A stretch of 50,590 nt of DNA from a virus, in the IMG/VR virus record IMGVR_UViG_3300030098_004404, positions 1 through 50,590 of that record; one strand, written 5' to 3'. The notes below the pieces were generated by a model that searched no databases, was not told where the DNA came from, and saw only the letters and a list, made by a program, of their open reading frames with translations. This document shows, piece by piece, positions 1 to 50,590 of this stretch. The first letter of the stretch is position 1. Each line of letters starts with the position of its first letter. A program made the position numbers and the translations under genes.

Positions 1-34
1 CACATGCTCCAGAACCTCTCGTGTTTACTCTTTC

Positions 35-62
35 ATTATACTATATATATCGGCAATGTCAA
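35..62 (-). promoter_or_regulatory. Early promoter P1 (sigma-70 type)
   Basis: On the minus strand TTGACA (57-62) is followed after 16 bases by TATAAT (35-40), with GCCGATATATATAG in the spacer. It would drive a gene whose ATG lies at 3-5 and which leaves the window, with AGAGG as a possible ribosome site. The TGA stop of the preceding gene lies inside the -35 box. Confidence 0.85.
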
Positions 63-211
63 GCGGTAACTTGAGAAATTTCCAGAATAATTTCTGAATC
101 TTTTGCAAGTTCTGAATCCTTCTCAATGTAGATCGAACCTGATACATCGCCGCTTGCTGTAAAGCGTACTTTCGTCTTTGTCTCTTTGTCTTTGATAAAT
201 TTGATTGTCAT
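59..211 (-). CDS. Small hypothetical early protein, 50 aa
   Basis: The reading frame starts MTIKFIKDKETKTKVRF and ends EISQVTA. It starts at ATG 211 with AAAGG nine bases upstream. It is charged and predicted to be a soluble beta-rich protein; I do not recognise a family. It is the second gene after promoter P2, behind the 41-aa gene at 233-358. Its TGA stop (59-61 on the plus strand) is built into the -35 hexamer of promoter P1, so the end of this gene and the next promoter share bases. Function unknown; the setting suggests an early host-directed protein. Confidence 0.7.
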   Translation of the reverse strand: MTIKFIKDKETKTKVRFTASGDVSGSIYIEKDSELAKDSEIILEISQVTA

Positions 212-232
212 CTTAAAAACCTTTCGCTAAAA

Positions 233-358
233 TTAAAACTCGTTGATGGCCGCCCTACGTTGGGCTGACCGTGTACGTTGTCGCTTTGGCCGGTTGTCGT
301 GTACCTGATGGGTATTGGCCTGATGGCCGACTGACGGTTTGCCGACCTTAATAGTCAT
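233..358 (-). CDS. Small basic early protein, 41 aa
   Basis: The protein begins MTIKVGKPSVGHQ and has a strongly basic second half (NRPKRQRTRSAQRRAA), which suggests nucleic acid binding. The first four residues match those of the next gene (MTIKF). Promoter P2 would start RNA near 385, giving a 27-base leader to ATG 358, as for the neighbours. An in-frame ATG at 385 would add nine residues but would sit at the very start of the transcript, so I prefer 358. No clear Shine-Dalgarno site is visible. No family recognised. Confidence 0.5.
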   Translation of the reverse strand: MTIKVGKPSVGHQANTHQVHDNRPKRQRTRSAQRRAAINEF

Positions 359-391
359 CGTTATTGTTTTTTTCTTGCTTCTCATACTTCT

Positions 392-419
392 ATTATACTT
401 TATATATCGGCGTTGTCAA
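392..419 (-). promoter_or_regulatory. Early promoter P2 (sigma-70 type)
   Basis: Minus-strand TTGACA (414-419), 16-base spacer with GCCGATAT, TATAAT (392-397). CCCC precedes the -35 box, as in most members of this family. It drives 233-358 and 59-211. Confidence 0.85.
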
Positions 420-429
420 GGGGTTGACT

Positions 430-681
430 TTAATTTATTTTGTTTTTTTCGCTGACTTGCTGACCTAATGTCTGTAATTTGACTCGGTAGAGATAAGATA
501 AGACAAGCATCACGATGGCAGGCCTAACCATCTGCACCGTAGTTTGCTGCGTCCATATTTAAGCCCACAAAGGAGCAGGATTTGACTTACGCCTCGATGC
601 ACCCCTAAACCGTCTTACCGATTCTGTCCTTACGTAATGGCTACAAAGGCCTTGAAGGGGTTGTGATGCTGTCTGTCTTAT
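430..681 (-). ncRNA. Candidate promoter-driven small RNA region
   Basis: Promoter P3 fires into about 250 bases with no convincing gene. No ATG lies within the usual 20-40 base leader. A 26-codon frame (430-510) has no ribosome site. One hairpin is visible, with GATGG (514-518) pairing CCATC (528-532). I could not fold a tRNA from it. A structured RNA or a decayed gene are both possible. Confidence 0.3.
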
Positions 682-687
682 GCCTCC

Positions 688-715
688 ATTATAATATATA
701 TCGACCAGATGTCAA
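688..715 (-). promoter_or_regulatory. Early promoter P3 (sigma-70 type)
   Basis: Minus-strand TTGACA (710-715), 16-base spacer ending GTCGATATATAT, TATAAT (688-693), with CCCC before the -35. No gene starts directly downstream. Confidence 0.85.
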
Positions 716-739
716 GGGGAAGTTTAGAAAAATCCCAGA

Positions 740-790
740 ATAAAAAGAAAAAAACTTTTGTCGTAAGTCCTTTAACAGCAAGGGTTTACG
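740..790. repeat. Hairpin repeat element, copy D (inverted)
   Basis: CGTAAGTCC (762-770) and GGGTTTACG (782-790) form a nine-base stem with two G-U pairs when read on the plus strand. The element resembles copies A-C at 4995, 2661 and 3726, but lies in the opposite orientation. It sits beside a GC hairpin at 795-809 and an A/T-run at 741-757. Confidence 0.55.
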
Positions 791-809
791 AAAACCGGGG
801 CAGCCCCGG
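791..809 (-). terminator. Putative terminator of the 833-1817 operon
   Basis: On the minus strand CCGGGG, CTG, CCCCGG form a tight six-base hairpin followed by TTTT. It lies about 25 bases after the stop codons of the last two genes of the leftward operon driven by promoter P4. A second small hairpin (CCGGAAATCCGG) sits just before it. Confidence 0.55.
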
Positions 810-832
810 ATTTCCGGCCTGTCAAGCCCTAT

Positions 833-922
833 TTATTTATAGGCGGCGATTATTGTCACTGCGAACCAAACCCAAGCGGCGGAGCATCCGAACCATAAAA
901 TTGATTTTGACGTGTCTTTCAT
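833..922 (-). CDS. Tiny single-helix membrane protein, 29 aa
   Basis: Starts MKDTSKSILWFGCSAAWVWF and ends TIIAAYK. A short polar N-terminus is followed by one hydrophobic helix of about 20 residues. The ribosome site is good (AGGAAACAGGAAA before the ATG). It lies in a different frame inside the 3' half of 837-1004, so the two overlap over 86 bases; both have plausible starts. It is the last gene of the P4 operon. Probably an inner-membrane peptide; function unknown. Confidence 0.55.
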   Translation of the reverse strand: MKDTSKSILWFGCSAAWVWFAVTIIAAYK

Positions 923-1004
923 TTTCCTGTTTCCTCTTTTCAATATTTTCTAATCGTTGGAAATAGCGTGCAAGTTCCATTGATTGGCATCGTCTCATTC
1001 TCAT
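837..1004 (-). CDS. Small basic helical protein, 55 aa
   Basis: Starts MRMRRCQSMELARYFQ. It is predicted helical and rich in arginine and lysine, with a coiled-coil-like stretch (RLENIEKRKQENERH). The ATG overlaps the TGA of 1001-1084 (ATGA), with GGAG eight bases before it, so coupled translation is likely. A longer frame opens at 1052, but that start would lie inside the preceding gene. It overlaps the membrane peptide gene 833-922 in another frame; one of the two could be spurious. Confidence 0.5.
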   Translation of the reverse strand: MRMRRCQSMELARYFQRLENIEKRKQENERHVKINFMVRMLRRLGLVRSDNNRRL

Positions 1005-1084
1005 AACATAAACTCCGCTACAATCCAACCGGCAATAAATGCAATCGTGCAAAACGCAATCGCTCGTTTTTGTTCATCGTTCAT
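1001..1084 (-). CDS. Tiny single-helix membrane protein, 27 aa
   Basis: Sequence MNDEQKRAIAFCTIAFIAGW then IVAEFML: a charged N-terminal seven residues followed by one transmembrane helix. The ATG overlaps the TGA of 1081-1380 and its own TGA overlaps the next ATG, so three genes are joined by ATGA overlaps. Function unknown; one of at least six single-span peptides in the early block. Confidence 0.55.
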   Translation of the reverse strand: MNDEQKRAIAFCTIAFIAGWIVAEFML

Positions 1085-1380
1085 AGTTCTGTACTCCATT
1101 CGTGATATTGTTCGGGTGTCATAAAGCTCATGTCCTCAGCGTGGCAAAGTATCCACGGAAAACCAAACTCATCTTCCACCCACAAGTCCAACAGTTCTAT
1201 ATCTCCAGCCGCTGCGACTTCTTCCAACACCTCAGCCGGTACTGCAACCTTCATCGAACTAATTGCTCCGCCTTCAGGCTTCGCCCCTAAGTGTTCACAT
1301 TCAAATTTATTTAATGGCGGCAAGATTCTAGCAAGCGTAACCATACAAACACCCATAGGCGGCAAAATTCCATCGTTCAT
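1081..1380 (-). CDS. Hypothetical acidic early protein, 99 aa
   Basis: Starts MNDGILPPMGVCMVTLARIL and ends QYHEWSTEL. The C-terminal half is acidic and aromatic (ELLDLWVEDEFGFPWILC). The ribosome site GGAGG lies in the last codons of 1383-1817, two bases separate the genes, and the ATG is well placed, so translation is probably coupled. Second gene of the P4 operon. No family recognised. Confidence 0.7.
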   Translation of the reverse strand: MNDGILPPMGVCMVTLARILPPLNKFECEHLGAKPEGGAISSMKVAVPAEVLEEVAAAGDIELLDLWVEDEFGFPWILCHAEDMSFMTPEQYHEWSTEL

Positions 1381-1382
1381 TT

Positions 1383-1817
1383 TTAATCCTCCAGTAAATC
1401 GTCGGCGTCGATCAGTCCACCGTTCACCATACCGCCAACCATAGCGAGCATGTTTTTATGAAGCTGAATTTCATCGGCTTCGTTGTCGCTGTAGTCCAGT
1501 TCGCCGGACAAGTCAACGAAGTCTGTACCGCCTTTGTGCGTGGTGAAGATTGACTTTTCTTCTACCTGCTTGCGGAGCTTCTCAATGTTGCGAGCTTTCG
1601 CCGCTTTCGCTTTTTGGTGAGCGGTTTCCGTTTCCGCTTCTTCTGCCATCAATTCATTGAGGCGTGCAATCGTGCGACAGCCTCGCACGTTGTCGTGATA
1701 CTTTTCAGGAAGCCACGAGTTAGGGACTTCGATCAACTCGGCAAACTGCTGTTGCATGTATGCGTTGAGTTCGTCGATGTTGTTGAATCCGCAGTAAGGT
1801 TTAGTTGAATCTAGCAT
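1383..1817 (-). CDS. Hypothetical early protein, 144 aa
   Basis: The largest product of the early block. An N-terminal part (MLDSTKPYCGFNNIDEL) is followed by an alanine/glutamate/lysine-rich helical stretch around residues 55-90 and an acidic C-terminus ending DADDLLED. The start at 1817 has AAAGG eight bases upstream, and P4 gives a leader of about 30 bases. First gene of a five-gene operon (1383-1817 to 833-922). Not recognised; soluble by composition. Confidence 0.75.
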   Translation of the reverse strand: MLDSTKPYCGFNNIDELNAYMQQQFAELIEVPNSWLPEKYHDNVRGCRTIARLNELMAEEAETETAHQKAKAAKARNIEKLRKQVEEKSIFTTHKGGTDFVDLSGELDYSDNEADEIQLHKNMLAMVGGMVNGGLIDADDLLED

Positions 1818-1854
1818 AGTTTACCTTTCAGAGTGTTGTGTTTTGTATACCTAA

Positions 1855-1883
1855 ATTTTAATCTATGGAACTGTATTTGTCAA
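1855..1883 (-). promoter_or_regulatory. Early promoter P4 (sigma-70 type)
   Basis: Minus-strand TTGACA (1878-1883), 17-base spacer, TAAAAT (1855-1860), with CCCC before the -35. The spacer lacks GCCGAT, so this is a diverged member. It drives the five-gene operon ending near 833. Confidence 0.75.
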
Positions 1884-1902
1884 GGGGTCATAGGGGATTT
1901 TT

Positions 1903-2115
1903 TTAGAATCCTCTTAGACCGTGTTGGTCGTGCAGCACATCCCAAGCCGATTGGGAAGCGTTCCATTCATCGACAGTCATTCCGAATTGCTCATGAATTG
2001 GGATCTCTTTGACTTCCGATTCTTCCCAGCTATTGCCGTTTGCAATGCTTGGCTTGTCAGAGCCACCGATCAACAAATACTGTTTTCCCTGTTCGGGCTT
2101 ATCTTTTTTAGTCAT
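1903..2115 (-). CDS. Hypothetical early protein, 70 aa
   Basis: The start is set at ATG 2115 (MTKKDKPEQGKQYLLIG) because AAAGG lies just before it and P5 would begin RNA near 2143. A longer frame to 2190 would run through the promoter and is rejected. The C-terminal half (EIPIHEQFGMTVDEWNASQS) is acidic and helical. Single-gene unit between P5 and P4. No family recognised. Confidence 0.7.
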   Translation of the reverse strand: MTKKDKPEQGKQYLLIGGSDKPSIANGNSWEESEVKEIPIHEQFGMTVDEWNASQSAWDVLHDQHGLRGF

Positions 2116-2149
2116 AATCTTTCCTTTGTGTTGTGTTTTGTATGCTAAA

Positions 2150-2177
2150 ATTTTACCATAACTTGGCCGTATGTCAA
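2150..2177 (-). promoter_or_regulatory. Early promoter P5 (sigma-70 type)
   Basis: Minus-strand TTGACA (2172-2177), 16-base spacer, TAAAAT (2150-2155). The TGA stop of the upstream gene 2174-2395 is contained in the -35 hexamer. Drives 1903-2115. Confidence 0.8.
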
Positions 2178-2395
2178 GGGGTCGGAACATACTTTCCTAC
2201 AAGTTTATGCCACTTTTTCATAACGTAGTCGTATTGGCCGGTTGTCTCTGGATTGCTGATGCAGTTGCCAGCTTCGTTGACACTATCGCAAATGATCCAC
2301 TTGCCATATGTGTTGTGGCGTACCAAGTACCGCATACCGGTTGGCGTGTCTTTGATCATTCGGACTTCGTAAGGCTTCATTCCGGGTAGTAACAT
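2174..2395 (-). CDS. Hypothetical early protein, 73 aa
   Basis: Starts MLLPGMKPYEVRMIKDTPTG; a mixed basic, beta-rich small protein with two cysteines (WIICDSVNEAGNC). ATG 2395 is preceded by CGAAAGGAAAATAAA, a good ribosome site, and promoter P6 lies 27 bases further up. The stop overlaps the next promoter P5. No family recognised. Confidence 0.75.
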   Translation of the reverse strand: MLLPGMKPYEVRMIKDTPTGMRYLVRHNTYGKWIICDSVNEAGNCISNPETTGQYDYVMKKWHKLVGKYVPTP

Positions 2396-2421
2396 TTTAT
2401 TTTCCTTTCGTTATGTCTATC

Positions 2422-2450
2422 ATTATACCATAATCATCGGCATTTGTCAA
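2422..2450 (-). promoter_or_regulatory. Early promoter P6 (sigma-70 type)
   Basis: Minus-strand TTGACA (2445-2450), 17-base spacer containing GCCGAT, TATAAT (2422-2427), CCCC before the -35. Drives 2174-2395. Confidence 0.85.
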
Positions 2451-2462
2451 GGGGTATCTTAA

Positions 2463-2573
2463 CTAATTCTCGTAAGTTTTTAGGATTTTTGTAACGACCC
2501 AGCCGACTGGTAAAAGTAAAACCGGCACGACTACAAACATCATAAACTCTTCGTTGTCTAACATCCAATCCAT
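2463..2573 (-). CDS. Small single-helix membrane protein, 36 aa
   Basis: Starts MDWMLDNEEFMMF, then one strongly hydrophobic helix (VVVPVLLLPVGWVV) and a short basic tail (TKILKTYEN). An acidic N-terminus and basic C-terminus suggest an N-out orientation. AAGGAT precedes the ATG at 2573. Between P6 and a degenerate promoter-like sequence at about 2600-2640. Function unknown. Confidence 0.6.
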   Translation of the reverse strand: MDWMLDNEEFMMFVVVPVLLLPVGWVVTKILKTYEN

Positions 2574-2601
2574 AATCTTATCCTTTCTTGATAACTTCTT
2601 A

Positions 2602-2640
2602 ACTATATATATTATCGCACATGGTCGTGACACGTTAGGT
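2602..2640 (-). promoter_or_regulatory. Degenerate early promoter (P7)
   Basis: The minus strand contains GCGATAATATATATAG, which matches the spacer/-10 side of the early promoter family, but no good TTGACA lies at the right distance. It may be a weak promoter for 2463-2573. Confidence 0.25.
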
Positions 2641-2660
2641 CACTGCCGACTGAAATTCTG

Positions 2661-2732
2661 AAAAAAACAGGAAAAAATCTCGGCCGGGCAGCCCCAGTTT
2701 TCGTAAGTCCTTACCACTAAACGACTTACGTC
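2661..2732 (-). repeat. Hairpin repeat element, copy B (possible terminator)
   Basis: CGTAAGTC (2702-2709) and GACTTACG (2723-2730) form an eight-base stem with a 13-base loop. Next, on the minus strand, come a GC-rich tract (2682-2695, GGGGCTGCCCGGCC) and two T-runs (2672-2677, 2661-2667). It lies a few bases after the stop of 2738-2929, so it may end that operon. Confidence 0.6.
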
Positions 2733-2737
2733 AAAAC

Positions 2738-2929
2738 TTAGCAAAAAGCACACTCGTCCAGCGTAGGCGTGTACTCGCCGCCCTGCTTGCCGCACTTGGG
2801 ACAGATGTCACTGCCATCTAGGACGATAAACAAATCATCCTCTAGCTCCATCTCCTCCTCCTCGCACCACATCCAATACTGCAAGGAACCATCATCTTCG
2901 GGTTGAAAATTTTCGTCGTGATCGCTCAT
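2738..2929 (-). CDS. Small acidic zinc-ribbon protein, 63 aa
   Basis: Starts MSDHDENFQPEDDGS. An acidic middle (CEEEEMELEDD) is followed by CPKCGKQGGEY and a terminal CAFC, giving two CxxC knuckles that would bind one zinc ion. The start at 2929 overlaps the end of 2892-3020 and has GAGTGG upstream; an in-frame ATG at 2941 is the alternative. Third gene of the P8 operon. Zinc-ribbon peptides of this size usually make protein or nucleic-acid contacts; target unknown. Confidence 0.65.
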   Translation of the reverse strand: MSDHDENFQPEDDGSLQYWMWCEEEEMELEDDLFIVLDGSDICPKCGKQGGEYTPTLDECAFC

Positions 2930-3020
2930 AAATCCACTCATCAAACAAGCCAAGTAAAACGGGAAAGGTGACGGCGGCAACCGTCGCCCATTCCCAGAAG
3001 GTAATCATTTCGCTACTCAT
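2892..3020 (-). CDS. Small single-helix membrane protein, 42 aa
   Basis: Starts MSSEMITFWEWATVAAVTFP, with one hydrophobic helix (about residues 7-27) and a basic tail (YERSRRKFSTRR). The ATG shares a base with the TGA of 3020-3307 (TGATG), and the 3' end overlaps the start of 2738-2929 in another frame. Middle gene of the P8 operon. The basic tail suggests a cytoplasmic C-terminus. Function unknown. Confidence 0.6.
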   Translation of the reverse strand: MSSEMITFWEWATVAAVTFPVLLGLFDEWIYERSRRKFSTRR

Positions 3021-3307
3021 CAGTCCCAATCCCTCATCGCATAGTTTTCCCATTCGGCGGCGTACATATCCACCGGATCATAGTCGCTGTAATCGTCGTC
3101 CCACGGCTCCTGTGGGTACTCGCTCGGATCTTCATCCTCCATTCCCGCATAGAAGTCACGATGCGGATCGAAGCTCGAAGGCTCAAGCTCAGGCTCGGCG
3201 GCCTCCTGCTCCTCCAGCCATGCGTGATACTCCTCCCAGTCAGCCTGTGTAGGCTCAACGGGTGCGAGTTCTTCGGACTGGATGTTGATGTCAAATTTAG
3301 AAAACAT
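3020..3307 (-). CDS. Highly acidic small protein, DNA-mimic candidate, 95 aa
   Basis: By my count 31 of 95 residues are Asp or Glu, against one Lys and two Arg, with many Trp and Tyr. The C-terminal third (DDDYSDYDPVDMYAAEWENY) is the most acidic part. Phage proteins with such composition, such as T7 Ocr, often mimic DNA and block restriction or other DNA-binding enzymes. I see no sequence match to Ocr, so this is a composition argument. AAAGG precedes ATG 3307; P8 gives a leader of about 34 bases. First gene of a three-gene operon. Confidence 0.75.
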   Translation of the reverse strand: MFSKFDINIQSEELAPVEPTQADWEEYHAWLEEQEAAEPELEPSSFDPHRDFYAGMEDEDPSEYPQEPWDDDYSDYDPVDMYAAEWENYAMRDWD

Positions 3308-3347
3308 AGAAAAAACCTTTCAAAAGTGTCGTGTCTTGTATAACCCC

Positions 3348-3375
3348 ATTATACATAATATCGGCAGAATGTCAA
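3348..3375 (-). promoter_or_regulatory. Early promoter P8 (sigma-70 type)
   Basis: Minus-strand TTGACA (3370-3375), 16-base spacer with GCCGATAT, TATAAT (3348-3353), CCCC before the -35. Drives the operon 3020-3307, 2892-3020, 2738-2929. Confidence 0.85.
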
Positions 3376-3385
3376 GGGGTCTTTA

Positions 3386-3551
3386 GGAAAAAAATCAAAG
3401 TTTTTGGGATTTGAGCAGATTCGTCACTGCTCGGCTTAACCTCTGCGGATTTCAGATGGGCAATATCTCGCGGGCGATTCGCCTTTGAGTCGCTCCTGCT
3501 TACCGGAGCCACCGCTTTAGGAATTCATTGGATTAGTAACCTCTCTTTCAT
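3386..3551 (-). ncRNA. Candidate structured small RNA under promoter P9
   Basis: P9 fires into about 150 bases with no gene; the only ATG near the start opens a seven-codon frame. Three compact hairpins are visible: GGAGC/GCTCC (3505-3509 with 3492-3496), CGCC/GGCG around ATT (3480-3483 with 3473-3476), and CTGCTC/GAGCAG (3427-3432 with 3413-3418). A T-rich stretch follows on the minus strand (3388-3405). These features suggest an independently transcribed RNA. Confidence 0.45.
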
Positions 3552-3557
3552 GCCTTA

Positions 3558-3586
3558 ATTATACCACAAAAAGTTGATCTTGTCAA
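3558..3586 (-). promoter_or_regulatory. Early promoter P9 (sigma-70 type)
   Basis: Minus-strand TTGACA (3581-3586), 17-base spacer without the GCCGAT core, TATAAT (3558-3563), CCCC before the -35. No gene downstream; see the RNA candidate. Confidence 0.8.
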
Positions 3587-3602
3587 GGGGTATTTAGAAA
3601 TT

Positions 3603-3671
3603 TTACGATAAAACTTCTGCACCCAAAAGACCAATTAAACAAGCACCAATAAGTAAACAAAAAAACGTCAT
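3603..3671 (-). CDS. Tiny hydrophobic membrane peptide, 22 aa
   Basis: MTFFCLLIGACLIGLLGAEV then LS: almost entirely one hydrophobic helix. The ribosome site is the strongest of the block (AGGAGG, nine bases before the ATG). Oddly, the -10 of promoter P10 overlaps this site, so a transcript from P10 would begin after it; the site would work only on read-through RNA from further upstream. A longer frame upstream has no support. Confidence 0.5.
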   Translation of the reverse strand: MTFFCLLIGACLIGLLGAEVLS

Positions 3672-3684
3672 ATTAACTTCCTCC

Positions 3685-3713
3685 TTTATACTATATATAT
3701 CGGCAGAAGTCAA
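3685..3713 (-). promoter_or_regulatory. Early promoter P10 (sigma-70 type)
   Basis: Minus-strand TTGACT (3708-3713), 17-base spacer with GCCGATATATATAG, TATAAA (3685-3690). The -10 box runs into the AGGAGG ribosome site of 3603-3671. Confidence 0.7.
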
Positions 3714-3725
3714 TAGCAAACTTAA

Positions 3726-3806
3726 GAAAAAAGCAAAAAAAAGGGAAAAAACCCGGCCGGGCGGGGCCACTTTTTGTAAGTCCTTTAATTTCAACAACTT
3801 ACGTCA
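3726..3806 (-). repeat. Hairpin repeat element, copy C (possible terminator)
   Basis: GTAAGT (3776-3781) and ACTTAC (3797-3802) keep the stem of copies A and B in diverged form. On the minus strand a GC-rich block (3752-3769, containing CCCGGCCGGG) and two T-runs (3746-3751, 3735-3742) follow. It lies between the stop of 3853-4134 and promoter P10. Confidence 0.55.
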
Positions 3807-3852
3807 AAGTTTGCCCTGTATGTAGACCGCTCACACAGTCGTATTTGTTAGG

Positions 3853-4134
3853 CTACGACGGCAGGCATCCGTCAAGGATACCGCCGTGAGCGTCAAGCTC
3901 TGCACGTACTACCTCAACCGGCACGAAACCATAAACGGTTTCGGTGTAGTCATCAGTGCCGCACAGCTCTGCATAGTTGCGAAGCTCTGCTGTCTTTGGT
4001 GTAGTAGATGGAAAGCCACACTCTACCGTAACAGGTACGCCGTCAGTGTTACGCTGCGAGTAAGCACCATCGTGAGCCTGTACGCTAATGTTGAAGCCGT
4101 CGTTACAAGTGATTCTAGGATTGTGAGAAAACAT
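3853..4134 (-). CDS. Hypothetical early protein, 93 aa
   Basis: Starts MFSHNPRITCNDGFNISVQA and contains FVPVEVVRAELDAHGGI near the C-terminus. The start at 4134 is set by CGAAAGG ten bases upstream; a longer frame to 4191 lacks a site. It looks like a small soluble alpha/beta protein; I do not recognise its function. It follows 4231-4464 after a 96-base gap containing a hairpin (4180-4195), and no promoter is visible in the gap, so P11 probably serves both. Confidence 0.7.
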   Translation of the reverse strand: MFSHNPRITCNDGFNISVQAHDGAYSQRNTDGVPVTVECGFPSTTPKTAELRNYAELCGTDDYTETVYGFVPVEVVRAELDAHGGILDGCLPS

Positions 4135-4179
4135 AAGATAAACCTTTCGTTGGTGTGGTTGTGTGGTGCGTATCTTGGA

Positions 4180-4195
4180 ATAGGTCGCCACCTAT
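4180..4195 (-). other. Hairpin between two early genes
   Basis: ATAGGT, GGCG, ACCTAT form a six-base stem with a four-base loop on the minus strand, in the 96-base gap between 4231-4464 and 3853-4134. It could be an RNA processing or stabilising structure; no T-run follows. Confidence 0.4.
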
Positions 4196-4230
4196 GCTTG
4201 CGACTAGGGCAAGGCTTGCGGGTTAAACCC

Positions 4231-4464
4231 TTACTCGTTGGCAGTGCCGTACTTCTCAAAGTATCGAGCCATTGCATCCATCTTAGATTGCGGTACTTCC
4301 GTAACGCTGATGGTCTCAACGTCATTGTAATAATGATTGTAACGGAAGCGGGTTTCGCCGTGTTCATTGGTGAATAGCGAATCCTGCCCAACAGTGCAGA
4401 ATGTAGTTTCCCGGCCGGTTACTGGGTGGATAGCCAGAACGTCAAAGTTTTTTTTGTTAGTCAT
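4231..4464 (-). CDS. Small early protein, paralogue of 5072-5296, 77 aa
   Basis: Starts MTNKKNFDVLAIHPVTGRET and ends with VPQSKMDAMARYFEKYGTAN. The last 22 residues match those of 5072-5296 at all but two positions, and the pattern FDV-AI-P--GR---F and GET-FR-N-YY are shared, so the two are clear duplicates. The start at 4464 has CGAAAGGTAATAAC upstream. Probably a small soluble beta domain with a C-terminal helix. First gene after P11. Function unknown. Confidence 0.8.
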   Translation of the reverse strand: MTNKKNFDVLAIHPVTGRETTFCTVGQDSLFTNEHGETRFRYNHYYNDVETISVTEVPQSKMDAMARYFEKYGTANE

Positions 4465-4506
4465 GTTATTACCTTTCGTGAATGACTGTTGTTGTGTTAT
4501 GCCTTA

Positions 4507-4535
4507 AGTATACCATACTTATCGGCGTTTGTCAA
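4507..4535 (-). promoter_or_regulatory. Early promoter P11 (sigma-70 type)
   Basis: Minus-strand TTGACA (4530-4535), 17-base spacer with GCCGATA, TATACT (4507-4512), CCCC before the -35. Drives 4231-4464 and probably 3853-4134. Confidence 0.8.
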
Positions 4536-4544
4536 GGGGGTTCT

Positions 4545-4715
4545 TTAATTATTTATGATATTTATTAGAATATCTTTTCTAGCCCACAGGAATTCCAATT
4601 CGTTCATTATCACGATTTTCTTATGTCGTGAGCGTGCGTTGGCGTGTTCGTTGACTTTCGCTTCAATTTGTCGGTTAGTCGTGAACAGTTTCAGTTTAGC
4701 TTCGTTGCGTGTCAT
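4545..4715 (-). CDS. Small basic helical protein, 56 aa
   Basis: Starts MTRNEAKLKLFTTNRQIEAK and ends DILINIINN. Predicted almost all helical with many Arg and Lys (NARSRHKKIVIM), so nucleic-acid binding or a coiled coil is possible. GAAAGGTTACAAC precedes ATG 4715; P12 gives a leader of about 27 bases. Single-gene unit. No family recognised. Confidence 0.65.
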   Translation of the reverse strand: MTRNEAKLKLFTTNRQIEAKVNEHANARSRHKKIVIMNELEFLWARKDILINIINN

Positions 4716-4748
4716 GTTGTAACCTTTCGTTTAACTTTCTATGATCTT

Positions 4749-4777
4749 ATTATACCATAAGTATCGGCGTTTGTCAA
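4749..4777 (-). promoter_or_regulatory. Early promoter P12 (sigma-70 type)
   Basis: Minus-strand TTGACA (4772-4777), 17-base spacer with GCCGATA, TATAAT (4749-4754). It begins three bases after the stop of 4781-4918 and drives 4545-4715. Confidence 0.85.
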
Positions 4778-4780
4778 TAC

Positions 4781-4918
4781 CTAACTTGAGAGAATTTCTG
4801 ATTTTGTCCAGAAAAATTCTTTCTCGTCCATCCGCTCAACGTGTGCGGGAATGTCCCGCTTGTCTGTAATGATGCTGATGGTTCTGCCGTTGTCGTTTGT
4901 GAAAGTCATTTGAATCAT
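4781..4918 (-). CDS. Small hypothetical early protein, 45 aa
   Basis: Starts MIQMTFTNDNGRTISIITDK and ends SEILSS. Predicted to be a short beta hairpin followed by a charged helix (VERMDEKEFFWTKSE). AAAGGTAATAAC precedes ATG 4918, the same leader as 4231-4464. Single-gene unit between P13 and P12. No family recognised. Confidence 0.65.
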   Translation of the reverse strand: MIQMTFTNDNGRTISIITDKRDIPAHVERMDEKEFFWTKSEILSS

Positions 4919-4945
4919 GTTATTACCTTTGTTTGTTATGCCCTA

Positions 4946-4974
4946 AGTATATCATATATATCGTCACTTGTCAA
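4946..4974 (-). promoter_or_regulatory. Early promoter P13 (sigma-70 type)
   Basis: Minus-strand TTGACA (4969-4974), 17-base spacer with ACGATATATAT, TATACT (4946-4951). Drives 4781-4918. Confidence 0.8.
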
Positions 4975-4994
4975 GCACAATCTTAACTAAATAA

Positions 4995-5066
4995 TAAAAA
5001 AACAGGAAATTATTTTGCCGGGCAGGGCCAGCCTTCGTAAGTCCTTACTGTCAAACGACTTACGTA
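4995..5066 (-). repeat. Hairpin repeat element, copy A (possible terminator)
   Basis: CGTAAGTC (5036-5043) and GACTTACG (5057-5064) form an eight-base stem with a 13-base loop, the same geometry as copy B. On the minus strand a GC-rich tract (5017-5032) and a T-run (4997-5002) follow. It starts five bases after the stop of 5072-5296. Confidence 0.6.
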
Positions 5067-5071
5067 AAAGT

Positions 5072-5296
5072 TTACTCGTTAGCTGTACCGTACCGCTCGA
5101 AGTATGCGGCCATTGCATCCATCTTAGACTGTGGTACTTCCGCCACACTGATAACCTCACAGCTATCATAGTAATCGTTAAAGCGAAACACTGTTTCGCC
5201 ACTATCGTTTTGCCGTAATTGGTCACGGCTAACACTGAGGAAAGTACAAGGGCGGCCATTACGTGGGTCGATTGCTTTAACGTCAAATCTTTTCAT
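5072..5296 (-). CDS. Small early protein, paralogue of 4231-4464, 74 aa
   Basis: Starts MKRFDVKAIDPRNGRPCTFL and ends with VPQSKMDAMAAYFERYGTAN, nearly identical in its last 22 residues to 4231-4464 while the N-terminal half has diverged. This points to a tandem duplication with a conserved C-terminal helix as the functional surface. AAAGGTAATAATA precedes ATG 5296. Single-gene unit under P14, followed by repeat copy A. Function unknown. Confidence 0.8.
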   Translation of the reverse strand: MKRFDVKAIDPRNGRPCTFLSVSRDQLRQNDSGETVFRFNDYYDSCEVISVAEVPQSKMDAMAAYFERYGTANE

Positions 5297-5327
5297 TATT
5301 ATTACCTTTGTTGTTTGTTATGTCTTA

Positions 5328-5356
5328 AGTATATTATATATATCGGCTGTTGTCAA
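5328..5356 (-). promoter_or_regulatory. Early promoter P14 (sigma-70 type)
   Basis: Minus-strand TTGACA (5351-5356), 17-base spacer with GCCGATATATAT, TATACT (5328-5333). Drives 5072-5296. Confidence 0.8.
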
Positions 5357-5375
5357 GAACAATCTTTAATTATTT

Positions 5376-5441
5376 TTAATTATTCTCGAAATAAAAACAA
5401 CCAGCGATAAGGATGACAGCGTAGATAAAAGTAAAAAGCAT
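5376..5441 (-). CDS. Tiny membrane peptide, 21 aa
   Basis: MLFTFIYAVILIAGCFYFEN then N: one hydrophobic helix with a short acidic tail. GAG lies eight bases before the ATG. The cysteine at residue 15 follows LIAG, which resembles a lipobox, but a 14-residue signal would be short, so a plain membrane helix is more likely. First gene of the leftward block, under P15. Below normal gene-finder size; the support is the promoter, leader length and hydrophobicity. Confidence 0.45.
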   Translation of the reverse strand: MLFTFIYAVILIAGCFYFENN

Positions 5442-5479
5442 TTTAATTCTCGTTAGTGTTGTTAACTTGTTATGTCTCT

Positions 5480-5507
5480 ATTATACATAGATCGGCAGAA
5501 AAGTCAA
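5480..5507 (-). promoter_or_regulatory. Early promoter P15 (sigma-70 type)
   Basis: Minus-strand TTGACT (5502-5507), 16-base spacer with GCCGAT, TATAAT (5480-5485). The rightmost member of the family. Confidence 0.8.
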
Positions 5508-5563
5508 TACCCTTTAGCCAAAAAACCATAAAATTATCATCTTTTTTCTTACCCCCTAGTTAT

Positions 5564-5591
5564 TTGTTCAAAAACCCAGACGCGGTACAAT
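5564..5591 (+). promoter_or_regulatory. Possible rightward sigma-70 promoter
   Basis: TTGTTC (5564-5569), 16-base spacer, TACAAT (5586-5591). It could give host-polymerase transcription of the sigma factor gene before the phage factor is made. Weak match. Confidence 0.3.
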
Positions 5592-5697
5592 TTCCTTTTT
5601 GGGTGGGTGGTTTGAACGAAATTGACCAAAAATATTTATAAATGTCTTACCTAAACCGCACCGACTCGCTTATTATTGTGTCTTTTCGCGGCTAAAG

Positions 5698-5705
5698 TGT
5701 GTATA
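5698..5705 (+). promoter_or_regulatory. Putative late promoter motif L1
   Basis: TGTGTATA followed by CCCCGTATATAG, 40 bases before the ATG at 5746. Same motif as at 13007, 18382, 25737 and 44453. Confidence 0.5.
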
Positions 5706-5745
5706 CCCCGTATATAGCCACTATAATATGAAGGAGGAACAGAAA

Positions 5746-6000
5746 ATGCCTAATAAAGAACAAGAGAAACGCCTGAAGTCGCTTTTGAATACAAAGAGCA
5801 CCGGCACGCTGCAAGAGGAGATTGAAGCTCAGCTTGCCCAAAACATAGAGGATCCAATTATACCACCCGCATTTGATATGACCGCTAGTGTTGCTGGTAT
5901 CACAGAGGAAGAACAGGAAATGATAGATCTGGCCGAAATAAAGAAGCTAGACAGAACAGAGGAGCTTAGAAAACAGAATGAACATTCCAGAAGGCATTGA
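5746..6000 (+). CDS. Small charged protein before the sigma factor, 84 aa
   Basis: Starts MPNKEQEKRLKSLLNTKSTG. The start is set at 5746 because AGGAGG (5732-5737) lies eight bases before it; an ATG at 5728 precedes that site and is rejected. The protein is helical and acidic, with ITEEEQEMIDLAEIKKLDR near the C-terminus. It opens the rightward block and overlaps the sigma factor gene by 23 bases, so the two are translated together. It could be a partner of the sigma factor or a virion-assembly protein; no family recognised. Confidence 0.75.
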   Translation: MPNKEQEKRLKSLLNTKSTGTLQEEIEAQLAQNIEDPIIPPAFDMTASVAGITEEEQEMIDLAEIKKLDRTEELRKQNEHSRRH

Positions 6001-6499
6001 TGAGGAACATGCCGTAGAGGTAATCACGAAGATCGCCCGTAGACTGGCCCCTAAATACACCTTTGCCTCATACGAAGCAGAGGACATAGAACAAGAAGCT
6101 TTTTTGATAGGAATAGCAGGACTAGCTAAATATGATCAGAATCGTCCCCTAGAGAACTTCATGTACACCCATATAAATAATCGCTTGAAGACATTTAAAC
6201 GAGATAACTATTACAGATTAGATTATGGTACTGCTGCCCAGAAGATACAGGACAGAAAGAAGAATTTACTTGAGCCCATAGATATTGACTCGATATATGG
6301 AGTATACACCCACGAACAGTCCTCTAGTAATGCACAGATGCAGGAGACCCTAGACCTAATAGACAAAAAGCTCCCAGCACATCTACGTAGAGACTATTTA
6401 AAATTGCAATCAAACTCTCCTTTGCCTAAAGGCCGCAAGGCCATAGTGATAGAAACTATAGAAAAGATTATCAACGGAGACTATGATGAAGAAGGGTAG
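5978..6499 (+). CDS. Phage-encoded sigma-70 family factor (late sigma, gp55-like role)
   Basis: Residues 20-80 form a sigma-70 region 2: ASYEAEDIEQEAFLIGIAGL, then a YDQNRPLENFMYTHINNRL segment that matches the helix binding the -10 strand and core polymerase. At 173 aa it lacks a full sigma-70 architecture but resembles the compact late sigma factors of T4-type phages. The C-terminal part (LPAHLRRDYLKLQSNSPLPK) could be a reduced region 4. It likely directs host core polymerase to phage late promoters, for which TGTGTATA is the candidate. Family call is strong; the late role is inferred from position. Confidence 0.85.
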   Translation: MNIPEGIDEEHAVEVITKIARRLAPKYTFASYEAEDIEQEAFLIGIAGLAKYDQNRPLENFMYTHINNRLKTFKRDNYYRLDYGTAAQKIQDRKKNLLEPIDIDSIYGVYTHEQSSSNAQMQETLDLIDKKLPAHLRRDYLKLQSNSPLPKGRKAIVIETIEKIINGDYDEEG

Positions 6500-7280
6500 A
6501 TTATCTAAAGAGGATATGGCTTTTATCGAGGCGAACGCCGAGGTTCTTTCTCCAGAAGAGATAGCTGAGACTCTTGACAGGGATCCAAAAGGCATCCACG
6601 ACTGGATCTCTAGAAACATTGGTTTCTCAGCTAAACAAAAAAAGGAAGCTGCTGTAGCCAATGAACTCAAATCTAAACCTTACTATCGCGAATTGATTCA
6701 CCAATTTGCTGCTGAAGAATTGGAGATGTTTGAATTCCACTTCAAGAAGATGTGGAGTCAGTTTAAAGATGATGTATTTCATACAGAAGAAATGCAGATC
6801 ATCGACACGATCAAGCTTGAAATCCTAATGAACCGTATTCTCAAGAGCCAACAAGAGAACCAGACACAAATTGTCACTTATGAAACATTGGTGCGAGAAG
6901 AAAAGGCGGTGGATAAAGATCAACGAGACATGGACTATATCATCCAACTGGAGCGTCAGGTAGCTGTTCTCCGGGCCTCACTAGAGACTCTATCTAAAGA
7001 CTATAAAGATCTCCAAGCTCGCAAGGCGACGATGCTGAAGGATCTCAAGGGCACCAGAGAGCAACGAATCAAGGCAATCGAGGACAGCAAACAAACATTT
7101 GCCGCACTTGTAAAACAAATAGCGACCGATGAAGCGTTTCGCACGCAAATCGGGATCGACATGGAAAAGATGCGATTAGCTATGGAAAACGAGAAAGAAC
7201 GACTATCGGAATACCACACCTATGAAGACGGTGCTGTTGACCAGCCGTTCTTGACTCCGGAAACATTATCAGAGGAGTGA
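6486..7280 (+). CDS. Putative small terminase subunit (HTH plus coiled coil), about 264 aa
   Basis: Residues 1-45 look like a helix-turn-helix (LSPEEIAETLDRDPKGIHDW), followed by a long helical region (about 140-240) with coiled-coil character. DNA-binding N-terminus plus coiled-coil oligomerisation is the usual plan of small terminases, and the large subunit lies 4 kb downstream, but the separation and the lack of a diagnostic motif leave this tentative. Two adjacent ATGs occur (6483, 6486); GGAG at 6476-6479 fits 6486 better. It overlaps the sigma gene. A transcription regulator is the alternative. Confidence 0.6.
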   Translation: MKKGRLSKEDMAFIEANAEVLSPEEIAETLDRDPKGIHDWISRNIGFSAKQKKEAAVANELKSKPYYRELIHQFAAEELEMFEFHFKKMWSQFKDDVFHTEEMQIIDTIKLEILMNRILKSQQENQTQIVTYETLVREEKAVDKDQRDMDYIIQLERQVAVLRASLETLSKDYKDLQARKATMLKDLKGTREQRIKAIEDSKQTFAALVKQIATDEAFRTQIGIDMEKMRLAMENEKERLSEYHTYEDGAVDQPFLTPETLSEE

Positions 7281-7311
7281 AATACTTCTCTTTATTTAGG
7301 ACAAAAATAAA

Positions 7312-8082
7312 ATGAGAAAGACGATGAATTGGAAAGTTGGAACATTTTTTGAGGACCACATCGAGGAGTCCATAGAAAAATATAAGATTGGACAATCCAA
7401 GTTGAACGAAAAAGCCAAATCTATGGAGGGAATGATACAAGAGGGAGCCAGAAACCTATTGAATATACTGGCTGACTTTGATGGGTGTCGTTATATGCAG
7501 ATTGGAACATGGAAGGGTGCTTGTTTGTACTCCGCCCTTTACAAAAACAATGTTGAGTATGCTTTTGCTTGTGACAATTTCTCAGAGTTCGCTCTGCGTC
7601 AGGGTGGGAACGTAGTAGAAGATGGCGAAACGAAGGAGAGAATTAATTTAGACCTTGATGTTATGCTTAACTTGATGCAGCCAGACGAAGAAGGAGAAAC
7701 AGTTGAGTTTGAGTTTTATAATGGCGACTGTTTTGGTATACCTCTGGAGCAAATAAAGAAACCTATTAATATGTATTTTTACGATGGTGGACATAATCTT
7801 GGCGATCACTTCATGTCTTTATGCTACTACTATCCGGTTTTAGATGATGAGTTTATCTTTATCTGCGATGACTGGGGAGACGAAAAAGTGCGTGTGGGAA
7901 CTCGGGCCGCAATAGAGTATTGTAATTATCTAAGCCGAACCGAACATGTTTACGAAAATATGTTTATTTCCCACATGGTTAAGGATACGCTATTTGGCCA
8001 AACGCTTGCAGGCGGAAGAACAACATCACACCTATATACATTAGACAACAAAGGAATAACTAAGGAGAAGCTGGAAAAATGA
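7312..8082 (+). CDS. Class I SAM-dependent methyltransferase, 256 aa
   Basis: The SAM-binding motif I is seen as YMQIGTWKGACLYSALY (about residues 61-77). A later strand gives INMYFYDGGHNLGDHF and then EFIFICDDWGDEKVR, the pattern of the Methyltransf_24-type small-molecule or sugar methyltransferases. Length fits a single Rossmann domain with a short N-terminal helix region. AGGA precedes the ATG at 7312. It overlaps the dehydratase gene by four bases (ATGA), so a sugar or glycan substrate is the best inference. DNA methylation is unlikely because no DPPY or PC motif is present. Confidence 0.75.
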   Translation: MRKTMNWKVGTFFEDHIEESIEKYKIGQSKLNEKAKSMEGMIQEGARNLLNILADFDGCRYMQIGTWKGACLYSALYKNNVEYAFACDNFSEFALRQGGNVVEDGETKERINLDLDVMLNLMQPDEEGETVEFEFYNGDCFGIPLEQIKKPINMYFYDGGHNLGDHFMSLCYYYPVLDDEFIFICDDWGDEKVRVGTRAAIEYCNYLSRTEHVYENMFISHMVKDTLFGQTLAGGRTTSHLYTLDNKGITKEKLEK

Positions 8083-9260
8083 CAAAAGCAATCATTTTCG
8101 GAATAACAGGACAAGACGGAAGCTATTTAGCAGAACTCCTATTAGAAAAAGGATATGACGTAGTGGGCGTTACTCGTCGCGTCAGTGTAAGTACCCTGAA
8201 TAGAATTGAGCACATCCTGCCAAAAATAAACATAGTAGAGGGCGACATCACAGATGGATTTAATGTCTGCAAAATCATACAAGAGGAAAAACCTGACGAG
8301 GTATACAATCTTGCGGCTCAGTCTCATGTTGGAACTAGCTTTAAGCAACCTAGCCTAACTTGGGACATAACGGGTGCAGGCGTTCTAAATATACTTGAGG
8401 CAATAAGATATAGCTCTCGTAAAGACGATATTAGGTTTTATCAGGCTAGTAGTAGTGAGATGTTTGGCAAAAACTACAGCACCAGTGCAAATGTGTCTCT
8501 GGTAACAGATAAAAAGGGGCATGTTGTAGTAGACAACCCAACTGCCGAGGGCATATACGAATACAAAAAATACCAAGATGAAAACACACCATTTATTCCA
8601 CAGAGCCCTTATGCAATAGCCAAGCTAGCGGCCCATCACCTAGTTAGAAACTATCGAGAAGGGTATGGTATTCATGGAAGTTGCGGAATTTTGTTTAATC
8701 ACGAATCTGAAAGACGTGGAGAAAACTTCGTTACCAGAAAGATAACCAAGTGGCTGGGCGAGTTTGTGGCATGGAGAGAGAACAATAAGGGGTTTCTTGA
8801 TATTTCAAGCGACCCAGACAATATTTCCCTAAGAGACGATGATACTCTTCATGGGGGAATAGGAGAAGTTCTTACGTCTTTCCCCAAGCTTAGACTCGGC
8901 AACCTAGACGCCAGACGAGACTGGGGACACGCCGCAGACTACGTAGAGGCTATGTGGCTCATGTTACAGCAAGATGAGCCTGATGACTACGTGGTGGCCA
9001 CAGGAGAGACATATAGCGTTAGGGAGTTTCTGGATATAGCCTTTGGTCACATAGGCATAAGCGACTGGGATGATCATGTGGTTATAGATCCCAAGTTTTA
9101 TCGTGCTGCGGAGGTTGACTACCTGCTTGGCATTCCCACTAAGGCAGAAAACAAGCTTGGATGGGTTAGAAAGGTTTCATTTAAAGACTTAGCAACTAGA
9201 ATGGTAGATTACGATGTCAAAAAGGCGAGACTACAGCGATCCGGTTTACAAGCGGTTTAG
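8079..9260 (+). CDS. gmd: GDP-mannose 4,6-dehydratase, 393 aa
   Basis: An extended short-chain dehydrogenase: the NAD(P) motif GITGQDGSYL is at residues 8-17, SSSEMFG near 125-131, and the catalytic YxxxK at Tyr178/Lys182 in SPYAIAK. NHESERRGENFVTRKIT and LGNLDARRDWGHAADYVEAM are hallmark GMD sequences. It converts GDP-mannose to GDP-4-keto-6-deoxymannose, the precursor of GDP-fucose, GDP-rhamnose and GDP-perosamine. Two extra stretches relative to bacterial GMDs seem present, one near residues 135-165 and one of about 30 residues before LGNLDARRDW. A fucosyltransferase-like gene lies at 45523. Confidence 0.93.
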   Translation: MTKAIIFGITGQDGSYLAELLLEKGYDVVGVTRRVSVSTLNRIEHILPKINIVEGDITDGFNVCKIIQEEKPDEVYNLAAQSHVGTSFKQPSLTWDITGAGVLNILEAIRYSSRKDDIRFYQASSSEMFGKNYSTSANVSLVTDKKGHVVVDNPTAEGIYEYKKYQDENTPFIPQSPYAIAKLAAHHLVRNYREGYGIHGSCGILFNHESERRGENFVTRKITKWLGEFVAWRENNKGFLDISSDPDNISLRDDDTLHGGIGEVLTSFPKLRLGNLDARRDWGHAADYVEAMWLMLQQDEPDDYVVATGETYSVREFLDIAFGHIGISDWDDHVVIDPKFYRAAEVDYLLGIPTKAENKLGWVRKVSFKDLATRMVDYDVKKARLQRSGLQAV

Positions 9261-9489
9261 ATCTGCTGTACTAAAAAGGGATAACTTTACCTGTCAAATG
9301 TGTAATATAAAGGGCAAGCGGGTACGTCTTAATGTACACCACATAATGAAATGGAGTTCTGCGAGCACTTTGCGTTACGATGTAGACAACGGCATAACAC
9401 TCTGTAATAAGTGCCACAAAGAAGTAACAGGAAAAGAATCACATTATATAACATACTTCTCAGAAAAAGTAAGGAGAAACAAGAAATGA
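9214..9489 (+). CDS. HNH endonuclease, 91 aa
   Basis: CQMC (27-30), VHHIMKW with the catalytic histidine pair (42-43), DNG (58-60) and LCNKCH (63-68) give a complete small HNH domain with a structural zinc site. Such proteins are either free-standing homing endonucleases or packaging partners of HK97-type terminases. The gene starts inside the 3' end of gmd (47-base overlap) and its TGA overlaps the next ATG. Position well away from terL and beside the nuclease gene at 9875 leaves both roles open. Confidence 0.85.
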   Translation: MSKRRDYSDPVYKRFRSAVLKRDNFTCQMCNIKGKRVRLNVHHIMKWSSASTLRYDVDNGITLCNKCHKEVTGKESHYITYFSEKVRRNKK

Positions 9490-9875
9490 ATTTTTTCAAA
9501 AAAGATAAAGACGACTCTAGTGATAGCAGGTTCTCTAATTTTGATTCGGCCCCCAAGCCAGTCGGAAAAAGTGCATCTGACAAGCTAAAGGAAGACGTAG
9601 TGGCTGCGGTTGAGAGTATTAAACCGGGACAAAGACTTACTTTTCCTTTCGCGGGAAACACCGGGGACGAACAAGAGGCTATTGCTGCCGTATATACAAG
9701 AAGACTAGAGCTAGGCTTTGATTTAATTGTGGATAACGATGTGCCAGAGATCATTATTATTAGCACTAAAAAAGTGGCACCGGCTCCAGCACCAAAACCT
9801 GAGCCAAAAATAGAAGCCGAGGTAGAGCTAGACGTTGAGCCTGTAGAAGAAGAGGACGAGAGTACTGATCTGTAA
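9486..9875 (+). CDS. Hypothetical acidic protein, 129 aa
   Basis: Starts MNFFKKDKDDSSDSRF at 9486, chosen because AAGGAG lies nine bases upstream; an earlier ATG in frame at 9411 is inside the HNH gene. Residues 30-95 look like a compact alpha/beta domain (LKEDVVAAVESIKPGQRLTF, RRLELGFDLIVD). The tail is a proline/lysine then glutamate-rich linker (APAPAPKPEPK, EPVEEEDEST), typical of disordered tethers. Between two nuclease genes, sharing one base with the next. Function unknown. Confidence 0.75.
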   Translation: MNFFKKDKDDSSDSRFSNFDSAPKPVGKSASDKLKEDVVAAVESIKPGQRLTFPFAGNTGDEQEAIAAVYTRRLELGFDLIVDNDVPEIIIISTKKVAPAPAPKPEPKIEAEVELDVEPVEEEDESTDL

Positions 9876-10390
9876 TGAATAATTACACAGTAATAAAAGA
9901 CACACGAGAGCAGGACGGATGGTTTTTTTCTCCATATGACAAATGTGACGGAATGGAGGTTGGGACGCTGCATACCGGCGATTACACCTTAAAGGGATTT
10001 GAGGACGTAGTGTGCGTAGAGAGAAAGGCCTCTGCTTCCGAGATAGCCATGAACTTAGGGAGAAAGAAGAAGCCGTTTCAAGAGGAAATGGAAAGAATGA
10101 AAGACTTTCAGTTTTCTTTTCTTATTTGTGAGTTCGACATGGATGATGTTTTAAAATATCCAGAGGGATCTAGAGTCCCTCATAAGGCTAGATCAAAGGT
10201 TCGTGTGACAGGAAAGTACTTGTTAAAATGCCTGATGGAATTTCAAATATGGTACGACACTAAAATAATATTTTGTGGAGACAAGAAAAACTCGTTCTTA
10301 GTGTGCAACAGCATATTCAAAAGGCTTAATGAGCTGTTTCATACAGAGAACAAGGATAACGCATCAAATGTCAACGAATCGGCCTTCTAA
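9875..10390 (+). CDS. ERCC4-domain nuclease, 171 aa
   Basis: The XPF/ERCC4 nuclease signature is complete: IKDTREQ (7-13), HTGDYTL (33-39) and VCVERKAS (46-53), supplying the acidic metal ligands and the ERK motif. It is a minimal nuclease domain without the tandem helix-hairpin-helix of cellular XPF. Known relatives cut branched or flapped DNA, so a role in phage replication, recombination or trimming before packaging is likely. It starts one base into the previous stop (TAATG). Confidence 0.85.
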   Translation: MNNYTVIKDTREQDGWFFSPYDKCDGMEVGTLHTGDYTLKGFEDVVCVERKASASEIAMNLGRKKKPFQEEMERMKDFQFSFLICEFDMDDVLKYPEGSRVPHKARSKVRVTGKYLLKCLMEFQIWYDTKIIFCGDKKNSFLVCNSIFKRLNELFHTENKDNASNVNESAF

Positions 10391-10404
10391 CTATGGGGGT
10401 AAAA

Positions 10405-11031
10405 ATGAATAAGTATGATGACCGGATTAGTGATATTCATAGCTATGGACTAGATGTAAAGAACAGAGAAATCTTTCTACATAACAAAGAGTCGGATGAA
10501 AACCCCGGCGTAGACTACAGAATGTCTATAAATTTCTTGAAGAACATGCGTTTGCTAGAGCTACAGAGCAACGAGCCCATACTCATACATATGCATAGTA
10601 TTGGCGGAGAGTGGTACTCAGGCATGGCTATATATGATATCATAAAAGCCTGTAAATGTCCGACGACCATAATATCGTATGCTCAGGCTGAGTCAATGAG
10701 TAGCATAATACTTCAGGCCTCAGACAAAAGGGTATTGATGCCTAATTGCTTATTCATGTGTCACTACGGCTCTACAGACCTATCGGGAGATTATCTCAGT
10801 TCCCATAACTTTGCAGCAATAGATAAGGTTAACATGCAGGTTATGGTTGATATATATGCGGACAGGTGTGTTAAACGTGGTGCTTATTTCAAAGACAGAC
10901 AGGACTCTTTATCAAAAGTTAAGAGTTATATCAAAAGAAAGATGAAGGACGGAGACTGGTATTTAAATGCTGAAGACGCGGTCTACTATGGCTTCGCTGA
11001 TTCGGTATTTTCTAGATCGACTAAAATATGA
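10405..11031 (+). CDS. ClpP-like serine protease, 208 aa
   Basis: The ClpP/crotonase fold is visible: ILIHMHSIGGEWYSGMAIYD is the ClpP glycine-rich strand, Ser97 in AQAESMSS is the nucleophile and His120 in FMCHYGS the base. The start at 10405 is preferred to 10393 because GGGGGT lies between them. Its stop overlaps the terL start (ATGA). ClpP-like enzymes in phages are often head-maturation proteases, but this genome also has an S78/U35-like protease at 15250, so this one may instead act on host or other phage proteins. No Clp ATPase is visible in the window. Confidence 0.85.
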   Translation: MNKYDDRISDIHSYGLDVKNREIFLHNKESDENPGVDYRMSINFLKNMRLLELQSNEPILIHMHSIGGEWYSGMAIYDIIKACKCPTTIISYAQAESMSSIILQASDKRVLMPNCLFMCHYGSTDLSGDYLSSHNFAAIDKVNMQVMVDIYADRCVKRGAYFKDRQDSLSKVKSYIKRKMKDGDWYLNAEDAVYYGFADSVFSRSTKI

Positions 11032-13004
11032 ACAAAGACTTTAATTTAGACGATGCTTGGCTTGGTATAGATGTAGATGAATCTACCCTTTTCAATCCAA
11101 TGGATTTCGTCATGCAGGAATCTGACAACGACGCACTTCTTAAAAGACTATCTTGGTTAATGATGCGTCCGGAGTATTTCTCGTTTGTATGTAAATATGT
11201 TCTAAACATAGAACTCTCCCCGTTTCAGGCCCTACTTCTATATGAAATGTGGAACAGAAAGTTTCCAATGCTCATAGGAAGTCGTGGTATGGGTAAGTCT
11301 TTTATACTCTCTGTCTATCCTTTGCTCCGTGCCTTGTTTATGCCTAGGCGAAAAATAATTATCGTTGGTGCTGCCTTTAGGCAATCAAAGGTTTTGTTTG
11401 AGTATATGGATACAATTTGGAAAAACGCTCCAGTACTTAGAGATCTTTGTACCAATAATAGCGGTCCACGAAGAGATGTGGACAGATGTGTTATGCATAT
11501 AGGACAAAGTACCGTGACATGCCTTCCTCTTGGCGATGGTAGCAAGATTAGAGGCCAACGTGCTAACGATATTATAGCGGACGAATTTGCATCTATACCC
11601 AGAGATATTTTTGAAAACGTTGTTGCTGGTTTTGCTGCGGTTGCCTCTTCGCCAATAGAAAAAGTAAAACAAAAAGCACGAGAGAAAAAGGCCGCAGAAC
11701 TCGGTATACCAGTATCTAAAAAAGAAGACAAGGGTGCTGGAGATAAGTCCAACCAGATAATATTGTCTGGTACTGCATATTATGACTTCAATCACTTTGC
11801 GGAATACTGGAAGAGGTATCACTCTATAGTTTCTAGCGGAGGAAATATTTCTAAACTCTCTGAGGTCTTTGGGGGAACTGTTCCAGACGACTTTGACTGG
11901 AGAGAGTATTCTGTTATTAGGATGCCAGTGGACAAACTTCCCGACGGTTTCATGGATGGAGGACAAATAGCAAGAGCCAAAGCTACGGTTCATAACGGCA
12001 TATATAATATGGAATATGGTGCAATATTTACTACAGACAGTCAGGGATTTTTTAAGCGTAGTCTATTAGAGTCATGCACTACATCACCCACGACTCCTGC
12101 CGTTTTGCCCTCTGGAGAAGTTTGGTTTGAAGCGGGTCTCAAAGGAGAACCGGGTAAAAAGTATGTATTTGGCGTTGACCCCGCTTCAGAAGTTGATAAC
12201 TTTAGCATTGTTGTTATGGAGGTGAATTCCGACCACAGAAGGGTTGTTCACTGTTGGACAACAACTAGACAGCAACATAAAGACAAGCTAAAGTCAAAGA
12301 TCGTGGACGAAGACGATTTCTATTCGTATTGTGCGAAGAAGATACGTCAGCTCATGAAAGTGTTCCCTTGTGTAGAGATAGCCTTGGATGCACAGGGAGG
12401 CGGTATAGCCGTCATGGAGGCGTTGCACGATAGAGACAAGATACCAGAAGGAGAGGTTGCCATATGGCCAGTTATAGAGGAGAAGCCTAAAGACACTGAT
12501 GACCATGCTGGCTTACATATACTCAGACTGTGTCAATTTGCTAAGGCCACTTGGTTGGCTGAGGCGAATCACGGGCTTAGAAAAGACCTAGAAGATAAAA
12601 TAGTTTTGTTTCCGTATTTTGATTCTGCCAGTTTAGGAATAGCCCTAGAAGCAGACAAGATGTCAGGAAGAAAATATGATACTCTTGAAGACTGTGTTAT
12701 GGAGATAGAGGAGCTAAAGGACGAACTGTCGATGATCGTAATGACCCAAACATCGACCGGAAGAGAACGATGGGATACTCCAGAGGTGAAAACCGGAGCG
12801 GGAAGAAAGAGTAGACTCAGAAAGGACAGGTATTCTTCATTAATAATGGCAAATATGTCGGCTAGATATATAACGGTAGAGAAACAAATTATTGAGTATG
12901 GTGCTTTTGGAGGGTTTGCTGGCCATAATATTTCAGGCTCTTCTGATGAAAAGCTTTTTAGTGGACCAGCTTGGTTTACCGAAAAAACACAGAATCTATA
13001 TTAG
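11028..13004 (+). CDS. terL: Terminase large subunit, 658 aa
   Basis: The DNA-packaging motor ATPase and nuclease. Walker A is IGSRGMGKS (83-91), Walker B with catalytic Glu is DIIADE (181-186), and the RNase H-like nuclease begins with FGVDPASE near residue 379. The length is large but within the phage range; residues 213-232 (KVKQKAREKKAAELGIPVSK) form a lysine-rich insertion. Translation is coupled to the ClpP-like gene. The portal follows after a 62-base gap that carries late motif L2. Confidence 0.95.
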   Translation: MNKDFNLDDAWLGIDVDESTLFNPMDFVMQESDNDALLKRLSWLMMRPEYFSFVCKYVLNIELSPFQALLLYEMWNRKFPMLIGSRGMGKSFILSVYPLLRALFMPRRKIIIVGAAFRQSKVLFEYMDTIWKNAPVLRDLCTNNSGPRRDVDRCVMHIGQSTVTCLPLGDGSKIRGQRANDIIADEFASIPRDIFENVVAGFAAVASSPIEKVKQKAREKKAAELGIPVSKKEDKGAGDKSNQIILSGTAYYDFNHFAEYWKRYHSIVSSGGNISKLSEVFGGTVPDDFDWREYSVIRMPVDKLPDGFMDGGQIARAKATVHNGIYNMEYGAIFTTDSQGFFKRSLLESCTTSPTTPAVLPSGEVWFEAGLKGEPGKKYVFGVDPASEVDNFSIVVMEVNSDHRRVVHCWTTTRQQHKDKLKSKIVDEDDFYSYCAKKIRQLMKVFPCVEIALDAQGGGIAVMEALHDRDKIPEGEVAIWPVIEEKPKDTDDHAGLHILRLCQFAKATWLAEANHGLRKDLEDKIVLFPYFDSASLGIALEADKMSGRKYDTLEDCVMEIEELKDELSMIVMTQTSTGRERWDTPEVKTGAGRKSRLRKDRYSSLIMANMSARYITVEKQIIEYGAFGGFAGHNISGSSDEKLFSGPAWFTEKTQNLY

Positions 13005-13006
13005 AT

Positions 13007-13014
13007 TGTGTATA
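13007..13014 (+). promoter_or_regulatory. Putative late promoter motif L2
   Basis: ATTGTGTATAT, 52 bases before the portal start codon, in the only gap between terL and the portal gene. Confidence 0.5.
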
Positions 13015-13066
13015 TCAATACAATCAGCAATATAATTGACAATACTATCGCCGGAGAACAATATAA

Positions 13067-15190
13067 ATGTCCGAACCTCTATTCCAAACATGGGCCAGTG
13101 ACGCTGAAAAGGGAAAAGTATATGATGACAATGCTTTAGAGGGATATGACGGTGCCGTTTATCGTTCTCAGGCTCATTATGGTTACAACGGAAATAGGCA
13201 GACCTATATAGACGTTGAAACAAATCGCTCTGTACGTCCTAGCTTTAGACGATCTGATTATGATGCGTTTAGACCCGGCGAAGCCATTCCAAGCAAACAA
13301 AAGCGTATAATGTCTATGTGCATGAATGCTTATGATAGGGTTGGAATTATAAGAAACGTTATTGATCTTATGAGCGACTTTGCTAGTCAGGGTCTTGTGC
13401 TTGTACATCCAAATAAAAGCATAGAGAAGTTTTACAGAAAATGGTTTAATCAGGTTAATGGTACGGACAGATCTGAAAGATTTTTGAACTATCTTTATAG
13501 AACCGGAAATGTTGTAGTAAAAAGAAGAACCGCAAAGCTCGACAAGAAAAAAGAGGCCCACCTAAAGCGTGCCGCTGCTGCTGATATTGTCATAGAAACA
13601 AAAAAGGTCAAAAAAAGAGAAGTGCCTTGGATGTATGACTTTCTCAACCCTGTCGCTATTGACGTTATGGACCATGGGATGCTTGCTGTTGGCAAACCAG
13701 AGTTTTATTTAAACCTGTCAAAATACACATATCAATCACTACTAAAGTCCTCAACACAAAACAAGAACAGCTTTAAGACTCTTCCGGCAGATCTGCAAAA
13801 AAGAATAAAAGATAATGACCGCAGAATACCGTTAGATTCTAACAGCACATTTTTCTATCACTACAAAAAGGATGACTGGCTTCTCTGGGCTAATCCTATG
13901 ATTTATGCTATCCTTGATGACATAAATATGCTGGAAAAAATGAAGCTCGCAGACTTAGCTGCACTTGATGGAGCAATATCGAGCGTCCGTCTGTGGACTC
14001 TTGGTGATTTCGATCAAAAAATTGTACCAACCAAGGCTGGCCTAAATAAGGTTAGAGACATACTCGCTAGTAATGTTGGTGGAGGCACTATGGATTTGGT
14101 TTGGGGTCCAGAGCTTAGCTTTACAGAAAGCCAATCTCAGGTATACAAGTTCTTGGGGTCAGAAAAGTATCAGCCGGTTTTGACCAGCATCTATGCGGGC
14201 CTTGGTATCCCTCCTACTCTTACGGGAGCATCTGCCAGCGGAGGATATACAAATAACTATGTATCTCTAAAAACCCTAATCGAAAGACTTGAATACGGTA
14301 GAGAAATACTTGCCCAGTTCTGGAGACAGGAAATAGAGTTTGTCAGAGAGGCTATGGGATTCAGGTTTCCTGCTGAGATACATTTTGATTCCATTGTTCT
14401 ATCGGATGAAGCCGCTCAGAAAAACCTGCTTATCCAGCTTGCAGACAGAGACATTATATCTCAAGAAACTCTTCTTGAAAGATTCAGAGAGATACCCACC
14501 ATTGAACGCGTTAGGGTAAGAAGAGAAGAGAGAGAAAGAATGAACGATTCGTCTGCTCCAAAGAAAGCTGGTCCTTATCATAATCCTCAACATAGGAATG
14601 ATGTAGTCAAAATAGGTATGACTAAGGATATAGTTGATACGGAAGAGTATTTTGATAGACTTGGTATCCCTCATCAGGAAAAAGAAGAGGAGGCGGCACC
14701 AAGTCCCAATCCAGTCCAAGAGGAAGTAGAAAAAGAAGAAGAAAGATCAGAGCCAATTAACGACGAGGGTCGTCCTCCCTTCTCTAGGGACACACAGCCC
14801 AGAAAACAAAAGCGTGTTTTACCCCGAAGCGGTGAAGCGACAAGTGCAACCTTATGGGCGATTAAAGCACAGGCAAAGATCTCTGATATAATGACGCCCA
14901 TTGCCTGCTCGCACTTTAAAAAGAAAGACGCTAGGGCCTTAAGCAAGGTGGAGGTTGACCAGTTAGAGTATTTGAAGCTATGTATTCTTACGGGAATGAA
15001 ACCATTCGTAGATGTAACCCCTGAGCTAGTCAAAGAACTTGTTGAGGCGGGAACAAAACCTAGCTCACAATTCAGTGATAGGGTCGAGGAAAACATAAAA
15101 AGCTTCTCTTCTATAAATAACAGGAAGCCAACCGTTCTTGAAACTAGACATATCTACGCCACCGTGTATGCTGGTATGTCCTGTTTTTAA
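13067..15190 (+). CDS. Portal protein, 707 aa
   Basis: Position after terL, length, and sequence character mark this as the portal: an N-terminal region with MCMNAYDRVGIIRNVIDLMS, a central part with TSIYAGLGIPPTLTGA, and SGGYTNNYVSLKTLIERLEY, which is typical of the wing/stem transition of portal proteins. The C-terminal 200 residues are charged and low-complexity (EEEAAPSPNPVQEEVEKEEE), followed by a helical end domain. It forms the dodecameric DNA gate and connector docking site. GGAG precedes the start at 13067. Confidence 0.88.
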   Translation: MSEPLFQTWASDAEKGKVYDDNALEGYDGAVYRSQAHYGYNGNRQTYIDVETNRSVRPSFRRSDYDAFRPGEAIPSKQKRIMSMCMNAYDRVGIIRNVIDLMSDFASQGLVLVHPNKSIEKFYRKWFNQVNGTDRSERFLNYLYRTGNVVVKRRTAKLDKKKEAHLKRAAAADIVIETKKVKKREVPWMYDFLNPVAIDVMDHGMLAVGKPEFYLNLSKYTYQSLLKSSTQNKNSFKTLPADLQKRIKDNDRRIPLDSNSTFFYHYKKDDWLLWANPMIYAILDDINMLEKMKLADLAALDGAISSVRLWTLGDFDQKIVPTKAGLNKVRDILASNVGGGTMDLVWGPELSFTESQSQVYKFLGSEKYQPVLTSIYAGLGIPPTLTGASASGGYTNNYVSLKTLIERLEYGREILAQFWRQEIEFVREAMGFRFPAEIHFDSIVLSDEAAQKNLLIQLADRDIISQETLLERFREIPTIERVRVRREERERMNDSSAPKKAGPYHNPQHRNDVVKIGMTKDIVDTEEYFDRLGIPHQEKEEEAAPSPNPVQEEVEKEEERSEPINDEGRPPFSRDTQPRKQKRVLPRSGEATSATLWAIKAQAKISDIMTPIACSHFKKKDARALSKVEVDQLEYLKLCILTGMKPFVDVTPELVKELVEAGTKPSSQFSDRVEENIKSFSSINNRKPTVLETRHIYATVYAGMSCF

Positions 15191-15218
15191 CCAAGATTTA
15201 TCACTGTAATTAGTTTTT

Positions 15219-15227
15219 TGTGTATTA
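15219..15227 (+). promoter_or_regulatory. Putative late promoter motif L3
   Basis: TGTGTATTA, a slight variant, preceded by TTTTTT and 23 bases before the ATG at 15250. Confidence 0.4.
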
Positions 15228-15249
15228 CCCCTCGGAGGAGTACTCAAAA

Positions 15250-16770
15250 ATGAAAATTTACCAACAAGAGATAAACGACGGTTTGGAAAAAGCTCTGTCG
15301 GCTAATAATACTATAGCATGTTGTGCTCTAGCAGAGTCTTATAATCCTACCGAAAAAGATATCGAAAATCTAAAGAAGGCCCTTGACTCTAGCGAGGCAG
15401 GGAGCGAGTTGGCGATTGCCGAGAACCAAGATCAATTTGATTTATACTATTTAAAGTCTATCTTGGTTAGTACTGGGTGGAATAAGAATGACGATGTTTT
15501 TGATCCCAAAGAGATGTGGGAAGCAAGAAACACCCCAGAGGACAAACCTTTTAATTTTATGCACGACGAGAAAGACATAATTGGTCACATCACGGCCAAC
15601 GAGGTTGTCGATTTTGAGGGAAAAGTTGTTGACGAACAAGATGGCTTACCTAGTCAATTTAACATAGTAACTTCCGCTGTTATATATACTGAGTGGTCAG
15701 ATGCCGAACAGCGAGAACGAATGAAAAAAATAACGGCGGAAATAGAAGAGGGCAAGTGGTTCGTTTCTATGGAGTGTCTTTTTCCTGAGTTTGATTACGC
15801 TTTAGCTAATAAGGACGGAGAGACCAAGATCGTTAAAAGAAATGAGGCTTCCGCCTTTTTAACAAAACACTTAAGATCATATGGAGGAGACGGAATTTAC
15901 GAAGATTACAGAGTGGGCCGATTGTTAAGAAACTTATCGTTCTCTGGTAAAGGCTTAGTTTCAAAACCAGCTAACCCACGAAGTGTAATTTTGGAAGGAA
16001 ATGATTTATTTGATGAATCGAAGGCACAAGTTTTAACTATATCTTCATTAAAGGAGAACGATATGTCTGAAAGTTACGAAAAGCAGATCACTGATCTGCA
16101 ATCGCAGTTAGCAGAGTCTAAGGCTGCTAACAAAGCATTAGAAGACAAGATTGTTGCTGAGCAGCAAGCTGAATTCGATGCTAAACTAACTAACCTTGAA
16201 GAAACCATTGCAGAGCAGTCCACAAAGATTGCCGAGCAAGAAGAAGCTTATAAGGTTTTGGCTGAACAAGTTACAAAGCATGAAGCTACCATTGCTGAAA
16301 AAGAAGAAGCTATTGCTTCTAAGCAAGAAGAGCTTGATGTTCTGTACAAAAAAGAAGCCGTTATGAAGCGTGTAGCCCAGCTTACAGAAGCAGGGTTTGA
16401 TGCTGAAGAAGCCACAGCTACTGTGGAAAAATTCGAGTCTGTCAACGATGAAATTTTCGCTGAGGTTGTTGCACTTGCAGCAGTCAAAAAGAAAGCGGAA
16501 ATGAAAAAGGATGAGGCTAAGCCTTTTCCTCCTAAAAAGGACGAAGACAAAGACGAAGAAAAGGACGCTGAAGCAAAGCCTATGAAAAAGATGGCTGAAC
16601 TCGACGAAGAGCGAGACGTTGCTGAAGTGGACGAAGAAGCCTTGGCTCAGGCCGAGGAAACAGAAGAAGTTGCTATCGCAGAAGCGATGGGCGAAGACGA
16701 TCCTGCGGAAAACCTTCGTTCTGTTGCTAGTGAGTGGCTTGGTTCAGTTTTACAATCAAACAACAAGTAA
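15250..16770 (+). CDS. Prohead protease-scaffold fusion, 506 aa
   Basis: The N-terminal half resembles an S78/U35-type prohead protease: His105 in FNFMHDEKDIIGHI and Ser173 in WFVSMECLF fit the catalytic His and Ser. From about residue 272 the protein is a long coiled coil (QITDLQSQLAESKAANKALE) ending in an acidic/lysine-rich tail, as expected of a scaffold. GGAGGAG sets the start at 15250. An internal in-frame start at 16063 would make the scaffold alone. It lies between portal and capsid genes, the usual place. The protease probably cleaves scaffold and capsid after assembly. Confidence 0.85.
   Translation: MKIYQQEINDGLEKALSANNTIACCALAESYNPTEKDIENLKKALDSSEAGSELAIAENQDQFDLYYLKSILVSTGWNKNDDVFDPKEMWEARNTPEDKPFNFMHDEKDIIGHITANEVVDFEGKVVDEQDGLPSQFNIVTSAVIYTEWSDAEQRERMKKITAEIEEGKWFVSMECLFPEFDYALANKDGETKIVKRNEASAFLTKHLRSYGGDGIYEDYRVGRLLRNLSFSGKGLVSKPANPRSVILEGNDLFDESKAQVLTISSLKENDMSESYEKQITDLQSQLAESKAANKALEDKIVAEQQAEFDAKLTNLEETIAEQSTKIAEQEEAYKVLAEQVTKHEATIAEKEEAIASKQEELDVLYKKEAVMKRVAQLTEAGFDAEEATATVEKFESVNDEIFAEVVALAAVKKKAEMKKDEAKPFPPKKDEDKDEEKDAEAKPMKKMAELDEERDVAEVDEEALAQAEETEEVAIAEAMGEDDPAENLRSVASEWLGSVLQSNNK
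16063..16770 (+). CDS. Internal in-frame scaffold product, 235 aa
   Basis: AAAGGAG (16050-16056) lies seven bases before ATG 16063, which is in the same frame as 15250-16770. The product MSESYEKQITDLQSQ onward is exactly the coiled-coil part without the protease domain. This is the arrangement of lambda C/Nu3, where a nested start makes the major scaffold from the protease gene. The site is as strong as those of true gene starts nearby, so use is likely but not proven. Confidence 0.65.
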   Translation: MSESYEKQITDLQSQLAESKAANKALEDKIVAEQQAEFDAKLTNLEETIAEQSTKIAEQEEAYKVLAEQVTKHEATIAEKEEAIASKQEELDVLYKKEAVMKRVAQLTEAGFDAEEATATVEKFESVNDEIFAEVVALAAVKKKAEMKKDEAKPFPPKKDEDKDEEKDAEAKPMKKMAELDEERDVAEVDEEALAQAEETEEVAIAEAMGEDDPAENLRSVASEWLGSVLQSNNK

Positions 16771-16794
16771 TTTCAAAATAAAGGAGATTTCATA

Positions 16795-17283
16795 ATGGCT
16801 CTTAAATCAGACCGAAGCACGCTAGCAACCGACATTTCGTTCTTCATGAATGAAGCACAAACTCGGGGTGGTGTTGCTGTTTTAAGCACTGGAGGTTCTG
16901 GTGCATCTATGGATAATGGGGCGGCTAAAGTAGTTTATGCAGCCGATCCATCCGGTAAAATCCCTGTGGGTCTTTTGGTTAATGACGTAGTTGATATTGA
17001 CTTGACTCGTCAACACATTAACCAGCACAAAGACGAAGTACAAAAGGGTGGCAAAGTAACTTTGCTTACCAAAGGATGGGTTGTAACCAACTCTCTGGAA
17101 GGTTCCCCTGCTGCTGGAAACCCAGCTTTCTTGGGACACAGTGGTAATATTAGCCCTGCCGACATCGCTAGCGATGACGCCGATTCAGATGGTTCGGGCC
17201 GCGTCGTTGGGAGATTCCTCTCTAGCGTTGACCAAAATGGCTATGCTAAAGTTTACATCAACCTTCCTAATACCAACCTATAA
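16795..17283 (+). CDS. Head decoration-like protein, 162 aa
   Basis: Starts MALKSDRSTLATDISFFMNE; glycine- and valine-rich beta protein (KVTLLTKGWVVTNSL, VVGRFLSSVDQNGYAKVYIN). The middle, with VGLLVNDVVDIDLTR and KGGKVTLLTKG, is similar to small capsid-stabilising proteins encoded directly before capsid genes. AAAGGAG precedes the start. Between the scaffold and major capsid genes, so probably a high-copy virion protein; the family is not certain. Confidence 0.7.
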   Translation: MALKSDRSTLATDISFFMNEAQTRGGVAVLSTGGSGASMDNGAAKVVYAADPSGKIPVGLLVNDVVDIDLTRQHINQHKDEVQKGGKVTLLTKGWVVTNSLEGSPAAGNPAFLGHSGNISPADIASDDADSDGSGRVVGRFLSSVDQNGYAKVYINLPNTNL

Positions 17284-17310
17284 AGTAACATAGAAAAGGA
17301 GAACATAATA

Positions 17311-18315
17311 ATGTCAATTAAAGATAGACCTAGCCCAGAATTCATCGAATTGCTTAAGCGTTCCGGTGATTCAGATAAAGCTGTCGCTATCCAAGCACAG
17401 CGAGAGATCGCTAAGGCATTAGAATTGCCTTTGCGTAAAGGTGTTACTTACGGTGACATCGTTGGTGGTATTTACGAAGCTATGCCACTAGAGCCCGGTG
17501 CTACCCCTGAGTTCCCATTGGACCTCTTGGCTCCCGGTACCGAAATTGATCACGTTGCTTTCACTAATCCGGGCAACGGACGTATTCCAGAACGACACGT
17601 CGAAGGTGACTACGTTATGATCAATACTTACGGCATCACAAGCTCGATTGACTTCTTGCTTAAGTATGCTCGTGAGGCTAACTGGAACGTTGTTGCAAGA
17701 GCTATGCAAGTTCTTGAAGCTTCTTTTGTCAAGAAGATCAACGACGATGGTTGGCACACACTTTTGGCTGCTGCCGTTGACCGTAATATCTTGGTTTACG
17801 ATGCAGATGCTGCTGCTGGTCAGTTCACTAAGCGATTGGTCAGCCTCATGAAAACCGTTATGCGTCGAAACGGTGGTGGTAACAGTGTTACTGCTCCGGG
17901 CCGCTTGACGGATCTTTACTTGTCTCCAGAAGCTATCGAAGATATTCGTAACTGGGGCGTAGATCAGCTTGATGAAGTTTCACGACGTGAAATCTACACC
18001 GCTGCTGATGATGGTGGTCCTTTGACTCGAATCTTTGGTGTCAATCTTCATGACATCTTTGAATTCGGTGACAGTCAGGAATACCAAGAGTACTTCGATA
18101 ACGACCTTGGTGGCTCATTGGCTACTGGCGATGTTGAATTGGTCATCGGTCTTGATCAGGGTGCAAGCGACAGCTTTGTAATGCCTGTCAAGAAGGAAGT
18201 TGAGATCTTTGAAGACGAAGCTCTTCATCGTCACCAACGACAAGGCTACTATGGATGGGCCGAACTCGGATTTGGTGTTCTTGACAACCGAAGAATTATC
18301 GCTGGATCATTCTAA
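17311..18315 (+). CDS. Major capsid protein, 334 aa
   Basis: Length, position after scaffold and decoration genes, strong ribosome site (AAAAGGAG), and a following terminator mark the major capsid protein. The sequence has an N-terminal helical region (MSIKDRPSPEFIELLKRSGD) and later HK97-fold-like stretches (RNGGGNSVTAPGRLTDLYLS, then SPEAIEDIRNWG). Preferred codons look more regular than in the neighbours, as for highly expressed genes. No delta-domain extension is visible; scaffold is supplied by 15250/16063. Confidence 0.85.
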   Translation: MSIKDRPSPEFIELLKRSGDSDKAVAIQAQREIAKALELPLRKGVTYGDIVGGIYEAMPLEPGATPEFPLDLLAPGTEIDHVAFTNPGNGRIPERHVEGDYVMINTYGITSSIDFLLKYAREANWNVVARAMQVLEASFVKKINDDGWHTLLAAAVDRNILVYDADAAAGQFTKRLVSLMKTVMRRNGGGNSVTAPGRLTDLYLSPEAIEDIRNWGVDQLDEVSRREIYTAADDGGPLTRIFGVNLHDIFEFGDSQEYQEYFDNDLGGSLATGDVELVIGLDQGASDSFVMPVKKEVEIFEDEALHRHQRQGYYGWAELGFGVLDNRRIIAGSF

Positions 18316-18342
18316 GAATGACTGGTTGATGACCTAAACGGG

Positions 18343-18374
18343 AAAAGCCGCTTCAATATTGGGGCGGCTTTTTT
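18343..18374 (+). terminator. Rho-independent terminator after the capsid gene
   Basis: AAAAGCCGC (18343-18351) pairs with GCGGCTTTT (18364-18372), giving a strong stem with a 12-base loop and a run of six T. It ends the head operon 28 bases after the capsid stop. Confidence 0.92.
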
Positions 18375-18381
18375 CGTATTT

Positions 18382-18389
18382 TGTGTATA
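18382..18389 (+). promoter_or_regulatory. Putative late promoter motif L4
   Basis: TTTTGTGTATACTATGG begins just after the terminator and lies 50 bases before the next ATG. A terminator followed at once by this motif is good evidence that it starts a new transcript. Confidence 0.65.
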
Positions 18390-18439
18390 CTATGGTGTGG
18401 ATGCATCACACTTAATAAAATAACAAGGAGCAATAAGCC

Positions 18440-18853
18440 ATGACTGCAATGTCAAACTATTTAGAAAACAAGTTAATTGATCACCTCCTTAGAGATACAG
18501 CCTTTTCTGCACCAGCAAACATGTACGTTGGACTAGCTGGAGCATTCGACGCAGCAGAGCTAGAAGCCGGAACATTGACTGGCGAGCTTTCTGGTGGTAG
18601 CTATGCTAGGGTCAGTGTTAAAGGAGACGCTAACTGGAGTGCCGGAGGTACTAATGGCCACACGGACAATGAGAATAACATCTCCTTCACTACCGCCACT
18701 GGCGACTGGGGATATGTTAGCGGGTTATTTTTAGCCGACGCTTCATCTGGTGGCAACGTAATACTTTACGGTGCCCTTACTACGCCTAAAATAGTGGAAA
18801 ATGGAGACCAGTTCGTTATCTCGGCAGGTGATCTTGACATTACCTTCGCTTAA
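18440..18853 (+). CDS. Virion structural protein, fibre-base type, 137 aa
   Basis: Starts MTAMSNYLENKLIDHLLRDT and continues FSAPANMYVGLAGAF, a pattern common in small phage structural proteins that precede fibres: a short N-terminal helix and then a beta sandwich (GGNVILYGALTTPKIVENGD). AAGGAG precedes the start. First gene of the module between capsid and connectors. Likely a virion-bound fibre component; exact location unknown. Confidence 0.6.
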   Translation: MTAMSNYLENKLIDHLLRDTAFSAPANMYVGLAGAFDAAELEAGTLTGELSGGSYARVSVKGDANWSAGGTNGHTDNENNISFTTATGDWGYVSGLFLADASSGGNVILYGALTTPKIVENGDQFVISAGDLDITFA

Positions 18854-18875
18854 TTTTTAAATAAGGTTTTAGGTA

Positions 18876-20462
18876 ATGACACAATATGCACGCCCTGACG
18901 CAGACAGTGTTGCTGGAAACTGGGAAAATGAGTCTGGTAGTGGTTCAAATCTCTACCAGAGTATAGATGAAAGTACTCCCAGCGACAGTGATTTCTGTAT
19001 TTCTACAGATGACTTTGGCTCAACCGATACTATGCGTGTTGAGCTTAGTGGTGTCACCGACCCCACTAGTGCGTCTGATCACAAGGTGGTATATAGAGCA
19101 AAAGGTACTGATCCCAGCGGCTTTTATGGTATCCCTACCCTCACTGTAACTTTGAAGCAGGGCAGCACCACGATAGCAACGGCTACTAATTCTTCTCTTA
19201 GTGGCTCTTTCACGGAATATACTATTACGCTCTCCTCCGCTGAGGCTAATAGTATAACCGACTATACTGATCTCCTTCTTGAGTTTCAAAGAGGCACAAA
19301 CTTTGTTGGCGGTGGCGAGACTACTAGCGTTTCTTACGCCGCTTTTGAGTGCCCAGATGCTGCGGCGACAGATAATACAGAGTTTCGTGTAGGAGATAGG
19401 GTAAAAGAAACCACTACCACAACCGGCACTGGGACACTGAGTCTCGGTGGTGCTGAAACCGGATACCAGACTTTTGTGGCTGGTGTTGGTGATGGTAATA
19501 TGACCTATTATGTCATAGAAGAAGGCGGAACCACTAACTGGGAAGTTGGAATAGGTAAGGTAACAGATGCCGGTACTGACACGCTTACTAGAGCCACAGT
19601 TATAGCTAGCACCAATAGTAATAGCCAACTTGACTTAGCTGCTGGAACACATAATGTGTTTTGTGCGTCTCCATCTAGGATGGAATCAACCGATGTCGTT
19701 ACCAAGACGACAACCTATACTGTTACTCAATCGGACTCTACTGTATTGTGCGACACTAGTGGCGGTGCGTTTACAGTCACTATGCCTACTGCCGCAGAAG
19801 CCTATTCAGGTCTCAAGTTTTTAATTAAAAAAATCACATCAGACGCAAATGTTCTGACCATATCTTCGGGTGCAACTGACTTTGTAACCGAGAGCGGTTC
19901 GTTGTCTTCTACCAAAAAGCTTTTCTGTTACGAGGATTTTATAGAGCTTCAATGCATCAGGAGAAACACTACCGGCGACTATATATGGTCTACCGTTAAT
20001 AAGGGGCTTAGAAGTCATGTGGCCGTCGTCACACAAACCACCCAGCAGACGATTAGCAATGAGACATGGACACAAATTACTTTTAATGAAGACACTATAG
20101 AGATTGGTGCTGATGCAGACCACGCCAATAATAAAATCACAATCAAAAGAGCGGGAACCTATCTAATAGGCGGGTATATAAAATATGTAAGCTTAGACTC
20201 ATCCTCTACCGGAGCTTGCGTCAAGGTTGGTATAACTCCTGACGGCGGATCTATCAGTTATTGGAAGATGGGCACAGCAGCCAACTGGAGTGGTGGCGGC
20301 AACGAAGATAAAAGACCAGCTCCGGCTACGTTCTTTGTAAAAGAGCTTGCTGTTGATGATGTAATCACGCTTTACGCTTGGCAAGACGATAACAGTAGTG
20401 AAGTCACACTGGTTTCAAGTGATGAAGGGCGACCATATTTACAAGTTCAGGAGATTAGATAA
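18876..20462 (+). CDS. Fibre-like virion protein with C-terminal C1q-like domain, 528 aa
   Basis: The N-terminal 170 residues form a beta domain rich in Ser/Thr (DNTEFRVGDRVKETTTTTGT marks a linker near 170). Residues about 385-528 look like a C1q/TNF-type jelly roll: ITIKRAGTYLIGGYIKYVSL and KELAVDDVITLYAWQDDNSS match the GxYxxxxxxxx and GDxVxLxxxQ pattern. Such domains end many phage fibres and bind surface sugars or proteins. The start at 18876 has AAGG and AGG sites upstream. A receptor-binding or head-fibre role is inferred. Confidence 0.65.
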   Translation: MTQYARPDADSVAGNWENESGSGSNLYQSIDESTPSDSDFCISTDDFGSTDTMRVELSGVTDPTSASDHKVVYRAKGTDPSGFYGIPTLTVTLKQGSTTIATATNSSLSGSFTEYTITLSSAEANSITDYTDLLLEFQRGTNFVGGGETTSVSYAAFECPDAAATDNTEFRVGDRVKETTTTTGTGTLSLGGAETGYQTFVAGVGDGNMTYYVIEEGGTTNWEVGIGKVTDAGTDTLTRATVIASTNSNSQLDLAAGTHNVFCASPSRMESTDVVTKTTTYTVTQSDSTVLCDTSGGAFTVTMPTAAEAYSGLKFLIKKITSDANVLTISSGATDFVTESGSLSSTKKLFCYEDFIELQCIRRNTTGDYIWSTVNKGLRSHVAVVTQTTQQTISNETWTQITFNEDTIEIGADADHANNKITIKRAGTYLIGGYIKYVSLDSSSTGACVKVGITPDGGSISYWKMGTAANWSGGGNEDKRPAPATFFVKELAVDDVITLYAWQDDNSSEVTLVSSDEGRPYLQVQEIR

Positions 20463-20963
20463 ATGGCTTTTGTGACAGTTTCACCAGACCAATCAATGAA
20501 GGCAATAGTGTCTCTCGCCGGAGCAACTATGGAGCAGGCGGTATATAGGGATGGAGGACTAGATGTTGAAGGCGTTTCTCAAGCGGATTTAGAAAACGCT
20601 TTGGCCACATATATGTCTGATCTAGAAACTTATCTACTAGAGCCAGCCAGAGTTATTAGATACGATGTAATATCCTATCAAGCAAACCAATACATTGAAC
20701 AGTACTATCCCTCGTTTAGAAGGGAGCTTTTTCTAGCTTTGTCCGAAGAGGCTAGAAACACAGGACTTACCAATAGGTTGGCATACATCAATCAGCTACT
20801 AACATGGATAAAGACCGTAGTAGCTCTAGTTATATCTGCCCAAACCGCATTAGCTTCGGAAACGACTATAAGCGGAATTAGAAACTACGACGTAGACTTT
20901 TCAGTATTTGATGCAACGAATCCTAATATAACAGTACAAGCGGCTTTAGCGATACCAGACTAA
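20463..20963 (+). CDS. Hypothetical virion-module protein, 166 aa
   Basis: Starts MAFVTVSPDQSMKAIVSLAG directly after the stop of the fibre gene, with AGGAG ten bases upstream inside it. Residues 40-130 are helical (LATYMSDLETYLLEPARVIR, RLAYINQLLTWIKTVVALVI), and the end is IRNYDVDFSVFDATNP. It could be a fibre trimer base or chaperone, since fibre assembly proteins are often encoded next door; no family recognised. Confidence 0.6.
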   Translation: MAFVTVSPDQSMKAIVSLAGATMEQAVYRDGGLDVEGVSQADLENALATYMSDLETYLLEPARVIRYDVISYQANQYIEQYYPSFRRELFLALSEEARNTGLTNRLAYINQLLTWIKTVVALVISAQTALASETTISGIRNYDVDFSVFDATNPNITVQAALAIPD

Positions 20964-20973
20964 GGGGGGTGAT

Positions 20974-22311
20974 ATGACTTACTCAGGAGGCTCTTACAGC
21001 TCTGCCCCTTATAGCTCGCTATCTGATGGTGGAACCACACACAATGGTGCAGCGTCACTGTCTGCGACTGGTTCTGTAGCCGCTGCCGGAAATGTCATTC
21101 GTGCTGGTTCAGCGTCTTTATCCGCTAGTGCGTCCGTTGCTTCTACCGCAGGTAGAGTAAAGCATGGAGCATCTTCTTTATCCGCAAATGCTACGGCTTC
21201 TTTTGCTGGTAACATAATAGCGTCTGGATCGTCATCCGTATCGGCCTCGGCATCCCTGACCTCGTCTGCTTTTGTAACAAAGTTAGGTGCGGCTACTATC
21301 ACTGCTAGTGCAGCTATTGTTTCCGCTGGCGGTGTAATTAAATATGGAGCATCTTCCCTGTCTGCTAGCGGATCAGTGTCTTCAGCAGGAAATGTTATAC
21401 GTTCGGGTGCTTCGTCTTTGTCTGCAACTGCTAGTGTAGCAGCAGAGGGCACACAAAGAGATATTGCTTCCGCATCCCTGTCTGCTTCTGCAACCGTAAC
21501 TTCCGCCGGTTTTGTAAAAAGGTCTGGGTCGGCCTCTTTAACCGCAACCGCGACCTTGGAAGCCGCCACTGGAGACACCCACAACGGACAGGCTTCCCTC
21601 AACGCCACCGCCTCTATGTCGTCAGACTCAAATATAATCAGGGGAGGTCAGGCGACACTATCTGCTAGCGGATCTGTTGTCTCTGTTGGCACGGTAAGAA
21701 AGTTTGGTGCCGCCTCAATCTCCTGTAGTGGCACGGTTGTCTCTGCGGGATTAGTCCAGAAATTGGGAGCGTCGTCTCTTTCTGCAACAGCGTCAATGTC
21801 TGCCGATCCGAAAGCCGTAAAGAGGTCTGGAGCTAGTATCTCAGCTTCTGCCTCTCTAGAGGCTGCCGGTAGATTGGTAGACTACGGAGCCGCCACAATT
21901 TCCTGTACCGGAACTGTATCTGCGGGCGGAACGGTAATCAAAAAGGGTTCCTCTTCTTTGTCGGCTGACGCAAGTGTCTCGCCATCAGGAAAGATAAATA
22001 AGTTTGGAAGTGCTTCTATTCAGGGCTCAGCCACAATATCCGCATCTGCCGGAAGAGTAAAACACGGAGCATCTTCACTAGACGCTTCAGCGAATATAGT
22101 TGCGGTAGGTGGAACTGGGCAATTTGGAGCAGCCAGCTTATCGTCTTCGGCTTCATTGACCGCTAGGGGCGGAATGGACAGAATTGCGTCTTCAGTAGAT
22201 TTTATTGTGTATATTAATACAGGATCTGATTTTGTCGCAAATATAGACACATCAAGGGACTTTGACGCGGAAATAAATATACGAGAAAATATAACATTTA
22301 ATTTAGGTTAG
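20974..22311 (+). CDS. Tandem-repeat beta protein with about 20 twenty-residue repeats, 445 aa
   Basis: From residue 22 to about 410 the protein is a chain of 20-residue units following GASSLSASASVxSAGxVIK, with very high Ser, Ala, Gly and Val. Hydrophobic residues alternate and a basic residue closes most units, which suggests a beta-solenoid or a stack of short beta arches. The C-terminal 40 residues differ (VDFIVYINTGSDFVANIDTS) and may be an attachment or capping part. AAGGGGGG precedes ATG 20974. Likely a fibrous virion protein. Repeat number may vary among relatives. Confidence 0.75.
   Translation: MTYSGGSYSSAPYSSLSDGGTTHNGAASLSATGSVAAAGNVIRAGSASLSASASVASTAGRVKHGASSLSANATASFAGNIIASGSSSVSASASLTSSAFVTKLGAATITASAAIVSAGGVIKYGASSLSASGSVSSAGNVIRSGASSLSATASVAAEGTQRDIASASLSASATVTSAGFVKRSGSASLTATATLEAATGDTHNGQASLNATASMSSDSNIIRGGQATLSASGSVVSVGTVRKFGAASISCSGTVVSAGLVQKLGASSLSATASMSADPKAVKRSGASISASASLEAAGRLVDYGAATISCTGTVSAGGTVIKKGSSSLSADASVSPSGKINKFGSASIQGSATISASAGRVKHGASSLDASANIVAVGGTGQFGAASLSSSASLTARGGMDRIASSVDFIVYINTGSDFVANIDTSRDFDAEINIRENITFNLG
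21037..22203 (+). repeat. 60-bp tandem coding repeats
   Basis: The coding repeat has a period of about 60 bases and around 20 copies. The copies are well diverged in DNA, with synonymous differences, so the array is kept by protein selection and is not a recent expansion. Confidence 0.75.
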
Positions 22312-22320
22312 GGTAAGAAC

Positions 22321-22629
22321 ATGGCAGCAAATGAAATACATGTTAATGACATTGGCACAAACTTTATCATTACCGTGAAAGAAGGCGGGACCATTGTTAA
22401 TCTTGCTCCGACCACTTCGGTAAATTTACTTTTAATGGGTCCAAACGATACCACCGTAACAAAAACCGCTTCATTTCTTACCGATGGGACTGACGGAAAA
22501 ATAAAATATCAAACGGTTGCTGGAGACTTAGCGGTTGCGGGAACTTGGAAACTTCAAGCAAAAGTAAACTATGCGACAACGGTTTACCATAGCGACATTC
22601 ATAATTTTACAGTATTTAAAAATCTGTAA
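22321..22629 (+). CDS. Small beta-sandwich structural protein, BppU-N-like, 102 aa
   Basis: Residues 1-102 form one predicted beta sandwich: NDIGTNFIITVKEGGTIVNL, then SVNLLLMGPNDTTVTKTA, and a closing WKLQAKVNYATTVYHSDIH. This pattern resembles the N-terminal domain of Siphovirus baseplate protein BppU and related single-domain fibre adaptors. It probably links a fibre to the virion. The resemblance is by eye and moderate. Two bases of TGTGTATA-like sequence occur 110 bases upstream inside the previous gene. Confidence 0.5.
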   Translation: MAANEIHVNDIGTNFIITVKEGGTIVNLAPTTSVNLLLMGPNDTTVTKTASFLTDGTDGKIKYQTVAGDLAVAGTWKLQAKVNYATTVYHSDIHNFTVFKNL

Positions 22630-22652
22630 TAGGTTTAAAAGGGGAAAACAAT

Positions 22653-23165
22653 ATGGCTTGGACAACAGATTTAGTCCTGATGCTTAGAACGCTTATAGGC
22701 GATTTAGATTCGGCAAAATATACAGACACTAGACTACAGCAGGTTTTGGTGATTGGAGCATATAATGTCATAAACGACGCCCCATTCAACAATAATTATG
22801 TCGTTGATATGAATGCCTTGACCATTTCTCCGGATCCTATATCAAAGGTGGATACCGACTTTAATGTATTGACCACATACAAAAGTGCGTGCATATTACT
22901 TGGTAGCGAAGTTAAAACAGAGTCTTCTAATGCAATATCTATCAAAGACGGCCCATCTGCCATTGATCTAAGAGGAGTTACCTCTAGCTTAAACCTAATG
23001 TATAAAGACTTTTGTGCTAAGTATGACGAACTACTAAAAAAATACAACTACGAAAAAGGAAGTGGAGATGGTACGCCAGCCGGAACCGCTATTCTTGGGC
23101 CATACAGTCCTGCTAGCTGGGGAGTTGGCTACAACGATAATGGCTTCAATGGTAGATATTATTAA
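22653..23165 (+). CDS. Putative head-tail connector (adaptor) protein, 170 aa
   Basis: Starts MAWTTDLVLMLRTLIGDLDS, then KYTDTRLQQVLVIGAYNVIN: the helical start of gp6/gp15-type head-tail adaptors, which begin with a short helix, an acidic turn and a helix packed on the portal. Residues about 75-135 are helical with a loop. The C-terminus is Gly/Tyr-rich (GVGYNDNGFNGRYY). AAAAGGGG precedes the start. It begins the connector group. Confidence 0.65.
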   Translation: MAWTTDLVLMLRTLIGDLDSAKYTDTRLQQVLVIGAYNVINDAPFNNNYVVDMNALTISPDPISKVDTDFNVLTTYKSACILLGSEVKTESSNAISIKDGPSAIDLRGVTSSLNLMYKDFCAKYDELLKKYNYEKGSGDGTPAGTAILGPYSPASWGVGYNDNGFNGRYY

Positions 23166-23191
23166 AAACAACTTAATCAGGAGAACATAAA

Positions 23192-23641
23192 ATGGCTGTT
23201 ACAGCAAACATCAAAGGCACCTCGTTTAACGAGGGCGGCGGAGTAACCTTTACTTCAAATACTGGAACTTTCGATAAAGGGCAGTTGGTCAGTGGAGGAA
23301 TAAATCAGAACACGATGGCTTTACCGGCAGACTCAGCTAAGTTTCATAATGACGCATTGACCCTTTCGATTAATGTTGGTGCAACAACGGCTACACTTGT
23401 CGCCGCGACTCCAAATAGATCGGTAGAGGTACTAAGTTACACCATAGTCACCGATTCGGCTACTACGGTCACTTGGAAGTCCGACAGTAATTCTCTTTCA
23501 GGCGGAATGACCCTTGCAGCCAATGGTGGTATTTCTTCAAACATTGGAGACACCACGCTATTTACAAATGCGGGCGAGGCTCTTAAATTAACCAACAGTG
23601 CTGGAAACGTTAATGGGCACCTTACCTATAGGATAGTATAA
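23192..23641 (+). CDS. Hypothetical virion structural protein, 149 aa
   Basis: Starts MAVTANIKGTSFNEGGGVTF. A Thr/Ser/Gly-rich beta protein with TTVTWKSDSNSLSGGMTLAA and a final HLTYRIV. AGGAG ahead of the start. Between connector genes, so it may be a minor head or neck decoration; similar Ig-like small proteins decorate many virions. No firm family. Confidence 0.6.
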   Translation: MAVTANIKGTSFNEGGGVTFTSNTGTFDKGQLVSGGINQNTMALPADSAKFHNDALTLSINVGATTATLVAATPNRSVEVLSYTIVTDSATTVTWKSDSNSLSGGMTLAANGGISSNIGDTTLFTNAGEALKLTNSAGNVNGHLTYRIV

Positions 23642-23642
23642 A

Positions 23643-24158
23643 ATGCCTTTAAGTATCCCTAGTGGAGTATTTAATACGTACAACGAGGCTGTTGACCTTT
23701 TTACTAGGCCAGCAGTTTTGGTGTACCCAGAAAAGAAAGAGCAGTGTCCCAACTGTTATCTTGACACTATGGGAACAAGAAATAGATCTGTTAGCTTTTA
23801 CAAGCCCGGAGGACCATATCCGTTTGAGAGGGGTATGCCTTGTCCGTATTGTGGAGGCAAGGGATACAAGGCAGTAGAGGCGAAGGAAAGCGTTTCTCTC
23901 AGGATATACTATGATAGAAAGTCATGGGTGAATATAGGTATACCACTAGAGATACCAGACGGTTCAGTACAGACTATTTGCGACATGTCTATTCTACCTA
24001 AAATAGAAAAATGTAAGTATATGATACCCCAGTACGACGGAATTCAAAACTACGATACTAGTGCTAGATATCAGAGAGGTGGGCCATCATACCCCCAAGG
24101 ATTTAAGCAAAACCCAACAAAATACGCTGTAACTTTTTGGAATAGAATGAATGGCTAA
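23643..24158 (+). CDS. Zinc-binding connector-region protein, 171 aa
   Basis: CPNC (residues 35-38) and CPYCGGKGY (about 67-75) form a four-cysteine zinc site like that of a DnaJ knuckle. The remaining beta-rich part (SVSLRIYYDRKSWVNIGIPL) fits a small head-closure or stopper protein: order and length agree with head completion genes. AGGA precedes the start, and the next gene overlaps by eight bases. The zinc site is clearly seen; the closure role is inferred from position. Confidence 0.6.
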   Translation: MPLSIPSGVFNTYNEAVDLFTRPAVLVYPEKKEQCPNCYLDTMGTRNRSVSFYKPGGPYPFERGMPCPYCGGKGYKAVEAKESVSLRIYYDRKSWVNIGIPLEIPDGSVQTICDMSILPKIEKCKYMIPQYDGIQNYDTSARYQRGGPSYPQGFKQNPTKYAVTFWNRMNG

Positions 24159-24759
24159 GACTGGACTAAAAATAATAGAGTCAAACAAGACAATAGAGAA
24201 AGAAATAAAAAAGGCTCTCTCTAGGGATATTAATGTAGCTCTACTAAAGTCTACCAACAAAATTAAAAGCAATCTTATTCCCCCAATTAAGTCGGCACTC
24301 TTAAGTTCTCCTGAGATCGTATCTCTTCAAAACGGGCTACTGGCGGCGGAGTTTGGTTTAACTTATAACCCTGCGTTTGATATTGTTAACGCTGTTTTAG
24401 ATACTCTTGAAATAGAGGTTCAAAAGGTTGATGCTAATCTTGTGGGTGGAATCACTATTACTATGCAGCCTTCTGACTTTGCAAATCTTTTAACGTCCTC
24501 ATTTGCAGAACAGAAGATAGACGGGGGCAGTATACCTTGGCTTCGTTGGCTACTTATTGCTGGGGACACAATTTTAATAGCAGACTTTGGCGTTGAGTTT
24601 GGTTCATATGGAAGATCTGGCGGTGCCAGAATGAGAAAAAAATTCGCTCCATATAAAGTAAATAGTGCTTTTTCCGGTACTGCAAACGATAATTTTATTA
24701 CAAGAGCCATAGAGAGGGCGGGTTCTCAGATTACAGACATATTAAAAAAGGGATTATAA
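24151..24759 (+). CDS. Putative tail completion / neck protein, 202 aa
   Basis: Starts MAKTGLKIIESNKTIEKEIK with an N-terminal helical part of about 40 residues, then a beta part and the C-terminal stretch ANDNFITRAIERAGSQITDI. Helix-start plus basic tail containing GRSGGARMRKKF resembles HK97 gp10-like neck proteins. Located between head-closure and tail tube genes. The family call is by pattern and order. Confidence 0.55.
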   Translation: MAKTGLKIIESNKTIEKEIKKALSRDINVALLKSTNKIKSNLIPPIKSALLSSPEIVSLQNGLLAAEFGLTYNPAFDIVNAVLDTLEIEVQKVDANLVGGITITMQPSDFANLLTSSFAEQKIDGGSIPWLRWLLIAGDTILIADFGVEFGSYGRSGGARMRKKFAPYKVNSAFSGTANDNFITRAIERAGSQITDILKKGL

Positions 24760-24762
24760 AAA

Positions 24763-25728
24763 ATGGTAGGAACTCCCGATACAAAGCTCTTATATACAAG
24801 CAACGCTCAAGATGCCAAGCTTTCAAATATCCTAATAGATAATTTCATAACCTTTTATGATTGGGGGTTTTTGGACGCGGGTCAGTTTTACAATATTAGC
24901 GTGCCTCAGTCTGGAATATATGGTGGAGACAGACACAAGCTAAGACTAGTGGACTCTCCTAATTATACGGCTGGTCAGGTCTGGGAGGGCTATCGACAAA
25001 ACTGGGTTTGGGAGTCAGGTATAGATGGCACCACTCAGCAACCAATAACCATTTCTGGCGTCTATGTAGACAATACTTTTTACGCTACGGGTAATGTTAC
25101 TAAACCATTCTATGTTGATTATCCCAACGGTAGAGTTGTTTTTGATTCAGCGTTGTCATCAACCAGTTCTGTTCATCTTGAATACAGCCATAAGTGGGTA
25201 CAAGTTGTTCCCGCACAAGGTATATCTTGGTTCCAACAGTTACAGCAAAGATCTTTTCGCAACGAAGAGGACTTTCAGGTTTCGGGCTCTGGTGGATGGA
25301 TGAAGCTTGGTCAAACTAGAGTTCAGCTTCCTGCTATTGCTATTGAGGTTGTTCCGGCTACATCTGTCAAGCCGTATGCTTTGGGCGGTGGTCAATGGGT
25401 TAATAGTGACGTTGTTTTTTATGTGATGGCTGAAAATCACTGGGAATGTACAAATATAGTAGATACCATCATAACCCAAAACGATAGATCGTTGACACTA
25501 TTTGATCCAACTCAAGTGGCTATTTCTGGTGCTTCCCCGTTTAATTACAGGAACGAATTAAGGCCCAATGCTATCCCCAGTGGTCTTTACCCTAATCTTG
25601 TTCAGTTTCACTCTTGGGATCGTAGAAAATGCTGGATTCACGACTCTAGAGGGTCTACTATTGTAGAGCTTTCGCCTGATTTATATATGGGAACGGCTCG
25701 CTGCACCACTGAAGTTAAACCCTTTTAG
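24763..25728 (+). CDS. Virion structural protein, probably tail-terminator region, 321 aa
   Basis: Starts MVGTPDTKLLYTSNAQDAKL. Aromatic- and Gly-rich beta protein (FLDAGQFYNISVPQSGIYGG, SVHLEYSHKWVQVVPAQGIS). It stands between the neck gene and the tail tube gene, where a tail terminator usually lies, but it is about twice the common length of that family, so it may carry an extra domain. Ends with ARCTTEVKPF. AAAGGG precedes the start. No family recognised. Confidence 0.55.
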   Translation: MVGTPDTKLLYTSNAQDAKLSNILIDNFITFYDWGFLDAGQFYNISVPQSGIYGGDRHKLRLVDSPNYTAGQVWEGYRQNWVWESGIDGTTQQPITISGVYVDNTFYATGNVTKPFYVDYPNGRVVFDSALSSTSSVHLEYSHKWVQVVPAQGISWFQQLQQRSFRNEEDFQVSGSGGWMKLGQTRVQLPAIAIEVVPATSVKPYALGGGQWVNSDVVFYVMAENHWECTNIVDTIITQNDRSLTLFDPTQVAISGASPFNYRNELRPNAIPSGLYPNLVQFHSWDRRKCWIHDSRGSTIVELSPDLYMGTARCTTEVKPF

Positions 25729-25736
25729 AGCGTTTT

Positions 25737-25744
25737 TGTGTATA
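25737..25744 (+). promoter_or_regulatory. Putative late promoter motif L5
   Basis: TTTTTGTGTATATAGTAG in the gap before the tail tube gene, 48 bases before its start. Confidence 0.6.
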
Positions 25745-25792
25745 TAGTAGTGGCCTTACCAGAGGACAAACTTTAACAGGAGAACATAAAAA

Positions 25793-26797
25793 ATGGCTCG
25801 CAATCAAAGAATATTCTATGCTTGTCAAGCTGTCTGTATCGTCGCTGAGGGAGCAGCTCCTGCTTCCGGAGGTGTCGTCTTGGGCTTGCAGAGTGTTGGC
25901 ATGTCAGCCAACTTTACTCTAGACCAAGTCTTTGAAATGGGACAGCTTAATATCTATGAAAATATCGAAGACGTTGCCGATATCGAGGTAACTCTTGAAA
26001 AAGTTATCGACGGTGAAAAGCTGATCTTTGACTTGGCTAGTAATGGGGCATGTAAAACTGACCTCGTTACAGCCTCTAAAAATAAGTGTGATGTTTATCT
26101 CGCTATTTATGATGACGGTGTTTCCAACGCTACTGGTGCTCCAAGAAATATCTGCTGGAACTCTGGAATGTATACATCTTCTGTATCTTATAGTTACAGT
26201 GTTGATGGAAGTGCTACTGAGTCCGTTACCCTTGTTGGTAACAACAGATTCTGGAACTCCGTTAATAACGAAACCAGCACAACAGCAAGTACAAAATGGG
26301 GAGCTACTAACCATACCTCTGTATTCAGCGGATCTGATGTTCCTAAGTCTGGTGTTGTTCGTCGTAACAACGTTGACCTTGAAGGTTCTACATTACCCGC
26401 TATTCTCAAAGAGCAAAGGGGTGATGACGCAACTGGACTTGGTGGCGGATTCCACATGCAGTCTTGCAGTGTGAGTACTGACATGAGTCAAGAAAACATC
26501 TTGGAATTGGGAAGATTTAGCCCCTATACAAGATATGCTACTTTCCCAATCGAAGTTACCTCAGAATTCGAGATCATTGCTACCTCTGGTGACTTGATGA
26601 CAGTTTCTGGAAACGGTACTAACCTTTCTAATGAAGAGATCGTGATCAAGGATACTGCTGGTACGGTTCTCAACTTGGGAACCAAGAACAAGCTAGCATC
26701 TGTTTCTTACTCTGGTGGAGACACCGGTGGTGGAAACGCTACGGTTAGCTACTCTTTCTCTAACTTCAATAGCTTGACCGTTAACGGCGGTAGCTAA
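25793..26797 (+). CDS. Major tail tube protein, 334 aa
   Basis: Strong ribosome site (AGGAG), own late motif, even codon use and position point to the major tail protein. The N-terminal part has EDVADIEVTLEKVIDGEKLI, like the tube strand region, and SVSYSYSVDGSATESVTLVG resembles the sheet of tail tube folds. A C-terminal extension (about 270-334, GNGTNLSNEEIVIKDTAGTV) may be an outward Ig-like domain. It polymerises around the tape measure. No sheath protein is seen near it. Confidence 0.75.
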   Translation: MARNQRIFYACQAVCIVAEGAAPASGGVVLGLQSVGMSANFTLDQVFEMGQLNIYENIEDVADIEVTLEKVIDGEKLIFDLASNGACKTDLVTASKNKCDVYLAIYDDGVSNATGAPRNICWNSGMYTSSVSYSYSVDGSATESVTLVGNNRFWNSVNNETSTTASTKWGATNHTSVFSGSDVPKSGVVRRNNVDLEGSTLPAILKEQRGDDATGLGGGFHMQSCSVSTDMSQENILELGRFSPYTRYATFPIEVTSEFEIIATSGDLMTVSGNGTNLSNEEIVIKDTAGTVLNLGTKNKLASVSYSGGDTGGGNATVSYSFSNFNSLTVNGGS

Positions 26798-26829
26798 TGT
26801 AGTTTAACTTTAGGACTTAGGATTTTAAT

Positions 26830-27891
26830 TTGGATGATATTTACTACGAAAGAGTTCTGAACAGAATTATACAGGGTCGCCTACGCATAAGGCTAGGCGA
26901 TCTTGTTTTATTTATAGAAGAACCAAGCCAAGAAATATTAGAGGCTTCTTACGATATATACGACCAGTATTACGATAAAGCGTATTTTGGTGGTGTGTTC
27001 ATAGAAGAAGAAATTCTTGAGCTATTGATAAATAATGACCTGTGGAGTCCTCTCGACGAGAAGGCCGCCAAGGATTACGAGGAAAAGATAGAGGAATTAA
27101 AGGTGCAAGCTTTTAAAAATTTCTACAGTGCCAAAAAGCTATTTGGAATAAAACGGCAACTGAGACACACAGAGCATCTTCTAGGGCAAGCTATCCACAA
27201 AAAGAAACAGTTAAATCATGTTACTTGCAAGGGGATTGCTAATTTCGCCAGAAAGAGCTGGATAATTTCTAAAACAACAAAAAACGAAGACGGCTCTTTG
27301 TTTGATTTTAAAAAGGTTTCTATATCTAGAATTATGGATATATATGGTGAGCACGTTATTGATACGGCCACTTTCAGAAAGATAGCTAGATCTCAACCTT
27401 TCCGTTCTATGTGGACATCGTCTAAGAAAAGGGGAGACGTTTTTGGTAAACCTTCTTCGTGCTTGGATGCAAATCAGCTAGCGGTATGCCAATACTCGTC
27501 AATGTATGATAATGTGTACGAAAGCCCAGACGCACCTAAAGAGAAAGCAATAGAGGATGACGATTGTTTAGACGGCTGGTTCATATTACAGAGAAGAAAA
27601 TATGAAAAAGACAAGAAACAAAGAGAGATTGATGATATGCTGTCTGGAAACGAAAAGATCAAGAACTCACAAGAGATATTCCTAATGGCCCAAGACCAAG
27701 AACAGGCCAATGAAATTTTCGACCTAAATGATCCTTTTGCCAGATCAACAATCATAAATAGACAGAACACAATACAAAATGCCAGCGGAGATCTGGTTCA
27801 CATCAGAGATCTGCCCGACATGCAACAGGATATTAGTATAGCAAGAGTGGCTTCAACAAAAGCTGCGATGGGAAATATGAACAGGAGATAA
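26830..27891 (+). CDS. Hypothetical tail-module protein with TTG start, 353 aa
   Basis: Starts at TTG 26830 (read MDDIYYERVLNRIIQGRLRI), with AGGA eight bases before; an in-frame TAG at 26818 excludes an earlier start and no ATG lies nearby in frame. It is soluble and charged, with helical stretches (YEEKIEELKVQAFKNFYSAK) and a CQYSSMYDN region near 218. Between the tube and tape measure genes lie tail assembly chaperones in most siphoviruses, so a chaperone-like role is possible. No family recognised. Confidence 0.65.
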   Translation: MDDIYYERVLNRIIQGRLRIRLGDLVLFIEEPSQEILEASYDIYDQYYDKAYFGGVFIEEEILELLINNDLWSPLDEKAAKDYEEKIEELKVQAFKNFYSAKKLFGIKRQLRHTEHLLGQAIHKKKQLNHVTCKGIANFARKSWIISKTTKNEDGSLFDFKKVSISRIMDIYGEHVIDTATFRKIARSQPFRSMWTSSKKRGDVFGKPSSCLDANQLAVCQYSSMYDNVYESPDAPKEKAIEDDDCLDGWFILQRRKYEKDKKQREIDDMLSGNEKIKNSQEIFLMAQDQEQANEIFDLNDPFARSTIINRQNTIQNASGDLVHIRDLPDMQQDISIARVASTKAAMGNMNRR

Positions 27892-27897
27892 TATGAG

Positions 27898-28305
27898 ATG
27901 AATCAGAACCAAGACTACAACTCCTTTCTGCAAAAATCTTTAGACCTTAAAAAGATGCGGGAAGAGAGAAAGAAAGAGGTATCTAGAGAGACACTGTTTA
28001 AGTCGTCTAAAAAGAAAATACAGACAACGATGATAGGTGCCTTATCTACTATAGAAGAGGGTTTTGGATTTTTGTGGGGTTTTGATCCAGATGGGGACAC
28101 TGAGTTAACAGAGGAACAAAGACACTTAAAGGAGATATATGAAGAAGCCAGAGCTAAAATACTAGATAGAGGAAACACCCAGATAAGAAATCTGGAAATA
28201 GAATTTAGTAACTATGATATCAACAGAAAAAAACATTACATAAACTTGCCGGTTAAAGAACCCGGTCAACCCAATAGAAACTTAGGAGAAAAAAATGACG
28301 GATAA
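27898..28305 (+). CDS. Hypothetical charged tail-module protein, 135 aa
   Basis: Starts MNQNQDYNSFLQKSLDLKKM; nearly all helical and highly charged (REERKKEVSRETLF). It overlaps 28295-29287 by 11 bases across a run of seven A. The order resembles the paired tail assembly chaperones upstream of the tape measure. No -1 frameshift is possible here (see rejected items), and the next gene has its own ribosome site (AGGAG). Function inferred from context only. Confidence 0.65.
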   Translation: MNQNQDYNSFLQKSLDLKKMREERKKEVSRETLFKSSKKKIQTTMIGALSTIEEGFGFLWGFDPDGDTELTEEQRHLKEIYEEARAKILDRGNTQIRNLEIEFSNYDINRKKHYINLPVKEPGQPNRNLGEKNDG

Positions 28306-29287
28306 TGTAATTATTTCAAGCGAAGATAAAGATGGAAACGAAGTCAAAGTTATGCTTAAAACGGCTAGTGCTCAAGAGTATAGAGACTCTCAGGTCGAGT
28401 ATAACAAAGCCTTTAGAAAGGCACTTGACTCTGGTGCTCTTTTGAGACAAAAACTTTCTGATTACATGGAAGCACAAGGAATCTGGAACGAAGAAAAACA
28501 AAAACAAAACGATGCATACGTACAAAAGATAACCGAAATGGAAACGACTCTTAAGGGTGGTGGTATTCGTTTATCAGAGGCCAAAGCTATAGCACTGGAA
28601 CTTAGAACTGTCAGGGCTCAGTTCAGAGACTTCTTGTCTGAAAGAAATACGCTTGACCAAAACTCAGCAGAGGGACAGGCAGATAATGCTAGGTTTGCAG
28701 AACTTGTTAGACTTTGTATGCTTAACCCAAACACTAGAGAGCCTTATTTTCCAACACAAGATGACTACGATAAATCCGCAGATCAGCCTTGGGTTATGGA
28801 GGCTGCTGGTCAACTAGCGAATATGATTTATGGTCTTGATCCAGATTATGACACCAAACTAACAGAAAACAAGTTTCTGAAGGAGTTTGAATTTGTCGAT
28901 GAGGATCTACGTCTTGTCAACGAAGAGGGGCACTTAGTTGATTCAGAAGGTAGACTAATTAGCGAAGAGGGTCGTTATGTTGCCTACAAAACCAAGAAGG
29001 CCCAGAAAGATCAGGACATTGATAAGCGTTATTACGTCAACAGGGATGGCGAAGAACTTGTCGAAGTCGAAGACGAAGATGGTAATATTTCTTGGGAAAA
29101 GGTTGGAACCGAAGCGAGAAAGCCATTCTTAGACGACAAAGGTCAGCCTGTAGAGCCTCCAAAGGTTGCCGTTGAAGAGCCCGAAGCTGCCGATGCTACC
29201 GAAGAAGAGGTAGCGGAAGAGACCGTGGAAGAAAAGCCTAAAAGAAGGAGAAAAACTACTAAGGCAGAAACTGACACAGAAGCCTAA
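28295..29287 (+). CDS. Putative tail assembly protein, acidic, 330 aa
   Basis: Starts MTDNVIISSEDKDGNEVKVM. The first 200 residues are helical. Residues 208-230 contain a small triple repeat (VNEEGHL, VDSEGRL, ISEEGRY), followed by YYVNRDGEELVEVEDEDGNI. The C-terminal 70 residues are Glu-rich and end in KPKRRRKTTKAETDTEA, a disordered tail. Directly before the tape measure gene, where the second chaperone lies in other phages. AGGAG sets the start. Confidence 0.6.
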   Translation: MTDNVIISSEDKDGNEVKVMLKTASAQEYRDSQVEYNKAFRKALDSGALLRQKLSDYMEAQGIWNEEKQKQNDAYVQKITEMETTLKGGGIRLSEAKAIALELRTVRAQFRDFLSERNTLDQNSAEGQADNARFAELVRLCMLNPNTREPYFPTQDDYDKSADQPWVMEAAGQLANMIYGLDPDYDTKLTENKFLKEFEFVDEDLRLVNEEGHLVDSEGRLISEEGRYVAYKTKKAQKDQDIDKRYYVNRDGEELVEVEDEDGNISWEKVGTEARKPFLDDKGQPVEPPKVAVEEPEAADATEEEVAEETVEEKPKRRRKTTKAETDTEA

Positions 29288-29290
29288 TAA

Positions 29291-29304
29291 TTGTGTAATA
29301 AATG
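29291..29304 (+). promoter_or_regulatory. Possible late promoter motif variant
   Basis: TTGTGTAATAAATG lies between the acidic tail gene and the tape measure gene. It resembles the TGTGTATA motif with one extra A. Confidence 0.3.
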
Positions 29305-29367
29305 TAGGGATGGCATTGTAGGAAAAAACTAGCATTTTTCTTACGTAAAACTATTAAGAAGGCAAAA

Positions 29368-32300
29368 ATGGCAGGTTTCAACTTAACGGCACAGATTCAG
29401 TTACAGGCACCAACCAATGTTAGCCAAGTAGCAAACCAGATAAAAAGTCAGCTCGGCAACGTCACTACAACAGTAAACGTGCAGAGCAACGCTAAAAGTC
29501 TGGCTGCTATAAATGGTCAATTGCAGTCTGTGGACAAAACCGCCAAGAACTCTGCCAAGAGTATGAACCTTCTCAATAGGAATATTGCAGAGGCTGCCCG
29601 TAGGTTCAGTGTTATAACTGTTGCTACGGGTGCCTTTATAGGCATGGCCAGAGCCATCAAAAATTCTGTTGGTGCAGCAATAGAGTTTGAAAGAGAGATG
29701 GTTAAGATCTCTCAGGTTACTGGCAAATCTGTTAAAGAGCTTAAGGGCCTATCTGACGAAGTTACACGAATATCTACAACAATGGGGGTAGCCAACGCTA
29801 GTCTATTGGAAACCGCTAGAGTTTTATCTCAAGCCGGTCTAAGTGCCCTAAAAACAAAACAGGCCATGGAAGTGTTAGCTAACACTACCCTAGCTCCTAG
29901 TTTTGACAACATTATAGATACCACCGAAGGTGCTATTGCTATCCTCAATCAGTTTGGTAGAGAGGCAGCAAAGACAGGACAAGACATCAGATTTCTTGAG
30001 GCTTCTCTCGACGCCATCAATGCTGTCTCTAAGAACTTTGCTGTTGAGTCTGCGGACCTTATTGGTGCTATCAGGCGTACCGGTGGTGTGTTCCAAGCCG
30101 CCGGTGGTAATCTAAACGAGCTTATCGCATTGTTCACTTCTGTTAGACAAACTACTCGTGAGTCTGCGGAGACGATTGCAACCGGTTTTAGAACTATCTT
30201 TACTAGGTTGCAGCGTACTGAAACTATAGACGCCTTAGAACAACTGGGTATAAGCCTTTCTGATGCCGAGGGCAAGTTTGTCGGTCCATTGAAAGCTGTC
30301 GAAGCCCTAGCCGCTGGCTTGGCTGGATTAGACCCAAAAGACGTTAGATTTAATGAAATCGTCGAGCAGCTTGGTGGTTTTCGTCAGATCGGTAAAGTTA
30401 TTCCTCTTATCAAACAATATGCTGTTGCTGAACAGGCCTTGGCCGTCGCCAACAACTCTATGGGGTCAACATCTAAAGACGCACAAACCGCACAGCAGTC
30501 GCTAGCAGTTCAATTCCAGAAGGTCGCAGAATCCTTCGATGCTCTTATGCGTAAGTTTACAGGCAGCGATACATTTCAATCCATTGCTAAGACAGTATTG
30601 TCACTAGCGGATGCGTTTTTAAGTTTTGCCTCGTCTCTGGAGAACGTGTTACCTCTATTAACCTCTGTTGCGGCAATCAAGTTGGGCAAGAACTTGGCTC
30701 CCGGTTTAGTAAGTCTATTTGGTGGCGGTGGTGGTGGCGGCAGCGTTTCTAAGTTTGCCAGAGGTGGTTTTGTTCCGGGTACTGGAAACAGAGACACTGT
30801 TCCCGCAATGCTTACTCCCGGCGAATTTGTTATCAAAAAGAGTAGTGCTGCTAAGCTGGGTGCCGCTCAACTTCATGCAATGAATGAAAACAGATTTAAC
30901 GATGGAGCAGAAATCAGAGAAGAGTTATCGGCAAACAGAAGAGCGTTTAAGAACGTGAAGGGCATCAAGGGAAAGGGTTCAGAAGGTGCCTCTGTTCGTC
31001 TTGTTGAAGAACTATCGGACGATATCAAAGCCAAGCTAGAATCTGGAGAAATGAACACCTATACCGGTGCCTTCCTAAGACCTGAAGGAAGAGACAAGCA
31101 GGTCATGGGTAAATTAGGCAAGGGTGCTATAGGTGCATCAATTAACGCTAACGAGAGGATCGCCGCCCTAAAGACAGCCGCCAAGAAAAAGAATGCTAAT
31201 TCGGTCGTAAAGGAACTAAACGCTGAAGTAAAAGAAATGATCAACGCTACTCAGGGTGTTGAGAGTGGGTTTATGTTAGCGGCTGGCTCGCTAGAGCCTA
31301 CTATAGCCCTTGGTATGGAAGAGACAATTCTAGAGGGCGTTAGAGACACAGTGCAGTCCGCCACAGCACAAATTGGGGGCGAACTAGGAAGTAGGTCGAT
31401 TCCGGATCAGGCCAAAATACTTAAAACTGCAAATATAGATAATGTTGTTGGAAATCTATTTGAGGCATCGTTACTTAGCTTTGGAAGTAGCCCTCCTTAC
31501 GACAGATCTGCTAGTGAAGACTTTGACTTTCCTTCTGGACTGGGTAGCGGTCTTGCGGAACAGTTTGGATTGTCCAAATATGCCAGTAATCCCGGTGATG
31601 CAAAGTCCTCGTTTACTAATGACAATGTTGCTAGTTTCACTAAGAAGGTGGAAAACTTTGAGACAAAAGAGGCATTGAATTCAATTCAAGGAGTGATTGA
31701 TAAAAAGATAGGGCAAGCTATAGCTGCTCTTCCCGCAGACGCAAGCAATACAGAAGTTGCAAGAGAGCTAGGATTAGCGGGCAAGAATTATTCAGCCGCC
31801 GCTAGCGATCTTGGGTCACAACTGAGACCATCCAAAAAAGCCACAGGTGGAAGCGTATCGGGCAGAGACAGCGTTCCTTCACTATTGACGCCCGGTGAGT
31901 ATGTTATAAATAAGTCGGCGGCACAAAGTATTGGATACACCAACCTACATAAGATGAACAAAACTGGGGTCGCTAAATTCAATAAAGGTGGTGCGGTTGG
32001 TATTCAAAGTTTTGCAAACGGTGGCTCGGTGGAGTCGGGTGATTTTGGGCTAACGTCCATAAAAGACTTGGCACTAGTTAACGCTGCTGCAAAAAAGAAC
32101 GCCGCCGCTTTTGATGCTATCACATCAGAACTAGATCGAATGAACTTAGATCCAGAAGCTCAACGTGCAGCTTTGGTTAAGTTTGCTAGAAGTGTGGATT
32201 CTGTCGCGGATGAAGCCGAACTCTTGGATCAAGCTATGCTTGCTGCACACCGTGATATTACATCGGCTGGACCGGGAGCACAAAGAACCGGTAAGAAACC

Positions 32301-35300
32301 TTCGGGAGCCGCTGGTGCTGGAGGCATAGATGATAGCGATAAGGGTGCTCTCAGTATGTTTTCTGGCGACGAGATGGCCGAAGTATCCGCAAGAGCAGAT
32401 GCCTTGTCAGCAGAATTTGACGCACTTGGTGAAGAGACAAGAGCGGGCCAAAAGGCCGCTATGGAATACCGCATGGCATTGAATAACGGTATTGATGAAC
32501 AAATAGCCTATGCTCAGGCACTGGAGGCTGGTACAAAGTTTCAAGAAGAGATCGAGGCGGAATCGCAAAAACTTAAAGAGGCTTATGCTTCGGGTGCGAT
32601 AACAGAAAAAGAGCTTGAGAAGGCCAGTGCAGAATTAGCACAAAAAAGAAAAGCCGCACCAACTGCGTCTGGAAGAACCGGTGGTGGAGGCGGCGGTGGC
32701 GGTGGCCCAAGTCCCCAGTTGATCAAGAAGCAACAAGAAGCACAGAAAAAGCTGATTGGTCACTATAAGGCACAAGAAACAAGAATGAGAAGCTTTAGCA
32801 GCAAGTTAAACAAAGCTTCTGGTGCTCTTTCTGGTGTTAGTGGTGCTGCTGTTGGCTTGACCATGATAGCTGGTACTCTTATACAAAGTATGGGTAATCT
32901 GGATGAAGGCACAAAAAAGGTTTACCAAGCGGGTCTAAATGTTGTCACTAGTTATTTGGCTATAGGTGCTGAAATAGCCAGTTTGGGATTACAGGTTGTT
33001 GCTAGTGTAACTAGTATGCTTGCAGAAAAAGCCGCTAGAGCAGCCAATGCCGTTGCGGTAGGTGAAAACACAGTACAGGCCGCTGCCGCTGCTGGGGCAG
33101 CCGCTATATTAGGTAAAGCGGCCTTGAAAGCGGCTCATGAGCTTAACAAGATTAGCCCGGGCGAAGGTGGGAGCGATATAACTGACGACTTAGACATGGG
33201 CAAGAAGACCCCAAAAGCTCCAAAGGGCGGCAAAGGAAAAGGGGGCATAGGGAGCAAGATAAAAAGCGGAATGGGCGGTGGAGTTGGAACAGGCATATTG
33301 GCTGGCGTTACGGCTTCTCTTGCTGTTGCTGGGGTGGCTTATACGGCGATCATGGCACAAACCGCAATGGCGACCGAACGTTTCAAACAACAGCTAGAGG
33401 CGGCAAATAAAGTTGGAGACGCAGAGCTAGAAAAAATTGGAGGCCCACAGGGCGGTGCCAGCGAGGAAAAATTTGTTGCGGCCAGACAGGAGGCAGCCGG
33501 TGCCGAAATGAATATTGCCGTAAATGAAAAAGTTGGGCAATCCAACGCCAATATAGTCGCTGGATCTGCCGCTGTTGTAGGAAGTCTTGCCGCTGTTACT
33601 ACAGGTCTTTTAATAGCCGGAGGTGCATTGCAGGCAATTCCGGTGGTTGGTAACGTTGTTGGTCTTGCACTTATAGGTCTAGCCGGAGCTGCCGCCGCTG
33701 CTGGAGTAGCGTGGGCGTTTTTTACTGGCGATGCCGAGGAAGAGGCTCGAAAACTAGCAAAAGAACAAGCTCTTCTTGCAGAAGTTTCTGGTGGTTACGC
33801 TAGAAGTACTTTTAGAGCAAAGAGCGGGATAGATAAGTTTGACAAGGCTATGCAGACAGCCAAAGATAACTCTTTATCTGCTGCTGCGTCGTTATCTCTA
33901 CTAAGTAATGGAGTTCAAGCTTTAAGCTCGACTTATGATGATAATGCCGATAGAATTGAAACCTCTACTAAGAAAAGAGTCGAACTTGAGAATCTACTTA
34001 GAGAGAAGGGTTTGTTAACAGACGAGGGCAGAGTAAAAGAAGGTGGCGAACCTCTGGATGCTGACACGCAAGACCAAGTAGCCAACTTTAAAGAGCTTGC
34101 CAAGCAAGAAGAAGAGGCTAGAAAAGCTAATAATGACCTGCTTAACAAACTGTTCCAGCAGGAAAGTCAGTTGAGACAGCAAATGCTGGCAGCCGTAAAC
34201 GAAAGCATGAGCGAAATGTTTGAGGCCGATCCAGCGGCTTTAGACGGTATTAACGACGTTACCGCCTTTATGAATGATGCCGCAGTTCAGGCTTCGGGTC
34301 TTCCGAACAAGTTGGCGTTAGCCCAGAAGCAAATTGACGATATAATCAAGAAGCGTTTTGAAGGAGATATTCAAGAGGCTGATGACGCTGGTGATTTGGA
34401 TCTCAAACAGGGTCTCATAGCAAAAAGAAACGCAGAAATAGCGGTCAGCCAAGCAAAGCTAAACAAACAGATGCAGGAAAACATAACCGCCAGAAAGAGG
34501 ATGACGGCGGAAAATCTAAGGAGTATTGTTGAAGAAAGAGCCAAAAGGCGTGCGTTGCAAGATTCGCAGAGAGTCATAAGAGGCTTCAACAGCATGCTCA
34601 TGGGAGCCACCGCTACTGCCGCTAATTTCGCTCAAATAGAGAACGCTGGAGACGTTACCACAGGCGGAAAAATTAGTGTTGAAATAAACTCTGATGCTTT
34701 GAGTCAGGGTCTTCAGGGTGTTACACCAGATGTGCTAGAATCTGCGGTCCAAAAGGGAATGAATGCTATCAATTTTGGTATTGAGCAGACTTCGCCCGGT
34801 GTCGCTAAAGACCCAAATGAGCAAGCCATATTAGATCGTACCGAGAGAATAGGAGCGAGAGTCAAGGTCGCCCAAGAGCTTGTTAACAATATACCAGAGA
34901 TACTTGAGGGCTATCAGCAAGACCTCACAAAGGGTAGGGGAATTCAGGCGGAAGAGCTGTTTGATAAGATCAATGCTAGCATTGCTGGAGTAGATATCTC
35001 AAAGCTTAATCTGGGTGCAGATATACAGCGAAAAATAGATGAAATGCTGAAAGAAAGCGGGACCGACAGGCTCACGTTTGAACAGGTTGAGGAGCTTATT
35101 GGTGACATAGAGGAAGTTGCTGGTGCTGACCTAGAAGCTTTACAAAGAGCAGTAGAAGTACAAAACCAATACCTGCAAAAACTTCAGCAGATCAACAATT
35201 TAATCATTGACGCTCAGGGCAGATATGCCGATGCTGTGGCTAGACAGGCTTCCGTTGCGGCTAAGGGCCGAGAAAGAGTAGCAAAGGCAAGAGGTGGAAC

Positions 35301-38300
35301 TCCAACATTACAGAGCCTTAGTGATGATGCTGACAGAAGGGAAAGAGATAGAAATTTAGTTGGTGATGAGGCTCTGGGTAGACGTGCTAGAGACGCCGGT
35401 GCAAGAGCCGGAAACGTTGGTGCTAACCGTGATGCGTTAAAGAAACTGGACGCAGAAGCAAAGCGGGCTGAACAAAACGCAAGAGACGCTGCGGCTGCTG
35501 GAGACTCTGAAGGTGCAGCTAAGTTTACTCAACAGGCTAATGAAGCTGGTGCGGCTGCTAATAGGGTAAGAGGAGAACTTGAAAGATTGGCTGATCAAAG
35601 TGCAAAAGCCGCAGACATAGAAGCACAACTCAACCAGCTAAGAAAAGAAAGAAAGCAGATTGGAAATCAGGTTGAGAAGTTCGCCTTTGGCTCTGATCAG
35701 CAGCGGTTCGACATGGGACAATCTTATGCCACTCTAAATCAAGCCATGGCACAGGGCGGTATTCAGGGTGCAACAGAGCAACAAAGAGCACAAGTTGGAG
35801 GTCTACTAGATCAGCTTAGTGATGTTAGAATAGGCCCCGGTGGTGAAACGGGACGAGAACTCAAAGCAAAGTTTGCTGAAGACGAGGCTATACGAATGGG
35901 AATGGATCCAGCGATAGCCAAGAAGGTTGGAGAGCAGGTTGCTGCTGGGTCAGCCGAAGAGCAAATGGTTCAGAAGCTTGAAGCTCTGGCTGTACAGGAA
36001 GAGGCTGCTGCTGCGGCATTGGCGGAAGACGCTAAAAATCAGGTCAAATACTTAGAGCAAATTGCTCAGAACACCAAAGATGACATGAAGACAGATACTG
36101 CGGCTGCAATGCAAGGCACCCCAGAAGAAGCCAAGCAAGACAAAGAAAACGCCCAGAAAGACAAAGAACTTGCTCAAGCTCTTGCTCAAGCTGAAACTGA
36201 TTTAGCTGCTGCGGAGCAAGCACTGAAAACAGAAGTAGCCAATCTTGCAACAGCCACTAAGAATCTTGAAGCGGCTACGCTCAAGCTGAGTGATCTACAA
36301 GATCCAGACGCTCAGGATGCAAGGAGAACGGCAATTCAGGGCACAGCAGCCGGTGAAGCCGAAGCAATGATTAACACCTCAATAGCCAAGTTTAATCAAA
36401 ATAGGCTTTCCGAAGACGGAACCACTCAAGTACAAAGAGATCGTTTTGCAGAGGCGGCTCAGGTTGAGTCGGGTAGCTTCCAGCTTGAGAGCGGTAACAA
36501 TGATGAAATAGACGATATGAGCGACGACGAGATCGCAAAAAATGTCAATAAGGCACTCGGTGGGCTCATGGATGCGGCAATCGAAAAGGCCAAAGAGGGA
36601 GGTGCGTCCGCCGAACAAGTTGTTCGACTAGAACAAGCTAAACTAGATGCTATTGCTAAGGCGGTAGAGTCTGTCAAAAAGCAAAGAGACGAAGGCGACG
36701 AAGACACGAACTATCAGAACGAAATGTTTAGTATGGGGGACAAATTTGCTGAGGCATTAAAGACCACTATCGCACCGATTCTCAAAGAAATCAGAGACGA
36801 GGCCGGTAAAGATGCTGTTGCCGCACTGCCTCCCAACCAACGACTGGCTAGAGGCGGAATGGTTCAGTATCGCAATACCGGCGGAATAATGAACAGCATA
36901 TTCAAACCAAAGGGGACCGACACAGTTCCAGCCATGCTAACCCCCGGCGAGTTTGTAATCAGAAAGTCTGCGGTAGACAAGATCGGCGTAGGAACTTTAT
37001 CTGCTCTAAATAATGGGGATGTTTCTTCTGTTGCTAAGAGTATGGGTGGTCCTATATATCGTGCTATGGGTGGTGTTGTTAATTTGCCAGAATCAGGAGC
37101 ATTACAGCAAGCCTTTATATCACAACTGTCAGGAGGTAAGGCTGGACACATACTAGGTGCCCTGAAGGACGGCTTTGGTATGGATGACAAAGAAGCCAGA
37201 AAGGCTGCCGCATATATAAAAGATTTAGCCAAAAAGGGTGTTATAAACGCCTCCAATATGCAGGGGGGCATCCAGTTAGAGAATCTAAACAGGGCTATAC
37301 GTGACTCAAAATTTGTAAGCGGAATATTGCCAACCACATTCAGACCGGCTGATTTTAGTGCAGAAGTAGCTGCCGTCGATACAGACTGGCCACCCACAAA
37401 GGCTGAATTTGAGAGTGTCAAAAAAGGTCTAAAAATATACCAAGGAAGAAGCGATTCGCTTTTTCACGACATAGCTAACATGACAAAGGCTATTGGTGGA
37501 GTGAATGGTCCCGCCACTAAGTTTGCAGGAAGTCTGCTACAAAGAAGTGGAGCACTAAAACTTAATCCTGCGGTAGAATATAATAATATATTTAAGCAGA
37601 TTAAAGCAGAAGCAAACAGAAATAAACAGGCCTCTAGTGAAGCACAGGGTTTTTATGACAAAGTAAAAACTCTCTTTGAAGGTACTCCAGATCAAGGAGA
37701 ACAGAAAGACCCAAGAGTTCTTCCTTGGAAGGTTCTGATAGGCCGCATGAAAGGTCAGGCCGCTAAAGACCAACAGGCTGCTGCTCAAGAAGAGGCACAA
37801 GCGGAAGCAGATGCCATAAAGGACTTAGGTCTTGGAAGAGGAGACGAGAGTAAGCTTAAATACCTATTAGATAAAAATATAGTAAAGATGGCGACTGGTG
37901 GATCTGTTGCCGGTTCAGATACTGTTCCTGCCATGTTGACACCGGGCGAATTTGTCATGAGCAAGGGGTCTGTTCAACAATATGGAACTGGATTTATGTC
38001 CTCGTTAAACAGAGGTAGAGTACCCGGTTTTGCTAGGGGTGGACTAGTTGGTGGAGTTCAATATAAACAGAATGGTGGAGAAGTGAACGATGGAGCCGCC
38101 GCCATAATATTAGATCCTTCTGGCTTGCAAGAGGTTCTAAATAATTTTAATGCCACATTCCAATCGTCTATAGATTCTGTAGTCAGCCAATTCTCGGCGT
38201 TTACTGAATCTATGAATAACTTAGCAAATGCTATACAGGGCGGAATGACGCTGACTCACAACTTCTCCGGAGACATGTCTTTGGCGTTCAAGGTGGAAAA

Positions 38301-38409
38301 CGCGGACCATTTGAAGAAAGTCATAGCCGACGCTATAACGCCAAGACTTTCCGAAATAATATCGTCGGAACTAGATACAAGACTCAACAAAGATTTCAGG
38401 GCAGGATAA
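29368..38409 (+). CDS. Tail tape measure protein, 3,013 aa
   Basis: Residues about 100-380 match the TP901-type tape measure domain (EFEREMVKISQVTGKSVKEL, ATGFRTIFTRLQRTETIDAL). Hydrophobic segments occur near 1154-1175, 1190-1217, 1308-1330 and 1394-1452, as expected of a protein that may help DNA cross the membrane. Long coiled coils follow. A motif DTVPAMLTPGEFVIKKS occurs four times, at Thr483, Thr841, Thr2525 and Thr2858. With about 0.15 nm per residue the tail would be near 450 nm. Glycine-rich spacers separate the domains. AAGAAGG precedes the start; the stop overlaps the next ATG. Confidence 0.95.
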   Translation: MAGFNLTAQIQLQAPTNVSQVANQIKSQLGNVTTTVNVQSNAKSLAAINGQLQSVDKTAKNSAKSMNLLNRNIAEAARRFSVITVATGAFIGMARAIKNSVGAAIEFEREMVKISQVTGKSVKELKGLSDEVTRISTTMGVANASLLETARVLSQAGLSALKTKQAMEVLANTTLAPSFDNIIDTTEGAIAILNQFGREAAKTGQDIRFLEASLDAINAVSKNFAVESADLIGAIRRTGGVFQAAGGNLNELIALFTSVRQTTRESAETIATGFRTIFTRLQRTETIDALEQLGISLSDAEGKFVGPLKAVEALAAGLAGLDPKDVRFNEIVEQLGGFRQIGKVIPLIKQYAVAEQALAVANNSMGSTSKDAQTAQQSLAVQFQKVAESFDALMRKFTGSDTFQSIAKTVLSLADAFLSFASSLENVLPLLTSVAAIKLGKNLAPGLVSLFGGGGGGGSVSKFARGGFVPGTGNRDTVPAMLTPGEFVIKKSSAAKLGAAQLHAMNENRFNDGAEIREELSANRRAFKNVKGIKGKGSEGASVRLVEELSDDIKAKLESGEMNTYTGAFLRPEGRDKQVMGKLGKGAIGASINANERIAALKTAAKKKNANSVVKELNAEVKEMINATQGVESGFMLAAGSLEPTIALGMEETILEGVRDTVQSATAQIGGELGSRSIPDQAKILKTANIDNVVGNLFEASLLSFGSSPPYDRSASEDFDFPSGLGSGLAEQFGLSKYASNPGDAKSSFTNDNVASFTKKVENFETKEALNSIQGVIDKKIGQAIAALPADASNTEVARELGLAGKNYSAAASDLGSQLRPSKKATGGSVSGRDSVPSLLTPGEYVINKSAAQSIGYTNLHKMNKTGVAKFNKGGAVGIQSFANGGSVESGDFGLTSIKDLALVNAAAKKNAAAFDAITSELDRMNLDPEAQRAALVKFARSVDSVADEAELLDQAMLAAHRDITSAGPGAQRTGKKPSGAAGAGGIDDSDKGALSMFSGDEMAEVSARADALSAEFDALGEETRAGQKAAMEYRMALNNGIDEQIAYAQALEAGTKFQEEIEAESQKLKEAYASGAITEKELEKASAELAQKRKAAPTASGRTGGGGGGGGGPSPQLIKKQQEAQKKLIGHYKAQETRMRSFSSKLNKASGALSGVSGAAVGLTMIAGTLIQSMGNLDEGTKKVYQAGLNVVTSYLAIGAEIASLGLQVVASVTSMLAEKAARAANAVAVGENTVQAAAAAGAAAILGKAALKAAHELNKISPGEGGSDITDDLDMGKKTPKAPKGGKGKGGIGSKIKSGMGGGVGTGILAGVTASLAVAGVAYTAIMAQTAMATERFKQQLEAANKVGDAELEKIGGPQGGASEEKFVAARQEAAGAEMNIAVNEKVGQSNANIVAGSAAVVGSLAAVTTGLLIAGGALQAIPVVGNVVGLALIGLAGAAAAAGVAWAFFTGDAEEEARKLAKEQALLAEVSGGYARSTFRAKSGIDKFDKAMQTAKDNSLSAAASLSLLSNGVQALSSTYDDNADRIETSTKKRVELENLLREKGLLTDEGRVKEGGEPLDADTQDQVANFKELAKQEEEARKANNDLLNKLFQQESQLRQQMLAAVNESMSEMFEADPAALDGINDVTAFMNDAAVQASGLPNKLALAQKQIDDIIKKRFEGDIQEADDAGDLDLKQGLIAKRNAEIAVSQAKLNKQMQENITARKRMTAENLRSIVEERAKRRALQDSQRVIRGFNSMLMGATATAANFAQIENAGDVTTGGKISVEINSDALSQGLQGVTPDVLESAVQKGMNAINFGIEQTSPGVAKDPNEQAILDRTERIGARVKVAQELVNNIPEILEGYQQDLTKGRGIQAEELFDKINASIAGVDISKLNLGADIQRKIDEMLKESGTDRLTFEQVEELIGDIEEVAGADLEALQRAVEVQNQYLQKLQQINNLIIDAQGRYADAVARQASVAAKGRERVAKARGGTPTLQSLSDDADRRERDRNLVGDEALGRRARDAGARAGNVGANRDALKKLDAEAKRAEQNARDAAAAGDSEGAAKFTQQANEAGAAANRVRGELERLADQSAKAADIEAQLNQLRKERKQIGNQVEKFAFGSDQQRFDMGQSYATLNQAMAQGGIQGATEQQRAQVGGLLDQLSDVRIGPGGETGRELKAKFAEDEAIRMGMDPAIAKKVGEQVAAGSAEEQMVQKLEALAVQEEAAAAALAEDAKNQVKYLEQIAQNTKDDMKTDTAAAMQGTPEEAKQDKENAQKDKELAQALAQAETDLAAAEQALKTEVANLATATKNLEAATLKLSDLQDPDAQDARRTAIQGTAAGEAEAMINTSIAKFNQNRLSEDGTTQVQRDRFAEAAQVESGSFQLESGNNDEIDDMSDDEIAKNVNKALGGLMDAAIEKAKEGGASAEQVVRLEQAKLDAIAKAVESVKKQRDEGDEDTNYQNEMFSMGDKFAEALKTTIAPILKEIRDEAGKDAVAALPPNQRLARGGMVQYRNTGGIMNSIFKPKGTDTVPAMLTPGEFVIRKSAVDKIGVGTLSALNNGDVSSVAKSMGGPIYRAMGGVVNLPESGALQQAFISQLSGGKAGHILGALKDGFGMDDKEARKAAAYIKDLAKKGVINASNMQGGIQLENLNRAIRDSKFVSGILPTTFRPADFSAEVAAVDTDWPPTKAEFESVKKGLKIYQGRSDSLFHDIANMTKAIGGVNGPATKFAGSLLQRSGALKLNPAVEYNNIFKQIKAEANRNKQASSEAQGFYDKVKTLFEGTPDQGEQKDPRVLPWKVLIGRMKGQAAKDQQAAAQEEAQAEADAIKDLGLGRGDESKLKYLLDKNIVKMATGGSVAGSDTVPAMLTPGEFVMSKGSVQQYGTGFMSSLNRGRVPGFARGGLVGGVQYKQNGGEVNDGAAAIILDPSGLQEVLNNFNATFQSSIDSVVSQFSAFTESMNNLANAIQGGMTLTHNFSGDMSLAFKVENADHLKKVIADAITPRLSEIISSELDTRLNKDFRAG

Positions 38410-39245
38410 TGGGCGTACTTACTGGTGCTTTTAACGTAAATAATCCCACAGACGACAGTGTCGTTGGGGGCATCGCTGTACCGGGACCCGGTAACGAGGG
38501 CATAAATAGTCCTCCCGCCCTTCCTAGTAGAGGTAGCAACCTTGCGAATCCAGCCAACAATCTCTTTCCGCTCAGTATAACTGGTGGACCAGACTTTACC
38601 GGCACTATGACCCTTGTTGCAATGGCCCCCTCTGGGAGTACGCTTTTTGCACCATTGACTATACATCCTCATCCGGCGGCTGAAATACCACTTGTAATTG
38701 GTCGCACCAGAGTAGCTAGTGGAAATTTAGATTTTTACATAGACGGTGTAGCGGGTGCTGGAGGAGGAGCGGCTGATTATCAGGGTTACGCAACCTTGGC
38801 TGTTCCCTCTACTACTAACGGTACATACAAGGATCAGACATTTCCGCTAACCGTTGTTCCACACAAAATAGGTTCCGGAATATCGACTGCAAACCTTTTT
38901 GCTTCTGGGTTTGCTCCGACATTAGTCAAGGCCGCTACACTGGCCACATCTGGATCAACTGTTAGTGCTCCCGGTTTTATAAATAACAATACAGAAAAGG
39001 GCGGCAATACTGTAAACCTGCATATTTCAAGCAGAGATCTTCAAACTTCATCAATGGATCTTTATATGGACAAAGATTTTAATTGCTCAAACAACATCTC
39101 TTTATATATAAATCACAGAATGGGAAGTGGTCATCTTACCACCATGACTAGAGGTGCGGATTTAATCAATAACAATATACCGTTATCAATAAAGCCTCCT
39201 CATTCAGGAGCATTGACGCTTTATGTTAGAGGATATGACTCATAG
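38409..39245 (+). CDS. Tail-module beta-repeat protein, 278 aa
   Basis: Starts MGVLTGAFNVNNPTDDSVVG, overlapping the tape measure stop (TAATG). Recurring short units of the type PLxI...SGxxxLYVxG, such as FPLSITGGPDFTGTMTLVAM, HISSRDLQTSSMDLYM and PLSIKPPHSGALTLYVRGYD, suggest a beta-rich repeat fold. The position after the tape measure, with the tail tip genes next, suggests a tail-tip or fibre component. No family recognised. Confidence 0.65.
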   Translation: MGVLTGAFNVNNPTDDSVVGGIAVPGPGNEGINSPPALPSRGSNLANPANNLFPLSITGGPDFTGTMTLVAMAPSGSTLFAPLTIHPHPAAEIPLVIGRTRVASGNLDFYIDGVAGAGGGAADYQGYATLAVPSTTNGTYKDQTFPLTVVPHKIGSGISTANLFASGFAPTLVKAATLATSGSTVSAPGFINNNTEKGGNTVNLHISSRDLQTSSMDLYMDKDFNCSNNISLYINHRMGSGHLTTMTRGADLINNNIPLSIKPPHSGALTLYVRGYDS

Positions 39246-39255
39246 GGAATAAAAT

Positions 39256-40782
39256 ATGGCTATAACATTTACACCAAGCGGTGGCGACACATTTACATTT
39301 GGCGGCACAGATATCCAACCCACCAACGGTGTTGCTGGGCCTTATCCGAACGTATCTATAAATAGAACAAGAAGAACACAAGACTCTTTGTTTCTTGGTA
39401 ACTTGTGGGAAATAACAATTACCGGTACGGCATTGATTACCGCTGAAGCTAGCCACCTCACTAAAGGGGCACGACAGGCAGCTATTTTTTCTTTACAAAG
39501 CGAGCTAATGTTTCTACTTGAGGGCAAACAGGGCCTGATGGACATTGATTCATACGGCGGAAAGACCGACATGCAGTTTAAACACACTAAGATTATTAGT
39601 GTTAATTTCCCAGATCAAGACGAAGCGAGTATGGGAACACAGAGTATGCCCTACAGCATTACTGCCCAATCTTATGACGGAGACCATACCGGAGAGTACA
39701 AACCGGAAGTAGGAAAAGGGGCCAGCGAGATATATTGGATAGAAAGTTTTGATGAGACTTGGGACATAAGTGCCTCAGACGGCTATTCCTCGGAGGACGG
39801 CACAACGGCCTATAAAACCTATACGATATCTAGAACCCTATCCGCTCAAGCCGCCGCCATACAAAACGAAGCAAGCAAGATGCACTATCAGCGGGCCAAG
39901 AAGTTTGTTGAAGATAGGCTTATAGACGGTAATCCGTTAACGCAAACCACTCTGTTGGTAGACGAAAGAGGAGAAGCTCTTGATCTGTCTGTGTCTCTTG
40001 CCAATTATGTGGCATATAATCAGGTCAGAACAAGAAATCAGGCCATTGCAGCAGGTTCTTATTCAGTGACCGACAGTTGGACGGCCACAAGATACCCAGC
40101 TACTCACACGGTTGAATTTTCTATGAACCAAGATCCGGCAGCGGAGTTCAATACTGTGGACGTAAGTGTAAGTGTACAGGGCATGGACTTGACACATCCG
40201 GAGACATCAAACACACACGACAAGTATACAAACGCAAAAACAAGTTTTGCCACACTCAAATCGGCAATTACAAATTCAGCAGTCAATTTTTACAATACGT
40301 TTAGTACCGGCTATACCCTTAGAACTACGCCGAAAGCACAGACGGAAACACATAACGAACTAGATGGTACTATATCGTATACCGTAGCTTATGATGATGC
40401 GGTAATAAATTTTCCAAACGCCGTGTCAGAAAGCTTAAATGTAACCTATGATAATATAGATGGTAGTAACCAGACAATTGTTATTATACCGGTATTAGAG
40501 AAGGCAGACGGTCCAGTGATTCAGGACATGGCCACGACTCCAGAAAGAAGGGTTTCTGTTAGTTTGGACTTGCAAATGCCCAGAAATCATAGATCCAGTA
40601 AGCCAAACGCAGCAGGCCAAGTTGCAAACTATCAACCGGCAAACAGTTATCAACAACAAAAAACAGAAACTTGGAGCCCAAGCACCGGAAGCTATAGTCT
40701 TTCTATGGAATGGGTTTATGTGGAATTTGACGCAACTGTCGGGACTGATACGAGCGACTTTGGTCCTTCGCCCACCCCATAA
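39256..40782 (+). CDS. Putative distal tail protein, 508 aa
   Basis: Starts MAITFTPSGGDTFTFGGTDI and PYPNVSINRTRRTQDSLFLG, like the N-terminal part of Dit-type proteins that join tube and tip. Residues 1-165 make a compact beta domain; then IYWIESFDETWDISAS begins the second half, with YKTYTISRTLSAQAAAIQNE. Located after the tape measure and before a hub-like protein, the order of Dit then Tal in siphoviruses. The family is supported by order more than by a diagnostic motif. Confidence 0.55.
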   Translation: MAITFTPSGGDTFTFGGTDIQPTNGVAGPYPNVSINRTRRTQDSLFLGNLWEITITGTALITAEASHLTKGARQAAIFSLQSELMFLLEGKQGLMDIDSYGGKTDMQFKHTKIISVNFPDQDEASMGTQSMPYSITAQSYDGDHTGEYKPEVGKGASEIYWIESFDETWDISASDGYSSEDGTTAYKTYTISRTLSAQAAAIQNEASKMHYQRAKKFVEDRLIDGNPLTQTTLLVDERGEALDLSVSLANYVAYNQVRTRNQAIAAGSYSVTDSWTATRYPATHTVEFSMNQDPAAEFNTVDVSVSVQGMDLTHPETSNTHDKYTNAKTSFATLKSAITNSAVNFYNTFSTGYTLRTTPKAQTETHNELDGTISYTVAYDDAVINFPNAVSESLNVTYDNIDGSNQTIVIIPVLEKADGPVIQDMATTPERRVSVSLDLQMPRNHRSSKPNAAGQVANYQPANSYQQQKTETWSPSTGSYSLSMEWVYVEFDATVGTDTSDFGPSPTP

Positions 40783-40801
40783 TTTTTAGGAACGGAACAA
40801 A

Positions 40802-43564
40802 ATGCCAAACAATACAGGAACCTCCCCGATCATGATGTTTGGGGCATATATTGTAAACGCTTCCACCAGCATTGGCTGGGGAGGTCAAGGGGGTTCCATG
40901 CAATTTACTCTCATTGAAGATCCAGAAAACAATGTGATTCTCAACATGCCCAAGGTAGGCACTCCCGTCTATTTTAAATATGGCACAATGTTCATGGCTG
41001 GTTTTCTGCAAAGATATACCTATAGCGAGAGCGTTGGTAGTGGAAGAAAATATGATGTTGTAATAGAGTCTCCAACCAAGTTCATGGACGGTGTTCAGTT
41101 AATACTAGAAGATTTCATGGGCACGACAGATTTATTTGTTAACTCTGGAAATCAATTTAACTTTAGCACTAATATTTCAAGCAATAATGTTGTATATGGA
41201 AACATAGAGAATGTATACAATCTCTTCGGCTACTATGAAAATCCGTTCTATGGAGGATTTTTTGGTAACTCAAACTTTAATAGTTCTGGACTAGAGGTTG
41301 ACAGAGCTTTGATTGCCCTACAAGATCTAGCTAGAAACGATCATCCGCAGGATCATCCTTTGAGCGGTGCGATAAACATTGCTGGGTTTAAATATGCTCT
41401 CAATGTCCAAGAAATGTTGGATCGTGTTCAGGACATATGGAGCTTCTATCAAGATTCCTATAGAGTAAAAGGTCCGGTTCAAAGTGTTAATGGTCTAATG
41501 GGCGAGATTGCCGAGGCTATTCAGGTAGATTATTATTATGACCTGCGAACAATCCGGCCAGCAAGATTAGCACGACTACCGGAAGGTGGCCACATTTTTT
41601 GGGGAAACTCGATAGCGTCTGACGATATTGCTGCACACGGCTTCGATTTTGATTGGAATCCTCCTGCTGGAATTCGCAGTACTTTTCCCATTATAAAAGT
41701 GATGACCGTAGATAAGTCAAGGCAGCCTACGCCCGGTGCTCTTACGGATTGGGTGAAAGCCGCAAAAACAGCCACGCCCCCAAAAGTGGTGAGCTACAGT
41801 ATTGGCGAAGAGCTTACAGATGCTACCACACAAAGAATGGTGTATGGCGGCAGAAGAACCAGATATCAGGTTGCTGGGGTAGAGCGTGCCTTTCCGGTTT
41901 GGGGTGTTCTTCCTACTAGTCTAGGTGCTCCTAGTGTTAGTAAATTTAAGACCTTTGGAACTACTATGCAGATTCACGGAAACGGAGGCAACTACGGCAC
42001 TGGAATGGGGGCCAATCCGTCCGGAATGATTCGATTAAATCTCAAAGGTGACTTTGAAGGATTTCAGTACATGGCCAGTCTTTTTGAAATAAGAATGGCA
42101 CTCGGCGGCAAGCAGGTTTGGGAAATATACAAAACGTTTGAAACAATGGCTGGCGTCGAACCCAATAGGAATATACTTGGATATAACACAAATAATTTGT
42201 TTACATGTCCTTGGACAGGGGCTTTTACTGGCACAAAAGATATTTTGAACTTGCTGGCACGTGGAAGAGGAAGCGTATATGATGCCGCAATGACCCATTT
42301 TAGACCAGCTAGAAAACAGTTTGTCAAGGCTATTGGTCAGCTAAATGATGCGATATTTTCAAGCGTCTCAGAGGTTGCAAATAACTTTTATTGTCAAGAA
42401 TTTATGGTTCCTCTTGTTTCTGAGTTAACCACGCTCAGACAGTCTGTATACAATCCACCGGGAGACTTTGAGCAGATAAAGGCTTGGGAAATAGCTGACT
42501 CTGCTTTTGTAAACTTTCCTTTGGCTGATGATATAGCTATGCGTGACGGTGAGGGTAAACAGAAGTCTATGGTCGCATACCCCAAGAACAGTTGGTCAGA
42601 TTATAGTGGTCTAGGAAGCGATTATGCCAACGGAAGAAGTGGCCCATCCACTCAATTCCAAGTTGGAGGAGGATTTGGGGGACTCATAGTAAGCTCTAAA
42701 GGAAGTCCCGATAAGGAGCAATATTATTCTGGCGGGACGTGGTTTGCCAACTTTAAGGCCGGTGGTGTTGTCAAGGCTTACGACTTTATAACCACTCCCG
42801 ACTTCGGGCTTAGTGTTATGGCCGCATACTTCTTTGGTATAAGTATAAGGCCTGAGTTCTACCTGACCCCCGGTTTTAATGGTGTTTTACAGTTCCAAAT
42901 CCCACCAGACAATCTCATACCACACAAGTTTGGAATACCCCAGCAAAGCAATAGATACAATTATGGGCCTTGGATCACACTTGTTGGACGATATTCCCCA
43001 GAAGGTAAGGCTGAGGTACAAGGAGACGAGTCCATGCGTCCAGAGACCTACGGTGGCTATGGTGCTTTGCAAAACATGGGCAACATAGTTGCCACTGCTG
43101 GAGCCGGTGAGGTCGCACCAACAGAAGCCGGTATGATTGAGGCTGTCGGTAAACCGGAGGGTGCCATAGGAGAAAGATTCGCCGCTTCTGGTCCATATCT
43201 TACAAATATGGATGTCTCCATTGATGCTACCGGAGGGGTTAAGACCACATACAAGTTCAACACATGGACACCAAACTTTGGTAAACTCGCTAAGTACAAC
43301 GTAGATAGAATAGCTAAAATCAATAAGGCTAGTTGGAACTTTGCACAGAAAAACAGGTCTAAAGTGGAAAAAAGACCTTTCCCTAAATTTAAGTTTGAGA
43401 AAATGGATTTTGCACAAGAGAAGAAAAAGTTGGCTCCTGATGTTGGTGCCATTAATCATGGACTTAAGCCGGGTGCTCAAGCTAATGACAGAGGACTAGG
43501 AAATCCGGGTGGCGGCGGAAGAAACAACCCGAATAATGCGAATTTTGGAGGATTTAATAACTAA
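40802..43564 (+). CDS. Putative tail hub / Tal-like tip protein, 920 aa
   Basis: The N-terminal 90 residues contain VGTPVYFKYGTMFMAGFLQR, the pattern of gp27/gp44-type hub domains. The middle is large and aromatic. The C-terminus has YLTNMDVSIDATGGVKTTYK, then a basic helix and a Gly/Asn-rich tail (GNPGGGGRNNPNNANFGG). No lysin motif is visible. The length and position fit a tip protein that opens the tail. AGGAACGG precedes the start; the stop shares a base with the next ATG. Confidence 0.6.
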   Translation: MPNNTGTSPIMMFGAYIVNASTSIGWGGQGGSMQFTLIEDPENNVILNMPKVGTPVYFKYGTMFMAGFLQRYTYSESVGSGRKYDVVIESPTKFMDGVQLILEDFMGTTDLFVNSGNQFNFSTNISSNNVVYGNIENVYNLFGYYENPFYGGFFGNSNFNSSGLEVDRALIALQDLARNDHPQDHPLSGAINIAGFKYALNVQEMLDRVQDIWSFYQDSYRVKGPVQSVNGLMGEIAEAIQVDYYYDLRTIRPARLARLPEGGHIFWGNSIASDDIAAHGFDFDWNPPAGIRSTFPIIKVMTVDKSRQPTPGALTDWVKAAKTATPPKVVSYSIGEELTDATTQRMVYGGRRTRYQVAGVERAFPVWGVLPTSLGAPSVSKFKTFGTTMQIHGNGGNYGTGMGANPSGMIRLNLKGDFEGFQYMASLFEIRMALGGKQVWEIYKTFETMAGVEPNRNILGYNTNNLFTCPWTGAFTGTKDILNLLARGRGSVYDAAMTHFRPARKQFVKAIGQLNDAIFSSVSEVANNFYCQEFMVPLVSELTTLRQSVYNPPGDFEQIKAWEIADSAFVNFPLADDIAMRDGEGKQKSMVAYPKNSWSDYSGLGSDYANGRSGPSTQFQVGGGFGGLIVSSKGSPDKEQYYSGGTWFANFKAGGVVKAYDFITTPDFGLSVMAAYFFGISIRPEFYLTPGFNGVLQFQIPPDNLIPHKFGIPQQSNRYNYGPWITLVGRYSPEGKAEVQGDESMRPETYGGYGALQNMGNIVATAGAGEVAPTEAGMIEAVGKPEGAIGERFAASGPYLTNMDVSIDATGGVKTTYKFNTWTPNFGKLAKYNVDRIAKINKASWNFAQKNRSKVEKRPFPKFKFEKMDFAQEKKKLAPDVGAINHGLKPGAQANDRGLGNPGGGGRNNPNNANFGGFNN

Positions 43565-44421
43565 TGGCAGATTTTTCAGTATCAAGCGGAATGGGTGCGG
43601 TAGGCGATCTTGCGGGTATGGCTGCAACCAACCCACAAAACGTCTGTGGCAATTCTATGGAGCAAATATTTTCTCCGGTTCAGGTTGTGAAAAATGGTGG
43701 TGGTGGCGGTGCTGGCTCTGGTTTTGAACAGGTACAATTTACCTCTGACGCAGACGGAACGAATCAGGGTGGTCACGTTGGCCCAACCAGAGGAGAGTTA
43801 GATCCGTATTTTTCTAATCTTCTAAATAGTACGTGGATTGAAGATTGTGATTATGCGATCATGAGAAACAATGGGTCAGCTACTGTCGGTGGCGGAGAAG
43901 ATATAAACATAAGAAAAACAACTGGTCAAATTACCAACATCATGGCCACCGGTCTTCGTGGGCCATTGATATTAAGTGGCTGGGGATACGATGTCGCAGA
44001 TAGGCCTGTACCGGGCGGTCTTGACGGATTAGACGATGATGTCCCCGGTAATAGAGGTGGCTGGAAAAGTGGTCCCGTTGATTTAAAATGGGACGATGAA
44101 CGTAAGGTTTGGTCTGGCGGTGCCCATATAATATGTGGCGTGGCTGCGGGCAAGATTGATGCTCCAACCGATCCTTGTCAGCCAACATACTTTCAGATGA
44201 AGGTATTTAGACTACCCGGAAATAGCACCTTTGGCTCTCTCGACGCATGTATACTGGGTGAGACGGTGTGGGTGGCCAATCGGGATCCAAGCCTTACCGA
44301 ACCTCACACCCAAGGTCGCACATTCGTTGTCTGCGTAAGGCTTAATTATGAGTGGGTGCCAATATGGGTTGGGTGTCCTGATCCTACAGGAGCAAGCCAG
44401 CCGTCGTGTGTTCAGTGTTAG
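43564..44421 (+). CDS. Tail-tip structural protein, Cys-rich end, 285 aa
   Basis: Starts MADFSVSSGMGAVGDLAGMA, then a glycine linker (KNGGGGGAGSGF). The core beta part includes ILSGWGYDVADRPVPGGLDG. The last residues have two cysteines near the end (WVGCPDPTGASQPSCVQC). It follows the hub-like gene with TAATG overlap. Cysteines at the end could coordinate metal or make disulfides in the mature tip. No family recognised. Confidence 0.55.
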   Translation: MADFSVSSGMGAVGDLAGMAATNPQNVCGNSMEQIFSPVQVVKNGGGGGAGSGFEQVQFTSDADGTNQGGHVGPTRGELDPYFSNLLNSTWIEDCDYAIMRNNGSATVGGGEDINIRKTTGQITNIMATGLRGPLILSGWGYDVADRPVPGGLDGLDDDVPGNRGGWKSGPVDLKWDDERKVWSGGAHIICGVAAGKIDAPTDPCQPTYFQMKVFRLPGNSTFGSLDACILGETVWVANRDPSLTEPHTQGRTFVVCVRLNYEWVPIWVGCPDPTGASQPSCVQC

Positions 44422-44452
44422 TCACCAATTTAGAACAAATAAACATCCATTA

Positions 44453-44460
44453 TGTGTATA
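44453..44460 (+). promoter_or_regulatory. Putative late promoter motif L6
   Basis: TTATGTGTATACTATAG in the gap before 44497, 36 bases before its start. Almost identical to L4. Confidence 0.6.
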
Positions 44461-44496
44461 CTATAGTAAGTATTTATATTCAAGGAGAACTTAAAA

Positions 44497-45492
44497 ATGG
44501 CAGAGATTAGGTTTCAACTACTAAAAAACAGCGACGGAACGGCTGCCCTAGACACGCTATCGGGTTCTGGTTTGGCCTTTTATGGGGCTACTGCCGGTTC
44601 TTCTGTCCAAATTGGAGCGTATCAGGGTGTCACTAGAGTTGCTAATTCTAGTGGTAGTTCGTTTCAGGATGAGGCATCAAATATCAAATATAAGGCCAAC
44701 ACCTTTCCTAGTGGTCAATGTAATATAGGCGGTGCCTTTGGTACTGCGACAGACATTGGACTCTCCGGTATCAAAACCTTTCAGGGGACACTGGGTATTG
44801 AATTTGGGCATACTTCCGAGGTTAAAGCACAAAATTGTCAATTAAGAATTTATGACAGAAGTAACGTAAACCATCCAGCAAGTGGTGTAAATACCAAGGT
44901 TGCTGAGATAATTAATTTTAATGGATCAACATTTAATAATCAAGGTGCTGACGGGTCAACATCAGATGCTGTCGGTAGTGGGGATGCCTTCTGGTGGGGA
45001 GAGCCTTGGCCGTCTGAGTTGGTCAGCAAAAACTACTATACCAACAGTACGGCTGTTACCTTTTATAATGGCAAAAGCTCAGATACGGTTGTAAATGGCG
45101 ATGCTAGGCTCGCAACCGTTGGTCTTGCTGGTTCTTATTCTACCGTTGGTGGAACTGGAATTGTAGTTCCTTTGGTGGATAGCCCCGGTTCTGGCGGTAA
45201 GTTTTTACAGAACAGCGAAACCATTAGCGGCACCGGAATGGTTTGGCCAAAATGGACACAGTACATTACCACCACATCCAATCAGCAGACATACTTTGGC
45301 GGAAGCACCGCTTACCAGTTTGGGGATGGAAGTGATACCACAAAGGTTTCCAACGTAGCACCTATTGACAGGACTTTCGGGGGAACGGGCGTTTCTACTC
45401 ACCATACTTGGTCAGTCGCAATAACAGCCTCTCCACTGTCAACAGGCTCAAAGGAGGACTACGGACTTTATGTCTCTCTAGAGTACCTGTAA
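44497..45492 (+). CDS. Putative tail fibre or tip protein, 331 aa
   Basis: Starts MAEIRFQLLKNSDGTAALDT. It is Ser/Thr/Gly-rich and beta throughout, with LGIEFGHTSEVKAQNCQLRI and a closing SKEDYGLYVSLEYL, similar to fibre-type structural proteins. It has its own late motif, which suggests high expression. AAGGAG precedes the start. No enzyme motif visible. Last structural gene before the glycosyltransferases. Confidence 0.6.
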   Translation: MAEIRFQLLKNSDGTAALDTLSGSGLAFYGATAGSSVQIGAYQGVTRVANSSGSSFQDEASNIKYKANTFPSGQCNIGGAFGTATDIGLSGIKTFQGTLGIEFGHTSEVKAQNCQLRIYDRSNVNHPASGVNTKVAEIINFNGSTFNNQGADGSTSDAVGSGDAFWWGEPWPSELVSKNYYTNSTAVTFYNGKSSDTVVNGDARLATVGLAGSYSTVGGTGIVVPLVDSPGSGGKFLQNSETISGTGMVWPKWTQYITTTSNQQTYFGGSTAYQFGDGSDTTKVSNVAPIDRTFGGTGVSTHHTWSVAITASPLSTGSKEDYGLYVSLEYL

Positions 45493-45522
45493 GACTAGGT
45501 TTGATTAGGAAGTTTTTAAGGA

Positions 45523-46311
45523 ATGGCATATAAAAATTATACGATTAGTGGCAAGACCGATGGTTTTGGTTGTCAGTTCAACGCAAAGCTTTCCGGTCTT
45601 GCTTTCTGCCTAAACAGTTCTAGCTGGCGATGTCAGTATAGGTATATACATACTCCGTTTACATCAATTTCTCACGGCTGGACTGCCCCAGAATCAGTAC
45701 AAAAAGTCAACAAATTTGTTGGCATACCTGATAACAGACATGGAAAAAAGATACACGTCCGAAAGAGGTTTGAGGCGAAGGTATTTAATAATCCCAATGC
45801 CTTTTATGGTGAAGAGGTTCTGGAGAAAATAAGATCTTACTACTGGTCAGCCCCAAAGCCAACAGACGCACAAGAGGAAATAGTCGTTCATATAAGAAGG
45901 GGCGACGTTCAGCTACATCGAGGCGGAGACAGGAAAAGAAGATATCTACCGAACTGGTGGTACAACAGAGTTATACAATATGTAGCCAATGAGTATCCTT
46001 CAGACTATAAAATAGCAATACACTCCGAAGGAGAGTTCTCAGAGTTTGAGTCCATATTAGATAACTGGCCCAATGATTTAAAAGACAGAACAACCTTTAA
46101 GCTTGCAAAAGACTGGGTTGCTGATCAAGAAATAGATTTGTTCACCACGTTTCACGAGTTAGTAACAGCTAAGGTCTTGTTGATGAGCAAGAGCGGATTG
46201 TCTTACACTGCGGCCCTTCTAAATAGAAACGACGTATTTTGGGTTCGTTCTGGAGCCAGAGGTCAGGCCATTCCACTTTCACACTGGAAAAGAACTAGTT
46301 GGGGAGGATAG
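45523..46311 (+). CDS. Fucosyltransferase-like glycosyltransferase, 262 aa
   Basis: HIRRGD at residues 123-128 is the donor-binding motif of GT11/GT23-type fucosyltransferases, and the N-terminal DGFGCQFNAKLSGLAFC matches the G-x-GNQ-like opening of that group. LMSKSGLSYTAALLN fits the third conserved block. These enzymes use GDP-fucose, and the gmd gene at 8079 makes its precursor, so the two genes probably serve the same glycan. Other GDP-sugar use is possible. AGGAAG precedes the start. Confidence 0.75.
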   Translation: MAYKNYTISGKTDGFGCQFNAKLSGLAFCLNSSSWRCQYRYIHTPFTSISHGWTAPESVQKVNKFVGIPDNRHGKKIHVRKRFEAKVFNNPNAFYGEEVLEKIRSYYWSAPKPTDAQEEIVVHIRRGDVQLHRGGDRKRRYLPNWWYNRVIQYVANEYPSDYKIAIHSEGEFSEFESILDNWPNDLKDRTTFKLAKDWVADQEIDLFTTFHELVTAKVLLMSKSGLSYTAALLNRNDVFWVRSGARGQAIPLSHWKRTSWGG

Positions 46312-46314
46312 CAT

Positions 46315-47127
46315 ATGCATGGAGCATTGATGTGCCACAACTCCGGACTTGGTGATTTTATATTGATGAACGGAGCGGTTAACTTCGTCTCTAAAAATTT
46401 CGATGAGTCGCATCTAGTGGCGATGGCCGGAGGCAAAAAGCTGTCTAATGTAAGACATCTATACAAAGATAGTAGTGTCAATGTATTAGGAATAGGCCCT
46501 GCCAGCTCTTTTCAATCTGCGGGAAAGGCAATACGTAGATACCAGAATCATTACAAAAATCCTCAAAAAATGAACGGACAAAAGTGGGATACTCGTCGAT
46601 GTTTTTTTTGGGGAACTGACAAATGGGAGAGTCAGGGTATCAATGCATACGGACTACACCCAAAAAACAATCATTGGTGCGAAACGTTTTATGCCGCTTT
46701 TGGTGTCCCTTACGAAGCTAGATACACTCATTTTAGCTTCAAGAGAGATCGAGACAGAGAAAAAAGACTTGAAGACACTTTAGGTTTACAGGCCAAATAT
46801 TCTTTGCTATTTGATCAAGCCAACATAAGAGATTTCCGTCTGCCAATAAAAAGTGCTAATTATGAAACAGTAAGAGTAACTACCTTCGGATGGGATACAA
46901 TTTTTGATTGGATGGGTGTTATAGAAAATGCCCAAGAGATTTTCACTGTTGATACTTCTTGGTTCCATTTGATAAAACAGATGAGACTTGACATACCAAA
47001 ATACTATATTTGGGCCAGAGGTGTTCCCTACATCAATTTAATTTCTAGCGGTTATCTCAACGACGATTATGATTCCGGTTGGGAGATCTTGCTTGCGGAT
47101 GGCAAACCCTATCCTCCTAAAACCTAA
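46315..47127 (+). CDS. GT-B glycosyltransferase, heptosyltransferase-like (GT9), 270 aa
   Basis: The N-terminal HNSGLGDFILMNGAVNFVSK matches the GLGDxL motif of heptosyltransferases, and VIENAQEIFTVDTSWFHLIK near residue 200-220 fits the donor-site helix of that fold. At 270 aa it is shorter than the usual 340, so the acceptor domain is reduced. GGAGG precedes the start. Its 3' end overlaps, tail to tail, the minus-strand gene 47117-47947 by 11 bases. Substrate unknown. Confidence 0.65.
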   Translation: MHGALMCHNSGLGDFILMNGAVNFVSKNFDESHLVAMAGGKKLSNVRHLYKDSSVNVLGIGPASSFQSAGKAIRRYQNHYKNPQKMNGQKWDTRRCFFWGTDKWESQGINAYGLHPKNNHWCETFYAAFGVPYEARYTHFSFKRDRDREKRLEDTLGLQAKYSLLFDQANIRDFRLPIKSANYETVRVTTFGWDTIFDWMGVIENAQEIFTVDTSWFHLIKQMRLDIPKYYIWARGVPYINLISSGYLNDDYDSGWEILLADGKPYPPKT

Positions 47128-47947
47128 ACCCTGAAACCGACTGCTCCCAAATCTCTTCTAATAAGCCCTCTAGCTCAATGCATTTTGCAACAGCTAAGTC
47201 TCCGCCAAAAACCTTGTTTCTAGGTTTCCAAGCCTGTTGTAGTTTGTATACTAGATTTTCTGTATTATATTCAATACTGCTGCTTGTGCCAACATTCATA
47301 TATAAACTATGATGACCAACCTTCTCGTTATTGGCTGGTGTCCCTCTTTCATTCTGCTTATAATTTCTTTTTCCAGATAGGTGTCTGTGCACCGATACGA
47401 TTAATTCTGATGGATTTAGTACCTTCAGACCACTAACAACGGCTAAATATGCTATCATGTTGTCGCATCCCGGTCTACCAAAGAATATGGTTCCTTTATC
47501 TATCATCTTTTGTGGCAAAGGAGACTTAAAGATCCAAGAGTCCTGAGAGTGTTTTCTAGACTGGCGTGGCTCCTTTAGACAAATAGAGCCGTCGTCTTTA
47601 ATGTCCCATCTTGTTAGACATAAGAATAGCCCGTCCATCTCAGAGTCCACTAGGTTTCCCACACTGTCCGTAAAAGAGATGTCATTATTGCATATAATGC
47701 AAACCTCATTCTGTAGATGTATATTGGCGTAATTAAAAAGATCACTGTATCTACATCTGTGGCCAACTCTTACTAGCTCAACTTTTGGAATACTCGATAA
47801 TAGATTTTGTTCATCTTTAGATATTTCTTCGTGAAACAAGATGATTCTATGTACTTCATTGAGCAGACTATTGTCTCTTATGCTATCCAGAACCTCTTTT
47901 CTGCGAGAGGCGTTATCGAATTTAAAGTATTCAGAGAGTATGATCAT
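47117..47947 (-). CDS. Glycosyltransferase-like protein, GT-A type, 276 aa
   Basis: Starts MIILSEYFKFDNASRRKEVL. RYSDLFNYANIHLQNEVCII and CNNDISFTDS give the GT-A pattern of a nucleotide-sugar binding helix and an ND acidic pair in place of DxD. Length fits. No second catalytic motif is clear. It begins one base into the stop of 47947-48642 (TAATG), so the two are one transcription unit. Substrate unknown. Confidence 0.6.
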   Translation of the reverse strand: MIILSEYFKFDNASRRKEVLDSIRDNSLLNEVHRIILFHEEISKDEQNLLSSIPKVELVRVGHRCRYSDLFNYANIHLQNEVCIICNNDISFTDSVGNLVDSEMDGLFLCLTRWDIKDDGSICLKEPRQSRKHSQDSWIFKSPLPQKMIDKGTIFFGRPGCDNMIAYLAVVSGLKVLNPSELIVSVHRHLSGKRNYKQNERGTPANNEKVGHHSLYMNVGTSSSIEYNTENLVYKLQQAWKPRNKVFGGDLAVAKCIELEGLLEEIWEQSVSGFRF

Positions 47948-48642
47948 TAAGTCATATAATTTATTAAGATAAGGGGTGTATAGTATAGGCTAAACTTATT
48001 ACTTTTAACTACGGACTGACAGAAGGCTCCGTCTTCCCCTATACGCATGTGTTCGATATACTTTATTTCATTACAGATTTCTTTTCTAACAGATATGTGT
48101 CCGTGATGGGCAGATCTGCCAGACGGGGTTACGATGTTGGTGTGAGGCAAATCGCCGTCGATACAGTAGTATCCTCCGTCAATAGGGGGAGTACATTTTT
48201 GATCCTGCTCCCATCTTGGATCTACTTCTATAACCCTTTCTAGCTCTATATTATCTAGGTCTTCTATTTCAGAAAAATGGTCTGTGTCAAGATTATAGCT
48301 ATGAAGTAGGGCATCGACATCTTTGTTGTCGAATACCCTTTTTATTACTTCACACTTTTGTGGATGAATAGGGTCGTCTACGTCACAGAAGCATATAACA
48401 TCTCCAGTAGCAAACTCGCCACCTTTATTCCTAGCACCACCCGGAAGCATCCTGTTCTCGAATGTCTTTATTGTTAGGTCTGGCATATCGCTGTTCCAAA
48501 CAATGGCACCAGAGGCCACTCCGCTGGTAATTACTAAAACTTCGTCCGGACTTACCGTCTGCTGTTCGTAAATATCGGCTAGCCTTTTTGGCAGCAAGTG
48601 CACATCTCCATCATAGCATGTGACGCAGAACGTTACCCTCAT
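47947..48642 (-). CDS. Family 2 glycosyltransferase, 231 aa
   Basis: The GT2 features are clear: TFCVTCYDGDVHLLPKRLAD at the N-terminus, PGGARNKGGEFATGDVICFC before the metal-binding DVDD at 87-90, and RIGEDGAFCQSV containing the ED acid base near residue 209. It transfers a sugar from a nucleotide donor. It overlaps its neighbours by one base on each side. Acceptor unknown. Confidence 0.8.
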   Translation of the reverse strand: MRVTFCVTCYDGDVHLLPKRLADIYEQQTVSPDEVLVITSGVASGAIVWNSDMPDLTIKTFENRMLPGGARNKGGEFATGDVICFCDVDDPIHPQKCEVIKRVFDNKDVDALLHSYNLDTDHFSEIEDLDNIELERVIEVDPRWEQDQKCTPPIDGGYYCIDGDLPHTNIVTPSGRSAHHGHISVRKEICNEIKYIEHMRIGEDGAFCQSVVKSNKFSLYYTPLILINYMT

Positions 48643-48890
48643 TATTCATCTTCCTCTAAGATCGCCTTAATTTTGTCATCTATATCGCTAGATTGCGATA
48701 CGCTATCTTTTAGGTAGGTGTTATGGATAAGAGTGCTAATGTCTTCCCTAGCCATAGGTAGATCACCAGTCGGGAACTCATTAATAACACAATAAGTTTG
48801 TATCTTATCCTTTACCTTCCTAGAGATGGCTATTAAGTATCCATCTTCTTTCTTGAGGTTGTCTATAAGTGATTTAGCGGTTTTATCCAT
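48642..48890 (-). CDS. Small hypothetical protein, 82 aa
   Basis: Starts MDKTAKSLIDNLKKEDGYLI at 48890, one base after the stop of 48892-49221, so translation is coupled; a longer frame would run into that gene. It looks like an alpha/beta protein with an acidic end (DIDDKIKAILEEDE). Between the zinc-ribbon gene and a glycosyltransferase. No family recognised. Confidence 0.65.
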   Translation of the reverse strand: MDKTAKSLIDNLKKEDGYLIAISRKVKDKIQTYCVINEFPTGDLPMAREDISTLIHNTYLKDSVSQSSDIDDKIKAILEEDE

Positions 48891-48891
48891 A

Positions 48892-49221
48892 CTATTCAAC
48901 ACTCTTTGTCTTAGGGTTCCATTTGGTCCAGCCTCTGTCTGGGAGCCAATTTCCATCACTGTCTTTACGTCTAGGGAACAGTCCTCCACCCTTTTTCATC
49001 ACACCAAAAGCCAGTTTAGCTCCACAGTCCAAGCACCTGAGTTCATAGTATTCGTTTCCGTCGTTTTCACGAACAACAAACCTTAAGTTCTCAGAACCGC
49101 ATTTACCACACTTGTTCTCGCTAAAAACTTCTTGAAACTGAGCTAGCTGTGTGAAGAGTTCTTTTTGACTATCACATTCTAGTTGGACGGATAGTTTGCC
49201 TTCTTGATAAGTTACTTTCAT
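48892..49221 (-). CDS. Zinc-ribbon protein, 109 aa
   Basis: CGKCGSENLRF (residues 38-48) and LRCLDCGAKLAFG (about 61-73) supply four cysteines for one zinc ribbon. The C-terminus is basic and tryptophan-rich (LPDRGWTKWNPKTKSV). Such ribbons bind single-stranded or structured nucleic acid. It stands right after a gene of possible recombination function (49224), with two bases between them. No exact family. Confidence 0.75.
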   Translation of the reverse strand: MKVTYQEGKLSVQLECDSQKELFTQLAQFQEVFSENKCGKCGSENLRFVVRENDGNEYYELRCLDCGAKLAFGVMKKGGGLFPRRKDSDGNWLPDRGWTKWNPKTKSVE

Positions 49222-49223
49222 TT

Positions 49224-49988
49224 TTACCTCCAGTTGGAATCATACCCCGTTATCTCTTCTGGGATATCCTTAGATTTATTTTGGTATTCATTTAAAACTC
49301 CTAACATTTTAGACGCGGTCTTTTTGCTTACCTCTGTAATCGAATCATAAGAATCTGCTCCAGAATTCACAAATGACATAACGTTGATGTCTAATTGCTT
49401 ACATTTAGCATCAACAAAATTCACCTGTGGTGTGCTAATAGCGTCCTCTTCCTTCCACTCGCCATCTGTAGGCTTTTGTACTGTTTGCCTAACTATGGAA
49501 GCGATGTCCTTTTTGGCTAGTTCCTCTGCTGCCAAACATTTAACTTTGAGTGCCTTTCTTAGGGCACGTCCTTCTGCTCTAGTACTAGCAGTGGCTACGG
49601 GGTGAGCACAGAACAAGTCATCTGTGTTTCCGTGCCAAACGTCGGCCACATCAGAAAACGTTCTGAGTTGACCTGAGTCCATCCAGTCAATAACAACCTC
49701 GAATACTACCGTTGCTCTTCCCGGTCCGTCCGGATCTGTAGCTGGAAATACTTGAGATGGTCTACTGACAATAATCGTTCCTAAGACCTCTTCTGCCACT
49801 CTTCGTAATCCAGCACATACCGGATTACCGTCGATAAGCTCCCTGTCCTCAAACTTGCCCATTACATACTCGTTCCATTTTTCGGAGCCATATGCGGGCA
49901 TTAGGTTCTCAGAAACTTCTGTGGCTTCGTCTTCTTTAATTCCTTCCTTGATGCTATCAACATCGAATAAGTCCAACTCTTTTCCCAT
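49224..49988 (-). CDS. Possible single-strand annealing recombination protein, 254 aa
   Basis: The central part contains AHPVATASTRAEGRALRKAL followed by AAEEL, which has the feel of the helix motif of phage annealing proteins in the Rad52/ERF group. The C-terminal part (VDAKCKQLDINVMSFVNSGA) looks like a separate small helical domain common to the ends of such proteins. Neighbours are a zinc-ribbon gene and a nuclease. I am not sure of the family and give this as a weak call. Confidence 0.4.
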   Translation of the reverse strand: MGKELDLFDVDSIKEGIKEDEATEVSENLMPAYGSEKWNEYVMGKFEDRELIDGNPVCAGLRRVAEEVLGTIIVSRPSQVFPATDPDGPGRATVVFEVVIDWMDSGQLRTFSDVADVWHGNTDDLFCAHPVATASTRAEGRALRKALKVKCLAAEELAKKDIASIVRQTVQKPTDGEWKEEDAISTPQVNFVDAKCKQLDINVMSFVNSGADSYDSITEVSKKTASKMLGVLNEYQNKSKDIPEEITGYDSNWR

Positions 49989-50590
49989 TATTTAATCTCC
50001 AGTTCAATAAATCTTTTGGTTTTAGGAGGAAACTTGTCCTGTACTTTTTCCACCTGTTTTGAAACCAGTTCCCACAATTTTCTTTCTACGCTTTGGTTCA
50101 TATTTCTGCACAAATACTTGATCCTAATCACACAGAACCCCTTAGATATAAGGAGCCCGTTTTTAACGCTGTCTAGTTTGATCGTCTCCGCAAGCTTCTC
50201 TTCTCCAAACAGAGGCAAGAAATGCTGAGGCCCATCTACTTCTATTATAGTATTTAGCTCTGGTAAAAGCAAGTCAATTTCAAAATTTCCCTCAATTAAT
50301 CCCTTTTTATGCATCTGAACTTCGTACCCAAGTTCTTCAAGTTTTTGTTTTAAAAACTTTTCCTGCTTCGATCCTTCTAGGCAAGCTAGCCTCAGTGCTC
50401 TGCCCGCCTTTTCCTGCATCTCTCTTTTTTTCTGTGGATCCATTTTGTCCCATCTTTGTTTGGCGGATTCACAAAATTTGGCTCTGGATTCGTCCGACAT
50501 CTCTTGCCAAGCCTTTTCAACACCCATGCTTATTTTTAGCTTTTCTTCCTCGGTTCTTTTTTGTCCCTTGGTTGGATGCTTTGCTCTTCC
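49988..50590 (-). CDS. Vsr/DUF559-type PD-(D/E)XK nuclease with NUMOD-like N-terminus, partial
   Basis: EIDLLLPELNTIIEVDGPQH and a later VIRIKY give a PD-(D/E)XK nuclease core similar to Vsr and DUF559 enzymes (D, E, D and H ligands). The N-terminal part is a basic DNA-binding region (SRAKFCESAKQRWDKMDPQK). The frame remains open upstream of the ATG at 50527 to the window edge, with HPTKGQKRTEEEKLKIS, a NUMOD3-like motif, so the gene probably continues beyond the window. It may be a homing or mismatch-type endonuclease. Confidence 0.75.
   Translation of the reverse strand, partial: GRAKHPTKGQKRTEEEKLKISMGVEKAWQEMSDESRAKFCESAKQRWDKMDPQKKREMQEKAGRALRLACLEGSKQEKFLKQKLEELGYEVQMHKKGLIEGNFEIDLLLPELNTIIEVDGPQHFLPLFGEEKLAETIKLDSVKNGLLISKGFCVIRIKYLCRNMNQSVERKLWELVSKQVEKVQDKFPPKTKRFIELEIK

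Follow-up and report, generated by a model that had tools for sequence, protein, structure and literature searches.

Leftward promoters at the start of the record

A virus record of 138.5 kb in IMG/VR, of which the initial 50.6 kb (50,590 nucleotides) are referred to here as the window, opens with a run of near-consensus leftward promoters, most of which share a word within the spacer that goes beyond what sigma-70 needs. What reads this word? Small leftward genes form the block in which these promoters lie (1-5.5 kb); it is followed by a rightward packaging and structural block that encodes a T4-type terminase, while long leftward regions occupy the rest of the record. At least 598 relatives of the terminase are found in IMG/VR, and it is at most ~26% identical to its best matches in isolated phages; a DNA search of isolated phages gave no near match, a close isolated relative being absent from the collection searched. 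The phage belongs to an uncultured, oceanic and widely distributed lineage.

All 14 minus-strand promoters described in an earlier note on this DNA are present, with -35 boxes starting at 62, 419, 715, 1883, 2177, 2450, 3375, 3586, 3713, 4535, 4777, 4974, 5356 and 5507. The -35 box is TTGACA at 12 sites and TTGACT at two, the spacer measures 16 or 17 bp at every site, and the -10 box reads TATAAT (8 sites), TATACT (3), TAAAAT (2) or TATAAA (1). Pairs of TTGACA and TATAAT boxes 16-18 bp apart exceed chance: the minus strand of 1-5560 holds seven perfect sites, rising to 13 when one mismatch in 12 is allowed and to 14 when two are, compared to 0, 0.02 and 0.9, respectively, in dinucleotide shuffles of the same region, and the plus strand holds 0, 0 and 3. 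The distance from promoter to small ORF is mostly 20-40 nt, the ORF having an AAAGG or AAGGA ribosome site, and these leftward small genes are probably early. About nine further promoters of the family lie outside the window between 109967 and 137534 of the whole record (109967, 110931, 127058, 128581, 130391, 132914, 133831 and 137534, with a weaker one at 134535). An Rfam scan of the promoter region found no convincing family, the one weak match falling below its gathering score.

A sigma-28-type motif overlaps most of the promoters

The spacer word is GCCGAT at 9 of the 14 sites and GNCGAT at 11; it is missing at 1883, 2177 and 3586. A second conserved element, TAAAG, TCAAG or TTAAG, precedes GNCGAT by 15 or 16 bp, so that a sigma-28-type pair TAAAG-N15/16-GNCGATA is present at 11 of the 14 window sites. 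The word corresponds to the -10 half of an overlapping sigma-28-type promoter and does not belong to the sigma-70 promoter; the site of this second reader reaches beyond the spacer, upstream of the -35 box.

The composite promoters, all on the minus strand, are arranged as follows. At 35..74, TTGACA (62-57)-N16-TATAAT is overlaid by TCAAG (74-70)-N15-GCCGATA (54-48), at 392..432 TTGACA (419-414)-N16-TATAAT by TAAAG (432-428)-N16-GCCGATA (411-405), and at 688..726 TTGACA (715-710)-N16-TATAAT by a weaker TAAAC (726-722)-N16-GTCGATA (705-699). The promoter at 2422..2462 combines TTGACA (2450-2445)-N17-TATAAT with TTAAG (2462-2458)-N16-GCCGATG (2441-2435) ahead of ORF 2174-2395, and that at 3348..3385 combines TTGACA (3375-3370)-N16-TATAAT with TAAAG (3385-3381)-N15-GCCGATA (3365-3359) ahead of ORF 3020-3307. 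TTGACT (3713-3708)-N17-TATAAA occurs with TTAAG (3725-3721)-N16-GCCGATA (3704-3698) at 3685..3725. Four composite promoters, each preceding an ORF, share a 17-bp sigma-70 spacer and a 16-bp gap: 4507..4547 (TTGACA 4535-4530, TATACT; TAAAG 4547-4543, GCCGATA 4526-4520; ORF 4231-4464), 4749..4789 (TTGACA 4777-4772, TATAAT; TCAAG 4789-4785, GCCGATA 4768-4762; ORF 4545-4715), 4946..4986 (TTGACA 4974-4969, TATACT; TTAAG 4986-4982, GACGATA 4965-4959; ORF 4781-4918) and 5328..5368 (TTGACA 5356-5351, TATACT; TAAAG 5368-5364, GCCGATA 5347-5341; ORF 5072-5296). At 5480..5516, TTGACT (5507-5502)-N16-TATAAT is joined by TAAAG (5516-5512)-N15-GCCGATC (5496-5490).

Three minus-strand promoters have the sigma-70 boxes without GNCGAT: 1855..1883 (TTGACA-N17-TAAAAT, preceding ORF 1383-1817), 2150..2177 (TTGACA-N16-TAAAAT, preceding ORF 1903-2115) and 3558..3586 (TTGACA-N17-TATAAT, with no clear ORF found directly downstream). 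That 3 of the 14 window promoters lack the sigma-28 half is a counterpoint to a dual-sigma reading of the set; for expression tests, these three are natural controls.

The earlier note had also pointed to a shared CCCC. It is found immediately 5' of the -35 box at 8 of the 14 window sites, but in relatives the bases at this position vary (CCCC, GGGG, GCTA and others). CCCC is therefore not a feature of the family or part of the motif, and is confined to the phage under study and its close kin.

Two rigid motif pairs with a sliding offset

In relatives of the phage, TTGACA and TATAAT keep their spacing of 16-17 bp and TAAAG and GNCGATA keep their gap of 15-16 bp, while GNCGAT is found anywhere from 2 to 7 bases after TTGACA. 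As this offset slides, the word is not tied to the -35 box; two fixed spacings with a sliding offset are what two independent, rigid readers would be expected to leave behind. The coupling of the two sigma-28-type elements is supported by permuting the offsets among sites, which lowers the TAAAG score from 270 to 170 ± 12 (z 8.6; near-identical copies were removed before shuffles and permutations, which ignore the remaining kinship among sites). Of 68 sites with the word, 50 have TAAAG, compared to 3 of 43 leftward sites that lack the word.

To collect sites irrespective of TAAAG, IMG/VR was scanned for TTGACA...GNCGATA...TATAAT, which yielded 138 distinct sites. TAAAG (at least 4 of 5 letters) occurs at a gap of 15 in 28 of these and at a gap of 16 in 52, i.e. 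in 80 of 138, a set that is not fully independent of the first as some contigs overlap between the two (L312 and L019 come from a single contig). Every other gap tested gave 0-7 occurrences, and a control scan with the word reversed gave TAAAG at gap 15 or 16 in 1 of 61 sites. Within the 138-site set, each increase in the offset, from 2 up to 6, brings TAAAG closer to TTGACA by an equal step. Relatives of the phage proteins are encoded at 71 of 120 loci with the word versus 30 of 119 control loci.

The likely host

One of three DUF1501 proteins (L011:13159-14370) matches mostly Pirellulales proteins, with up to 77% identity. The sole better match (85%) lies on a contig in a MAG labelled SAR202; since this MAG also carries structural genes and composite promoters of the phage lineage, the contig is probably misbinned phage DNA. 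In addition, a 79 kb contig in a Planctomycetia genome bears relatives of the structural block. The host is probably a planctomycete of the Pirellulales. In a high-GC relative within a Planctomycetia genome the composite architecture was not found.

Flagellin was searched for in 11 Pirellulales genomes and not found in 9, among them those closest by DUF1501, some of the assemblies being incomplete. The exact host may therefore not swim, and even a firm connection with the sigma factor would leave that with motility uncertain.

Sigma-28 motif and sigma factor in Pirellulales

We then looked upstream of 29 flagellin genes, almost all of them in genomes that belong to the same order as G011, a Pirellulales genome. 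A TAAAG-N15-GNCGATA-like motif precedes 12 of the 29 and an N16 version two more, 14 in total compared to ~0.1 in shuffles, while gaps of N12, N13, N14, N17 and N18 are absent upstream of these genes. Thus the unusual 15/16 gap is common to the phage and the host order. The flagellin sites have no sigma-70 promoter on top (at least four mismatches in 12), which makes the overlay a feature of the phage. Exact TAAAG-N11..19-GCCGATA shows no clear genome-wide excess over a reversed control in ten host genomes; most of the flagellin sites read GTC or GAC instead, and each genome has few of them.

TAAA(G) and GCCGATA-like boxes are found at a fixed gap of 15 or 16 bp in the relatives and in the separate viral set. 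The E. coli spacing, 14 bp from TAAAG to GCCGAT, is found neither at the phage nor at the flagellin sites, and we attribute this to lineage, since the gap of the phage is also that of the host order. A matching sigma factor exists in the presumed host order: each of 13 Pirellulales genomes has a FliA/WhiG sigma (TIGR02479) that scores above the curated cut-off. The copy from a genome with no flagellin match shares 82% identity with one from a genome that has flagellin. Its segment RIRGAMLDELRSMDWVPR, which we take to be the part of FliA that reads the -10 element, matches E. coli FliA at all but one residue.

Strong evidence supports both motif pairs, with their rigidity and coupling, and the presence of the sigma-28 motif at Pirellulales flagellin genes. 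From the sequence we consider it quite likely that most window promoters are sigma-70 and sigma-28 (FliA/WhiG-type) promoters on the same bases, from which either host holoenzyme could fire; the host FliA/WhiG sigma would then bind the phage sites.

Alternative readers of the second motif

The shared words could instead merely reflect that one promoter cassette was copied recently. The earlier note had named recent amplification as a possible source, and this is true in part, as the window contains duplicates (repeats D1, D3 and D5) of one gene pair and of some promoters, the latter being 60-77% alike across 63-82 nt. As the full cause it fails: the words are kept across relatives with ~50-85% identical terminases, and the TAAAG-GNCGATA gap stays constant while the offset varies, which cassette copying would not give. 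Recent amplification alone is largely refuted by the sliding offsets and the separately collected viral set, and we regard it as highly improbable.

A sigma factor of the phage itself, made once infection is under way, might also read TAAAG/GNCGATA, so that control of one set of genes would pass from host sigma-70 to the phage sigma. The phage does have two sigma-like genes (5978-6499 in the window and 94946-95425 in the whole record, G000), and WhiG is the best solved relative of one of the proteins, yet neither has the FliA segment that would be expected to recognise the -10 element. Moreover, standalone copies of the motif pair are not in excess at other phage genes, Pirellulales flagellin genes have the same motif with the same gap, and the rightward genes bear a different motif, TGTGTATA. 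The latter occurs 125 times forward versus twice in reverse in the loci of relatives and, located at rightward (late) genes, is likely a late-promoter element for a phage sigma. A phage sigma as reader of TAAAG/GNCGATA is thus unlikely. Marginally less likely still is a non-sigma regulator, of phage or host, that binds the bipartite TAAAG-N15/16-GNCGATA as a stoperator-like operator and represses or activates the sigma-70 promoters. In favour of such a regulator, nearly all of the sites coincide with promoters and extend across the -35 box, but motif and spacing fit a sigma-28 promoter and the flagellin promoters of the likely host order, and an operator tied to the polymerase would hardly slide by 2-7 bp relative to both sigma-70 boxes. 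Stoperators of the mycobacteriophage type are repressor sites spread genome-wide, also off promoters; here, 15 of 18 motif matches in the phage lie on sigma-70 promoters and the remainder equals the chance number (~2.5). Promoter-only sites and the sigma-28 match of the bipartite motif led us to reject a stoperator or repressor operator of this kind. The earlier proposal that a second ligand reads the spacer therefore survives in outline, the ligand most likely being a FliA/WhiG-type sigma and not a separate DNA-binding protein.

Discussion

In the dual-sigma reading, the sigma-70 code TTGACA-N16/17-TATAAT would overlap the sigma-28 code TAAAG-N15/16-GNCGATA, each rigid in itself and free in its offset to the other. 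E-sigma70 or E-sigma28 would start transcription of the same small gene, with start sites a few bases apart. The two holoenzymes would compete for the same DNA, and the output would therefore be that of an OR-gate. As either could start the same gene, the leftward region would be switched on no matter which of the two sigmas prevails in the infected planctomycete. What the phage probably gains is early expression in more than one cell state, e.g. in swarmer and sessile cells.

More broadly, we see an even chance that this lineage has fused the flagellar/WhiG sigma promoter of its host into most of its early promoters, leaving the offset free, so that infection can start under either programme and early transcription is matched to the planctomycete life cycle. 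If true, the phage hedges between host transcription programmes at most early genes. The composite architecture provides a sequence tag for phages of planctomycetes, and we propose CTAAAG-N15-GNCGATA as the Pirellulales sigma-28 promoter. The dual-sigma reading would also suggest activity of the conserved FliA/WhiG sigma even in planctomycetes without a flagellin match.

Phage early promoters built for a flagellar-type sigma of the host were not found in the open-access full texts searched, which is weak evidence of absence. The early and middle promoters of Herelleviridae, TTGACW-N17-TATANT with TRTGN, are likewise near-consensus extended -10 sigma-70 promoters at early phage genes (PMC10383478). 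The passages on these promoters mention no second sigma motif (PMC10383478), whereas the phage here has one.

The second motif itself resembles E. coli sigma-28 promoters, sharing with them the TAAAG -35 and GCCGATA -10 elements, their order and their strand (PMC2859248). The E. coli sigma-28 (FliA) consensus is TAAAGTTT-n11-GCCGATAA, and mutational evidence defines TAAAG-N14-GCCGATAA as the FliA promoter (PMC2859248). In contrast, the gap in the phage is 15 or 16 instead of 14, the second base of GNCGATA is variable, and the sites are overlaid on a strong sigma-70 promoter and occur in a phage. Dual input is known from E. coli flagellar operons such as fliDST, flgKL, flgMN and fliL, where one gene set has sigma-70 and FliA inputs as proposed for the phage, and at fliL competition between the FliA and sigma-70 polymerases has been suggested (PMC4183435). 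However, the sigma-70 promoter of these operons needs FlhDC (PMC4183435), while that of the phage is near consensus, and unlike in E. coli the two codes of the phage are interleaved base by base and repeated at many genes.

Repeats, small genes and candidate RNAs in the leftward block

The leftward small-gene block contains a repeated 79-nt element with full copies at 2662-2740, 3735-3813 and 4996-5074 of the window and a partial copy at 758-790. The element harbours an inverted repeat of the GTAAGTC...GACTTAC type, which is adjoined by a GC-rich, terminator-like GGCCGGGC stretch. The block also comprises a duplicated small gene pair on the minus strand (4231-4464 and 5072-5296; 73% DNA identity over 136 nt), each copy preceded by a separate composite promoter, i.e. 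a sigma-70 site overlapping a sigma-28-type element.

Downstream of the strong promoters 715 and 3586, named by the start of their -35 boxes, no convincing ORF is found over ~170-250 nt, and these minus-strand stretches (430-681 and 3380-3551) give no convincing Rfam match. They may encode small RNAs. Reading the sequence by eye, we found that composite promoters 3713 and 5507 immediately precede membrane-like peptides of 22 and 21 amino acids, respectively (minus strand, about 3610-3680 and 5375-5445).

A rightward motif and related contigs

The motif TGTGTATA is located on the plus strand upstream of rightward structural genes at 5698, 13007, 18382, 25737 and 44453, and its orientation is forward in 125 cases versus reverse in 2 within 871 kb of relatives' terminase loci. 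TGTGTATA probably acts as a late promoter signal in this group of phages.

The MAG that bears the name SAR202 cluster bacterium OSU_TB57 (G014) includes contigs from the same lineage as this phage (L094, L532-L533), which are probably misbinned. Structural-gene relatives lie on a 79 kb high-GC contig of a Planctomycetia genome (G356 contig C5, L528-L531), from which composite promoters are absent.

Phage cargo

Elsewhere in the phage record, four minus-strand tRNA genes (Arg, Met, Ile, Glu; L012:16202-16570) are divided by a composite promoter at L012:16468, which separates the Glu gene from the remaining three. This single phage also carries three minus-strand DUF1501 genes (L011:10671-12068, 13159-14370 and 14367-15632), an unusual cargo for a phage; the DUF1501 family is known mainly from Planctomycetes and their relatives.
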